NCBI GenBank assembly: GCA_964017185.1
Contig: OZ024874.1
Coordinates: 36,060,721 to 36,124,720 of the forward strand
Length of the DNA stretch: 64,000 bases
Direction: 5' to 3'
From: Rugalucina vietnamica
Lineage: Eukaryota; Mollusca; Bivalvia; Lucinida; Lucinidae
Shown: positions 1 through 64,000 of the stretch, piece after piece
Layout: every line of letters starts with the position of its first letter
Position numbering within the stretch: the first letter of the stretch is position 1
Translations under genes and position numbers: made by a program
Notes under the pieces: generated by a model
Told to the model about the DNA's origin: nothing
Databases searched by the model: none
Seen by the model: the letters and a program-made list of their open reading frames with translations, nothing else

Positions 1-629
1 ATAACCATAGAATAATATCTTTTGTACTTTTATTGCCAAAAAAACACAGAAGTTATAGCCAAACGTCATTTTTACGCTGTCCCGCGTAACATTTGTTTGC
101 ATCATAGAACAGGATTTGCCCATATTTTCGTGGCGCCAAATGATTGTCGTCTGCATTTTGGACGTGACGGAGCCATGTCATTTCCGATTTCGACAGAAAA
201 AACAAGATGGCCTTCGGTAAGTTATAAAACTATGAAAATTCAAAGAAACGCGACTGCTGTTAACTGTCCCCATCAATTTCCTACAAAGGGGTTGTTGGAT
301 GTGCACTTGATTTTGGAAGTGAAGATTACAATCTTATATGACGAATTTTTGCCAGAATAAAACGTTTATATCCTTATACCAATAGGCCGAATTTTAAACA
401 ATTCAGGCTAAATCTTAATACAAATTACAGAATCTATATACACTTCTTGAAAATGTATATACACTTCTTGTACGTCATTTTAACAGAATATTTGAATATA
501 CGGCTGATAAAACGGTGTGTTGGTGGTTTTTTAAAAATCTTTATCTGATTGTAAAATCTGTCATATGATACAAAAGAGTATACGAAATTACTCACAAATT
601 CGAGGCATTATTAGAGTCGTCTTGTTATA
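1..629 (+). repeat. Duplicated segment R1, copy A
   Basis: This segment is almost identical by eye to 7622-8201 in the same orientation. It probably extends left of the window. Positions 207-216 read ATGGCCTTCG followed directly by GTAAGT, which looks like a start codon and short first-exon end with a consensus 5' splice donor; the same is kept in copy B. The open frame at 22-360 runs through this donor and is not otherwise gene-like. It could be a duplicated promoter and first exon or a non-coding repeat; I recognise no product. Confidence 0.7.
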
Positions 630-840
630 TAAACCTCAACGCGACAAAATGTACCTTCGGACATTCCGACATTACTAGTAGAAAGCAGCAAAAAGCTGAA
701 AAATGATGTAATATACGACGTTTTAGAAATAACACTTTATTTGTTATCTTTGAACACTGGGCCACCAAATGAATGAGTTTTAAAACATGTTTATTTTCAA
801 TATTTGGAGTTATCTGTCCTTGTTTTAGCCCAAAATACAC
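630..840 (+). mobile_element. TGAACC-family TIR element, truncated copy A
   Basis: This matches the first ~210 bp of the full-length element at 58015-58615 (same TIR with the core AAAATGTACCTTCGG). The flank ends in TATA. The right half is missing and similarity stops at about 840. The minus-strand open frame 625-840 recurs in the other copies and is a by-product of the repeat. Confidence 0.7.
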
Positions 841-848
841 ATAATTTT

Positions 849-1003
849 GCTTTATCTGTTGGTTCCAGCTTACACATGCTTAATATTGGAAACTCATGTA
901 ACCAAAAAAAAGAAGAAAAAAAAAACCCTGAGAGAAAAATCAATAATCCAAGAGAGGTATTTGCAATATTGATTTAAGTAAGCTGGGAACCAGTAGATAA
1001 AAC
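849..1003. mobile_element. Small TIR element (about 155 bp)
   Basis: Inverted termini: TTTATCTGTTGGTTCCAGC at 851 is matched by GTAAGCTGGGAACCAGTAG at 978 read on the other strand. The interior is A-rich. The size and lack of coding fit a MITE. It lies at the point where copy A of the TGAACC element stops. Confidence 0.55.
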
Positions 1004-1132
1004 TGATTTGGTGAATTCCCCGGGGGTAGGGACCCTGGTTACAAATGACTAGTGGATAACTCCTTTATAATATAGTCTCCGTACTTTGCTCAAAACTGTG
1101 TCAAAGATTTATTCGCACCGCTTGATCTTTTT

Positions 1133-1386
1133 GAGCATTCCGGTCATTTTCGAGAAGGCTATCGGAGTAACACGAGAGTAGAACACGAGTATCCCGAGTA
1201 ACAATCCTGAACAGCTCTAGTTACACCCGAGTTACTGCAATATGCATGCGCATCTACGTCATGTGCATGTGTATTACTGTAACTCGGGTGTAACTCGAGC
1301 TGTTCTGGATTGCTCTTCGGGTTACTCGGATAGCCTTCTCGAAAATGCTCTCCCAGTAACACGAGTAACTCGAGTAGGAATGCCAA
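1133..1386. mobile_element. Foldback element built of CGAGTAAC words
   Basis: Left arm about 1145-1240 and right arm about 1261-1347 are reverse complements (CATTTTCGAGAAGGCTA against TAGCCTTCTCGAAAATG; ACACCCGAGTTACTG against its complement). The interior repeats words such as CGAGTAAC and GTTACTCG in both orientations. No coding capacity. Read as a MITE or foldback element. Confidence 0.65.
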
Positions 1387-2225
1387 AGTAATTTAAAATA
1401 CACAGATCTATGCGCAGACGTATCACTGTTACAATTGTAATGCGCTGTTCGGCATTGCCAGGGGATAATTTCCGACAGTCACAGCCTCTGGTGAGGAATT
1501 ATTTTGGCGTTTCACCAGCAAACTATTCTGATTCACAATGCGTACATAACTGGTCCGAACCTTTACACGCCACCTCATCAGAACCGCCTCAGTCAGGCGA
1601 GGCGGTACAATCTATGTTTAATCAACTTAAGAAAAATAGGAGCGCACACATGTAATATGAATATTGTACATCTACAGAAAGAACGAAATCTTTACTGCAT
1701 TTCTTTTACTGAGTGTATCAAGCATTTAAATAATCTACAAATATCTGTTTCCCGACAGAGCCTCAGAGTCACAGTCAGTTGAGACGGTATGAATTAGAAG
1801 AAGAAGTGGTGGTACAAGCTGCTCACCAAGTGTGAATGAAAGGTATTTCGAAATTGCACTGTTGTGACAGCGAAACAATATTCATTTCGTCGCTTTATTG
1901 TTTACTTTTTTTTCACTTTCAACATTGCTTGTCTTGCAGGGGTATACTATAAGCCCTGTTTGCAGCCAATTTCTTGTGTCCTCTGAAATCTCTAAAATGT
2001 TTTACTAGTAAATCACCTCTATAAACTAGCAGCAGACCAGTCTATTGGATTCTTTTTAAAGAAGCCAACTTGTATACTTTGACATTTGTTTAAACCTGCT
2101 CAGAATAATCTCCACCAAGAGCAAGTCTAAGCAAATGTAAGAAAGACTACTTAATCTTACTTTGGGTTATTCAATTAAGATTACGTTTCGGAGACTGCAG
2201 TCTTCATAGAGTTTCTGATTTACTG
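1387..2225. other. Unassigned non-coding stretch
   Basis: Short open frames only, none recognisable. A hairpin-forming GAACCGCCTCAG block with GAGGCGGT lies at about 1582-1610 and has a tighter relative at 3193-3215. Nothing else is visible. Confidence 0.4.
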
Positions 2226-2232
2226 AGATAAC

Positions 2233-2545
2233 CACGTGACTTGCGGACAGTCACCGTTATCGGAACTCGCTACACTGTCCGACCCAATCCAAGTTGCCAA
2301 AAACACAGCAAGGTAAGTGACCGTTTCACTTTGTCAATTTTCTTATTTTTATTCAAATTTTTGCTCGTATCGAGTGCGATAATGTGAATGTGAGTATTTT
2401 TGCTTTTTGCTTTCTTTGATTTTGCATCAAAAATGGATGCACACCCACCCTGTGGATGACTTCTATACGCAATATTGTTCGTTTGTATTTTTTTACTGTC
2501 CGCAATATCGTCATTGCATTTTACTTCTGTCCGCAATATTGTCCT
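2233..2545. repeat. GCGGACAGTC-motif repeat fragment
   Basis: TTGCGGACAGTC at about 2241 and inverted forms TGTCCGCAATATCG and TGTCCGCAATATTG at about 2500 and 2528. The same motif recurs at 5412 and 5468 and, with an ATTCC ending, near 9.0, 12.7 and 40 kb. Probably termini or subterminal parts of related transposons; boundaries not resolved. Confidence 0.4.
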
Positions 2546-5400
2546 TAAAGCTCATATTAAAGTTTGCGTTAAAAACTGGGTGAGACCTCAAAGCTTTCGA
2601 CATTATACAATTGCTGCCTCAATGTTCAAGCTGGCACGAGGATTTTTTTTTCTTCTTCAGTTATGTTCTTTCACTCATGTCAATACGAGGCAATAAATAG
2701 AATGGGCGAAAACGGGAATATCCTGAGAAAAAAACACAATATATGAGTCAGGAGCCTATAATTATATGATCCTGATGAGTACACTGTAGTGATTACGCAA
2801 TCCATCACCTGTTAATTCATTTAGGAAAAAAGTGGGGGACAGAAAAAAAAGAAACAAAGCAGGCATAGTCCGACTTTGACCTTAGGCGCATCAACAGTCA
2901 GATGATACCATGATGTGACACATGGAAGGCCGGGAAAGCTAATAATTTATACATTACGACTCGGTTTACGCACATTGTCCCAATCTGAACATAACCACTT
3001 ATGAATGTCCAGAAATGCAGATGGTCTTTCTCAAGATTGAGAGATGAATGTAGCCATCTGATTTACCTTTCACGCAACACGAAAACACGCCCATACAGCA
3101 TTTTTTTTCAGCTGTAGAACATGAAATTTTCCAGATTAAATTTTTTGATATTTTTTTTTTTGGCTCAAAACATAGATTGTGGGCACACGTTAGAACCGCC
3201 TCAGCGAGGCGGTTCAAACACCTATCCATTACATATGTTTTTGAGCAAAAAAGTAAGAACCAGAGGACCAATGAGATTTTGTCTGTGATGAATGACCTTT
3301 GGCTAAGGCCATGTTTGCCAATGTCAAATGTAAACTTGACCTCAAATACTCACATAATTATGAATACTATAAACTGTCTGTATCTACTAACTTTCAGATC
3401 TTTCTGGCAATATTTGACCTTTCGGTTTAAATTAACAGTTTAATAGATCAAGGTCAACCCAAGGTCATGATTTTTATAAACTATGAAGGGCCAGAGCCCA
3501 ATGCTACATACCAAGTTTCATTGAAATTGGTCCATCGATTCCAGAGAAGTTGATTTTTAAAGGATTTAACCACCTATGGGCATGGCGGCCATCTTGGTCA
3601 TGTGACCAGATTACTCTTATATCATACTTAAGGACTTATGTGTGGTCACTGTATATACATGTTTGAAAATTTACCTGTATAAAAAGCATTGTTTTTTGTC
3701 AACAATGTTACATTCTTTAGCATGCTTTATTATGAGGCTGTTGAATATGTTGCAAATACATGGATTTGTGTGAAATGAGCGGTCAGCTCAGAGCAAGTGA
3801 ATCATTTTTCAGTCACTTCTGGGTTGAAATCGTGGGACCCATTTTTCTTAGCTTTTTGAAAAAATAAGCCAGATATTTCGATGTAGTCATTGACTTCAGT
3901 CATATATAAGAACCTGAAACAAAAGGCATGTCTTCTTTCAGCAAACAATAAGCGCACACGAGCCGACCCAAGTTACCCACTTTGAGAATTTTCCAGAAAA
4001 ATATGTTTACACTAACTTTTCCCAGAGAAATACATTTCCATGACCCCATAATAATCCTTAATTTTTCAGATTATGTATCCTAGACATGTAGGCTTTGAAA
4101 ATGCATTCCATTTTCCAGGAAATGGGTCCCACAAAAACCAGTTACATTTCCTATTCTAAACCAAGCGATTTAAAATTTTAAAATTTTAATTTTATTGAGT
4201 CATTCCTAGTATCTGTGACGTCCATAAGCAATAAATGCACATTAGCATTTTGATTGACAGATGTAAAAAAAACAAAAAAAAAAAACAACAGTAGATGTCT
4301 GCTTAACATACCCCACCCACTCATGTCAATATTGATAAAGTCTCAAGGGCCATAGTACATTGCCATAACATTCATTTGATATTCGGTCAGCATCCTGGGT
4401 TGATTAACAGCTCTTGTACGGGCGATTTTGTACGCATACCCCCCCTACTTTTACCACATTTTATCTCCATTTTATGTGTGTTTTATAATTTTTCACGAAT
4501 AAATAAATTCAATGATTTAAATATTAGTATCAAGGTTAAATTGTTAAGTTCATGCATCTCTCTCAGACCAATTATAATATTCTAGAGCATTGGTGGGATA
4601 TGAGTATTTTTGTAAGTACACCCTATTACTTAGAATCGCATGAGAGGTGGGTGTGGAAACTATGTAATTATACATCATGCAAATGTTTTCTTGCTGAGGA
4701 CAATTTTATGGCATTAAGGTGGTCCCTCTGACAATACCAACAGTCTTGAGAATAACATATGCAATACCTTGCAATGGATATAGTTTTCCCCTCGTTTTTC
4801 CTCACTTTTTGACATTTTCATTAATTTTCATGAATTTGCAAATGAAATAATTTTTACGACAGTACCAGGTCATCAATAAATTTGTCATATGATATTACTG
4901 GTTCAATAACAAAGTGACACAATGACAGTTTGGGTCTAAAATTAGTTAATTTATAGATTTTTTAAATATTTTTTGCCATTTTTCATTTTTTCATGAAAAT
5001 TAATGAATATGCGAATAAGATAATTGGCATTTCTTACCAGAGGAAAAAGGGCTATGTGCAAAAAAAAAAAAAAAAAAAAAAAATCGCACGAGATTCCCAC
5101 TCGACATTGACTATAAAAGTGAATCGATCATTTTCTGATCATCACCACCGGCGTGGAGAGTGGCTATATTTAGCTAGTTAATAGAAAAAAAAGAAACATT
5201 TGGGCTGTGAGCATAACCTTTGTACCAAAGATCTTAACTTTAATTGTAAACGCCTCAGTGGCCTTAACTGAGACCAATGGAGAGGTTCTGTGGGAGAAAG
5301 AATTTTATAGCATCAATGATCTCTACTCTACATGGATCGGCTTTTGAATATATTATTATCTCAACTTCAATCTCATAATGAGGTTTTTCTGTGTATTTGT
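2546..5400. other. Mostly unassigned AT-rich stretch
   Basis: No supported gene. It contains the hairpin GAACCGCCTCAGCGAGGCGGTTC region (3193-3215), a block at about 3470-3605 resembling the entry segment of the pearl-like element (GGCCATCTTGGTCATGTGA is shared with 5844-5862), and a 24-base A tract at 5060-5083. The remaining sequence shows no feature I can name. Confidence 0.4.
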
Positions 5401-5490
5401 ATGCGCAATATTGCGGACAGTCCAAAACTCGACGTGAGCAATATTTGATTCCGTACAGTTTCAATATCGCGGACAGTCATGTGGCAAACA
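5400..5490. repeat. GCGGACAGTC-motif repeat fragment
   Basis: AATATTGCGGACAGTCC at about 5408 and ATCGCGGACAGTCATG at about 5465. The motif faces the opposite way to that at 2528, so 2528-5417 could be bounded by inverted ends, but this is weak. Confidence 0.35.
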
Positions 5491-5754
5491 CTGCGTAACA
5501 ATCCTTGAAAACACTATTTTCTGAAGATTTGACCCAAATCCACGTGTTTTGTAATAGAGAATTGATTTAAAGTACATATATCCCTCATGAAAACTCGTTG
5601 ACCACATTATTTTGAAAATAAACAAGAGTCGTTAAAAATCAGAATTTGTAAATTTGTCAAATCTATGCTTGTAGTATACTTATCTATCTTTTTCTTGTAT
5701 TTTCACATAATATAAAGCTTGTCCATATTGCTCGAATAAAGAAATAACAAGTAG

Positions 5755-7500
5755 CCCAGGGGCAACGATCGCTCACCTGAGAGTCAACAAGTACAGTCAT
5801 TGGACAAAGTAATTGGGTTTTTTACCATATATGGGTATGGTGGCCATCTTGGTCATGTGAAAACCTACTTACATCAGCAGAAGAGCTCTTGTCTGGATTG
5901 TGTATCCTCTTTTCTGCCATTTTGGTTCACTTGAAAAAATCATCTAACAAGGTCAGAGTCCTATAATGACCCCCGGGGTGGGGCCATATTTGACCCCAGG
6001 GGCAAGATTGGCAGGATTTATGTAGAGCTCCACATGACAATGTTGTATATCAAATATACAAGCTTTGTGTCATTTTGTTGCAGAGAAGATTTTTTTCATA
6101 TATTTCCATTATAAGTCTATGGTAGATAATGACATTCCTGGGGCGTGGCCTGTATGGACCCCAGGGGCACCGTTGGCAGCCTTTATAAAGGAGAGTACTA
6201 TACATTGGTGAACACAACATATGAAAGCTCTGGACCATATGGTTTCGGATAAGAATATTTTTTTTTATGTTTTTCCCATGACGCCCCCGGGGCGGGGCCC
6301 GTATGGACCCCAGGGGCACAGTTGGCAGGATTTATGAAGAGGACCACTATACATTGCTAAAAACAAAATATGAAAGAATTGGGCCTTGTGGTTTCGGAAA
6401 AGAAGATTTTTTAAAGTTTTGAAAGCTCTGGGCCTTGTGGTTTCAGAGAAGAAGATTGTTATATGTTTTTCCCATGACGCCCCCGGGGTGGGGTCTGTAT
6501 GGACCCCAGGGGCACGGTTGGCAGGATTTAAAAAGAGGACCACTATACATTGCTACTGACAAAATATGAAAGCTCTGGGTCTTGTGGTTTCGGAGAAGAA
6601 GATTTTTTATGTTTTTCCCATTGTAAGTCTATGGGAGCTAATGACCCCCCCCACAGGGCGGGGCCATTTTTGACCCCAGGGGCACGGTTGGCAGGATTTA
6701 TAAAAAGGACCATTATACATTGCTACACACAAAATATGAAAGCTCTGGGCCTTGTGGTTCTGGAGAAGAAGATTTGTTTTTATGTTTTACCCATGACTCC
6801 TCCGGGGCGGGGCCCGTATGGACCCCAGGGGCACGTTTGGCAGGATTTATAAAGATGACCACTATACATTGCTACACACAAAATATGAAAGCTTTGGGTC
6901 TTGTGGTTTCGGAGAAAAAGATTTTTTAAAGTTTTTCACATGACGCCCTCGGGGCGGGCCCGTATGGATCCCAGGGGCACAGTTGGCAGGATTCATAAAG
7001 AGGACCACTATACACTGCTACTGACCAAATATGAAAGCTCTGAGCCTTGTGGTTTCTGAGAAGAAGATTTTTTTTATGTTTTTCCCATTGTAAGTCTATG
7101 GGAGCTAATGACACCCGGGGCGGGGCCATTTTTGACCCCAGGAGCATGATTGGGAGGATTTATATAGAGGACCACTAAACATTTCTACATACAAAATATG
7201 AAAGCTCTGGGCTTTGTGGTTTCAGAGAAGAAGATCTTTATATGTTTTTTTCCATTGTAAGTCTATGGGAGCTATCCGTTGCCATTGAAACCACAGTTCT
7301 AATCCGACCTGGCCCAAAACCTTTCACAACCTTTCCCCCTCCTCAATGATGCTTTATATAAAATTTGTTCACGATTGGCCTTGTTGTCTTAGAGATATTT
7401 ACGTTTGAAAATGTGAACGGACGGACGGACGCACGCACGGACGGACGCACGGACGGACGCCGGCTCAACCACCATACTATGACCTGTCGCACGTTAATGA
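5755..7500 (+). mobile_element. Pearl-like element with eight core repeats and ACGG tract
   Basis: An entry segment (5755-5990) is followed by core units, each starting near GACCCCAGGGGCA, at about 5992, 6157, 6306, 6502, 6672, 6821, 6967 and 7134. Spacings are 165, 149, 196, 170, 149, 146 and 167 bp. Each unit carries AAAATATGAAAGCTCTGGG and ends with either a short or a long linker. After the last unit comes an ACGG/ACGC microsatellite (7413-7462) and a tail near ACCTGTCGCACGTTAATG. A flank, tandem core units of about 150-170 bp and an ACGG-type microsatellite is the layout described for bivalve pearl elements, which are thought to be non-autonomous. I see no coding frame; open frames here are repeat artefacts. 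Confidence 0.7.
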
Positions 7501-7621
7501 CGTCGGTTTGAAAAAAAATCCCATCTACCCGCCTTCAAAATCCCATAAAAATGCGAAAAATTAAGATATTTTGCTTCAAATTATACTAAATCAATCCTAT
7601 TAAAATTTGAGTTCTTTTGGT

Positions 7622-8201
7622 GATAACCATAGAATAATATCTTTTGTACTTTTATTGCCAAAAAACACAGAAGTCATAGCCAAACGTCATTTTTACGCTG
7701 TCCCGCGTAACATTTGTTTGCATCATAGAACAGGATTTTGCCCATATTTTCGTGGCGCCAAATGATTGTCGTCTGCATTTTGGACGTGACGCAGCCAAGT
7801 CATTTCGACAGAAAAAACAAGATGGCCTTCGGTAAGTTATAAAACTATGAAAATTCAAAGAAACGCGACTGCTGTTAACTGTCCCCATCAATTTCCGACA
7901 AAGGGGTTGTTGGATGTGCACTTGATTTTGGAAGTGAAGATTACAATCTTTTTTGCCAGAATAAAACGTTTATATCCTTTTACCAATAGGCCGAATTTTA
8001 AACAATTCAGGCTAAATCTTAATACAAATTACAATGTCCGGTACGTCATTTTAAAAGAATATTTGAATATACGGCTGATAAAACGGGGGTGTTGGTGGTT
8101 TTTTAAAAATCTTTATCTGATGGTAAAATCTGTCATATGATACAAAATAGTATACGAAATTACTCACAAATTCGAGGCATTATTAGAGTCGTCTTGTTAT
8201 A
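7622..8201 (+). repeat. Duplicated segment R1, copy B
   Basis: Direct repeat of 1-629 at a distance of about 7.62 kb. Small indels separate the copies (for example extra bases at about 335-346 in copy A). The ATGGCCTTCG plus GTAAGT arrangement is kept at 7822-7837. The open frames at 7652-7921 (minus) and 7847-8140 (plus) mirror those of copy A. Confidence 0.75.
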
Positions 8202-8540
8202 TGAACCTCAACGCGACAAAATGTACCTTCGGACATTCCGACATTACTAGTAGAAAGCAGCAAAAAGCTGAAAAATGATGTAATATACGACGTTTTAGAA
8301 ATAACACTTTATTTGTTATCTTTGAACACTAGGCCACCAAATGAATGAGTTTTAAAACATGTTTATTTTCAATATTTGGAGTTATCTGTCCTTGTTTTAG
8401 CCCAAAATACACATTTTCCTATATCTGTCGTTAACTGGTAACCATAGCAACCGCATCATCATATAAATAGACAAAATAATTACGACAGACTGCCTTGAAG
8501 GATGGTATGCTTCTAGCTTAGCATTAGGCTCTGATCAGTG
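8202..8540 (+). mobile_element. TGAACC-family TIR element, truncated copy B
   Basis: Starts with TGAACCTCAACGCGAC immediately after TATA and follows the complete copy at 58015-58615 up to about CTGATCAGTG (8533-8541). There it is replaced by a GCGGACA-type repeat, so the right TIR is absent. Confidence 0.7.
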
Positions 8541-8665
8541 AGTTTACATGACATTATTCATAGTAATTAACAGTTTTTATAGTGATAGTTTCAATAAAAA
8601 ATAGTGCAGACATCCCGGTCCATTTAGACCGCCCGCAATGTCTGCAACATTTAAAATTTATAATA
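8541..8665 (+). repeat. GCGGACA-palindrome repeat, diverged copy
   Basis: Parallels 8912-9050 (GAGTTTACATGACA, then AGTTTCAATAAAAA, then a hairpin around GTCCATTTAGACC, then TGTCTGCAACATTTAAA). A reverse-orientation relative lies at 39721-39870. Confidence 0.55.
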
Positions 8666-8684
8666 AATGATGAAAACGGTTAAT

Positions 8685-9360
8685 GATGTCATATTATTGC
8701 GAAAGTTGAAGCAACTAATCTTCAACTTATTGTAATTATGTTCCACAATGCCTAGTATACAAAAAATCCGATCCCCACTGATGATTTAAATTAACAAAGA
8801 CATTATGCTTTGCTTGTGTTTCATTCAACGGACAGTCGGAACCCTTTTAAGTTTACACCCTTGTAATCCTTACGTAACAAATGCATTTCAACGGAAAATC
8901 AAACATCTTCAATGAGTTTACATGACAATATTTATAGTTTTTAACAGATATAATAGGGATAGTTTCAATAAAAATGTTGCGGACATTCCGGACTATTTAG
9001 TCCGGACATTGCCCAGCAATGTCCGCAACATTTAAAGTTTATCACAGGTCCGATCACATTGTTGTTATGTTATTGAATACATCATCTTTAAGTATTTCAA
9101 TAGTTTCAATAAAAATGTTGCGGACATTCCGGACTATTTAGGCCACGCCGCCCAGCAATGTCCGCAACATTTAAAGTTAATCACAGATCCGATCACTTTG
9201 TTGTTATGTTATTGAATACATCATCTTTAAGTATTTTTAAAATAAAACATGTTGCAGTTCGCTGTTGTTGAGTAAAATAAATAAATAAATAAAGCGAGAA
9301 ACCTTTCATTTCTATAATGACATGACAGGTGAAATAATTATTGTTTTATTATGCATATAC
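8685..9360 (+). mobile_element. Left arm of long inverted repeat (8.7-13.0 kb unit)
   Basis: Reverse complement of 12513-13034 over its whole length, beginning ATGTCATATTATTGCGAAA and ending near the AATAATTATTGTTTTAT block. The left arm is longer because of a 141-bp tandem duplication (8961-9101, 9102-9242). It carries nested palindromes around TTGCGGACATTCCGGAC. No transposase was recognised between the arms. Confidence 0.75.
8961..9242 (+). repeat. Tandem duplication, period 141 bp, with nested hairpin
   Basis: Two units each start AGTTTCAATAAAAATGTTGC. Each holds a stem of TTGCGGACATT and AATGTCCGCAA; in unit 1 an inner CCGGACTATTTAGTCCGG palindrome sits inside the stem. The right arm at 12.7 kb has only one unit. 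Confidence 0.75.
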
Positions 9361-9683
9361 GCCCCCCAGACAATTCAGTGATTGTTTATACAAGGTGGGT
9401 TAGGGTATAAAACATCGGTAATTTGATTGGTTGAGAAAATAAAGAGCGGCGAAAACTGCAGTGTGTGAAATTACTATTCAAACACATTTTATTATCGTTC
9501 GGCAATGCTTGTTCAGACAAAAAGATTGCACGATGTGCAATTTATGGTGCATTTGTGTTGCTTCTAGTACAGGTTCTATGTACACATTACCAATAGAACA
9601 CGCATGGTGATTTTTTTTAAATTGCATATATGTTATATATATAATCTATTTTCATCGACAAATGTTTTCGAAGCAACAAGAAA

Positions 9684-9710
<27 letters not shown>
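9684..9710. repeat. (TC)n microsatellite
   Basis: Uninterrupted CT dinucleotides. Confidence 0.95.
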
Positions 9711-9715
<5 letters not shown>

Positions 9716-10096
9716 TCGAACGTCCCACAATTGGTGAACCATTTTTCGTTTCCACGATAAATTAGCTTTTCGGTAGTGCTGAATATCTACCCTTAGATTC
9801 GGGAAATGTCGTATCTATTTCCAACCAAAACAAGATTGCACAATGGCTTTGTATCCGGGCGCTAGTTTGATTTGTTTGCTTATGGCATTATGTCCCACTA
9901 AATATTTTACTTCCATTTTGGAATATACATGAAGTTGGTTTTAACAGTACTATTGGGAGCTTCATCAAATGACATCACACGGCGAAGTAAGCATCGAACT
10001 AAAGACCTCTAGCTCTAGATTCGTCCACCGAAAGCATGTTCAGGTTCAAATATGTATGGTGCGTGTTTTCTCTTTTTGTTATCATTCATTCGGATT

Positions 10097-10126
10097 TGTC
10101 TGTCTGTCTGTCTGTCTGTCTGTATG

Positions 10127-10158
<32 letters not shown>
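10097..10158. repeat. (GTCT)n/(TTTC)n compound microsatellite
   Basis: GTCT units pass into TTTC units. The two open frames over this stretch are artefacts of the repeat. Confidence 0.95.
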
Positions 10159-10557
10159 GCAAGAGAAATCAGAACTTTGATCTAAAGTTTCGCATAAAAC
10201 AAGAAAAACGTGCATACGTTTTCTCGTTTTATTATCATTCATTCTGATTTGTTTTAATTTATGTCACGTGTCTTTTCTTCTTTTTTTGCCAAAGAAGCCC
10301 GAATTTTATTAAGCATATATGATCTAAAGTTTCGCAGGAATGCATGTACATACTCGTCTACTCGTTTGTATACTTGAAATCTCAAAAAGATTATTGGTTT
10401 CCATTTTTTCGTGTCGTGCTATTAGTGACTATACACATGTAGCCAAAATGTCGACATCAGATAAAATATTAAAAATGATAGTGCAAAAATCTCATTCATA
10501 TCAGAAGATAAAGATCATATACTCAGTACAACTTTGTTTGTTTTTCTTATGTTTATC

Positions 10558-10580
10558 TTTTTTTTTTTTTTTTTTTTTTT
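10558..10580. repeat. T tract
   Basis: Homopolymer of about 23 T. Confidence 0.9.
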
Positions 10581-10725
10581 CGTAATACAATTAGAATTTT
10601 GGCCTCATACCCACCGTGCCAAATGTAGTGTTATATTATATTTAAACTAGACCCTAAATGGATGATAAAAGTCACAGAACCACTATGGGTATGGTTATGA
10701 TGTTTCATTTACAAGAACTACCAAC

Positions 10726-10730
<5 letters not shown>

Positions 10731-10770
<40 letters not shown>
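10731..10770. repeat. T tract, 40 nt
   Basis: Uninterrupted T homopolymer immediately before the first copy of the direct duplication. Confidence 0.95.
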
Positions 10771-10774
<4 letters not shown>

Positions 10775-11247
10775 GAAATAAGGAAAACGTAGAATTTAGA
10801 AGTAAAGAACTTCCCACTTTGTTCATTTGAAAAGAAAGCGCTACATGTTGTATGTTTGAAGCAATCGTATTCATTCATTCATTCATTCATTCTTTCATTC
10901 ATTCATTCATTCATTCATTCATTCATTCATTCATTCATTCATTCATTCTATTCTTTCTTTCTTTCTTTCTTTCAGCATCATACATGCATACATGAGTATA
11001 CATCTCTACATATACTAATTGCATTGATTGTCAATGGTTCGCGACTACCTTAGGGGCCATAAACGATTGCAATGAACAGCTTCCATTAAAGTCTATGACA
11101 ATCTATATGTGTTTCCGAAAAAAGGAAAACCGTAGAATTAACAAGAAAAGAACTTCCCACTTCATTCATTCATTTGAAAAGAAAGCGCTACATGTTTGTA
11201 TGTTTCAAACAATCGGAAAAAATCGTATTCATTCATTAATTCATCTT

Positions 11248-11283
<36 letters not shown>

Positions 11284-11353
11284 TCAGCATCATACATGTA
11301 TGCATACATAAGTATACAGCTGTAGACATATTAATGTCAATGATAGTCAATGG
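10771..11353 (+). repeat. Direct duplication with internal microsatellites
   Basis: Copy 1 is about 10771-11043 and copy 2 about 11108-11353. Both contain AAGAACTTCCCACTT, GAAAAGAAAGCGCTACATG, an ATTC/CTTT microsatellite (10868-10974; 11226-11285), CAGCATCATACATG and GTCAATGGTTCGC. They differ mainly in microsatellite length. Confidence 0.8.
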
Positions 11354-11506
11354 TTCGCCATAATCATCCTTGGTGTTATGAATGATATCATTTATGAAAC
11401 ATATGAACAGCACCGGGGAGAGCGGGTCCCCTTGCTTTACCCCTGTGTCAGTGTTGAAAAAGTTTGAAAAATTATTACATTCACGCCTTTTCGCAACTAC
11501 ACACAA
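11249..11506 (-). pseudogene. LINE reverse transcriptase fragment
   Basis: The minus-strand frame contains DTGVKQGDPLSPVLF followed by INDI, the conserved RT region between the two catalytic aspartate motifs of non-LTR retrotransposons. Only about 40 residues are recognisable; the rest of the frame reads into a CTTT microsatellite. No catalytic YxDD is present. A dead scrap lying inside copy 2 of the local duplication and beyond it. Confidence 0.7.
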
Positions 11507-12029
11507 AATCGGCTATCGACAGAATCGATTAATGATCAACACGAGTCACATTACAAATTAAGTGACCAGTGAATTCATGTGGAAGGTCAAAATGACACTT
11601 TGGTTGATTGAGTAAGATTGAGTGATAGGAAAACCGTCATTCAGAAAACAAATACGCGTGTTCACACCTCATGTTCAAACAAATACATATCTTCACACCT
11701 CGAAGATTAGGTTAAGAAGAAACTTTACTTAGAGAGAAGTACGTGTACTTGCACGAACAGTACATGTACTTGCACGAACTATCAAGTCCTAGAATGCTAG
11801 AACATTTTGTTTGACAATTCTGCAGCTTTCAAAACCACACAGAAACTGATATATCTTTTCAGCTTTACCTGTATTTTGCCATTTATATGAAACTGATCGA
11901 TTTTACCAGCAAAAGCAAAAACATTCAAGAAGCAATGAAATGAATAATGTTAATAATGCCGTCACATATGGACAAACTAAAAACTAAAATTTCTGGTGGA
12001 AATATGGGCCCGCGCAAACTGACTCACCA

Positions 12030-12250
12030 TCTGATTACATGTTAACCGTCCAGAAGTCTGAGCCTGCCCAAGAAAAGTGGTTCAGACCAATCCATCTAAA
12101 CATATACATGTAAGCATCAGCTGTGTACTCGGGTCGTTATAGTTTATATTATTATGATTGCCATGCCATTCTTATAGTGAGTAAAAGTTCCATACGACGG
12201 AGGCAACATTCCCACATGGCCATAGCTGTTGACTGGGACGCAAAACCACA
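12030..12250 (+). repeat. Dispersed repeat shared with 49.99-50.18 kb
   Basis: Shares GTCTGAGCCTGCCCA, GAAAAGTGGTTC, CCAT and GGAGGCAAC blocks in the same order and orientation as 49985-50165. Type unknown (SINE or LINE tail possible). Confidence 0.55.
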
Positions 12251-12512
12251 AATCAATCAAACAAACACCCGCACCCATTTCTTGTTTATATGTTTATACG
12301 TGATTTTTTTAGAATTGACATATCCGGATGGCCCGTCTTGCACTATTTTTCAATTTCTTCAATTGTTAAATGTTACATGCATTTCTAATCGAACCCAGAC
12401 CGGAGTGCACATTCTACGATAAACACTTTTCTGTGAGAATTCTGACCAAGTAGAGCACAACACATTTGCTGAATTCAGCAGAAAATTCAATGTTTTAGTC
12501 TGTCCAGTATAT

Positions 12513-13034
12513 CTGCATATGCAAATAAAACAATAATTATTTCACCTGTCATGTCATTATAGAAATAAAAGGTTTCCCGCTTTTAATATTTATTTATTTA
12601 TTTTACTCAACAACAGCGAACTGCAACATGTTTTATTTTAAAAAATACTTAAAGATGATGTATTCAATAACATAACAACAAAGTGATCGGATCTGTGATA
12701 AACTTTAAATGTTGCGGATATTGCTGGACGGCCTAAATAGTCCGGAATGTAGGCAACATTTTTATTGAAACTACCCCTATTATATCTGTTAAAAACTATA
12801 AATATTGTCATATAAACTCATTGAAGGTGTTTGATTTTCCGTTGAAATGCATTTGTTACGTAAGAATTACAAGGGTGTAAACTAAAAGGGTTCCGACTGT
12901 CCGTTGAAACACATAATGTCTTTGTTAATTTAAATCATCAGTGGGGATCGCATTTGTTGTATAAAAGGCATTGTGGACCATAATTACAATAAGTTGAAGA
13001 TTAGTTGCTTCAATTTTCGCAATAATATGACATG
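12513..13034 (-). mobile_element. Right arm of long inverted repeat (8.7-13.0 kb unit)
   Basis: Reverse complement of 8685-9360 with scattered substitutions and a few indels, and a single GCGGACA palindrome. The arms lie about 3.15 kb apart. Either the two termini of one foldback element or two copies of one MITE in opposite orientation. Confidence 0.75.
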
Positions 13035-13342
13035 CTTTTAATCATTTCATTCTATCTTTATTTCCTCCAAAGGAGATTTTAACATGAAAATACAAATAAA
13101 TCAGATATCAAATATGAGCATGCAAACAAAACATCAAAGAGCATACAAATTAGTAAAGAAGAAAGTGAACATGAACATACAGATAAATCAAGCAGATATC
13201 AAATATGAACAAACGGACAACTCAAGTTGGTGTCAGTACAAACAAACGAGCGAATTTTATCAACAGTACAACTAGCTTTCTGCATGAGGCAACACATGTT
13301 ATTCCTTGCACGTACTTTGCAATGATCAGTTCGTTTGGCGAC

Positions 13343-14212
13343 TTAGTAAATCCTTATACCCATGAGAATCTCATGAAGAAACTCGTAACTGCATTTCGCG
13401 ACCTCTACGTAGATTTCTTCGCTGAGTGGTGTATCAAACTTCAGTCCCAGTACTTTAACTAAAAAGCCTTCTCTTTGACACTGTAATAATTTGCATACCA
13501 ACTCGTAACTCACTTGTTGTAATGTATATAAGAAAAAGTTTGTATATGGACGCAAACAAGGGCACTCCGTGACGCTATGAAGCAATATGTCTCTAGTGTC
13601 AGTTTCACATTGCCTCAACAGTGGTGGTTTAGTCACCCACATTTTCGCTATCGAGATCAAAAACGTTTATTACGTAGAACGCTGGTGAGTGGCGAATTGT
13701 ATATTGGTGCGATTTGTATGGAATTATGTAGCTGGCGGAATCGCGTGAAATCTGGATCGTTTTGCACTCTTTGGAGCCACGCTTGTTCTTCCTTCTGGAA
13801 AACAGTTTTATTAACAATCCGCTTCCATTGACGTGCAGTGGGAAAATCCAGTGTATTCACAAGATCGCGTAGATAATGACTAAGACCATATTTCTTAAGT
13901 ATGACCCATATATCCGCCATAAACCCAGTCTGTGTATCCATCAAAGAATAAGAAAAGTCGAAGATAAAATATTTGATTTGGCAGGGAGGTGGATGGTAAT
14001 ATACACAGTTTCCCAAGGAAAAGTAGTTTACGGCGATCAATTTCCGCTGTCAATTTGTACAAGCCTAACATTGACTCGCACATGTCAGACCTCACATATG
14101 GATGGAATCCTTGAATTTTCTTCGAAATGAAATGTGTTTTATTTATTTCCGTGCAGTTACTTGTAGTAAGGTTAGACCATAGCTCGCATCCGTATATTAT
14201 CGTGGGTATCAC
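13343..14212 (-). pseudogene. LINE ORF2 C-terminal region, frameshifted
   Basis: Minus-strand frames 13895-14212, 13657-14040, 13629-13817 and 13343-13660 continue the reverse transcriptase upstream but lie in different frames. Visible are IIYGCELW just after the RT, SMLGLYKL and RRKLLFLGKL, then a Cys/His segment near 13.58-13.62 kb (CETDTRDILLHSVTECP) like the zinc-ribbon tail of many APE-type LINEs. At least two or three frameshifts. No clear poly(A) or 3' repeat tail before the arm at 13034. Confidence 0.65.
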
Positions 14213-15776
14213 TACTTTTTAAGCTGGCAGATACTTTCGGATTTAGTCCACATGGTCTAACGCCATGACTAAAGAACGAGTTTCTGCCTTTTATACAAGC
14301 TTCTTTAATTGTATTATTTAGCGATCGTGATGATTCCTGGAGTATACCAAGATGCAATGCCGACTGTTTTTGGGGAAGCTCTCTTTCACCCAGTTTAATG
14401 TGAATGCTTTGATTTATTGTTTTAAGTCTTTTACCGAATATAGTCACAAAGGTCTTTTCGGGGTGAATTTCAAAGTGATTTTTACATGTATATACGAATG
14501 CAATGTTCACGATATCCTGTAGTCTATTAGGTGAGTTAGCTAGGAACACCGTGTCATCTACGTACGCAGAACAGCTCGAGTCTGTTGGACCAATACATGA
14601 ACCTTTGCGACTGTTTTGAATTTCATCGAGAAGATCGTTCATAAACACAAGATATAGGAATGTGGACAGGACGCTGCCTTGCCGCACACCCTGTTTCACT
14701 GGGAACCAGGACGAAAGTTTCCTGTTTAAACTAACGCAGCTTTCTATGGAAGTGTACATATCAAGGATTATACGCCATACTTTGCCACGGATGCCTAGAT
14801 TACACAGTTTGACGAAGAGGGCGCTGTGCCATACAGTGTCAAATGCCCTTTTTATATCAACAAACGCGGCGTATGTACAGCTCCCGCGATCGATGTTATA
14901 TTGAATCACTTCCTGGACAGTATATGCCGTGGTGATACAGTTTAGCTGTGGCTGGAATCCTTGCTGCTGACTATTAGGGAATTTTATGTTTGCTGATTTA
15001 AGGAACGATGTTATCCTGGTGTACAGCAGTTTTTCATATATTTTAAGCATAACGGGTAACAACGTCACTGGTCTATAACTATCAATAGAGCTTTTACGTT
15101 TGTTATGACCTTTATATATTGGTATTATTACTCCTTTCCTCCAAGAGTCTGGGATCTTTTCAAGTTCGATAATTTTATTAAACAATTTACACAAGACTTT
15201 CTTTACAATGTCACCACCGTGTATAATATGCTCGTTTTGCACGAGATCCCACCCAGGAGCCTTTAGCGTTTTTAGGCTTGAAATAGCTGATGCAAGTTCA
15301 TCTTCCATTATTTCGTCATCTAAAATATCAATATGTTCGTTTGATGTGTTAGCAAACAATGGATTAAGTGTCGTCTCTGTTTCATGAGTATATGATTTGT
15401 CAAACTGGTGGTTATCTTTTGGGATCGATAAGTCTCTATAGAATGATTCAAAAGCCGATAAAACCATGTTAGGATGAGAAATTTGGCAGCTTTCACTTTG
15501 TTTTTTGCTTTTCCCCTTCGCGAGTTTCCAGAATAGCCTTATGTCGCATTCAGCAGCTTGTTCAATATCTCTGATTGACTTGTCTATGAATTCCTCGTTC
15601 GCTGAACGTTGCGCCGTTCTGAATTCCTCCTTCGCTATTTTGTAATTCCTGAATAATACATTGTCCAAACCCCTTGGCCTTCCAGCCTCAAGCCACTTTA
15701 CTCGTTCTTCGCGCTCTCTTGTGTGTAATCGCTTCAAGTTTTCGTTCCAGTATGGCTTTATCTGCTTACTAACCCT
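14172..15776 (-). pseudogene. LINE reverse transcriptase domain
   Basis: A minus-strand open frame of over 500 codons. In order it shows an N-terminal linker; PDSWRKGVIIPIYKG; SYRPVTLLPVMLKIYEKLL; the first catalytic block FVDIKRAFDTVWH (about residue 290); QGVRQGSVLSTFLY; and the second catalytic block AYVDDTVFLA (14553-14564), with all three aspartates present. This is the RT of an APE-type non-LTR retrotransposon (I, Jockey or CR1-like). It is in the same frame as the endonuclease just upstream, separated by one TAA (15777-15779). It loses frame after 14172. The RT core looks recent in spite of the damaged ends. Confidence 0.9.
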
Positions 15777-16196
15777 TTAAACAGGTAATGTTCGTTGAGC
15801 TGCATCTAGGAGAAGTCGCACAAGTACCGTAACTGCCTCCTCTAAATCAGCCTTGTCGTTTATTGTCATATTACATGTAAGTATTGCTTGAAGAGAGTTA
15901 GATAAAACCTTTTCATAATTACTTAATTGCTCTATACTGGCTTTATGCCATGCTGTCCATTTCGAATTTTCTAAAACGGTATTAGTAATAACTGACTGGC
16001 CGACAAACCGGCACAACACGGGCAGGTGATCCGATGTAGACGGGAATGCTCCTTCATTAAGTATTTCACAGCTATAACAGAAGTTTGCCGTTATTTCGTC
16101 CGTTAGTATATAGTCCAGCATCGTGTGAGTCGGTTGAAACGTGAACTTTGGTCCTTTGCAAAACGTTTGTATATTTATTGCTTTAATATCATAAAA
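15777..16196 (-). pseudogene. LINE endonuclease, C-terminal part
   Basis: Reading from 16196 on the minus strand, the frame carries CKGPKFTF, then THTMLDYILTDE and STSDHLPVLC, the last matching the SDH active-site motif of APE-type endonuclease/exonuclease/phosphatase domains. The frame ends at TAA 15777-15779, then continues in phase into the RT. The N-terminal half of the endonuclease is missing; the frame abuts a foreign LINE scrap at 16199. One premature stop and one junction therefore disable an otherwise readable ORF2. Confidence 0.85.
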
Positions 16197-16270
16197 GGTG
16201 GGCAGAACACTTCAATAGTGTGCTTAATCGACCATCAAGCATCAATCAGGATGCAATCGACAGATGGGCC
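16193..16270 (+). pseudogene. Scrap of a second LINE, opposite orientation
   Basis: The plus-strand frame reads KRWAEHFNSVLNRPSSINQ followed by DAIDR. This is the short linker found before the RT in a common invertebrate non-LTR family (WAEHFxxLLN type). Only about 26 codons are present. It sits exactly where the minus-strand endonuclease loses its N-terminal half, so it marks a rearrangement junction. Confidence 0.6.
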
Positions 16271-16425
16271 CGTTTGAGTTTAGGTTTGTTACATTACTCA
16301 TAGAGTTTGCGCCAGAGTCTGGTACTTCTGAATGTTTGTCTCTAGTATTGCGTTCAGGATTGAATTGTGGTGAGGGAGCATTTCGTGTGGAAGTGGTTTG
16401 TGCGCTAGCCCGACCCGCCTGTGTT

Positions 16426-16998
16426 TCAGACTCCGGACTTCAGACGAGAAGAATTGGACACTTCTTGTTGGATAGGACTGTTACACTGCGCTGTTAAATT
16501 TTCATTTCTGCTCTGTTTATGTATGATAGCCTGAAGTTTGACAACATTACTATCTAAACGTTTGTTGTTTACCTCCAATGCGTTCATTCGAGTGTTCAGC
16601 TCAAATGGGTTCAGATGCTCTAGGTCCTTCGTAGCAGACGACATTTCTTTAATCTTCGCTCTATACAGCACCGATTTTGCATTAAGTTCATCCTCAAGGC
16701 GCGAAACCACCAACTTAAGCGCCCTTTGGTCTTTCTTGAGTATATTTATTTGTGACTCTAAGTTCTTTATTGTCTCAGAGTGGGATTTCTTGATCTCATT
16801 AACTTCCTGTCGAAGTGACTGTATTAATTGTTTTGTGCATGCTATGTCAATACTTTTTTCCTGCTGCGACTCTGCTTGACATTCGATACTCTGAGACATT
16901 TTCGCAGAACGACATGTAAAAATATCATCCACAGGTGCCGTCATGTCACCATTTATGAACGAATTAAGATTAAAGCAGTCCTTAGCATATAACAGCAT
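16426..16998 (-). pseudogene. Coiled-coil ORF, possible LINE ORF1
   Basis: A 190-residue minus-strand frame upstream of the endonuclease and RT. Its middle (about residues 45-110) is rich in regularly spaced Leu, Ile and charged residues (IQSLRQEVNEIKKSHSETIK), indicating a coiled coil. No zinc knuckle or RRM is visible. Position and composition suit the nucleic-acid-binding ORF1 of a LINE. A host exon is less likely. The 16271-16425 gap lacks a clear frame. Confidence 0.5.
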
Positions 16999-17300
16999 CC
17001 GATTTCAATTGAGGTTTTCCAGTTCCTCAATTTCAAGCGGGCTAAGGATAAGCACCCTTATCAAACTACTTTTGTTATGTACCACCACTTTGTTGTTTTG
17101 AAGCTGGAAGCCCTTATCATAATTTCGATAGCTCGTTTTGTAACAAATCAAGCTCTTCGCCTTATCAAAATTCTGATAACATGATTTTTTGAGACTTGGG
17201 AGTTATCATAATTTTGATAAGTGTTTAATTATTTCAAGGAACGTTTGAATCGTGAATAGAAATTATCAGAATTTTGATAAGCCTTGAGAATCAATGAAAT
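16985..17300 (+). repeat. Repeat with spaced TTATCA...TGATAA palindromes, copy 1
   Basis: Starts with a 65-bp block (GCATCCGATTTCAATTGAGG ... AAGCGGGCTAAGGATAAG) that occurs inverted at 38742-38795. It is followed by palindromes of the form TTATCAAAATTCTGATAA at about 17111, 17158, 17203 and 17263. Each contains two GATA-type half sites (TTATCA/TGATAA). Confidence 0.7.
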
Positions 17301-17723
17301 ACATTTGTGGTTTTGAAACATGTCAGTAGGTAATTTTTGTATTAGCTGTAAAATCGAATTGCTCGTTTTACATGTACGTAAGACACGAATGGTAGATCAA
17401 TAAACTTAGTTTATAAATTCAGTCGCTGAGAGCTTTCAGAATTAGGTGTGCTGCAAGATGTCTTACCACTGTGCTGCGAACCAAATGATCAGCGTCTTAG
17501 CTGTTCCGGGAATGCATGCAGTGGATGTGTCCGACCATTGATAAGTTAGTTTTAGTTTGGCTGTGTACTTGGGCACTCAGCCAGCATAATTGCAGAAATA
17601 TGGCGTCTTTAATTCCAAGATCGAGTTGTGGTCCTTAGACTTTATATGGAGACGACAATTGTATCATGACATTTTGTGATGTTGAGAACCATTACGACAA
17701 AAGAAGCAAACTTTCATAGGGCG
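17301..17723. other. Unassigned non-coding stretch
   Basis: No recognisable gene or repeat. Confidence 0.4.
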
Positions 17724-17842
17724 CCCCCCCCCCCCCCCTTACCTCTTGGCCGAGTGGTTAAGAGCACTGATTTTATTAACGCGCTTACTCATTCGATCAT
17801 CGCATCACTGTGTTTGTTGTGCGTTCGAGCCCCACGCGGTGC
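17724..17842 (+). mobile_element. tRNA-derived SINE head preceded by C tract
   Basis: A run of 15 C (17724-17738) is followed by TTGGCCGAGTGGTTAAGAGC (A-box-like, Ser/Leu-type D arm) and, about 60 bp on, GCGTTCGAGCCCC (B-box-like). The intervening sequence does not fold into a proper anticodon arm and the acceptor ends do not pair, so this is a tRNA-derived SINE head or pseudo-tRNA. Confidence 0.55.
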
Positions 17843-19560
17843 AATTGTGAAACAAACCAAGTTCTGCTTGAGGGCGTGACATGTGGTTTCTCCCGTTTTC
17901 GTCCTACCTACTGATGACCTCAAACAATTTTGAAAAGGGCGTGAAAATGAATAACAACTTTCACTTTTTAAAATTATTTTTCAATGTTTTCGGTGTCTTC
18001 AGCAGTCTTGATCGCTTTGAGTCAGGTACAAAGTCTGAAAAACATATACAAATTATGATGTCGCTTCACATTATTATGTGATACAAAAAGAAGTGCTTGT
18101 GTGCATATAAATTCACAACTTACAATTAAGAAGTCCAAACATTGATATTATGTGTGTTTGCGCATGGGGGGCTGTGTGAAGATGTTTCGAGTCTGCGTGT
18201 TTATTCAGCGGTGATAAGATCCTGTGCTTTCTACGTAATGCAATGCATACAATAGGGTGGTCACATTCATTCCCTACTCCAATACAATCAACCAATCGCT
18301 CCCAAAGAACACAACGTTTGTAAATTATGCACATACTGATGATCAGACTAAAATGGACAGAGTTGGATGATATCCAGCGCTTTTGTGCTTTACAGGGCAA
18401 CCAAGAAAACAGAGCGATCCTAACTTGAACAGGCTGCACTATGAAATTAGACAGAATTAGGGTCAGAAGTTTCCCCAACACCTCTATCATATAATGATCA
18501 AAAGCATTGTTTGAAAATCACTTTCACAACGTGACGATGAACTAAGAAACTAAATGAAGCATATAAATACTCCTACCTTCAACGCGCCGTTCCAATGATT
18601 TTATGAAACCCGCACTAACGCAAGCCAACGCCAAGAAAAACACATCAAATTGAATTATAAGGAACATCGCAAACAGTCTGCCATTTCATGTGGACTATTC
18701 AATATTGATAGAAAACAATTCTCGCACTTAAATGCAATAAGTTCTAAGAGGTCGCATGATTATGCAGGTAAATATGTCAAGATGCCAGCGTACAAGCAGA
18801 TTTTTCCGTGGACTAGCTGATTCACGCTGTGGAGTAATGCAATACAAAAAGTCCGAGCGCTTTGTGTGTGTAAATCAGTCACTGACGTATTAAAACAAAT
18901 AATGATAATAATTACAAGTATATATTAATTCCTGAATATTGGTAACACAAAACATACTCATATACTTACAATTTGGAAGTTTTAGAAATGTAAGGATGTA
19001 ATTATCCATGTGAAAGAAAATGTATATGAAATTTGGCAGACATCAGTCGAATCATTAGCCTTGTCCAATCCGGGGTTACAACCATCTGCTTGTCATAATA
19101 CATCAATTCTCAAGAGCAACGTTTCAGATCGCGGATCAGTTTCCCGCATTAACTGTTTGTCTCAGATGGACCCGGACGATGCACATGGCGAAATCTGCAA
19201 TGTGCCAAGCTCGTTTTTTGTCATATTATTTCATTTGGTTATGAATTGTCGCTACAGTGATCTAAAGAAAGCGTTGCATAATTTATGCTGTTTACAACTA
19301 AAAAAATGCGGAACTGCTAACAAAGATAATTTACCCTGAAAATCTTATTTAACAGCTGAAAAATAAATATTGAGATACTCATGCAGTGACTCTTTCTCGA
19401 TCTAAAAAGTTGAAAAAACATTCAAAATGCCACTCTCTTTGCATGATTGATAGTCCCATCATGTTGAAAATCTACCTAGTACATATATCAAGCTAATGTC
19501 ATCAGAAATCATGCTCCTGACATGTTTTTGTTTCAAAATGTAGTTTCAATTTAGTTTGCA
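17843..19560. other. Unassigned stretch with one long open frame
   Basis: The plus-strand frame 19010-19339 (109 residues) is the longest and has balanced composition (SLALSNPGLQPSACHNTS). No domain is recognised and no splice sites are convincing. It could be an unannotated exon but I give this low weight. The minus-strand frame 18113-18490 likewise shows no family features. Confidence 0.3.
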
Positions 19561-19569
19561 TTGCCTAAA

Positions 19570-19735
19570 TACCATACGTCGTCTGTAATAAAGTGTTTGC
19601 GCGCAAACGCCAGTGAAACAATATAATGTTTAATAATGTCTAGGTCACATTTGTCATAGTTTCAGTTTAGTCAGCCTACGTCGTCTGTAATAAATAAAGT
19701 TTAGGCACAAACGCCAGTGTAAAAAGTATATGTCT
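19570..19735 (+). repeat. Tandem duplication of about 102 bp
   Basis: CGTCGTCTGTAATAAA at 19577 and 19679, each followed by CAAACGCCAGTG and, later, GTCTAGGT or GCCTAGGT with ACATT. Confidence 0.6.
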
Positions 19736-19739
19736 ATTA

Positions 19740-20340
19740 ATGCCTAGGTTACATTCAGCATATGATTGCACTACGATGACCGTGCGATGCCAATGTTTTG
19801 CATTTTTTTGCGGTCTCCGCAGGGCGACCCTACGATGTCCAGGCTACGATTCTACGGCTTCCTTCGATAGCTGTAGCCTCTACGATTTTGTATTAGTCTG
19901 CACGTTGACAAATGTTAAAAAATCGTAAGACCGTAGGCCGTAGACATGCCATAGTTGCATCGTATGGGCGCTCTACGGAGACCCTGCGGTCATCGCACGA
20001 TTTTCATGATAATTTTGGGACAAAAATCGTAAGGTACATGTAATCTTAAGGTGATCGTACGGCCTCCGTACGGCTATTGCACGATTGTCGCAAGATGTTC
20101 GTACGATACCATTAAAATCATGCGGTCGTAGGAACATCACATGGGCTCTGTAAGATTTTAAATACTGCGGAGACCCTACGATTTCCTTACGATCTCCGTA
20201 TGTTTTTGTCTCAGAATGTCGACTAAAGCCAGAACAAAAAATCGGACGTATGAATTGTAAACACATACATGTACATCGTAGTCCATGGTCATCTGCGATG
20301 TCCAAAAAATCGTAGGGAAATTTGCTGGCAAAAAAATCGT
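19740..20340. repeat. Word-rich region (CTACGATC/CGTACGG words)
   Basis: About 600 bp in which short variants of TACGAT, CGTACGG, CTCCGTA and ATCGTA recur in both orientations at irregular spacing. Locally richer in CpG than its surroundings. No frame is convincing. Termini not identified. Confidence 0.5.
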
Positions 20341-21335
20341 ACGGCGATCAGGGCAAATTCCTATAATATAAGGTTATAGGATGGAACTCGAGCCGTTGCC
20401 CGTGTGTTCCTCCGTTTTTGTGTCCGTTCTGACTTTCAAACATGTAGTACGTATATCTCGTAGGCAAACAGGCCGATCACAGTCACACTTCAATAAAGCA
20501 ATCAATCAGAAGCATCGATTCCAATTCGTCAGAGCATGGTAATTATTTGATAATTCAGAACCAATTTCACATCGTTGAAAAAGCCATCCCCGTTCTTCAA
20601 GGGCGGGAGATGGATACGTACCAATTATTCACACGTCAAAATCATGGTGACCAAATATTCGCATATGTGAACATTTAGTATCACTGAAAGATAGGATAAA
20701 TTCCTCAGTACTTTAGATTACTGATCGTTCCAATGTGATGCTTCTGTTGTGGTTCTAGTTAGTTTGTGTTTTGGTAGTGATTTTTGTGCTGTTTGTAATT
20801 TGTTTTGTTTTCACAAGTTTAGTAACGATCGTGTAACTGAGTGGCCACCTCTTTGGAAAAACCCGCTCACTCGGCTAACGACATGTTCTCTTTGCATTAG
20901 TACCTAATTTTCTATTTGTTTTTCCCACCTTGGATTTTGGAGTGGGGATTGCGCTATTTTCTGATCATCATCAGGAAAACATGTCCATGAAAACTATACC
21001 CACTTAAACCTTAAACCCCACTTTTTATTGGAAACATGTAGATTATGTGTTTCATCGCGGTTCTTACGTGTACCCTCGGGCAAAATTTCTTTATTAAAAT
21101 ATCGAATTTTTTTTCCAAAGAAAGTTTCAGTTTTTCTGCTGATTTTTTTCTGTATTTTGCATGGGCAAGTTTTCGTGATAATTGCTTACTTTTACCTTTT
21201 GAGACACCAAGCCAAAAATTGTTTGATTATTGAGTTTAAAGTTCATCCAAAACATCATATCAAAATTAAACATACGCAAATATCACAATTCTACATGCAA
21301 ATGTAATATATTGGTACGAATTATTCACACAGCGG
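20341..21335. other. Unassigned non-coding stretch
   Basis: Only short AT-rich open frames; nothing recognised. Confidence 0.4.
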
Positions 21336-21344
21336 ATGTGAAAT

Positions 21345-21435
21345 TTGCGAAATGCGAAAACCGTGGTTGTACGGGGAGACTTTTTAGGGCCACCACACGG
21401 CACATCACCAGCTGCAGTAATAGAAAATAAAATGA
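21345..21435 (+). repeat. Dispersed repeat shared with 26.52-26.59 kb
   Basis: TGTACGGGGAGAC, TTTTAGGGCC, CCACACGGCACA and AGTAATAG with AAATAAAATGAA occur in the same order at 26522-26590. Confidence 0.65.
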
Positions 21436-23100
21436 ACTTGAGCCCATCATATTATTTTTTTCTGAATTCCCCTTCGTTTATCTGAGATACGAGTATAAAC
21501 ACGTACAGACGGAGGGACAATTGCTGATTGTAGTCCAGGAGAACTGAAAATGACTGACAGAATCCATGATGTTAATCAAGGTTAATGGCATTTGCTCACA
21601 GTATGATTTCGTAATGGTTTCAGCATAGTTGGTCATCAGGTCAAATCTAATTGCTTCAAGATCAGTCTTGTAGAACAGAAGAATTAGAGTTATCCAAAAC
21701 ATGTCAGGTTATGCTTTTGGAAACATCAGTTTATAATAACATATAGGGTCATAAGTGTGTGTAGGGGGTGGGGGGTATTTGATTATATTCTTTCTCTTTG
21801 GCTGTTCAAAGAAGAACATTTGTCAGACAGTGGTGAAAGAAATACGTGCATTCAGAACTGGTAATCTGCCACTTCTGAATTTGTCCAGTAATAGTGTGGC
21901 AAGGATACCTGACCGTCCCTTCATAGCCTTAGTACAGTAGTAGTTTACTGTGAGCGTAAACGAATAATTAAAATAATTAAATAGCCTTTGAACCATTTTC
22001 AAAGTGAGTCATTCTGCACAAATAGACTGCTTTCAAGCACTGCTAAAGTAAAGGAGACCATATTTTGTTACTTCATTCTCATGATCCAACAAAGGGATTT
22101 CATTCATCACTAAATGGACACATTTGGCAATACAGAATGGTACAGATCATTTGAGGTTTGAGAAAATGAAAGAATGCAGGTCTTGGCCAGTGAACCTGTT
22201 GTCATTGAATAGATTCCATTACGAAAACACGCTAGTTCAGCTGTAAAAATTGAAACTTTTCATTTGTTTTTTTTTTATATTTTTGCTGTAAACAGATTGT
22301 GAATACACATTCGCAATCTATGTTTTGGGGCAAAATTGATTTACTAGCCACAATAAAAGTATCTCCAAAATCATGCATAAAATTTGAATGTCAGTTGGCT
22401 CAAGCAACTTCTAAATTGTACTGATGAGCATGTAACTGCAGATGTTATCAGTAATTGACTGTGTCCTGAGGCCAATAAAGTTCAATCAATGTCAGGTTTA
22501 TAGCTAGTTTCTTCAGGTATCTTTTAGAGGAAGAAAATGGTATCAAACCCGCCCTTTAACGCAAACAAATTATGTTTTATATGTTTTCTAGTTTCTCGCG
22601 AACTTGAGTTTTCGTGAAAAACGCAGATTCACATTTTTGCATTCAGACTTGTTTACAATATGCATGTATGACTGACATCCTTCCATTTAAACCAGTTGTT
22701 CTAGATGCCAATATGTGTTTGGCAGATTATTAACGGACAATTTAATGCAATAAATTGACCGCTGCCATACGATAAAGCGACTGCAAATAGAGGTTACGGA
22801 GTAAAGTTTCATTGATACAGGCAAAGAGACAGACATGCTTACAGTTTTAACACAATGTTTTTGTACAAACAACATGCGCATTTTAAAAGAATCGCGCAAA
22901 TAAGAATATGAGCGAGGTCAAGAGCTTATCTAATGTGCTACTTGGCGAGGTCTATTGTTGGCATTTAGATTAAACTTTTAATACGTACATGTACATACGG
23001 TTGACTATGAGTACATAATTGTTAGGCATGCATATTAGAATAGGCTCGGCCAGACGAATAAAGTACAAACATCAACCCAATTTTACCGAAATCTACGATG
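21436..23100. other. Unassigned non-coding stretch
   Basis: A G-rich run (GTAGGGGGTGGGGGG, about 21761) is the only simple feature. No supported gene. Confidence 0.4.
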
Positions 23101-23124
23101 CATTAAACAGAAGCATTTAGCAGA

Positions 23125-24080
23125 TCATTGTACGATACACTGTACATGCAGAGGTGCTACGTTTTTATTTGCGCACTTAAAAATTCGTAGCACGTACGTG
23201 TCAGGTCCGATACGCCGTACATACGTCACACATATGTCAGACATACGAAAGTAACGTGGCAGGAACGCCGATAAATACGTAGCTCATACTCCTGGTACGC
23301 CACACGTACGCCACGGTTAACATGCCACGTAACCGTGACGTACGTACAGCGTATCTTTTGTATCTGCTACATACGCATGTGCGGTGTATGTGTGGCTTAC
23401 CCTCGACTCTCTTTTCGTATCTACGGCGTATCAGCGACGTACGTGTGACGTATCTCGCGTGTCAATGGCGTATGCGTTGCGTATGTGCCACGTACGTTTC
23501 GCTGCTGTGGAGTATGAGTGACGTATTAGGAATATTTTGTGGCGTTCCAAGAGAATCTTAATGCTTCTATATCAATGTTTTCGTTTTCCGATGTTTCTCA
23601 CGGTTCTGGGTGTCATGCAGGGTTCATTTAGGACTACGCTTGGTATAGCCTTAGTCTTTGTTCATGTCGTCTTACGACCAGGATGGGGAGCTTGGAGATG
23701 TTTCTACCCCCACCACCACCTCGGTTTTTTTCTTAGGTGTTAATCTAGATTACTAGTATCTAAATTTCTCGGGTGGCAGCTTCAACCGCTGATAATTGAT
23801 AACTGTAATGTACGAATTGCATGATCAAAGGGAACACAACCGTTTGTTTTGATAGGTATTAAAAAGCAATTGGTACAGGTCAGATATGCAGCAGATAATT
23901 CTGCAACGTAGTACATACGCCGTAGATACGTCACGCATACATTTCATACGCGGGAACGTAACAGGAACGTCACACGTACGTGGTACATACGTCGCTCGAA
24001 CGAAATACGGCTCAGACCTTGGCGTATCAAAACTCTCATAGATACGCGAGCGATACGCCGCTGATACGTGAATATGTGAC
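23125..24080. repeat. Word-rich region (TACGTACG/GACGTA words)
   Basis: Two blocks, 23125-23535 and 23900-24080, are dense in ACGTACG, GACGTA, TACGCC and CATACG in both orientations, separated by about 360 bp of ordinary sequence. Two arms around a spacer resembles 36975-38020. Open frames here are not gene-like. Confidence 0.5.
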
Positions 24081-24399
24081 AGAGCTATTACATCTCGATG
24101 CATGCCATGGATGGTCCTGTACATGTTTCTCCGTAATCAAAGTAATAATAGACATTTACGCATTAAGACGGTGACGGATACGGACATTGAACTTCAGTTG
24201 AAATCAAGCTTAAAATCAGGATCGTCTCAAAACCAAACTAAGTAAATAGAGAAATGACATTTTATGTGTACACGACATTGTAAAACAAATCTTCACATTA
24301 TCAAAAAAATCTGTTTCTTCCTGCACACAAGATTGTCAAAAGGCGGGGCAACGCCCTCCGACGGTGTCTCCATACCGTCCAAATTAGGAAAAACGGTTC

Positions 24400-24490
24400 T
24401 GTTAGCAGCAATTTCTCTGTTGCCAAAACGGTCAAGTTACCTGCAATTTTGTAGCAGCAATTTTGCCAGTTAGAAGCAATTTTGCAAGTA
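24400..24490 (+). repeat. Outlying GCAGC-type units
   Basis: GTTAGCAGCAATTT, AACGGTCAAGTTA and GTAGCAGCAATTTTGC match the large array at 26.7-29.7 kb. They lie beside the 24.5-kb foldback, in a context repeated at 26.57-26.72 kb. Confidence 0.6.
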
Positions 24491-24534
24491 AATAAAAATG
24501 AAAACTGAGAGCCTTTAAGAGCAGCGAACGTATA

Positions 24535-25506
24535 CTACTCAAAGTTTGATAAACATCAAATTTTTTATTTTTGTTCACAGAACAAACTTGTAATCTAACA
24601 CCCGAAATTTTGCTATAGATATGATGCAATACCAAAACTGTGCAAACATTCCATCTTTTTTCGCGTTGCATGCCAGCGCTTTTCGCAGACTTGCAGAAAC
24701 GATGGAAACTCCCTGAAACTGAAGTTGCCACTGTTGCATACCCTAGCCAATTCTGTCATTCATCTCCTCTTACTGGTTCAATCAACTGCAAAACTGTTTT
24801 GATATCGAAATGTCGACAGTTTTGTGTCTAAAATGCACTTTTGGAAAATTTCAAAAATCTGTGATTTTTGGTTAATCACGATTTTTTACCAAAAGATTAA
24901 TTTTCGCTAATAACGTTGCCCTTTGGGCTTCGAGTATGGAACAGAAAACCGATTTGAGCTACGGGCATTGGTTTCGATTTTACAGCGTTTTAAAACATTT
25001 GTCATTTGACTGAACGTAATTTGTATTATGTGATTAAACATCTGACAACAAATTTTAAAAACGCTGGTTTGAGCTAACCAAAGTTCGTATTCAAAAACGG
25101 TTTTCATGCTCACCATGCAAAGGACAACATTTTTAAGCGGAAAAAAAGTTTTTGGTAAAAATCGTGTTTTAAACCAAAAATCACAGATTTCTGTAAAAAA
25201 TTTCAAACGTGCAGTTTAGACACAACAGTATCGACATTCGATTATCAAAACAGTTTTACAGTTGAATGAACCAGCAAGAGAGGATGAATGACAGAATTGG
25301 ATAGGGTAGGCAACAGTGACAACTATAAATTCAGGGGGTTTCCTTCGTTTCTGCAAGTCTGTGAGAAGGGCTCGCAGACAACGCGAAAAAAAAAAAAAAG
25401 CACGGTGATGGTGCTGCTATATATCTATAGCAAAATTTCGGGTGTTAGATTACCAATATGTCCTGTAATAAAAATAAAGTTTTGATGCTTATCAAAGTTT
25501 GAGTAA
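24535..25506. mobile_element. Foldback element with ~350-bp inverted arms
   Basis: Left arm about 24535-24890 and right arm about 25150-25506 are reverse complements: TACTCAAAGTTTGATAA against TTATCAAAGTTTGAGTAA at the tips, and shared inner blocks such as CCTAGCCAATTCTGTCATTC. Flanks are GAGCAGCGAACGTATA and TATATTAATGAGAATGG. At 26601-26640 the same flanking sequence is continuous (GAGCAGTGAACATATTAATG), a natural empty site, implying a TAT/TATA target duplication. No transposase; open frames are in the arms. Confidence 0.85.
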
Positions 25507-26150
25507 TATATTAATGAGAATGGGGATGGGCCATACCATGGTTTCGGCTACCAAAGCCTCTTCAGTGACCCTTTAGATATGGCAACATGGAGCCAAAGTG
25601 AACAGATAAGATATAAAGGTTTGATCCTTTGGAAGCAGCAAAAACATTCAAAGGGAGATAGTATGGATTATTACCCAACCTACTATATACAGAGTAATAG
25701 CATATTTTTCGCTATTTCATGAGTTGGCCTCTGACCGGTCCATAGTTTTGGATATAACATGGGACTATACCATGGCCTGGTACCCAGCTCAAAAGATAAT
25801 ATACAATGGCCTGGTACCCACCTCAATAGATATCAGAGCTATAGCAATGTTTCACATGTTCACCAGTTGACCTCAACTACGCATGCCCAAACTGGTCCAT
25901 AGTTTTGGATATAACATGGAACTATACCATGGCCTGGTACCCAGCTCACAAGATTTTATAGAATAAGCTGCTAGATGTTATAAAATAACTAAATCAGAGA
26001 GTAGATAGGTGATAATTGAAAACACAAATGCAGTTGACGATTTTGGACAGACTGAACAGCTTTTTGATAGCAAATTGTCGACTTCTTCAAGTCCAATTTG
26101 ATTTTGAACTGGTATGAAGATCAGACGAATTCAATCGCCATGGTCTCTAG
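25507..26150 (+). repeat. Unique flank with ~164-bp tandem duplication
   Basis: TCCATAGTTTTGGATATAAC through CCATGGCCTGGTACCCAGCTC occurs at about 25738 and 25902. A third GGCCTGGTACCCA lies at about 25808. The rest is unassigned. Confidence 0.7.
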
Positions 26151-26171
26151 TGTATCAGTTATGGTTGGGTA

Positions 26172-26357
26172 ATAAAACAGTTATTTCATGGGTGTTTGAT
26201 AGATAGTCAAAACAATTGCCCCTCGGTGCCTCGGATGACCATGGTGGAATATTGCCCTCGGCCTTCGGCCTCGGGCAATAGTCCACCATGGTCATCCTCG
26301 TCACCTCGGGGCAATAGTTTTGACTATTTACCAAACACCCATGAAATAACTGTTTAC
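26172..26357. mobile_element. Palindromic MITE (CCATGGTCATCC type)
   Basis: Arms 26172-26260 and 26267-26357 are reverse complements nearly base for base (CAGTTATTTCATGGGTGTTT at the tip; centre at GGCCTTCGGCC). The whole unit can fold into one hairpin, so each strand has a similar open frame. No coding role. Confidence 0.85.
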
Positions 26358-26519
26358 TATATTGAGTATTCAATACAAAGACTAATACTATCCAAATTGG
26401 ACCAAAATTTTAAATATTGGTTAGAAAATGTATCTAAACCGATAATAATTTTTTGATTTCTCAGAATATCCTCGCTGATCTCAAAGGACCCAACAGAAAA
26501 TATAATCTGCACTACGGAT

Positions 26520-26720
26520 GATGTACGGGGAGACATTTTAGGGCCGCCACACGGCACAACACCAGCAGCAGTAATAGCAAATAAAATGAAACTGAGATCC
26601 TTTAAGAGCAGTGAACATATTAATGAGAATGGGAATGGGCCATATCATGGTTTCGGCTACTTAAGCCTCTTCAGTGACCCTTTAGATATGGCAACATGGA
26701 GCCAAAGTGAATTACTGAAT
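26520..26720 (+). repeat. Dispersed repeat carrying an empty insertion site
   Basis: The first half matches 21345-21435. The second half (26595-26720) matches the joined flanks of the foldback at 24535-25506, including GTTTCGGCTAC and CTCTTCAGTGACCC. Confidence 0.75.
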
Positions 26721-27076
26721 TACTCTAAGCAGCAATTTCTCCTCAGTGAAAAACGGTCAACGTAGTAGGAAATTTGCTGCAGCGATAAACGGTCCAAGAT
26801 AGCAGCAATTTTGCTGCAGCGAAAAAAAAAAAAAAAAACGGTGAAGTTGGCAGTAAATTTTCTGCAGCGAAAAACGGTCAAGTTTGCAGCAATTTTGCTG
26901 CAGCAAAAACGGTCATGGTAGCAGCAAACGTGCATGTTAACAACAAGTCTGCTACAACAGGCAAGTTAGCGGTAAATTTGCTGCAGCGAAAAACGGTCGT
27001 TAGCAGCATTTTCTGCTGCAGCGATAAACGGTCTAGCTAGCAGCAATTTTGCTGCAGCGAAAAACGGTCAAGTTAT

Positions 27077-27515
27077 GCACAAGTCACTTGGGGCCGGGGA
27101 ATATCGGGCGTTTAACTTTTTAGTTTTAAAGCCCCGCTAAAAGCCCGGCACTGCGGGGTCAGATTTGTGGCACAATCCCTGCTGAAAGCTGCGGCTCCCC
27201 GGCGGCTGACAATAATATGGAACAACAGCTGGTTTTGTTCTAATAAAACATAAATGTACATGAGAAACGTGAATTTCTACGTGTAAATGTACAGGTACAT
27301 TTGCAAATTAAATAAGGACCAAAAATTTAATAAAACGTTAGAAAATACAACTAGAATCTAATTTGAATTAATGTGATCTTATATTGGATGGAAATTAAAA
27401 CCTCGGCACATCCCCAGCAATGCCGGGACTCAAAGGTTAAACCCCGGTACATTAGCCCCGCTGCCTTCCCACTATCTCCCGACCTGAAGAAGCCGTGGAT
27501 ACAAATGAAGTGTGC
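27077..27515 (+). mobile_element. MITE with GCACCAGTCATTTGTATCC termini, copy 1
   Basis: Same family as 50368-50832, opposite orientation. GC-rich subterminal blocks (GGGGCCGGGGAAT; AAAGCCCCGCTAAAAGCCC) flank an AT-rich middle with CAAATTAAATAAGGACC. It splits one GCAGC unit: removing it and one TA gives GGTCAAGTTAGCAGCAA, the array consensus, which supports a TA target duplication. No transposase. Confidence 0.8.
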
Positions 27516-27766
27516 ATTAGCAGCAAAGTCGCAGCAGTGAAAAGCGGTCAGGTTGGCAGAAAATTTCGCTGCAGCGAAAAAACGGTCAAGCAACAGTTTT
27601 GTAGCAGCAAATTTGTAGCATCAATTTTGCAAGTTGGCAGCAATTTCGCTGCAGCGAAACACGGTCAATTAAGCAACAAATTTACTGCAGCGAAAAACGT
27701 TAAATTCCATGTAGCAGCAAGTTGCTACAGCGAAAAATTTTGTCGAAGATTTTGTTTCGTTTTAGC

Positions 27767-28180
27767 CTGGCTGTAAGCGCCATAGAAAACGATGATGAAT
27801 GCCGCAAGCAGAATTTTGCTATCCAACCCAGGACCCAACGTCAACTTATTGTTCTTTCGCAGTTTGATCTGGCTGTAAGCCCTATAAAAACGATGATGAA
27901 TGTTGTAAATATAATTTTTAACCTGTGAGCCGAGTTATGGACCGAAATTCCTTGCCAGCATTAAGAGTAAAAAAAAACTGACGACATTTTGTTTACGTTT
28001 TATTCTGGCTGTGTGCGTTATAGAAATCAATTATGAATGCCGCCAACATTACTTTTCGAATCTATGGCCCTAATTATTGACAAACATTTTCTGCCGGTAG
28101 TAAGAGTGAAATTTTTGTTTTCGTTTTAATCTGACTGTGAGCGCTAGAAAAAACGTTGATGAATGCCGCAAACATTTTTT
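27767..28180 (+). repeat. Second array unit, four tandem copies
   Basis: Copies begin near CTGGCTGTAAGCGC at 27767, 27869, 28005 and 28131 (spacing 102, 136, 126 bp), each followed by a GAAAACGATGATGAATGCCGC-like block. Inverted relatives occur at about 29190-29240 and 30845-30900. Confidence 0.7.
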
Positions 28181-28732
28181 TTTTATTTTCTAATGTGCTC
28201 AGAGCTGCAGCAAACTTGCTGCTAACTTGACCGTTTTTCTTCGATGCAGCAAAATAACTGCTAACATAGCAGTTTTTCGCAGCACCAAAATCGCTGTTCA
28301 CAGCCTGACTTAAACGAAAACAACCGGAGACAAATTCGCTGCGGCAAAATTGATACTGACTTTACCGCTTTTCCATGGAGCAGGTTTGCTGCTTAATTCT
28401 TAATTAACCCTTTTTCGATGCATCAAAATTTAGCACACTAAAACAAGACCGCTTTTCACTGCAGCAAAATTGCTGCTTACATGACACTTTTTCGCTGCGG
28501 CAAAATTACTGCTAACATGACCGCTTTTCGCTGCAGCAAAACTGCTGTTCACATTCAGAGTGAAATGAAAACAATCGGAAACAAATATTTGCTGGGGCAA
28601 CATCGCTGCTTACTCGACAGTTTTTCGCTGCAGCAGATTTGCAGCTAACTTAGCCATTTTTGCTGCATTAATTTGTTTGCTAACATGACCGTGTTTCGCT
28701 TCAGCAAAATTACTGCTAACATGACCGCTTTT

Positions 28733-29037
28733 CAATGCCTCAAACAATGTTTTCTGGTGTACCGAAAAACTTCCGTGTTACATGTAACAGCAATTTTCCA
28801 GCAGCGGAAAACGGTCATGTAAGCTGCAGGTTTGATGGCAAAAATGGTTATTTATATGTTAGCACCAATTTTGATGCAGCAAAACCGGTCAAAAAATTTG
28901 CAGCAAACCTGCTGCAGCAAAAAATGGTCATGTCAGCTGCAATGTTGCCTCAGCATTTTTTGTTTGTCTGCGATTGTTTTCGTTTCAGTCTGGCTGTGAA
29001 CAACAATTTTACACCAGAAAACATTGTTTGAGGCATT
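28733..29037. mobile_element. Small TIR unit inside the hairpin array
   Basis: Perfect or near-perfect 28-bp inverted ends: AATGCCTCAAACAATGTTTT at 28735 and its complement ending about 29037. The interior consists of array-type GCAGC words, so this may be a mobile subunit of the array or a boundary between inverted halves. Confidence 0.6.
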
Positions 29038-29700
29038 CGTCAATGTTTTCTATAGCCACACTCACAGCCACACTATAACTAAACAATTTGTCGACAAAAT
29101 ATTTTAGTATTTTTCACTTTTACTGCTGGTTTGGGAACTTTTGTCTATTACTTGTGTCTTAGGCGGGATGAAAAGTTCTGTTTGCAACATACATCATCAT
29201 TTTCTACAGCGCTCACAGCCAGACAGAAACAAAAATAACCGTAAACAAAATTTGCTTCAGCAAAACTGCTGCTACATGTTAAAGTACCATTTTTCGCTGC
29301 AGCAAAATTGCTGCTAACTTGATCATGTATCGCTGCAGTAAAACTTCTGCTAACATGACCGCTTTTCACTGCATCAAAATTGCTATTTACAGCTATACTG
29401 AAACGAAAACAATCGGGAAAAAATATGCCGAGGCAAAATTGCAGCTGCTAACTTGATCGTTTTTCGCTGCAGCAGGTTTGCTTCTAACATGACTATGTTT
29501 ATGTTTGCTGCATCAAAATTGCTGCTTACATGACCGTTTTTCGCTGCAGCAAAATTGCTGCTAACCTAACATTTTTGGCTGCATCAAAATTGCAGCTAGC
29601 ATGACTGTTTTTCGCTGCAGCAAAGTTGCTGCCACCTTGACCGTTTACCGCTGAAGCAAATTTACTGCTAACATGACTTTTTTCACTTTTACTACTAGCA

Positions 29701-30920
29701 GGGAAGGTTTTCGGAAGATTTCTATCGTGAAATGCCCAAGAAATTTTCAAAATCTCACATACCAGGCACTGAAATGACGTTTATTGCAGTCGAAATATTA
29801 GTTTCTATTGTATTTAGGTATGTAATGTTTTGTGCAACTCAAGCAGTGACTCCTTTAAAAATTGGACAAAATCTTTGAATTTAATATAGCATCATATAGG
29901 AAATAGGAAACATTTTATTAAACCATGTTCCCCCCCTTGCCCAACCAAAATATTTTGAACACAACTGTAATTTTGTAAATGACATATTATATCCAAATGC
30001 CATGTTTGGGCAAGGGGGGGAACGCTGTCAAAAAGCCCCAAAACCAATTAATGGGCTCAGGTCCATTATTTGTAATTCAACAAGGCAATGGAAATATACT
30101 GTATATGTATGTTCTACCTGAATGAACAGACTGACTGTCCTATTTTAACTGACTGTCCTATTTTAACAGGTATAATAATACACAAAGTGTACACTTTTAA
30201 TGCATATAGATATACTGTGCAAAATATGTATATCAATATTTGATGGTTTATGTTTTACTTGAGATATGCCTCCGTGGGCTTCAAATCAAATGCCACTTCA
30301 GCATCACACAAAGACTGGTTCTACCATAATTGTTACATGCAAGCCATTGTCAGAAGAACTTCCCTAATGTCTACAAAACATAGAGTCACTGTTCAAAGTA
30401 AAAGTTGCTCAGTTTATTTTGCATAGTATATTTAAGGTACAGGTTTTTGCATAAGTGATGGACAGTGCTGCTTACAGTTATAAATCATATAAAGATGTTG
30501 TACCTGTTATTCGTGGATAAATAGTTTCTACCCAACATTTTGGGTTGCAGTAAGCATATTGTAGCATTTCCTTGATAATCTATTGCAAAAAATATGTTTT
30601 CTGACAAAATATTTTTTTTAAAAAATCTGACCCCCTCCCCTTTTGACATAGATTTATGCTGCATGTATGTAACATCAAGAGGTTTCCACCATGTTGTTGC
30701 ATTGATCAAATATTGAATTTTAATGAGAATGCAACATATTTTCTATACAAATCACACAGAAGCTACCAGAAACACTCAAACTTTGGGCGGGAAACCTATG
30801 AAATCTTCCGAAAACCTTTAGTCCATAACTCGTGTCATAGGTTTGATAGAAACGTTTTGTTTGCAACATTCATAATCGTTTTCTATAGTACAGTCACAGA
30901 ATAAAGCTAGAATCTTTAAC
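29701..30920. other. Unassigned stretch with minor repeats
   Basis: Holds a spaced inverted pair (CCCCCTTGCCCAA at about 29932 and TTGGGCAAGGGGGG at about 30004) and an inverted second-unit fragment (30795-30900). No supported gene. Confidence 0.45.
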
Positions 30921-30929
30921 GTTTGGTTA

Positions 30930-31060
30930 TAAGTAGAGGTGAAAATGTGCTATCCATGTAGCGAAAACTAAGGCGCTAAGATTACTGCACAGCTGATAAG
31001 TGCCTTTGTTTTCGCATATGCAAAAATCCGATTTTCTCATGACGCGGCTCACATATCGAA
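30930..31060 (+). repeat. Copy of the AGCGAAAAC palindromic element
   Basis: GTAGCGAAAACTAAGGCGCT, GCCTTTGTTTTCGC and AAAAATCCGATTTTCTCATG parallel 55720-55828, with a more degenerate hairpin. Confidence 0.65.
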
Positions 31061-32176
31061 CTAGATCATAGTTCTACATGTACATTTATGTAAATCCAGT
31101 GTTCCTACGATGAGCATTCATAAGCAAGAGTTGCTGACCTTAGCTTGTGTTGCCGCTGATGTGACGCAGAAAAAACGCCATATAACATCATACTTAAAGT
31201 TGAAAATAGCAATACACATATGTTAAAAATTAAAAACATATTTCATTGTTAAAAGTGTCACTTTTACAGCCACCGGAAGCAAGCCACATTTACTGACTGT
31301 GACGCATATGTCATATATTTACTCCTTTCTACATCTCAGTTAATTTGCAAAATTATGCCGTCATCAAAACATTCCTGAACATTTACTCAAGTTTTGTCAA
31401 ACTTTCAGCGAACATTTAAGTAGACACTTCATAGATAATCATAAGTATTAATGGAATTCTATTTCTTTCCTGCATGTATACACACACCAGCTTAAGAATT
31501 CGCTTATTAAAGATCTGTCAGGCAAAGACCTTGACATGTTATCATAACGTATTATATATTGGACACTTTGATTTTTAGCGAACCTTCGATGTAATTGGAT
31601 CCGAACTTCGGAACAAGATCCGAAGTCCGAACGTTCGGACTCCGGTTGACATCGCTATATTTTACCCGAAGTCTGGGCTCTCTTAATTCGAAAATCTCTA
31701 CTAGGCTGCCCCCGTGACCGTGAACAAGCGGTTCTGGAAAGAATTTTAAAAACGGTGGACAGCAACGGACGACGGACGGGTACCGATGAAAGCCGATACT
31801 AGTAAAAGCTTTCCGTGAGCCTAACGGATCAGCCTTTTTAAGCTATAACATCGCCCTCTTCTTCACCCGAGACGTCAAACTTTCATTTCCAAATTGAACA
31901 CTTTTTAACTTCGAGTTGCAAAAGATGCTTCTCGTCGTCTTTATCATGGTGTAAAATGTCGTAGCTTATTAGGTTTGCTAAGGTCTGCAGGCATGTAACT
32001 GACCACAGTGACCAAAATAAATGTTTAACGTCAAACTTCTCCGGCAGGACTATCGATAAACTTTGAAAAACATTTTCTCATTTTTTTCCGACTACACTAC
32101 GAACTAGTTTCGAAAGTTATTGTTGGGTTCTTCGTGTACTTAATTAAGAAACAAATTCCATTCCCTGATGTTCATG
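31061..32176. other. Unassigned stretch
   Basis: Contains a short CCGAAGTCCGAACGTTCGGAC palindromic block (about 31618-31641) and an ACGG-like patch near 31760-31780 reminiscent of the pearl tail. Nothing further. Confidence 0.4.
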
Positions 32177-32275
32177 GAGCTATGAACCACAGTGGGTCGA
32201 CTGTAAAGTAACTGAACGCCGAAGGGGCTCGTGTACGATTTGCAAGCGACCCACTGTGGTTCATAGTTCATAGCT
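32177..32275. repeat. Hairpin TATGAACCACAGTGGGTCG
   Basis: Stem 32177-32199 (AGCTATGAACCACAGTGGG) and 32247-32275 on the other side, with a loop of about 47 nt. Probably the remains of a MITE. Confidence 0.65.
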
Positions 32276-32885
32276 ATTTACGCTTCAAAACCAAACTCAT
32301 TGCTTATATTAACATTCATTTCTCTCTATTGCGTATTGAAAAATTATCAAATTGATCAAATTAACAAGCAAACAGAGAAATCATGCACGGTGTGTGTTCA
32401 AACAGCGGAACGACATCGATGACGTCATGACGTTTACAACGTCCAATTACACCGGGAAAAGCCATGGGTTTGATGACGTCAAATTTGGATCATGTCTTGT
32501 CGCCTGACACACTGTTGTTGTTCATGGAACTACATTGTATGAACCGCATTTCAGTTCTAAAGATTCATTAAGACTGCATCAAAAATGTAAATATACATAA
32601 ATATAATGAAGAAACTTCTGGTGTCAAACTTTTGCTTTTGAAAAAGAAGATTATGTTTGTTAACTCAAAGTCATCTCAACTTTAAGATCAACATACGACC
32701 AACTTAAGTATTTCTTAAACCGTGCTCATATGCAGTATATACACCAGGATGCAAAAATACACCCGTCAGAGTAAATGAAACATATTACAAATTAGATAAA
32801 ATAGAAGTAAAAATATTTAAAACATAAATTGGAGTGTAATGTATATAACAGAAACAAAATAATGGTAAAGAAGAGTATTATGTTC
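32276..32885. other. Unassigned stretch
   Basis: Two CRE-like TGACGTCA sites (about 32420 and 32472) lie close together but there is no gene context. Nothing else. Confidence 0.35.
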
Positions 32886-32889
32886 GACA

Positions 32890-33185
32890 CTTGCATCAAC
32901 ATGGCTTCCCGATGCACTACGGACCGCCTACAAGTTTCGCTACGTACTGTAACATGTACGTTCTGTCACGGTGTGTTACGTTCAGTCCGTTTTATCATTA
33001 CCATTACGTTTCTCGTTTCCGCCGTGACTGCCGTGGCAGATTTTTAAACTGTCAAAACATTTGCCACGGTGTCCATGGTTATCACCTACGTTTGGCTATC
33101 CCGTTCCCCTGTGTTGCCTCACGTTTATCCCGTTTTGATCACGGTTGTCTGAAACGTGGCCGCCGTAACCGCCGAGAACAGAGTG
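32890..33185. repeat. Word-rich region (GCCACGG/CCGTTACG words)
   Basis: Words such as GTCACGG, GCCACGG, ACGTTT, CCGTG and CCGCCG recur in both orientations. Locally GC-richer. Overlapping open frames (32829-33047, 32891-33217) look like repeat artefacts. Confidence 0.45.
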
Positions 33186-33722
33186 TAAACGCAACTATAA
33201 AAATAAGTTTTAAATGAAAATTTTACTTCTGAAATACCGCGTTTAAACCGCTCAACTGCATGGCTACAGTGTCATATTGCCTGGTGTTATGCGTTGACTA
33301 AAGGTATCCCATCCGTCTGACTGAGAGTAGCCCCCATGTGCCTTGGTTGCTTGGTAACTTTAAAACATATTAGTCGGATTGGGCGTGTTGTGACGTGGGT
33401 GAAAGAAGGCCGTAGTGGAGTCAATTTTTTGGACATTTCTATCCCGATATGCACCAGACTTTTAGTATCGTTGATTTGTAAACCTGATTTTCATCGGTTC
33501 GACTTTAGGACAAAGCGTCTTGAATCCGTGATTTATCGTGACTTTGCGCTTGAAATTTAGACGCGCTTTGCATGTCCGTGTGGTTTTGCGTTGGTCAAAA
33601 TGTTACTTATTTTACGTTTTCGAAGCCAATGATACACGTGTTAGCCAGCTGAGCACATTGTGTATTTTTATTAAAATCCGTTTTTAGTAAATCATGTATA
33701 CAATTTCGCTGTCCATGTAAAA

Positions 33723-33772
<50 letters not shown>

Positions 33773-34600
33773 CTCTATGATTCTGGTGTCGTAGGTTGGG
33801 ATTTAAACTTAATTGCACCAAAAGCTTTTGGTCGGTTTAGCATATGCCACTCAGTTGAACACAATGCGTGTTATATTAAATTACTTTCTTTATAATCCAT
33901 AATGACACGAGTCACAAAAGGTAATTGGCGTCCCGGTAAAAATGATGTATCTTTATTCTGTCTGCCTCTCTGTTGTGCTCGTTCCATCGATTCCTGCACC
34001 AGGTCCCTCTATTCTTACTTCTCTGAATTCTAAAGTTCCCTTCATCATGTGTCATGTAGGCGCAGTTTAATGTGTAACTGAATTTTTTTGCACGTCTTGC
34101 ACATCGAATTCTGGTTTTGCGAGCTTTTTGACAGTTAACGTGTAAGCTGCCTTTGGCTCACGGCATTACTTATCAGAAAACATACCTTGTCATAATTTTA
34201 ACAAGTTCATAATACTGAAATAAAACATAACGAAACAGAAATATTTAGCCAAAATAAAATATTGAACTTTTTATAATTGCTGCGTTTTCATTGGACAACA
34301 TGTAGCAATTCTTACATCTTGCACGTTTCTCAATTATTTAAATTCATAATCGGCTAATATGTAAATTGTTAGTACTTCTCTCATTGTTAGCGCCAACATA
34401 GACGTTGATGCTGTACATCTGTGACGTTGACGAAAATTAAAGATGCAGTGGACGGGTGGGTGTCGTTGCACTCATAAGGCTCATCAGTCAATGTCCAGTC
34501 TATGGGATATCTTATTCGATGTGCAACCAAGCCAGATTGTGAGTTCGATTTCATTATTTCTTCTTGAGTAAAACATGGTACATTGTAATTATCATATGTG
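33186..34600. other. Unassigned stretch
   Basis: AT-rich with an (ATA)n microsatellite at 33727-33772. No supported gene. Confidence 0.4.
33727..33772. repeat. (ATA)n microsatellite
   Basis: About 15 AAT/ATA units without interruption. Confidence 0.95.
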
Positions 34601-34603
34601 CTG

Positions 34604-34614
34604 AAAAAAAAAAA

Positions 34615-34652
<38 letters not shown>
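34604..34652. repeat. A tract
   Basis: A homopolymer interrupted once by C. The minus-strand poly-F frame over it is an artefact. Confidence 0.95.
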
Positions 34653-34653
<1 letters not shown>

Positions 34654-34831
34654 GCCTAATAGGCCCGTCAATCGCGCTTTATGCCTTTATGCTAGGGATA
34701 CGTACAACCGTATCTCACACTTTATCTGAGACAGGGAGATATTGACTGTGCAAAAGTACCATTACGCTTTAGAAATTATGAATGGCAAAAATCGTGACCC
34801 GACCTCACATGGCGGCAGGAAAAGCTGACTA

Positions 34832-35577
34832 AAGTCCAATTCGCATGCGCCATAAATACACGCGAGTAAATATACTCCGGTGTGCAAATTTTACTCGGGG
34901 TAAGCAAATTGCGCATGCGAACGCAAATACACACCGGAGTATATTTACATATGGGTAAATTTACTCCTGGGTCTGACCAGATGCAAATTTTATCTTTACA
35001 AATACACACTATTTTGTCCCATGTGAATGCAAAGTAAAAATTACCCATGAGTATTTTTATTTCAAGTCAATATTCTGCTTTTAGATAACAAATTTTCACA
35101 TTTTTTGTTCATAACTGATTATAATGACACTTGCTGAAACTGTGGACATCGTTGCTAAATAACATTTTATTGCCATTCATCACATTTTATATCATATGGA
35201 GTGCAAACAGCCACACTATTTCTTTATCATTCTTGGTGAGATTCTTGGGGCATTTTAACAGTAATTCCTTGTGAAAGGATGATAAAAGGGAACTGTATTA
35301 CTGCTAAGATTATATCTGGCCATTACATGATTCTCCTCTGCTGCCAAAGTTTACAAGAACACCTTGAAGCAGCCTCTACTTGTTTAGCAAATACAGAAAA
35401 CTTAAATGAACAGGTTTTAATCCAGAAATGATAAATTTACATACAAAATACTCCTGGTGATAAAACCCATGCGAACGCAATTTAAATTTACTCACAGGTT
35501 GATTTGCACACCGGAGTATATTTACACACCAGAGTATATTTACACGCGTGTATTTTTTGCGCATGCGAATTGGACTT
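34832..35577. mobile_element. 746-bp TIR element with TA duplication
   Basis: Ends AAGTCCAATTCGCATGCGC at left and its complement at right, each bordered by TA (34830-34831 and 35578-35579). Subterminal words (GAGTAAATATACTCC, CCGGTGTGCAAAT) repeat in both arms. The interior is AT-rich and non-coding. The TA duplication suits a Tc1/mariner-type MITE, though other superfamilies are possible. Confidence 0.8.
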
Positions 35578-35579
35578 TA

Positions 35580-36871
35580 TACTGTATTACATTATATAAT
35601 ACATTCTAAAAATCAAGTAGTGTGTTAGTCAAATCAGGGAACTGGTCAACAGTTCCGTGGTCAAATATACGAGTATATGTGCGCTTTTTTAAGACCAGAA
35701 CAACGGGATTTTTTATGTGTGTGTGTGGGGGGGGGGTATTGTCCAAGGAGCACCTGAAGGCTCAACAGGGAGGTTGATTTTTGTTGTTGCTTTTGGAGAA
35801 GCCTGCGCTTAACTTTTGTTACAGTATATGAATGATTTATTTCTGAGGTCTGAGATCTCGTGTTTGCATGGTGTGTTTAATCGTTTTATCAGGGAATTTG
35901 GTCATTAATTACACGTGTCAAAGGATGTTGATACCAGAAAATCAGCTGTACAGGGCAATCATTGATAAATCAAAGCGGCCGCTCCCAAATAAAATCTAGA
36001 GGCTGGCGAATATTACGTGTTTCTGAAACATCGATGATTTCGGCATGCTTCAAGTTACAATTACATTTATTGTTGTATCCATTTGTTCAGGAACTGCATT
36101 CGGAGCTTAATGGATTTGCAAACTATATCAGTTAAGTACTGTTGGGGTGTTTCAATTTTGCAATGCCTTGGCTTTGGTCCGAATATTAATGCCATTTGTT
36201 TGATTCTAACATGGAGTAAGTAACACGGTATATTTTTGTTCTTACATGTAGTGGTTGTATTTTACTGACGAACTGATATGAAACGTATTCGTATTAATTG
36301 TATGTATATTTCTTGTATCAAAACTTTAATTGGTCAAGTAGTGGCTGACTATTCAGAGTGTGTACTGTTTCCAGGTCCGCATTTCTGCATGATACGGTTG
36401 CTCGGGGGGAATTAAAAAAAACAACAACAGCATTTGTCTGGCTATTTTCCCGTACAACTTTCTAATCTGTTGCTTAGGTATTATTCCATTGTGCATTCAT
36501 CATTTGATTTTTCGTTACATGTTCTATATTATGCCTTTTTGCTTTCATAATAAATTCTAAATGGTCTGTGTTTTACATGTGTTACTAGAATAATCGTTTT
36601 ATTATTTTGCTTATTTCCAGACTAACCAGAACCACCAGGAAACCGGATACTTAAGATCGTTGTTTATTTTGAAGGGATGGAAGGGTGCTCAATCATTAAT
36701 GTCTGCCTATCAAAACGGTATTGTCTTCGTAAATGCAAAACATGCAAGAACACGAACAATATATATCATATCGGGATATCATGTCTGGTGCCGACTTTGT
36801 TACAAATGCGATTTTAATATTTCGCATCGAATATTTTACAGTCATGTTCTATGAAATTGTCAATTCAGTAT

Positions 36872-36906
<35 letters not shown>

Positions 36907-36970
36907 TGGTATGGTGGTTCCAATGTCATAAATTTATTTTTAAACAAAGCATGTTTCTGATTTTATTACT
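35580..36970. other. Unassigned stretch
   Basis: Contains GTGTGTGTGGGGGGGG (about 35718) and an A tract at 36873-36904. No supported gene. Confidence 0.4.
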
Positions 36971-36974
36971 CAAA

Positions 36975-38020
36975 CCCCTGTCATACCAGGGTGTTGTTCT
37001 CATGGCGCTCTAAAAATGTAGAACGCCGAGATAAGAGCGGTACAAACACCACCAACGACATTGCAACGCACTGGCATCGCCAGCGAACGTCGTGGAAACT
37101 CCTAGAACGCACAGGGTCGGTGTTTCTTTTGGACATGCTAAAAACAAACGCCGTCGTTCTGCGTTCTAATTAGATAGCAATGTGGACGTCATGCGGACAT
37201 CGTGGCAACGTAGTGAGAGCTTCATCAACGCCCCTGGAGCTCCGCTTGTGCGCGGTGAAATCGTTGTGCAAACGCCGTGGTAGGCAATGGCGTTTGCACG
37301 ACGATGGTATGGCGTCCATCGCGATCTCACTGCGTTTTCACCGCGCTCATACGACGCGTCTATTGCGCTTTTACGGCGTGTCATTAATCTTACTACGCCT
37401 CTGTGGCAGCTGTAAGGCCCTGTCACGGCGTTTGTTGCTTTTACCGCGATCCCGTGGCGTTTGTAAGGCGTTGTCACGGCGTTAATTGCGCTCGCATGGA
37501 GCATTTACCGCGTCCAATGGCGTTTCTTGTAGTAAAATAGATGAAAAAGATATGCAATTTTAAATATGTCAAAAGAAAACAAAACACTATTTAAATGAGA
37601 TGCACATAAATTTAATTCAGTAAGTCTATCGATCAAGAAGCCAGTTTACTTATACAAATTGCTGCTACCCTCTCCATCCCCTGTTGCCAGCTATGTTACA
37701 TTTTTGAAAGCAAACGTTCAAATGACGGAAACTTTGTTTCTGACTAGCATACAAGCCGTCAGCTCAGTACCAGAATGCCGTGGAAGCGCGGTACGAACGC
37801 CGTGGGAACGCCAAAAGTGCATACACCTAGAGTGCCGCGCAAGCCCATGAAGGCGTCATGCCAGCGCAAACACACTACGAACTCCGTAGTAACGCATTGG
37901 ATTCGATGAGAACGCCATGGTTTGAATTGTCACAAATAAAATAATTTTTCCTCGCGGCGGTCAGGAAAATGTAAGAACGCCGTGCCAACGCAATGGAAAC
38001 GCCTCTTGGTTTGACAGGGG
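36975..38020. mobile_element. TIR element filled with AACGCCGTGG words
   Basis: Termini CCCCTGTCATACCAGG at 36975 and CTTGGTTTGACAGGGG at 38005 are inverted. Interior arms (about 37010-37510 and 37770-38000) are dense in GAACGCCG, CGCCGTGG, GGCGTT and related words in both orientations. A spacer of about 260 bp lacks them. Open frames on both strands follow the words and are not gene-like. Confidence 0.65.
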
Positions 38021-38229
38021 TAAACTTAACCAAAGTCACTCGCCTTGTCAACCAGGAGTCGCAGGTTGGACTACGGTCATCCCCAGCCTTTGTCATGTGA
38101 CTTCAGACCGAGGTTCCATCTCGTATGACCAGAGCTATTTGATTGGACGTGAAATCCTAAATAAACCAACATACAGGTGACTTACCAAACATCAATTATC
38201 GTTTGCCGCGCAAGCTGTCGGTTCTTGTA

Positions 38230-38800
38230 CCAATTACAGAAAAATTGATAACGGTGTGTTCCACAGCTAATATGATTTCATGATGTTATCAGAATTTTGA
38301 TAAGGCGTTGAATGTGACTGCGTGTCCCTAAAACAGGATAGGCTATCGAAATTCTGATAAGGAAACCAAACACCAAATCATCGTTTGCCGTGCAAGCTCT
38401 CGAATCCTGTATCAATTACAGACTTATCAAAATTTTGATAACGGTGTGTTCTAGAGCTTATATTAGTTCATGTTGTTATCATAATTTTGATAAGACGTTG
38501 AATGTGACTTTTCGTTTCCCTAAAACAGAATTGACTATCAAAATTTTGATAAGGTTTTACAATGTCTTGAGAGGACAGCAATACATTATTAAATGTGTTT
38601 ATCATAATTTTGATAAAGTAATATTATAAATATTTTGAGAGTAAAGAATTTAAACATAATAACCTACAAGGCAGTTAAAAAGTAATCAAAGATTCATACA
38701 TAATATGTTATATTGCTATCAGAGGAATTCATTCTTATCCTTAGCCCGCTTGAAATTGAGGTACTGGAAAACCTCAATTGAAATCGGATGCTGTTATATT
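38230..38800 (-). repeat. Repeat with spaced TTATCA...TGATAA palindromes, copy 2
   Basis: Inverted relative of 16985-17300. Palindromes at about 38287, 38342, 38424, 38474, 38535 and 38599, roughly 50-80 bp apart, most of the form TTATCA(A/T)AATTTTGATAA. The 65-bp leader block is at 38742-38795. It also makes up the tail of the minus-strand open frame ending at 38694. Confidence 0.7.
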
Positions 38801-38929
38801 TATAAGCGCTGGAGCTTTTGGTTGTGTTTTTCCGTTGGACAGGTGCATTCGAGAAAAGGGGATTCTCATGTACACCCTTTAATCTACAGATGAGAATACT
38901 CCTATACCACGTAATGAGCCCTTCTTTAC

Positions 38930-39314
38930 CATGAAGAAATGATAATATACTCTCGATGTAGCTCTCCATTGGGGCTTCCGTGAACAAATCGTCAATACGA
39001 GTTATATAGTCTTGATTCCCAGGAATTTGGGAGGAGAATTCATCGTATTCAGACTCCTCTTGTTTGACACTCGGCTGAACGTGCTCATTTTCATAGGTAG
39101 TTTGGTCGAATATGTCTTCGTCGATCTCCTGCTCCGTCTCAGCCTGCATGACATTGTGAGGACTTCCACAGTGAAGGTCGAGACCGGAATGTAGACCCGA
39201 CCCCTCCTGGTTTATCGGTACCGGTGTAAGCGGAGTATATGTTGGTTCGTACCCGTCTCCATAGAACGCTTCTTTCCGAAACGTATTTTCGTTGCTAGAA
39301 TCGTCCCCCATCAT
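38930..39314 (-). CDS. Candidate first coding exon, unknown acidic protein
   Basis: The minus-strand frame starts at a double ATG (39314) with an in-frame stop three codons upstream, so the start is well defined. About 128 residues follow before TTCATG|GTAAAG, a plausible 5' splice donor with GT at 38929. Beyond it the frame enters repeat DNA (38694-38800), consistent with an intron. The product is acidic, with YEPTYTPLTPVPI, a possible sumoylation-type site SVKQEES, and a C-terminal SYIESILSFL segment. It has no low-complexity or repeat signature, unlike most frames here. I do not recognise the family; a regulatory or nuclear protein is only a guess. No second exon was found. Confidence 0.4.
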
Positions 39315-39720
39315 CGCCCATTAAGATTCAGTAGAGCGACTTATAATCGACTCTCCCCGTAATATCCTATTCAACTCTACTCATGCGTGACGAACTTTCA
39401 TTCATATGCAGGCCTTTCAATTCAGTTCTGTAATAACAACGAGAAGGCCTTTGGGCAAAGTTAGTAGGGACGGTTGAAGTAGTTCACTATTGTTCACTAT
39501 TGTTAATCTATTGTTAGTCTTTTGTCTAAATGCTTCGATAAGGTATCTCCGTAATGAAGCACAGTATTTGATCTGCGTTTTGAAGTTAGTTAGAATATAT
39601 GTTTTAAAAACTTTCCTGCAAGTTTAAGCTATATCCGATTCCTATATCCGTTACAAAAATCGAATTATCAGGAGACACTTTCAACACACTACAGTCACGT
39701 TTAACCGTCACATCTACAGT
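39315..39720 (-). other. Region upstream of the candidate exon
   Basis: Would hold the 5' leader and promoter of the candidate exon. I see no TATA box or other decisive signal. Confidence 0.3.
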
Positions 39721-40260
39721 CTAAATGGACCGGGATGTCCGCAATATTTTTTATTGAAACTATCACTATAAAATCTGTTAATTACTATGAATAATGTCAT
39801 GTAAACTCACTTCAGAGCTAAAATTTTCCGTTGAAATGCAATAATTTGAACGATAGAATTACAATTGTGTAAACATGAAAGAAATTGTGACCAAACGGTC
39901 AAACATGCTTTATTATAAAGCGTGGTTTGTGGGTCATATGATCATTATATTTATAATTTACTTGTTTTACCGCATTAATAAAGTATAATCGATAGATATT
40001 ATATCGGTTTTAAAGAGAAAATTCATTTACGGACATTTCGGGACTGCGGACATTTCGGTTACTTTGGGCTGTCATGGAATGTCCGCAAGGAATTTTTTCT
40101 CAGTTCTTTTTTCGATTTTTTGAAAATTATTTCCCCGAAATTTTGCATTTAATAGACTTATTTAATGATTATTTATGTTTTTATACATAATTAAAACAAC
40201 TTATTGTTTTTGCGGACATTCCGGTCCACGGACATTCCGGTCCCCTACAAACGTATGTCC
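39721..40260. repeat. GCGGACA-palindrome repeat fragments
   Basis: 39721-39870 is the reverse of 8541-8660 (ATGTCCGCAATATTTTT, ATTGAAACTATCACTATAAAA, ATGTCATGTAAACTCA). At 40022-40095 and 40205-40235 further TGCGGACATT(T/C)CGG motifs occur in both orientations. Confidence 0.55.
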
Positions 40261-41390
40261 CCTATGCAGATAAGAAAGCGTGATTTTAATAGACGTCATG
40301 ATAACGTAATTTCCACGCACATCTTGTATTTTTCGCAAATTTGTCAGTAAGAAGAATGTATGAATTACATAATACTCAACAACTCTGGTCATGTATTATT
40401 TGTTCACAATTACTCTTGCTGTAAAATTGAAGCATTTATTTATAGGTATTTTAGATGTACATTGCAACAGTTATTCTTACATGAGACGCCGTCATTCACA
40501 ACTTTTTAAGCGTCATTTTGACGTAACATCATGTTACGCTAACAGGAACGATTAACGTGCGACAGGTCTATAAGCTCACCTTGTGAGCCTTCGGCTCAGG
40601 TGAGCTAAAAATATCGGGTAGTGGGCATATAAGAGAGAACAAACATCTTGAACATCGCAATTTAAAGGCTTTTTTCGGCTGTTTATCTTACACACCATTT
40701 CATAAAATCGCCCAAAATTTTAAAAGTAACACACCAAAGAAAGAAATATTTACATAAAAGGCCCCATTTACTAAGATAAACATTTACTAAGATAAACAAT
40801 GAACAGGTGTATTTGATTGGAAGATGTGCATTATTCAGGTTTAATCAACCCTACACCTTAATTTTACTAACAAGTAACATTTTCCGAAAAGTTGCAGAAA
40901 ATGGGGTGAAAAAGTATAGTTCCGTTGATTGACAATTTTCAAGGCTTGTTCAAATATGTATTCAAATATAAAATATTAGGAAAGCATCTGCGACTATGAA
41001 CATTTTGTAGAATATCACATTCTACAAAATAAAAGACCGGAAGTTCAAAAATAGCGGGCGGTGAACATCCTTAAACCGAAAAGCAATGCATAATTTTATT
41101 TTATGCCTGCTTTTTTCTTCGAAAAATAAAATTGTCGATTATAACAACAATCTTTTCTACAACATGAAGTTGTCGAGTTGCTACGATAATTAAAGACAAC
41201 CCCTTTTTCGAAGTTACAGAATTGCAATACCTTACATTGTCGTGCGTCATGCGAAAATAGTTCGTGATAAAATTAAAAAAGGCAGTAAAACTGAAATGTG
41301 CCGTTTCGGAAAAAAAATGTTTTCGCATATGCCAGGTGGGTCGATTCATCGAATACCCCTACGAAAGCGCGATAAATAAAGGATCTTACA
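40261..41390. other. Unassigned stretch with a pearl-like end
   Basis: At 40555-40610, ACGTGCGACAGGTC (the reverse of the pearl tail at about 7477) precedes a hairpin CTCACCTTGTGAGCC / GGCTCAGGTGAG and CTAAAAA. Hairpin plus CTAA recalls a Helitron-type 3' end. The rest has no supported gene. Confidence 0.4.
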
Positions 41391-41393
41391 CGA

Positions 41394-41463
41394 GTGGTCA
41401 TTTCATATGAAATTTATTAAATGAGCTTTGGCGAATTTAATAAATTTCATATGAAATGACCAC
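41394..41463. mobile_element. Perfect hairpin, 29-bp arms
   Basis: 41394-41422 and 41435-41463 are exact reverse complements (tip GTGGTCATTTCATATG) around a 12-nt loop. The 30 bp before it (AGGATCTTACACGAG) is repeated at 41761, before the next palindrome, so both belong to one MITE family. Confidence 0.8.
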
Positions 41464-41794
41464 TTACCGTACGATGTTCTGTTAAAAGAAAAAGCGTCCA
41501 TATTCCAAATATTCATTTCGACGCTTTCATAACGCGTTCATCCATTGTTTTTATGACGTTTAGTTTTGGTGACGTCACCGTTTCTTCGAAGAAACGTCAC
41601 GTAATCACGTAACGTCGCGCCGTTTTTAGGGTGCAAACCGAGTATTCTTACGCATTGCTTTTATCAAAGTATAAAGTCTTACAAACAACCAATCAGAATG
41701 TTGGAAATAATTAAAGTTGGAATTATTCACTGGAAAACAGCGACGTCATGTGATAAATAGAGGATCTTACATGAGTGGTCATTTCATATTTAAG

Positions 41795-41964
41795 AAATAG
41801 ATCAGCTCTAGCAGTGAATTGTTGAGTAATAATTCACTGTTTGGAGGTCAGTTGTAAAGAAGATCAAATCAGGAGCGCGTAGCGCGAGTGATTTATATTC
41901 TTACAACTGACCGACAAACAGTGAATTATTACTCAACAATTCACGCACTTGAGCTGATCTATTT
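41795..41964. mobile_element. Palindromic MITE with ~62-bp arms
   Basis: Arms 41795-41856 and 41902-41964 (AAATAGATCAGCTC against its complement; AACAGTGAATTATTACTCAA shared). The loop holds GAGCGCGTAGCGCG. Preceded by the same AGGATCTTACA leader as the element at 41394. Confidence 0.8.
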
Positions 41965-42255
41965 CGATTCTAACACACAATAGACGGAATAAATGTTGCT
42001 GAAACCGTCGATATCGTTCAGCTTTCCGCCATTGCATTGCAGATATCCCGCCAAATATTTGACTGTAATGCTGGTATTCACACACACTTATTACGTTTGT
42101 TGTGCGCTAAAACGACGTTTCACCGTCTAACGCTGCTTTGTGGGATAGCTGACGTCACAAATGCCGCAAAGTAACGTCACGCTTATTCGCCCAGTGAAAT
42201 TGTTGCACAATATAACACGTTTTTTACCATTGGCTATATAGGCGAGGTGTGTTAG
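41965..42255. other. Unassigned stretch
   Basis: No recognisable gene or repeat. Confidence 0.4.
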
Positions 42256-42660
42256 AATATTTATTTTATACTTTACAGTGAAACCCAATGTATATCAAAA
42301 CTTGATAAAATTGGTATTTTCATTGATATGAAATTTCACTGATATCAAATCTCACTGATATCAAAAGTCACTAGTGACTGATATCAGCCTATATCGTCAC
42401 TGTAATGACGTCAGATTTTTTGGATTACTTCTGACGTTTCCATTTACTTGACGTCATTAAATGTGTCTCACTTCAGAAATTCAAACGCCTATAACTCCGT
42501 TATTTATGAACGAAAACATAAAGTGTGGGTATTCATTTTCTTAGTTAGAACATAAGGAACAATGTGGTACCAAAATAATTCGTGTTTTCAAAAAAATTTT
42601 GTTTTTGCATTTCATTTTCACCGCCACCGCATTGGAAAATGCCTGTGCATTGTATAAAAT
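42256..42660 (+). repeat. ACTGATATCAAA repeat, copy in 42 kb
   Basis: TTTTATACTTTACAGTG, then iterations of ATTTCACTGATATCAAA, then TGACGTCAGATTTTTTGG and TATAACTCCGTTATTTATG. The full sequence recurs inverted at 57195-57580, and its first 160 bp recur at 56.5, 57.6 and 58.7 kb. Confidence 0.8.
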
Positions 42661-42943
42661 AACAAGAAAAACTATAACATGTGCTACATGTTATATACGG
42701 CCTTGTTTCATTTTAGTTAATGCTAATATTGAGTGGCCGATCAAACATGCCTTTTCATGCATTTACGATTGAAGAAGTGGATTGTACTCGAAGCCGCCAT
42801 GCTTCTCGATATACTCTCGACATAATCTCGACATGTTGTAGCAATGTAACATTTGTAACAAAACATATGAAACACAATGTAACGTATGCGACATAATACA
42901 ACATATATAACATTGTACTACATAATATAATATGCACGCCATG

Positions 42944-42944
<1 letters not shown>

Positions 42945-42993
<49 letters not shown>
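42945..42993. repeat. (TA)n microsatellite
   Basis: About 24 TA units. Confidence 0.95.
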
Positions 42994-42997
<4 letters not shown>

Positions 42998-43021
42998 GTA
43001 TGTTACATACATTACAAACGT

Positions 43022-43768
43022 AACAGATTATACAATTATTGACTTCAATGAGGTAGATATAAGGATTTATCTACCTAAAAAAAGTGATATTCACCGAGGC
43101 CGGAGGGTAGATAAATCCTTATATCTACCGAAATTGAAGTCAATAACTGTTTTGTTATATGACTTTTCAATTGTTTTAATGTTTATCTTATAACAAATAA
43201 ACAAACAAAGTCATATCAGATGTTAAAGAAGGCTAGACTAAGAGGAATAATTGATAATGCTTGAAAGATAATTTTGATCGCTCTTCATAAAACATATATT
43301 ATGGGTACTCCTAAGAATCAACATGACGAGGAAATGCCAATGGGTACCAACAACATGGGTTCTTATGAAAAATAAACAAAATTATCCCATAATTATCACC
43401 AAATACACCTTATTATCTAGTGCTTTGTTTACCTGTAAAAGTGTGTTACTGCAAAGCATGTAGATTTCATGAACTGAAATGAGTTCAGGCTGGCAGGTTT
43501 TAAACATATACACCAAATCATGTCAATTTCATCAAGCCCATGTTGATTTCATGCTGGTGCTATTTTTTGGGCCTATTTTTGGGTACTCAGCAGCGTAATA
43601 TAGACTTTGGAGGTTAATATAGAAAACCTGTCAAAATAATTAACCTCCAGGAACTGGTTTGATCTGGTTTTCATCAGTTTGGTCTGGTTTCAGAGAAATA
43701 TAAGAATTTATTAATACTAAATGAGCCAATCAGGAGACAGGAATTCCTTCAGTCATATAACAAAACGT
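43022..43768. mobile_element. Element with hairpin end, inserted in word region
   Basis: Begins with a hairpin (43039-43075 with 43106-43143; TAGATATAAGGATTTATC on the stem). ACTGTTTTGTTATATGAC at 43147 is matched inversely by GTCATATAACAAAAC at 43752. TGTAACATA words resume directly on both sides. About 750 bp, no transposase. The exact left end is uncertain. Confidence 0.6.
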
Positions 43769-44639
43769 ATTATAGTAATATATGCAACATTACAAAACAT
43801 ATGTAACATAGCATGTTACAAAGTTAATCATATGTTACATACTGTAAAAGTTGTAACATAACGCAGTGTATGTAACATATTTGTGCGTGTAAGATTTAAA
43901 GAGTAAACATACTTTCTGAAGTGTTTGAAGAAAAGACGTCTTTAATATCAGGTTTCCATTGATTTTGAAATGACCTCACGATTTTTACAATTTATTTCAT
44001 TATCTATACTAGTTATTTTTATCGTTGTCGACGAATTGTATGATATATTCTCGACATTTCGCATAGTTAATCAATGTAAATATCATGCAACATATGTTAC
44101 ATATGTACGTATGTTACTATGTTACATACGTAACATATATAACGTAACAAATGTAACATATGCAACATTACAAAACATATATAACATAGCATGTAACAAA
44201 GTTTATCATATGTAAATTAACATAGCTAGCTATTTATGGCATAATGGTGTAAATAATTAATTCAATATTAAAACAATACATGTTTCACTTATATATATGC
44301 ACTCTCTCATGCTCTCATTCACATATGTGGTGTCGTTGCATCTTAAGAATTTTCATACATTCTGAAATATTGTAGCTCATCAAAGATACACACAAAACAG
44401 ACAGTGTTGTTATAGTCAAATCTATGATATCTTGATAAATCTCAGTATTGAATACATTATAAACGGAAGTAACGTATGTGACATAACGTGTGTGACATAA
44501 GTTATGTAATGTATGTAACATAATGTATCAAAACGCAACATATGTAACAACATGAATGAATCAGCACCCGTTATGCAACATAGCGTTATGTTTGTAGCAA
44601 AACGAGTAACATAATGCATCTTATATAACGCATGTACCA

Positions 44640-44905
44640 TAACGTTACAGATGTAACATAATATTACATATGTAACATAATATATGCAACATAACATAAC
44701 GCCACATATGTGAAATAACATGTCACAGAACACAGTGCATGTAACTGAACATAACATAGCATTTAATATGATACATACATAATGTATTTCTTATACCAAC
44801 GTACAACAATACAGACACGACTACCTGGAAGAGTCACACTCAACAGTGCCACCAAGCAGTCACAATCAAACGGACTACCAGACAAAGTCACAATCAAAAT
44901 GACTA
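44640..44905 (+). repeat. Segment duplicated at 46.15/47.1-47.3 kb (empty copy)
   Basis: Closely similar to 46146-46197 joined to 47098-47301, including CTGGAAGAGTCACACTCAAC and GTCACAATCAAACGGAC. Here AATATATGCAAC (44679-44690) is continuous, an empty site for the 900-bp insertion. Confidence 0.85.
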
Positions 44906-46119
44906 CAAGGGAGAGCGTTAACGATGTCAGCAGTTTAAGTGTGTGTTTTATACATTGTATGTTTTCTGTGACAGTGTGTTTACCCTTCATTTTCAATAAG
45001 TTTATGTTGAATAGACACAGAATGGTTCAATAGTAGCATGTATTGACTCTTTGTACGTATAACTGTTGGTTAATAATTCAAAAAAATGATAATTGATCTG
45101 TCGTAAATGCTCATCACAGAAATAAGGCTAAACTGTACTATATGAATTATAAGTTTACGAGTTGGTTATGTGAATATCTAAATGCCCAGTCTGCACATCG
45201 AAAATCAACAGATGAAGTTTCTGAATTTACAGTGCCAATTCCACATTAATGTCAGGTTGAGCGCAATAAATAGTAGTGGGCAAGTTAATCGTCAGGACGA
45301 CAGAAACGCATGCAACACGGACTGTTGCAACACGCATTGTTGTCATAAAAATAACCATAAACTCTTGGGTACAAACAAAAAAAAAAGAAAAAAAAAGCGG
45401 AGACATCGTCGACGCATTCAAATTAAAGTGACGTAAGCTACAGCGCCGAGATATAACCCTGTTAGTACCATGACGCATGTAGGTGAATAGTTAATAGCGG
45501 TCAACTTTAATTTTCATGCGTTCTAACATTTTCAACAATCAATGACTTTAGAGACATCATTTGAAACTGGACGTGATTTGTTATTTTGGATTTGGCCTCT
45601 ATCAACTGTCACACCATTTCTCAAACACGGAGTAAGGCAACCGTTAAAAAAAGTTAAGAGCTTTTTGTTTGTTCAGTGCATGTCTGTTTATTTAGTCACT
45701 CACATGTAACTGTATGAACGTAGCTATATGGAGTACAATAATACACACTTGCGCATTTATTTGACTTGATACCAAACGCAACAGATATGGTTATGTCGGG
45801 ACTGGGTCACCATTTCTGAATTACAACGACAAAATTCCCGCAATATACGTGTTTAGGCGTCAAGAAGCTCGTCTTTTTCTTACGACCTTATGGTCAATGA
45901 AGATGTAATATTTATTTAATTATAGCTAAAAAGACCCCATTTGCGGATCCATGGGCGATGCCGCATATTTCGGTCAACGTTTGGCGATTCATGATTTATT
46001 CATTATTATTTATTTAATTCAACTTTTTTTTTATTCAGAAATCTTAACCTTAGGACAAAGTGACTCATACTAATTGATGTATTTTACCCTATTTAAGACG
46101 ACGCACTCAAAATCTTAGT
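44906..46119. other. Unassigned stretch
   Basis: No supported gene; a purine-rich AAAAAAAGAAAAAAAAGCGG patch lies at 45379-45398. Confidence 0.4.
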
Positions 46120-47453
46120 TATGGTGTTCTGGAAGGGTCAAAATGGCATAACGTACAGATGTAACATAATATTACATATGCAACCTAACATTATATACTG
46201 AGCCAAATTTATAACACAACATCGGTTTATTTTTAATGTTCTACTCCGGAACGTTATCAAATTAACTTTGTCTCTACTGAATTAGATTACCGGACGATCG
46301 ACACATCTCACAACATCTTGGTTGTAACATTTTGTGTTATGCGTCTCAAGAAATTAATCATTTTTCAGAGGTAGGGTCTTGGCAAAAAATGAAATGCATT
46401 GGGATTTTCCAGAACGCGACATGTGACGTGTATTCGTACCCTAGAAATTAATGTCGGTTTTCAGGATAATCCCTACTCCACTTTAGCCAATGAAAAATTT
46501 TACAGTCCAAAGATCAATTTTGCTCAATTTGAGCAGAGATGGTGACTCATTTTCAACCCTAACCATTCAAGTTTACTCACATTTTAACATTTGTAACAGT
46601 CGGTCCTGACACAACAATTGGATGCTATTGTGTTTTCTAAAAATGCTGAATGACGGAAAGAACATGCTTCCACAAAGGTTTCATTAAAAACATTTGCCGT
46701 TAGAATTTGTCACAAATTCCATTCTCTATTGCGTTCAATGGAATACACAGTATTAAACGTTCAATTTTCAATGATTCAAACTTTGATTGAAAGTTTTGGG
46801 TACAAATGGAAGGCATTTTGCAATAACCTCAAACAGCTTCACTGGACGATCCATAAAGAAGCAATTTACGTTAAAACTGACTTCAAGAATTTCTCAGGAG
46901 GCACATGCCACCCAAATAACCGTTTTGACCAATCAGATTCGAGCTCAGTGACCCATGCTCTGAAAACCAAATTTTTTGTACCCAATTTATTCATTCACTG
47001 GCGATTGCTGACCAGCATATGTCTGGTAGACCGTCTTGCATTACACCAAGATGCGAAAAATATGCCTTAACCGTGTTGCGTTATAAGTTTGGCTCAGTAT
47101 ATATGCAACATAACATAACGCCACATATGTGAAATAACATGTCACATACACAGTGCATGTAACTGAACATAACATAGTATTTAATATGATACATACATAT
47201 GATACGTACAACAATACAGACACGACTACCTGGAAGAGTCACACTCAACAGTGCCACCAAGCAGTCACAATCAAACGGACTACCAGACAAAATCACAATC
47301 TATGACGGTGTACCGGCATTCTAGGGGTTAACCTCTATCTTAAAATAGGGGTGAATCTCTAAATATGTGGGTGCACCCCTACATTTGCGGGTGCATGTCT
47401 ATTTCGAAATAGGTTTACCACTTCGGTCATTTTGACCCTTCCAGTACACCATA
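46120..47453. mobile_element. Outer TIR element, 1.33 kb
   Basis: TATGGTGTTCTGGAAGGGTC at 46120 is inverted at 47428-47453 (GACCCTTCCAGTACACCATA). It encloses the second copy of the 44.64-kb segment, which in turn holds the inner 900-bp element. GATGTATTTTACCC occurs just outside both ends (46077 and 47460) as a direct repeat of unclear meaning. Confidence 0.65.
46198..47097. mobile_element. Inner TIR element, 900 bp, TATA duplication
   Basis: Starts CTGAGCCAAATTTATAAC and ends with the inverse (GTTATAAGTTTGGCTCAG). TATA borders it on both sides (46194-46197, 47098-47101). The homologous segment at 44640-44905 lacks it. A 113-residue plus-strand frame (46729-47070) lies inside but shows no transposase motif. 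Confidence 0.85.
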
Positions 47454-48545
47454 CTTGGTGATGTATTTTACCCAAATTGCAAGGAAGACAATCTATTTTT
47501 GGAATATTGGATTTGCCCATTCTATTGACTTACAGGTATAATAAGAAAACAAACTAAATTACATATAGTTCTACATACTAAATGTTAGATTTTTTTCACA
47601 AGTTGTCTTTGAAAAGACATTTTCTCGTGATTGGAGATTAATGAACATGAGTTATAAAATAGAAAGCAACGGAAGCATGCGGAAGCATTTGTTTACACCC
47701 CTGTGTAGCAAATGGAACAACCCTTCATTGATAATTGGTAGTAAGTGTGCTGGAAGTTTGGATTAGTCTATTATAGTGAATAACACGTTTTACAGGTATG
47801 TCAAGTGAATAAAACAATTAATCATTCAATTTCTACATTCTAAGTACTAGATTTTGTTCATTATAATTTCAAAATGACCAATTTGGACCTTCCTTGTAAA
47901 ATTTATTATACACAGTTATGAAACAGAAAGCAGTGAATCATGTTCATTCTTTTCTTTACACCCCGTTTCGATTGAAGGCATTGTTGTAACGGTCTCAAAT
48001 GGACCAGCCCATATTGATTTAATGTCAACCGAAATAATAAAACTAGTTGCTTTGACACTATATTCTATGTAGCAATGCTTTGATAATAGAATACGTTTCA
48101 TCCTAATACAATGATTATTAGGCTACATCATGAATAACTCCTGAAATATGATCACTAAATATAAATCCATGAATGAAACTGCTTCATGAAAGGACGCCAT
48201 TATTAAATTAATGGAACTGCTTCCTGACTTATGACGTATTTCGAAGTTGGTAGTCCAAGGGTGATTCAGGTACTTCTTAACCAAATTTCGAGAAGCAAAA
48301 ACTCACTATATAGACAAATGAGTACCTTTTAATTTTTACAGAGACCACATAATATCAAAACATCAGCTTTTGAAACTCGTCAAAATTCAATAAATACACT
48401 TTTTGCAATAATTCAGAAGTGAGCACACCCACTTCGGAATAGTCCATTTCAAAACTGGTTTTAAGTATAGGCCTATAAAGGTATTAACTCAAGAATAACT
48501 AGAAAGAGGTTCTTGTTTCAATAATACACTAAGGCCGTAGAAAAG
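47454..48545. other. Unassigned stretch
   Basis: AT-rich with no recognisable gene or repeat. Confidence 0.4.
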
Positions 48546-48547
48546 AA

Positions 48548-48710
48548 AATTTGCTTTTTTTCGGTGAATACCAAATATATTTCATCTCGTGAGTTGAAAA
48601 CATAATAATTTTCACTCGTGCTGCGCACTCGTGAAAATTCTGATGTTTTCAACTCACTTGATGAAATATATTTGGTATTCACCTCAAAAAAGCAAATATC
48701 CTCTATTTAT
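48548..48710. mobile_element. Palindromic MITE (CACTCGTGCTGCGCACTCGTG type)
   Basis: A long hairpin: GAATACCAAATATATTTCAT and AACTCACTTGATGAAATATA arms around a GTGCTGCGCAC centre. The same hairpin with small changes is at 57040-57175. Confidence 0.8.
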
Positions 48711-48810
48711 TAAACTCTTACTCTGTATACAGAGGGTGTTTAAAGAAGCAAGAGAAAATACCCAATGTTTTCTATGTTATAAGAAAATCTCAATTTTAGG
48801 GTGTAGCGTT

Positions 48811-48918
48811 TCTTTGGTCAGTCAGTATATCTCTAGCAAAATTTTGGGTGCTAGATTACCGGTACGTTCTGTGAACAAAAATAAAATTTTAGTCCCTTTC
48901 AAAGTTTGAGAAGTATAT
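48811..48918 (+). mobile_element. Solo right end of the 24.5-kb foldback family
   Basis: ATCTCTAGCAAAATTTTGGG, TGCTAGATTACC, GAACAAAAATAAAATTTT and CAAAGTTTGAG match the right arm of 24535-25506. No partner arm lies nearby. Confidence 0.7.
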
Positions 48919-49302
48919 TTGTTTTGAAGTCAAAATGAAAACAGCGGAATTTTTATTTTGATTTGGGCTTGCGTTGGCAATTTTATGAGTTCTGCGAATG
49001 CTCCGAGCAAGCGGTAAATCAAGAGGCCTGAACTCTGTCGTAAATCAAATGCAATGTATACCTACTTTTACCATTCAGACCTACTTTTACCATTCAGACA
49101 ATAATTTCATCACAGTCCATTGACAATAATTTCATCACAGTCCATCTTAATAACTTGCTTTGAAAATTATGACTATTTCCGCCATATTGTATGCGGGTAG
49201 GTCACGTGGCCTCAAGTATATTTTAATTCTTTTGATGCCATCACTAGAGTATTTTGTCTTAAAATTTTAAACTATATGATTAATAAAAACCAATCTTCAT
49301 AA

Positions 49303-49500
49303 CGGAAGCCCGGTGGCTTAGTGGTAGAGTACAGGACCGGAGCAAGAGGTGCTTGGTTGGATATCTACGTCTGTCATGTAGTGTCCTTGAGCAAGACATT
49401 TTAAGCTTCCCATAGCTCTGGTTAATTACAAAAAAATCTGTATCTCCGTCGCGGCATGACTGAAAATTTGTTGAGTCGGACGCCAAGTCGTCATAACATC
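49303..49500 (+). mobile_element. tRNA-derived SINE
   Basis: TGGCTTAGTGGTAGAGT (49314-49330) is a good A box and GGTTGGATATC (49353-49363) a decayed B box. The following GTGTCCTTGAGCAAGACA block resembles the conserved central domain seen in several animal SINE superfamilies. Followed by a SINE-like body with TCGGACGCCAAGTCG. It would be transcribed by RNA polymerase III if active; the decayed B box suggests it is old. Confidence 0.7.
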
Positions 49501-49984
49501 ACACGTATTTAGCGAATCGACACATAAGACTACTCCGTCTTTACTCCGTAATGCTTATTATTGAGTTTGCATCTCAAGCCAGACCGTGTTAATTTCTTAG
49601 CATTGCAGTTTTATGTGAGCATCGCAGTAGATGTCTTTCAGACATACGAGTAAACCGTAGATATACCATATAATTAAATGATTCCAGTAGCACAGGAATT
49701 GCTATTCATGCCAATAAATTCCGCCTGAATAGCACTATACTGCCAGTAATGCTGACGTCAACCCCTTGTTTCATGGAATTTATAATATTGATTCGTGCAG
49801 CTTACGGTGTAAAACACAATAGTCAATTAAACCGAATTATTAAAAAAATACAAATGTTAAGTGAATGTTTATTCCGATAGCATGCCATATTGTTGTGAAA
49901 ACTCAATTTGCGTCATGGCCCCCGCCCATTGGGGATTAAAGAAATAGATGGGCTGCTTGTGCCTCCGGGCAAAGCTTATACGAT

Positions 49985-50180
49985 GCTGACTGGCTATCTG
50001 AGTGCTGGTTAACCGCTCAGGTCTGAGCCTGCCCAGGAAAAGTGGTTCCAAGTCGAACCATCTGCATATAAGCCCTTTTGGCTTTGTTTGATGGTTATAT
50101 TTAAAGCACTAGTTGGATCATCCTCATTTTGGGTAAGAGTCCCATAAAGTGGAGGCAACGTCCCAACGTCCTTGACGACA
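49985..50180 (+). repeat. Dispersed repeat shared with 12.03-12.25 kb
   Basis: GGTTAACCGCTCAG, GTCTGAGCCTGCCCAGG, AAAAGTGGTTC and GTGGAGGCAACGTCCCAAC blocks in the same order as at 12.03-12.25 kb. Confidence 0.55.
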
Positions 50181-50367
50181 CTGTTGAAGACGGATGCAAC
50201 AGGATTCCATTCAAATAGATTAAGAACTTGTTTCGTGCCGAAAAATTACTTGGGGTATAGGTAAAATACTTTGACCGTGCTGCTTGAACTCACGTGTCTG
50301 GATCGTAATTCAGCGCGAATATGTGATAGTCATAAAGTTTTGTGGGGCAAAAACATAAACACATTAA

Positions 50368-50832
50368 GCACCAGTCATTTGTATCCCCGGCCCCCTAGGT
50401 CCGGGGATAGCAGGGACACAGCGGGGCTTAAGTGCCGAGACTTAACCTTGGATGTGTCCCGGCAGTGCCAGTGATATGCCGGGCTTTTAATTTCCCACCA
50501 AAAAACACGTTCACATTAAGTCAAATTAGATATTAGTTGTATTTTTTTTTTTAACATTTTATCAAGTTTATGGTCATTGTTTAATTTGCAAATGTATATG
50601 TACATTTACATGCAGAAATTTAAGCTCCTCTCTCTCTTATTTCATTAGAACAACTCTTAGCTGTTGTTCCACAGTTGTCAGTCGTCTCCGAGGAGCCGGG
50701 GCTTTTAGCGGGGTTTTTACCACAAATATGACCCCGCTTTGCCGGGCTTTTAGCGGGGCTTTAAAAACTGAAAAGTTAAACGCCCCGCTATTCCCCGGCC
50801 CCAGGGCAGCCGTGGATACAAATGACTGGTGC
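50368..50832 (-). mobile_element. MITE with GCACCAGTCATTTGTATCC termini, copy 2
   Basis: The reverse of 27077-27515. Both termini are well kept (GCACCAGTCATTTGTATCC and its complement) and TA-containing flanks (ATTAA / ATTAC) border it. Subterminal GC-rich CCCCGGCCCC and GCGGGGCTTT blocks flank an AT-rich centre. Confidence 0.8.
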
Positions 50833-51925
50833 ATTACCAAATTACCTAATTCTCATCATGAATATGTTTAGTGTGGTATTAAGCGGCACGGTCAGTATTT
50901 TACCTACACGTGAATACATCTTTTCTGTAATATGGGTACGACTTTCGACAGCCCCTCTGAAACCACTGGGTGCTTCCTTGGTCCCGATATAGAAAGGTTT
51001 TGTTTGACGTTTTGGCAACGGATTTTGTTCTACTACATTAACACTGCAAATCTCCACAAAACAGGGTTGTGAATAACATTAATTGCATAATTTATATCAC
51101 CTCTTAACGAATCAAATAAACTCTTACCATAAAATTGCATTCAAAGCTCTATTTTATGACTTGAAATTCTTTCAGTGAAGTCATAAATTGAAATCAAATC
51201 AAATCATTGACCAAATTCTAGGAATTATTGTAGAAAATAATCTGATACCAGATTCAAACAAAACCAAATTCTATCTTGAACTATAGTAAAAATCAAACAA
51301 AACCTTTATAAGACACTATCGGGACCAGTGTGAAACATAGATATGCAAAGTGCGTATTTTTATGGCAGGTGGCAGGTGAATTATCTTGTTACAGTAAAGA
51401 TTTTCGGCTCCGATTTATTCAACCCGTGATTCATTCAACCCCATGCAAGGTAATTATCGGACACCAGCTATTTAAAACCCAAACGAAATAACCACTCCCA
51501 GGGAGGCTGATCCTAGTGTCGACCTAAGAGCAAACATTGATGTTGTATAATCTTTTCTAAACATATCTTAAATTCTGATTAAATAATGATAAATTCGATA
51601 GGTGTGGGGTGGGTGTCTAAATTTTGAATTTAGCAAATAGGGGGAAAACATTTGGGATGGTCCATTAACTATTTACAAGAAGCTAGAGAGAGGCATACTT
51701 AACCGTATACCTCTGGACCCTTGGTTTAAATACGGGCCTTAAATTCTTACGTGGTCTTAGATGCGACCACTGAAGAAGGAAGATTATTCCACTACGGAAT
51801 AGTCATTGAGAAGAATGAATTATTCAGGGCAAGTAGGACACGTATCTTGTGTATCATGAGATGCCCTTGTATATCTTAGTCTGGGTGCCGGGGTCATCAA
51901 GAGACACTGTACCGGAGTGAATATT
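50833..51925. other. Unassigned stretch
   Basis: No supported gene or repeat. Confidence 0.4.
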
Positions 51926-51934
51926 GTAAAAGGA

Positions 51935-52720
51935 AGACTTTAGCCAACGGTCCTCCAGGGTGGACAATAAAATTCATCAATCATGTCATCGACGCTATTA
52001 TGCCATCGCCTGCAGACCCACCTGGCTGCTGTCTTCTGCACTTTCTCCACCTTTTTTGTCTCGGTTTCATTATAGGGATGCCAAATAGGAGCTGCATACT
52101 CGAGCTGGGGGCGAAACAATATTTGGCATGCAACTTCCTGCTTATGCCGAGGTGCAAGTGCCAAACTGTGCCAAAGAAAACCCAATGTCTTAGTTGCTTT
52201 TGAAGAGATTTCAGAAACATGTTGACCCCATTCCAAGTTGTCAGTAGTAGTTAATCCAAGGTATATAGCGGACTGAAGAACACTGTTTCAGTGTTTGATG
52301 CAGTGAGTAGTTAAAGTGTCTTAATTGCTAATGAGGTGCCGGGTCACCCTCATTGACATTTGGCAACATTAAATTTCATTTGCCAATCGGTCTCCCATTG
52401 TGCTAGGCTATTCAGGTCATCCTGTAAGATCTGGCAATCTGTGAGGGCTTTTATATTTCTATACAGAACACAATAATCGGCAAAGAGGCGAACGGGTAAC
52501 CTGATATTGTCCAGAAGATCATTTATGAAAATCAAGAAAAGGACCGGTCCCAAGATATCTCTGATAGCTTTTTGGACATGTGCTCTGAACCGTTTGTAGT
52601 GGTTTTTGATATCAGGGTTGCTTGACCTGCGAGCACGAATATTTACTAATGAGGCGTTTGATCGAGCTATCGATCCATGGTTGGTCATTTTTGTCGGAAT
52701 AAACCTTTCAATAGCCACTT
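51935..52720 (-). pseudogene. LINE reverse transcriptase, internally deleted
   Basis: Minus-strand frame 52350-52718 carries MAIERFIPTKMTNHGSIAR and YKRFRAHVQKAIRD, then jumps straight to ILGPVLFLIFINDLLDNI and RLFADYCVLYR. The first catalytic block of the RT is therefore deleted and the second reads ADYC where ADDC is expected, losing a catalytic aspartate. Frame 51940-52236 supplies the C-terminal part (TKTLGFLWHSLALAPRH; FRPQLEYAAPIWHPY). Typical of an abundant APE-type LINE family (CR1/Jockey-like). Dead copy. Confidence 0.85.
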
Positions 52721-52744
52721 AAAACTGACACATATGTCATTGAC

Positions 52745-53420
52745 TTACATGCGACTGTGGTCAGGTGATTGCCTTTGAGGTACCCCCTCTGGTGCCTGCA
52801 TGATGCTCCACTCAATATCCCTTCAGCTAAAGTCACCTCCAACAAAGAAATGAGCATGTTTGCTTCACCTGCTCTGTCTTTCCGAATAGCATCAAAAGAA
52901 TCTGGGAAAATTTCTGAGTTTTTTTTACTTCAGGGGTTAACCATGACTCATTCCCCAAAATGATGTCTGGTTTAGCCGAGTCAATGACAGTATGAATTTC
53001 AGGCTTCTTGTTCTTAAGAGACTAATGACAACTCTTGATCAAAATTCTAAGTGGATGATTCAATAACGCCTTCTTGGTCTTTGTCTTGGCTTCTTTCTGT
53101 GGCACAATAGGCGAAAGAGCTGCCTTGGGACCAATTTTGTCTGGTACCGGACTGTCAGGTTCAGACAAGGTTGACAGAGTCTCAAACCTGTTACTATATA
53201 TATCTCGAGAGAACAAAGACGTAGAAAAGTTTGGCATTCCACACCTTAAGCATTTCCATGAAATTTTTTTCATGGAAATGCTTTTACTCAATGATCTGTT
53301 GTAAACACCATACATAGTTGTGACGTGTCTATGTGGTACCAGACACTGCAAGTATCACAATAAATCCCTCGGTCTTCCCAACCAACACTGACATGACAGA
53401 GGTGAATCATCAGAACGGAC
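52745..53420 (-). pseudogene. LINE ORF2 N-terminus and endonuclease remnant
   Basis: Continues the same element 5' of the RT. Minus-strand frames show CDTCSVWYH and WKCLRCGMPNFS (a PHD-like Cys/His finger split by a frameshift at about 53.28 kb), NRFETLSTLSEPDSPVP, then HPLRILI and IIWGNESWL-like endonuclease sequence (written in the DNA as IILGNESWLTPEV at about 52.95 kb). After about 52.85 kb the frame breaks. Most of the endonuclease is missing. Confidence 0.75.
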
Positions 53421-54060
53421 ATCCTATGAATTACTCATCAATAGGACAAAAAAGTATAAATGTAGAAATTTACCTGAGTTGTGGCCATCCTTAATCTAAA
53501 AATTAAAACACTGAAACATAAGTTGGTCATCGTGTGCTGTTCTTAGATTAATGGTCGAATAAACCGAAAAGAAAGTTACAAGAATGTCCAAGAATCTTTG
53601 CTAAACGAATTGCCAACAGCAGGCAAGCAATTGAAAAGGGGGTGTCAAACAAAAAAGTGTTTCAGTACCTTGTGACTTTTCTGGGTATTGAGGGGCAGTT
53701 TGAATAAAGTAGTAGCTGGAAATTTACCTAAGCTTACCAACATCACAATCAGTTCAGATTTCTTTTTAGAAATTGACTACCTGTATTTAGTTGTCCGCCA
53801 TGTTGTTTTTCCGGAAGTGGTCTGTAAAAACCGGGATCAAAAACGGTATCGGGGCTAAAATTCTACGTGTGCCGAAATTATCAAATTTGTAAAGATATGC
53901 AGAAGATATGCTCTAGGCAGAAGATATGCTCTAACCTCACAGTTTTGGTGAAAAATGAGAAAATATTAAGAAATAAAAGTAAAAAAAAAAAAAAAAAATA
54001 AAGAACTCATCTCGAATTACTGAAAAAATCAAAAAATATATCCTTGAAAACAGGAAGCCG
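53421..54060. other. Unassigned stretch
   Basis: An A tract lies at about 53982-53998; otherwise nothing recognised. Confidence 0.4.
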
Positions 54061-54065
54061 CACTA

Positions 54066-54737
54066 CGTGCGCATGCGCCGGTATGACTATATAGCGAAAG
54101 GAACGTTCCTTTCGCGAAAGGAAGATTTTCACACGAAAGGAAGATTTTATTTCAAAATTTTGGACTCATTGACTATAATTGTGCATGTTTTAAGTTTTAA
54201 TCGTTTAAGGGAAATATGGAATAGCTTTTGTATGACGTTCACTTCACTTTCAATTGATTTTATAAAACCGTAAGACAAGCGATGAGCTTTCCTTTCGTAA
54301 CAGAAAATCTTTTTTTTCGCCAATGCGTCTAGTGCTAAATATCATTTGCTGTCCTCCATTTTTTCTCAATAGTAAAATTGTAATATGCTTTTTTTTTACT
54401 TATTTTTTTTTATTGCAGAATGTATAAAAAGACACAAAAGCTGATAGGCAGCGATGATGATAATGATATATTTAAAAGCGTTCCTTTCGTAAGCAAATCT
54501 TCCTTTCGTCGCCTTAATTAGTGAGCTTTTTTATTAATAAGTTCCTCTTTTTGCACAAAATAACTTTTTGGACATTTTACATGATATTATTTTATTACAA
54601 CATACATGTATATAACAGAACAGTTAAAACCTGTTAAATATCAATGGCGATAATGATAAAATGTTCCTTTCGTAAAAATATTCCTTTCGCGAAAGGAACC
54701 TTCCTTTCGTTATTTTGCTATACCCCGCATGCGCACC
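54066..54737. mobile_element. TIR element filled with CGAAAGGAA words
   Basis: Left GTGCGCATGCG...TATAGCGAAAGGAA and right TTCCTTTCGTTATTTTGCTATA...CGCATGCGCAC are inverted over about 60 bp. CGAAAGGAA or TTCCTTTCG occurs at least nine times (54090-54150, 54288, 54483, 54503, 54664, 54681-54710) and forms TTCCTTTCGCGAAAGGAA palindromes. The interior is AT-rich and non-coding. Confidence 0.75.
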
Positions 54738-55527
54738 CACCCTATTTTCATATGCGTTCGACGATTTCAGCCGTTAATTATTTTTAAAAACTTCAATTTG
54801 TCCGACAATCGCCGAACATGTCCGATAGATACCTGGTTTGTGTCCCCTTTAAAAAACAAGCGCCATCTATTGCGTGTCAGGAGGAGGTAACTCATGCAAG
54901 TTGCGGCTTTCGTAAAACTATCAGCAACAATTATTTTGAAGAAAGTGTTACTGAAAATGAAAGTGTTACTGAAAACAATGGTCCTGTCTCCAGAAAACCG
55001 AATTTTGTCCGCGATAATACCTCGATTGATGTTATGTTCGTAGTGGTCTGCCGCTGACTTTTCGGTGCACCACGTTGAAAGAGTATTACGACAACCACAC
55101 CTTAATGATACAACAACAACCAGCACCTAAACATATCTGCTGTACTCCCATAACTAAGGTTATCCTTAACTTGCTTCTCGCCACTCCTGCACCATTCTCC
55201 ATAGCAAGGGCTGTCTAATACTGTCGAATCATGGTCCTTCTATATTCCTGGGTCACTACTATTGATGTAACAATATAACACTTGGGCTTTATCAGTTTGA
55301 GCGAGTACATGCGACAAAGACACGTTTGAAATATCTGTGCGACAACTTCATTTTTACTGCAGGTTCAGTGTCACGGCAAGTCAAGATGATTATGTAATTA
55401 CTCCAACAATAAAATGCGTTGTAGTAAATATCGAGATACAGATACACTGTTTTGATAACACAAGTGATCAGCAAGAACGATACAAACACTGGAAGGTGGT
55501 AATGCTTTTGTATGGTTCTGTTTAGTT

Positions 55528-55528
<1 letters not shown>
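54738..55528. other. Unassigned stretch
   Basis: A direct repeat GAAAGTGTTACTGAAAA (about 54941 and 54959) is the only feature seen. Confidence 0.4.

Positions 55529-55529
<1 letters not shown>

Positions 55530-55565
<36 letters not shown>
55530..55565. repeat. (TC)n microsatellite
   Basis: CT dinucleotides, giving the RE-repeat frame on the minus strand. Confidence 0.95.
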
Positions 55566-55568
<3 letters not shown>

Positions 55569-55592
55569 CAAAAACTCTAATATTTTATCATT

Positions 55593-55830
55593 TGAGCCGC
55601 GACGCGAGAAAACCGGTCTTCGGGATTTCCGACCAGGTCCGACACAAACCGGCCTGTACAAGCTCAGAAGCAGGCTAGAAGCTTGAAATTTCGGATTTAA
55701 GAAGAAGAGAATTTGTACTATCCGTGTAGCGAAAACAAAGGCGCTGATCAGCTTCGCGGTTACCGCGAAGCTGATCTGCGCCTTTGTTTTCGCCTAGGCA
55801 AAAATCCGGTTTTCTCACGATGCGGCTCAT
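55593..55830. mobile_element. TIR element with near-perfect central palindrome
   Basis: Outer TIR: GAGCCGCGACGCGAGAAAAC at 55594 and its complement ending at 55828. Central hairpin 55729-55762 with 55763-55796: GCGAAAACAAAGGCGC, then CAGCTTCGCGGT on the left, mirrored almost exactly. A decayed copy is at 30930-31060. Both strands give similar frames (ENKGADQLRG...), which is a repeat artefact, not a protein. Confidence 0.8.
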
Positions 55831-56060
55831 TTTATCTTGTGCAATCATATAAGCCATGCAATCTTTTGCGTAGTAGGATCTGTTCTGGACTTGTAGCGAA
55901 AGAAAGCTCAGCCTAACTCGATCCAGGCTGTAACGAGGCTGTTTCGGATTAGGTAAGAACGCTTAACATGAACAAATTCGTAGATTAATCATCTGCGTGG
56001 CAAGAGTTTAATCAGTGTTATGCGGCTTTTTTCAAGATGTAAAACCTATTTCTACCTGTT

Positions 56061-56061
<1 letters not shown>

Positions 56062-56110
<49 letters not shown>
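56062..56110. repeat. T tract, about 49 nt
   Basis: Uninterrupted T homopolymer. Confidence 0.95.
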
Positions 56111-56112
<2 letters not shown>

Positions 56113-56535
56113 ATAGCTTCTCATTTGCTTCTGCATATAAGTATTAAGCTGTAAGTAATCCACAAATTGTGCACACGACATAGTGATGTGAAAATTTAGG
56201 TTCTTATTCTGCCAGCTTTTAGTAATGACGTATTTACGGTCACGTTGACGTTTACATTTAAGTCAGTCTTGGATGCGACAAATGTCTGGTAAGCAGCTTT
56301 CCGAGAAGCAAAACTACTTTTCCAAAGAAAATTATCAAATTTACAGCTTTCAACATGATTTATTAATGGAGAACGATCAACAATACCATCTAATTAAAGC
56401 AAACATTTTGCTGCATTTATTTTAATTTCGGTCAAGGAATAACTTTCAATAAGTGAGATCTTGAACTTTGAAATTTCTGGAACGAAGTGACCGCCATTTT
56501 CAATATTTAATTAGAAACTTTACAATAAATAAAAA
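56111..56535. other. Unassigned stretch
   Basis: No recognisable gene or repeat before the ACTGATATCAAA cluster. Confidence 0.4.
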
Positions 56536-56540
56536 CAAGC

Positions 56541-57010
56541 TATATTTTGTTTTTATTTTATACTTTACAGTGAAAACCAATGTATATTAAAACTTAATAA
56601 AATTGGTATTTTCATTGATATGAAATTTCACTGATATCAAATCTCACTGATATCAAAAGTCACTGATATCAGCCTATATCTTTACTGTAGAAGAGGAACT
56701 ACTTTTTTCACGTAATAAATCTAAAAAGCATAAAATAAGAAAATTTGCTTTTCAAAAAAGCACATGTCCTCTATTTATTTTATACTTTACTGTGAAAACT
56801 AATGTATATCAAAACATGATAGAATTGATATTTTCATTGATATGAAATTTCACTGATATCAAATCTCACTGATATCAAACTGACATCAGCGTATATCTTC
56901 ACTGTAGAAGAGGAACTACTTTTAGTATACAATAAAATTTGCTTTTTTTTTTTTTTAGGCGAATACCATATATATTTCAACGAGTGAGTTGAAAACAGTA
57001 TATTTAAATA
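56541..57010 (+). repeat. ACTGATATCAAA cluster, unit 1 (uninterrupted)
   Basis: Two half units, each TTTTATACTTTAC(A/T)GTG followed by TTCACTGATATCAAATCTCA and ending CTGTAGAAGAGGAACTACT, then AGTATACAATAAAATTTGC and GGCGAATACCATATATATTTC. This copy has no insertions and serves as the empty-site reference for units 2 and 3. Confidence 0.85.
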
Positions 57011-57014
57011 TATA

Positions 57015-57180
57015 GAGGATATTTGATTATTTGAGGTGAATACAAAATATATTTCATCGAGTGAGTTGAAAATATCAGAATTTTCACGAGTGCGCAGCAC
57101 GAGTGAAAATTTTGATGTTTTCAACTCACGAGATGAAATATATTTGGTATTCACCGAAAAAAAGCAAATGTTCTTTTTTT
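57015..57180. mobile_element. Palindromic MITE, second copy of the 48.55-kb type
   Basis: AATATATTTCATCGAGTGAG and its mirrored CTCACGAGATGAAATATATT around a GAGTGCGCAGCACGAGTG centre. Near match to 48548-48710. Confidence 0.85.
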
Positions 57181-57194
57181 TTATACAATACACG

Positions 57195-57580
57195 GGCATT
57201 TTCCTATTCACAAAGCAGGCGGTAAAAATGCGAAAACCAAAAATTTTTGAAAACACGAATAATTTTGGTACCACATTGTTCCTTACGTTCTAACTAAGAA
57301 AATGAATACCCACACTTTATGTTTTCGTTCATAAATAACGGAGTTATAGGCGTTTGAATTTGTGAAGTGAGACGCATTTAATGACGTCAAGTAAATGGAA
57401 ACGTCAGAAGTAATCCAAAAAATCTGACGTCATTACAGTGAAGATATAGGCTGATATCACTCACTAGTGACTTTTGATATCAGTGAGATTTGATATCAGT
57501 GAAATTTCATATCAATGAAAATACCAATTTTATCAAGTTTTGATAAACATTGGTTTGCACTGTAAAGTATAAAATAAAAG
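57195..57580 (-). repeat. Inverted copy of the 42.26-kb repeat
   Basis: Reverse complement of 42256-42660, including CCACACTTTATGTTTTCG, CATAAATAACGGAGTTATAG and CCAAAAAATCTGACGTC. Confidence 0.85.
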
Positions 57581-57584
57581 GTAT

Positions 57585-58014
57585 ATTTTGTTTTTATTTT
57601 ATACTTTACAGTGAAAACCAATGTATATTGAAACTTAATAAAATTGGTATTTTCATTGATATGAAATTTCACTGATATCAAATCTCACTGATATCAAAAG
57701 TCACTGGTGACTGATATCAGCCTATATCTTTACTGTAGAAGAGGAACTACTTTTTTCACGTAATAAATCTAAAAAGTATAAAATAAGAAAATTTGCTTTT
57801 CAAAAAAAGCAAATGTCCTCTATTTATTTTATACTTTACTGTGAAAACTAATGTATATCAAAACATGATAGAATTGATATTTTCATTGATATGAAATTTC
57901 ACTGATATCAAATCTCACTGATATCAAACTGACATCAGCGTATATCTTCACTGTAGAAGAGGAACTTCTTTTAGTATACAATAAAATTTTTGCTTTTTTT
58001 AGGCGAATACCATA
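57585..58014 (+). repeat. ACTGATATCAAA cluster, unit 2
   Basis: Close repeat of 56541-56970, interrupted at ACCATA (58014) by the element at 58015-58615 and resuming at 58616. Confidence 0.85.
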
Positions 58015-58615
58015 TGAACCTCAGCGTGACAAAATGTACCTTCGGACATTCTGACATTACTAGTAGTAAGCAACAGAAAGCGGAAAACTGATGTAACATA
58101 CGTTTTAGAAATAACACTGTATTTGTAATCTTTGAACACTTGGCTACAAAATTAAGGAGTTTCAAAACATATTTATTTTCAATATTTGGAGTTATCTTCC
58201 CTTGTTTTAGCCCATATTACACATACTTTTCCTATATCTATCGTTAAACGGTAACCATAGCAACTGCATCATCATAAAAATAGACAAAATAACTACGTCA
58301 GATTGCCTGTAAGGATGGTATGCTTCTAAGTTAACAAAAAATTCTGACCAGTGCTTAAAATGTTTTAAGCAAATGCATCGAGTTTTGTTAGCTCTACTAA
58401 CATACAGAAATGCATTACGCAATTTTGACGTCATTTTTCAGGACAATGACGTCTGTATGGTTCATATAGTAAATTGGTCATATCTCACAAAATAACTGGA
58501 ATAATCTGGCCAATTAAAGACTATCAGATTCTAGAAACATCATGCATTCAAAGTATTTTTGTTTTTCCAATACTAAAAAAGTGCCCGAAGGTACATTTTC
58601 TCACGTTGTGGCCCA
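58015..58615 (+). mobile_element. TGAACC-family TIR element, complete copy
   Basis: Begins TGAACCTCAGCGTGACAAAA and ends with the inverse (TTTTCTCACGTTGTGGCCCA); the inner TIR core AAAATGTACCTTCGG is shared. Removing it and one TA gives ACCATATATATTTCAACG, exactly the sequence of the uninterrupted unit 1, so the target duplication is TA. 601 bp, non-coding. Truncated relatives at 630-840 and 8202-8540. TA duplication is typical of Tc1/mariner-type elements. Confidence 0.9.
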
Positions 58616-59054
58616 TATATATTTCAACGAGTGAGTTGAAAACAGTATATTTAAATGTAAGGTATATTTTGTTTTTATTTTATACTTTACAGTGAAAACC
58701 AATGTATATTAAAACTTAATAAAATTGGTATTTTCATTGATATGAAATTTCACTGATTTCAAATCTCACTGATATCAAAAGTCACTGGTGACTGATATCA
58801 GCCTATATCTTTACTGTAGAAGAGGAACTACTTTTTTCACGTAATAAATCTAAAAAGTATAAAATAAGAAAATTTGCTTTTCAAGAAAGCAAATGTCCTC
58901 TATTTATTTTATACTTTACTGTGAAAACTAATGTTTATCAAAACATGATAGAATTGATATTTTCATTGATATGAAATTTCACTGATATCAAATCTCACTG
59001 ATATCAAACTGACATCAGCGTATATCTTCACTGTAGAAGAGGAACTACTGTTAC
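58616..59054 (+). repeat. ACTGATATCAAA cluster, unit 3
   Basis: Third copy of the unit, interrupted after GAGGAACTACT by the element at 59055-59681 and resuming with TTTTAGTATACAATAAA to about 59760. Confidence 0.85.
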
Positions 59055-59681
59055 AGCTGGGGATAATTCTCAAATATGGAGACAATCTCCATATCGGGGG
59101 ACTGTCTCCGTTTTTAGAAGACAAGTTCTTTTAAAAAATAGCAACATCCCCAAAAAATTAAATGTCCCTCGATTGGGAAAATATCTCCCGTTTTGGAGAC
59201 AAAACATGTCTCCGATTCGGGGGACATTCTCCCCATCGGGAGACGGCATGAAAAAATGCCATGTTTTAGGCATTTTCAGACTGTCTTGCGCGTTTTACTA
59301 CGAAAAAGCGCATGTTAAAACGAGTTGGGAAGACACCAGTCCATCAAGACCTAAATTTAATCCGTTGCATCAAAGAAATTCACCGTTGCGATTAGTACAG
59401 AGATGCGGGACAGACTATGGGATAGTCACTAGATTGAAAACATGGAAGAATTGTTTATTTTCTTGGTGATTTTATCATTAAGCATGGTTACTTTCAAGAT
59501 AAATTTTCAAGCAGAAGGTACAAACTTTAATCTGAAACTTTTTACTTAGGTCATTTCCTGTCTCCCGATCGGGGGACAAAATTTTAAGACATCGTTTTTA
59601 AATTGATCAAAATGCATTAGACTCTATGGCAGTGTCTCCCGATCGAGAGAATGTCTCCATTTTTGAGAATTATCCCCAGCT
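59055..59681. mobile_element. AGCTGGGGATAATTCTCAAA TIR element, 627 bp
   Basis: Starts AGCTGGGGATAATTCTCAAA and ends with the inverse. Subterminal words CTCCC, GGAGACA and CGATCGGGGGACA repeat inside both arms. Units 1 and 2 lack it at the same place. The two open frames (59070-59273 minus, 59173-59469 plus) overlap the words and show no transposase motif. Confidence 0.85.
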
Positions 59682-59764
59682 ATTTTAGTATACAATAAAA
59701 TTTGCTTTTTTTAGGCGAATACCATATATATTTCAACGAGTGAGTTGAGAACATCAGAATTAAA

Positions 59765-60760
59765 AAACACGGTATAAATTTTATATGTCTATATTAACAT
59801 GGTAAAATATGGCCAGAATTAAAAGGAAATCAATAATAGATTATTGATTAAACACGACGTTATCGTCTTTCCCATTGAACCTAATGAAAAAATAACGAAA
59901 ACGTTACCGTTTGCAAATAAACGATAATTCACTGTTGAAATGTAAGCATCGGTAAGATAGTCGGTCTGTAATTTGACCGATTCTCGGTCGGGCCAGCTTC
60001 AGGAAATACACCGGGGTGGCAATAAGACTTCAGAAGCGAGTTTTATTATTATCCCGTCCATTTAAGTGGATTTGATTTCAGAATGGGTTTAAGCTCAGCT
60101 GATTTCATATGTTCAGGTTTCCTAGAATTGACGAGTCGCTTCAGATATCGACATATGAGTCGCATACTGTTGCATTGTTCAATTCATTTCATTTATTATT
60201 TCTTGCGTCTTGCTTAAAACGCATTGCCTTGAGTTTAGGCTAGTCGGCAAATATTTGTGCTCGATTTCATTGTTACTGCTTTAACATGCTTCCATAGAAA
60301 AGAGAAATCTTTTTTTTTTATCTATTGCTTTTTCGAAACAGTTTCTCTTGGCGTTTCGAATCCGGTTTTTAGTACTGTTGCGCCAAAGTTTATGACTTTT
60401 CAAGTATTTTATGATAACAGTCTCTATATCTTTGAGCGATAGTTATTTCTTCCACAAAAACCATGCCGGTAACTCGGTTTTCTTTAATCGGTGCGTGTTC
60501 GTCGGGTACGGATAAAAATAGCCCATTCCACGTAGAGAATTCAAATAATCTAGGTTCACATTTAAACTTTTCAAATTTTACTGTGTAGCTGATCGAGATT
60601 TATAGAAAGATTATTTCTGTGTTGGCAAGTTGATTCACAAAAAAAAGTCAACTGTCCATCAATGAATTTGTATAGATTGTTTGATAATTTACCAACATTT
60701 GAAAGAACCTGTGTGTTATATAGTGTGAAACAGTGAAATAAAAACCACTATTTGGTATTC
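59765..60760. other. Unassigned stretch
   Basis: No supported gene. At its right edge (60748-60795) a scrap of the MITE at 48.55/57.1 kb (TTTGGTATTCACCGAAAAAA) precedes the LTR. Confidence 0.4.
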
Positions 60761-60805
60761 ACCGAAAAAAGGCAAATTTTCTTTTTATTTTATACTTTTT
60801 AACAT

Positions 60806-61601
60806 TGTTATATATAATTGATTCAATAATATTGATTCTTTTAAAAGCTATTACTTATAATTTATATATATATAATCAAAGGGGAGTAACCCAATTAATT
60901 AATATATATTTCTTTTTATGTTTCTACAATTTATTATCTAGAACTTTGTAGAAGAATGTCATTGATTATTTTTATCACTGTTATATAATTTAGAAGTATA
61001 GAAAATTCTATGAGCACTTTGTGGATAATTCCAGATGAAAATGGAGTGAGTGTTTTTTTTTTACCATAAGTTAAAAATATATTTGGACTATGTATACTGA
61101 GATCTCGAAGGGTCTAGTGGACTCTCGTTTAGTCTTGATGGTCGTTGCGGCCTTGAATTCTCTCTGGAGAATTCTAAATTCTCTTTGGAGAATTTAAAAG
61201 AACTATCGTTTAGTTCGTTTCTTTTCTAGAGAAAAGTTTATTATATCATTCTCTAGAAACCTGGAGAATTTCCTTAGATGTATAAATATAGGTCCCAATT
61301 CAGTCGTAGGTATTCAGAAATTTGAAGTGATTTAAAGTATATAATTTTGGTTGTTTCACTAGTGTTTTGTGTGGATTAAAATATACATGTGCTCATATTC
61401 TGGTTACTGGATTGTGGACTTACATTTGAGGGACAAGGACTTATTTGACATTAACTTTGTAAGTTATTTATTTATTTATTTACTTATCTGTTTGTTTGTT
61501 TTTATGTATTTGCAGCATTTATTTGTTTGATTAAATATTGTTAAGTTTAAATTACTTGGTTGTTTTTCGCTGTACCTGTCTAGTTACGCTAGGTCGTAAC
61601 A
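60806..61601 (+). mobile_element. 5' LTR of a Gypsy-type retrotransposon
   Basis: Delimited by inverted tips TGTTA (60806) and TAACA (ending 61601), the usual TG...CA rule, with a primer-binding-site-like sequence 5 nt downstream. It contains TATAAATA (61281-61288), TCAGT initiator-like sequence (61300), an ATTAAA polyadenylation-type signal (61530) and clustered GGAGAATT/ATTCTCT motifs (61158-61272). The flanking AACAT may be one copy of the target duplication. The 3' LTR lies outside the window, so the boundary rests on structure, not on comparison. Confidence 0.65.
61158..61304 (+). promoter_or_regulatory. Putative LTR promoter with GGAGAATT palindromes
   Basis: CTCTGGAGAATT and TTCTCTTTGGAGAATTT repeat as inverted pairs, resembling heat-shock-type nGAAn arrays, upstream of TATAAATA and a TCAGT initiator-like site. 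The TATA-to-initiator distance is a little short (about 20 bp). Confidence 0.4.
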
Positions 61602-61606
61602 GATTT

Positions 61607-61626
61607 TGGGGGCTCTGAGCCGGGAT
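61607..61626 (+). other. Putative primer binding site
   Basis: TGGGGGCTCTGAGCCGGGAT lies just after the LTR. It resembles the tRNA-Pro-type site of retroelements (TGGGGGCTC...CCGGGAT) with a few differences in the middle. It would prime minus-strand DNA synthesis. Confidence 0.6.
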
Positions 61627-61701
61627 TGAACATTTTGTGCACCTATTTTATTCTGAATTTGAAAAGATATTTATTGTTTGTCATACCAGCAAAAAGCAAC
61701 C

Positions 61702-64000
61702 ATGTTATTCAAACTTGAAGATTTCATTGCTGCGCCTTCTCAAGAGCTGTTAAACTTGGCCAAAAAGAGTGATCTTTTAGACATTGCTAGTCATTATAGC
61801 ATACCTGATGTCAAAACATCTATGTTAAAACGTGAAATTAAGAATGTTATCATTCAGTTTCTTGTTGATGAGGAATTTTTTGAACCCTCAGCTACATCTC
61901 TAATTATGGTCTCACAAACCGACATACAGTTGAAAGAGTTAGAATTAAAAAGGCATCTTGAACTGGAAAAATTAAGATTAGAATTTGAAGAAAAAAGAAG
62001 GGCAGATAAGGAAGAAAGGGAAGAAAGAATGCAAAAAGAAAAGTTAGAGCTTGAAAAACAAAAGTTAGCATTTGAAGAAAGGGAAAGAGAAAAACAAAGA
62101 GAGTTAGAAGAAAGGCTTGCAAAGGAAAAAATAGATATGGAAGAAAGGGAAAAGGCAAAGCAAAGGGAAATGGAAGAACGAGAGAAGGAAAAACACAGAG
62201 AAATGTTAGAAAGAGTAGAACTTGAAAAAGAGAAAATGCATTATGAGATAAAAATGAAAGAGCTTGAATTAAGCAGTAAATCAATGCCTCCTGTGTCTTT
62301 TGATCCTAGTAAAGTATTTGATGTTACAAAACATATCAGGCTCGTTCCTCCATTTCAAGAAAAAGAGGTAGATAAGTATTTTTTACATTTTGAGAAGGTA
62401 GCAGAAAATTTGAAATGGCCAAAAGAGCATTGGACCTTGCTTCTACAGAGTGTTGTTATTGGTAAAGCTCGAGAAATTTACACTCAGCTTCCACTTGATC
62501 AAAGTTCAGATTATGACACAGTCAAAAATCTGATTCTTAAGGCTTATGAGTTAGTACCTGAAGCTTATAGGCAGAAATTCAGAAATTGTAGGAAAGAACA
62601 TGACCAAACCCATGTAGAATTTGCTAGAACTAAGGAGCAATTATTTGATAGGTGGTGTTCTTCAAAGGATGTAAAGTCTGATCATGCAAAATTAAGACAG
62701 CTCATGCTTGTTGAAGAGTTCAAACGATGCATACACTCTGATGTCAAATCTTTTCTTGACGAAAGGGAAATAGAAACTTTAGATGTAGCAGCTCGTTTAG
62801 CTGATGATTATACTTTGACTCATAAGGGTTCTTTTATTAACAAAAGGCTTATTTACAAACCACATTACAAGAAGCCATATTATAGAAAACCTCCTTACAA
62901 GAAACCTTTTAACCCTCAATTTAAACCTAATACACCTCAGTCAAAACCATTTAACCCTCAACAGAGAAATAATTCTCCTCAACCTAATCCACAACCACAA
63001 GCTGGACTAACAGCTGATAGTTCCAGTCCTTCACATAATCCTAAAAATAAAGATACTAGTGAAAACAAAGGTCAAAGATCCTCATACTCACCCCGGCTGT
63101 TTTGCAATTATTGTAAAGGTGACGGTCACGTCATTTCTGAATGTGAAACTTTGAAAAGAAGAAAAGAGAGACAAAATCAAAATAATTCTAGACCAACAGG
63201 TCTTACTTCTTTAAGGTCAAAACCACAGTCGATTATTCAGGATGAAAATCCTATTTTGGCCAAAACGTCTGCGACTGATTGTATTATGGAGATTTATGAA
63301 CCATTCTTATCAGAAGGTTTTGTGTCACTTACTAGTGATTCTGCCCAGTCTACCCCTATTAAAATCTTACGAGATACCGGAGCTTCTCAGTCTCTTATTT
63401 TAGCAGATACCCTGCCTTTTTCCGAGAAGACTTCAACTGGGACAAGTGTCCTTATTCAGGGAGTAGAGTGTGGATTTGTTAATGTACCGCTCCATAACAT
63501 TTATTTGTCTTCAGACTTAGTTTCTGGTCCTGTGGCTGTAGGTATTAGGCCTTCTTTACCTTTTAAAGGTGTTCACTTGCTATTAGGCAATGACTTAGCC
63601 GGAGATAAGGTTGTGGTAAACCCACTTTTGACCAATACACCTTGTGAGGATCAATTGCCTGATCCCATTGAGCAGGAAATTCCTGATCTTTACCCTTCAT
63701 GTGCCGTTACAAGGGCTATGGCAAAAAAAGTCAAATTGAATGATGGGATACAGGATATTGACTTAACTGACACTTTTATAGGTCAGTCTTTTCATGATGA
63801 GATTTCAAAATCTCTTTCTTCAAGTCAAACTGACTTCAACAATCAAAGGTCAGACAATGACCTTTCACCTTCAATTTTTGACCAAGGTCACGACCAAATG
63901 TCAAGGTCACAACTTTGTCAAGAACAGCACAGTGATCCTGAAATCTCGCCTTTATTTGAAAGGGCTTTAGATGAAAATGAAATTTCTCAGGTTCCTGTTT
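61702..64000 (+). CDS. gag-pro: Gag-protease polyprotein of a SCAN-bearing Gypsy element (partial)
   Basis: Open from ATG 61702 to the window edge (766 codons, no stop). Residues 1-60 are helical with LLNLAKKSDLLDIASHY. Residues 74-193 are a very charged coiled coil (EEKRRADKEEREERMQKEK style). Residues about 222-372 form a capsid with a SCAN-like core: YRQKFRNCRKEHDQTHVEFA and LRQLMLVEEFKRCI. A Lys/Pro/Tyr-rich linker (382-435) follows, then a CCHC knuckle (CNYCKGDGHVISEC, 468-481) and an aspartic protease with DTGAS (558-562) and LLGNDLAG (627-634). The SCAN fold of vertebrates is thought to derive from Gag of Gmr1-like Gypsy elements; this fits that lineage. Gag and protease share one frame. 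Integrase and RT should lie beyond 64000. The intact frame suggests a recent insertion. Confidence 0.9.
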   Translation, partial: MLFKLEDFIAAPSQELLNLAKKSDLLDIASHYSIPDVKTSMLKREIKNVIIQFLVDEEFFEPSATSLIMVSQTDIQLKELELKRHLELEKLRLEFEEKRRADKEEREERMQKEKLELEKQKLAFEEREREKQRELEERLAKEKIDMEEREKAKQREMEEREKEKHREMLERVELEKEKMHYEIKMKELELSSKSMPPVSFDPSKVFDVTKHIRLVPPFQEKEVDKYFLHFEKVAENLKWPKEHWTLLLQSVVIGKAREIYTQLPLDQSSDYDTVKNLILKAYELVPEAYRQKFRNCRKEHDQTHVEFARTKEQLFDRWCSSKDVKSDHAKLRQLMLVEEFKRCIHSDVKSFLDEREIETLDVAARLADDYTLTHKGSFINKRLIYKPHYKKPYYRKPPYKKPFNPQFKPNTPQSKPFNPQQRNNSPQPNPQPQAGLTADSSSPSHNPKNKDTSENKGQRSSYSPRLFCNYCKGDGHVISECETLKRRKERQNQNNSRPTGLTSLRSKPQSIIQDENPILAKTSATDCIMEIYEPFLSEGFVSLTSDSAQSTPIKILRDTGASQSLILADTLPFSEKTSTGTSVLIQGVECGFVNVPLHNIYLSSDLVSGPVAVGIRPSLPFKGVHLLLGNDLAGDKVVVNPLLTNTPCEDQLPDPIEQEIPDLYPSCAVTRAMAKKVKLNDGIQDIDLTDTFIGQSFHDEISKSLSSSQTDFNNQRSDNDLSPSIFDQGHDQMSRSQLCQEQHSDPEISPLFERALDENEISQVPV

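Follow-up and report, generated by a model that had tools for sequence, protein, structure and literature searches.

The window analysed here is a stretch of 64,000 nucleotides (C6:36060721-36124720 in an assembly of 1.09 Gb and 47 contigs), and at its 3' end lies the first part of an LTR retrotransposon that continues into the 8 kb directly 3' of the window (designated L009; L-labels denote loci fetched from the genome). The parts of this element located within the window were as follows:

60802..60805, + strand: 5' target-site duplication, ACAT (4 bp); the 3' copy at L009:3320-3323 abuts the 3' LTR
60806..61601, + strand: 5' LTR, 796 bp, TGTTA...TAACA; partner at L009:2525-3319
61607..61631, + strand: primer binding site (PBS), tRNA-Pro-like
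61702..63999, + strand: Gag-protease part of a single frame, in frame to L009:2300 (1533 codons total)
61930..62280 (limits approximate), + strand: charged N-terminal Gag region, candidate coiled coil, read from sequence alone
62308..62556, + strand: putative capsid N-terminal domain, placed by alignment with L033
62557..62826, + strand: SCAN domain, capsid C-terminal domain (Pfam; PDB SCAN chains via profile A1)
62845..62892, + strand: 48-bp in-frame piece, basic linker after SCAN, missing in 4 of 7 copies compared
63103..63144, + strand: CCHC zinc knuckle, by motif (Pfam zf-CCHC E 0.06, below cut-off)
63349..63597, + strand: aspartic protease, by motif, DTGA at 63373 (Pfam RVP E 0.042, below cut-off)
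63913..63999, + strand: linker into the integrase zinc-binding domain, the domain itself running from L009:93 on

The ATG at 61702 opens a frame of 766 codons that reaches the window end at 63999, in agreement with the earlier note on this DNA, which had described more than 760 open codons; among 200 base-shuffled versions of the last 5 kb, the longest open run reached 179 codons. The same frame remains open for 766 further codons past the window (L009). The earlier note had named a stop or frameshift directly past 64000 as a possible refutation. None was present, but the element has lost motif B of its reverse transcriptase (RT) and the greater part of RNase H.

Gag residues 286-375 matched the SCAN domain (PF02023) in Pfam with E 4.3e-11 (42.9 bits, cut-off 27), and the capsid piece searched alone gave E 2.3e-12, bearing out the SCAN-like core that had been proposed for this Gag. 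Capsid, CCHC and DTG had all been described as intact; SCAN is over its cut-off and both motifs are present, but RVP and zf-CCHC fell below theirs. The putative N-terminal capsid domain was placed by means of L033, a locus of a related family in the same genome in which Retrotrans_gag lies immediately upstream of SCAN, at the position corresponding to 62308..62556. The charged region at 61930..62280 is repeat-like DNA; of the 7 copies compared, 2 had 12 additional bp there. The tail at 63760-63999 had no Pfam match when searched alone, the single Gag piece returned only chance-level heparanase matches from the PDB (E 1.9), and a single-sequence AlphaFold model of the capsid piece was too poor for use (mean pLDDT 43.9). 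The tile 62606-62905, which covers the C-terminal portion of SCAN together with the basic linker, showed 97-99% similarity to other copies, and the tiles downstream of it at 62906 and 63206 showed 99-100%.

Elsewhere in the window, an open run of 534 aa was found on the minus strand at 14172-15776 with an RT match of E 1.1e-32; it is probably the remnant of a non-LTR element, and to call every other coding trace of the window broken goes too far. A weaker RT trace lies at 52350-52718, also on the minus strand (E 5e-5, below cut-off). About 1 kb at 24531-25510 aligns to its reverse complement at 78% and is a possible fold-back element, and self-comparison located clusters of imperfect repeats at 5970-7274 and 26728-29687.

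The 3' LTR anticipated past position 64000 was found at L009:2525-3319 and is 99.6% identical to 60806-61601 (2 transitions and 1 indel). Each LTR begins with TGTTA and ends with TAACA, and the whole element, about 6.5 kb long, is bracketed by ACAT. With 2 transitions in 795 sites (K 0.0025) the pair upholds the proposal that the element is young; at an assumed rate of 1-5 x 10^-9 per site per year, not measured for this host, K corresponds to an insertion age of roughly 0.25-1.3 million years. The PBS, which we take to be of the tRNA-Pro type, was present in 17 of 20 other copies (shifted by two bases in the cut of one), and the remaining 3 carried a shorter variant with GTCCGGGAT. The element has the paired LTRs, PBS and short target duplication of Ty3/gypsy elements and also their coding parts (capsid, CCHC, protease, integrase and RT), with protease and CCHC recognized by motif alone.

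Pfam searches of pieces beyond the window placed the integrase (zinc-binding H2C2 8e-23, rve 8.1e-13, Integrase_p58_C 5.4e-13) upstream of RT (RVT_1 8.4e-20). This is the domain order of the Gmr1 clade, as the earlier note had expected. In the PDB the RT best matched that of Ty3 (4ol8, E 6.3e-41), but the alignment fails across the motif B stretch (Ty3 VMPFGLVNAPSTF), whereas that of the sister copy L017 passes through it (KVMPFGMKNSPATFQ); L017 has a canonical RT and RNase H (RVT_1 3.8e-36, RT_RNaseH 1.1e-34). In the window element motif B has been swapped in frame for the block QFRNKLKALKCCLV, leaving the region 5 residues shorter. The motif A Asp and YIDD are kept. RNase H is mostly deleted, its conserved end lying past a stop in another frame, and no RNase H match was obtained from Pfam in this element. 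An intact, autonomous element would have an RT with motif B and a complete RNase H; lacking both, the window element is not intact, contrary to the earlier description, and judging from this damage its RT activity has probably been lost. The full layout is LTR - PBS - Gag with SCAN-type capsid - protease - integrase - damaged RT - remnant RNase H - LTR.

The lesions were followed in 21 copies, namely the window element and 20 others (ranks 2-20 and 24 of 40 scored), which are a non-random sample. Motif B was replaced in 14 of the 21 (13 of the 20 others; hereafter altered copies) and canonical in 7. RNase H was mostly deleted in 12 (11 of the 20 others) and whole in 8, and L027 ends near the end of this domain. 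Both lesions occurred together in 11 copies, the RT lesion alone in 3, the RNase H lesion alone in 1 (L022) and neither in 5; L027, with a canonical RT and a broken end, was counted outside these combinations. The motif A Asp, which aligns with an Asp of Ty3 RT, was changed to His in 7 of the 14 altered copies and was Asp in all 7 canonical copies, and 5 of the 7 copies with His had a 4-bp duplication and an LTR K of at most 0.0051. An open frame of at least 1500 codons was present in 10 of 19 copies (L029 not counted). Exact searches of the genome located the altered block (24-base pattern) at 213 sites and the canonical sequence (35-base pattern) at 156, numbers that do not give a true ratio because the two patterns differ in mutation tolerance; reversed controls of both patterns had 0 sites. 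Among the matches listed (100), the altered-block sites were spread across contigs C1-C7.

A measurable LTR pair was available for 18 of the 21 copies, and divergence within it, counting substitutions only, ranged from 0 to 0.51%; the value is less reliable for L020 and L021 (one LTR in common) and L025 (incomplete pair). A measurable pair at no more than 0.51% was found in 13 of the 14 altered copies. Target duplications were 4 bp long in 13 of the 21 copies (12 different words, ATTT twice) and 5 bp in L019, and were not judgeable in L023, L025, L026, L027 and L029; 11 of the 14 altered copies had a duplication of their own (10 at 4 bp and L019 at 5 bp). L020 and L021 (C2:3583190-3597832), which have canonical RT, form an LTR-internal-LTR-internal-LTR array inside one AATG duplication. 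The LTRs of canonical copies were up to 99.7% identical to those of the window element. When 300-bp tiles along the element were compared, segments differed in their similarity between copies, giving a mosaic pattern.

Among altered copies dN/dS was 0.81 in RT, 0.30 in the capsid and 0.225 in integrase, against 0.24, 0.20 and 0.30, respectively, among canonical copies; the contrast is only suggestive, because pairs are non-independent and conserved gag and integrase may have been imported by recombination, which may lower the capsid and integrase values of altered copies. In NC-PR the values were 1.34 in altered copies, based on few changes (24 synonymous and 104 nonsynonymous, summed over 91 pairs), and 0.57 in canonical copies. 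L020 (capsid and NC-PR) and L024 (integrase) were left out of this sample, as their matched stretch was of the wrong length.

SCAN was searched for across the genome and 150 of 1268 candidates were scored. The genome holds at least 150 SCAN loci: all 150 listed were above the cut-off, and none of those listed had a stop inside the match. The capsid of a sister family is 86% identical to that of the window, and two further SCAN-Gag groups that were read, to one of which L033 belongs, have 26-32% identity to it; these two may serve as outgroups in tracing how the vertebrate SCAN domain arose. An alignment was made of eight SCAN-Gag sequences, seven of which, without the fragment L032, were combined in profile A1. 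Against the PDB this profile matched the vertebrate SCAN domains of ZNF24 (3lhr, E 1.8e-6), PEG3 (4bhx, 6.5e-5) and ZNF174 (1y7q, 0.0014), with weaker matches to the ZNF42 SCAN (E 0.21) and to one unrelated plant protein (E 0.12). In vertebrates SCAN sits in host proteins, mostly transcription factors, whereas in the window element it serves as a capsid domain upstream of CCHC and protease.

Seven SCAN-Gag units are arranged head to tail at C15:44639154-44675726 (L037-L039) with a period of 6044-6062 bases. This run was considered as a possible relative, and one unit and two flanks were read: the unit is of a sister family (capsid 85% identical) with a canonical RT, and no match to the window's LTR was found in that unit and those flanks. 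Further SCAN-Gag runs include three units at C5:67939569 and pairs, e.g. at C2:30030152 and C13:39638486.

The host was placed by its mitochondrial code. The sole genome match of COX1 was on C47 (30,680 bases), where translation under code 5 gave a full-length, ungapped match to animal COX1. Of 15 AGR codons in COX1, 7 aligned with Ser in the best PDB chain (3 of 7 AGA and 4 of 8 AGG) and 0 with Arg; AAA fell on Lys in 2 of 2 cases and TGA on Trp in 9 of 9. With codes read from the standard tables, AGR within COX1 argues against the code of vertebrates and Lys at AAA against that of echinoderms, and Ser at AGR favours that of invertebrates (code 5, used by lancelets too), in support of the invertebrate host assumed in the earlier note. 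C47 is long for an animal mitochondrial genome, which is typically 15-20 kb, and no tRNA was found in its first 18 kb by ARAGORN in its bacterial setting.

These comparisons indicate that the window very probably contains a young Gmr1-like Ty3/gypsy copy (Gmr1 by domain order) of a non-autonomous lineage, there being many young copies with a common lesion and an RT-bearing partner with similar LTRs and PBS. An intact, autonomous young Gmr1-like element would account for the 1533-codon frame, the near-identical LTRs with their target duplication, and the retention of YIDD and the motif A Asp; such an element is nevertheless very unlikely, as motif B cannot be aligned with Ty3 RT where the canonical copy aligns, and the RNase H match found at 1.1e-34 in the canonical copy is absent here. 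Hardly any weight can be given to domestication of Gag as a host gene: the long SCAN-bearing frame that might suggest it lies between LTRs inside a target duplication, the RT region occurs in hundreds of copies, and SCAN is present at no fewer than 150 loci. Assembly error as the origin of the RT block was ruled out by its recurrence at 213 places.

It is also conceivable that the copies inserted as intact elements and that the lesions are later decay, spread by gene conversion. The mosaic of segments between copies would be expected under conversion, and the head-to-tail runs of related elements are places where it could act. Against this stand the 213 sites of the altered block, the distribution of the 100 listed ones over C1-C7, and copies with their own target duplications, and we regard this account as improbable. 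The altered copies are best read as a recent, recombining lineage that is probably mobilised in trans by RT-bearing relatives. Under mobilisation in trans, altered RNA would be packaged into particles holding RT made by canonical relatives and reverse transcribed there, with template switching and from a proline-type tRNA, presumably the primer used by these elements, and the resulting altered copy would then be integrated; the Gag, protease and integrase encoded by the altered element itself may still play a part. RT and RNase H lesions assort (3 RT-only and 1 RNase H-only), which fits template switching. A more far-reaching proposal can be made tentatively, and we consider it possible but doubtful: that the RT-dead lineage outnumbers its RT-bearing helper, that selection keeps its SCAN capsid and integrase, and that both belong to a community sharing particles, in which RT-dead copies would gain by supplying their own Gag and integrase while borrowing RT, and in which frequent template switching would keep bringing the lesions of RT and RNase H into new combinations. 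The lineage represents a very recently expanding SCAN-Gag Gmr1-like family in an invertebrate genome and a natural case for asking which retrotransposon parts must be made in cis.

The kinds of element involved are already in print: Gmr1-like elements of protostomes, vertebrate Gmr elements with SCAN, and LTR elements that have retained gag but are non-autonomous. The original paper on the origin of SCAN from Gmr1-like Gag is reportedly that of Emerson and Thomas (2011). In the sources cited here, SCAN is traced to Gmr1-like Gag (PMC3424704, PMC4592553), the Gmr1 clade is recognized by an integrase that precedes RT (PMC6238403, PMC8220671, PMC3587641), and Gmr1-like Ty3/gypsy elements are attributed to Goodwin and Poulter 2002 (as cited in PMC8220671). 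The crustacean elements GyRex4 and others are there called the first Gmr1-like elements in protostomes (PMC3587641), and LGF3 of the annelid Lamellibrachia is Gmr1-like (PMC8220671). Because both the Gmr1-Gag origin and protostome Gmr1-like elements are already published, the bearing on SCAN origin claimed for this Gag stands, but is modest. In the portions of open-licence literature covered, no report was seen of SCAN in the Gag of invertebrate elements, and in open-licence literature none of non-autonomous Gmr1-like elements, both being weak evidence of absence; no relatives were found in IMG/VR, GTDB genomes or phage records at the sensitivities used.

The window element resembles Gmr1-like elements in having integrase before RT and in its presence in an invertebrate, and differs from them in the lesions of this copy (RT motif B absent, RNase H largely gone). 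SCAN goes unmentioned in the passages of PMC8220671 and PMC3587641 that were covered. It occurs in more than half of the Gmr elements of frogs (PMC4131045) and, between LTR and pol, in five zebrafish elements (PMC8672886); these have in common with the window element a SCAN that occupies the Gag position of an LTR element, but they come from vertebrates, whereas the present host is an invertebrate. The barley elements RLG_WHAM, RLG_Sabrina_A and RLC_Giselle (PMC5738225) are non-autonomous LTR elements that keep gag, and are alike in the loss of pol, a shared PBS and presumed cross-mobilisation. Compared with these, the window element keeps integrase, has an RT that is partly replaced, shows the Gmr1-type order and resides in an animal host.
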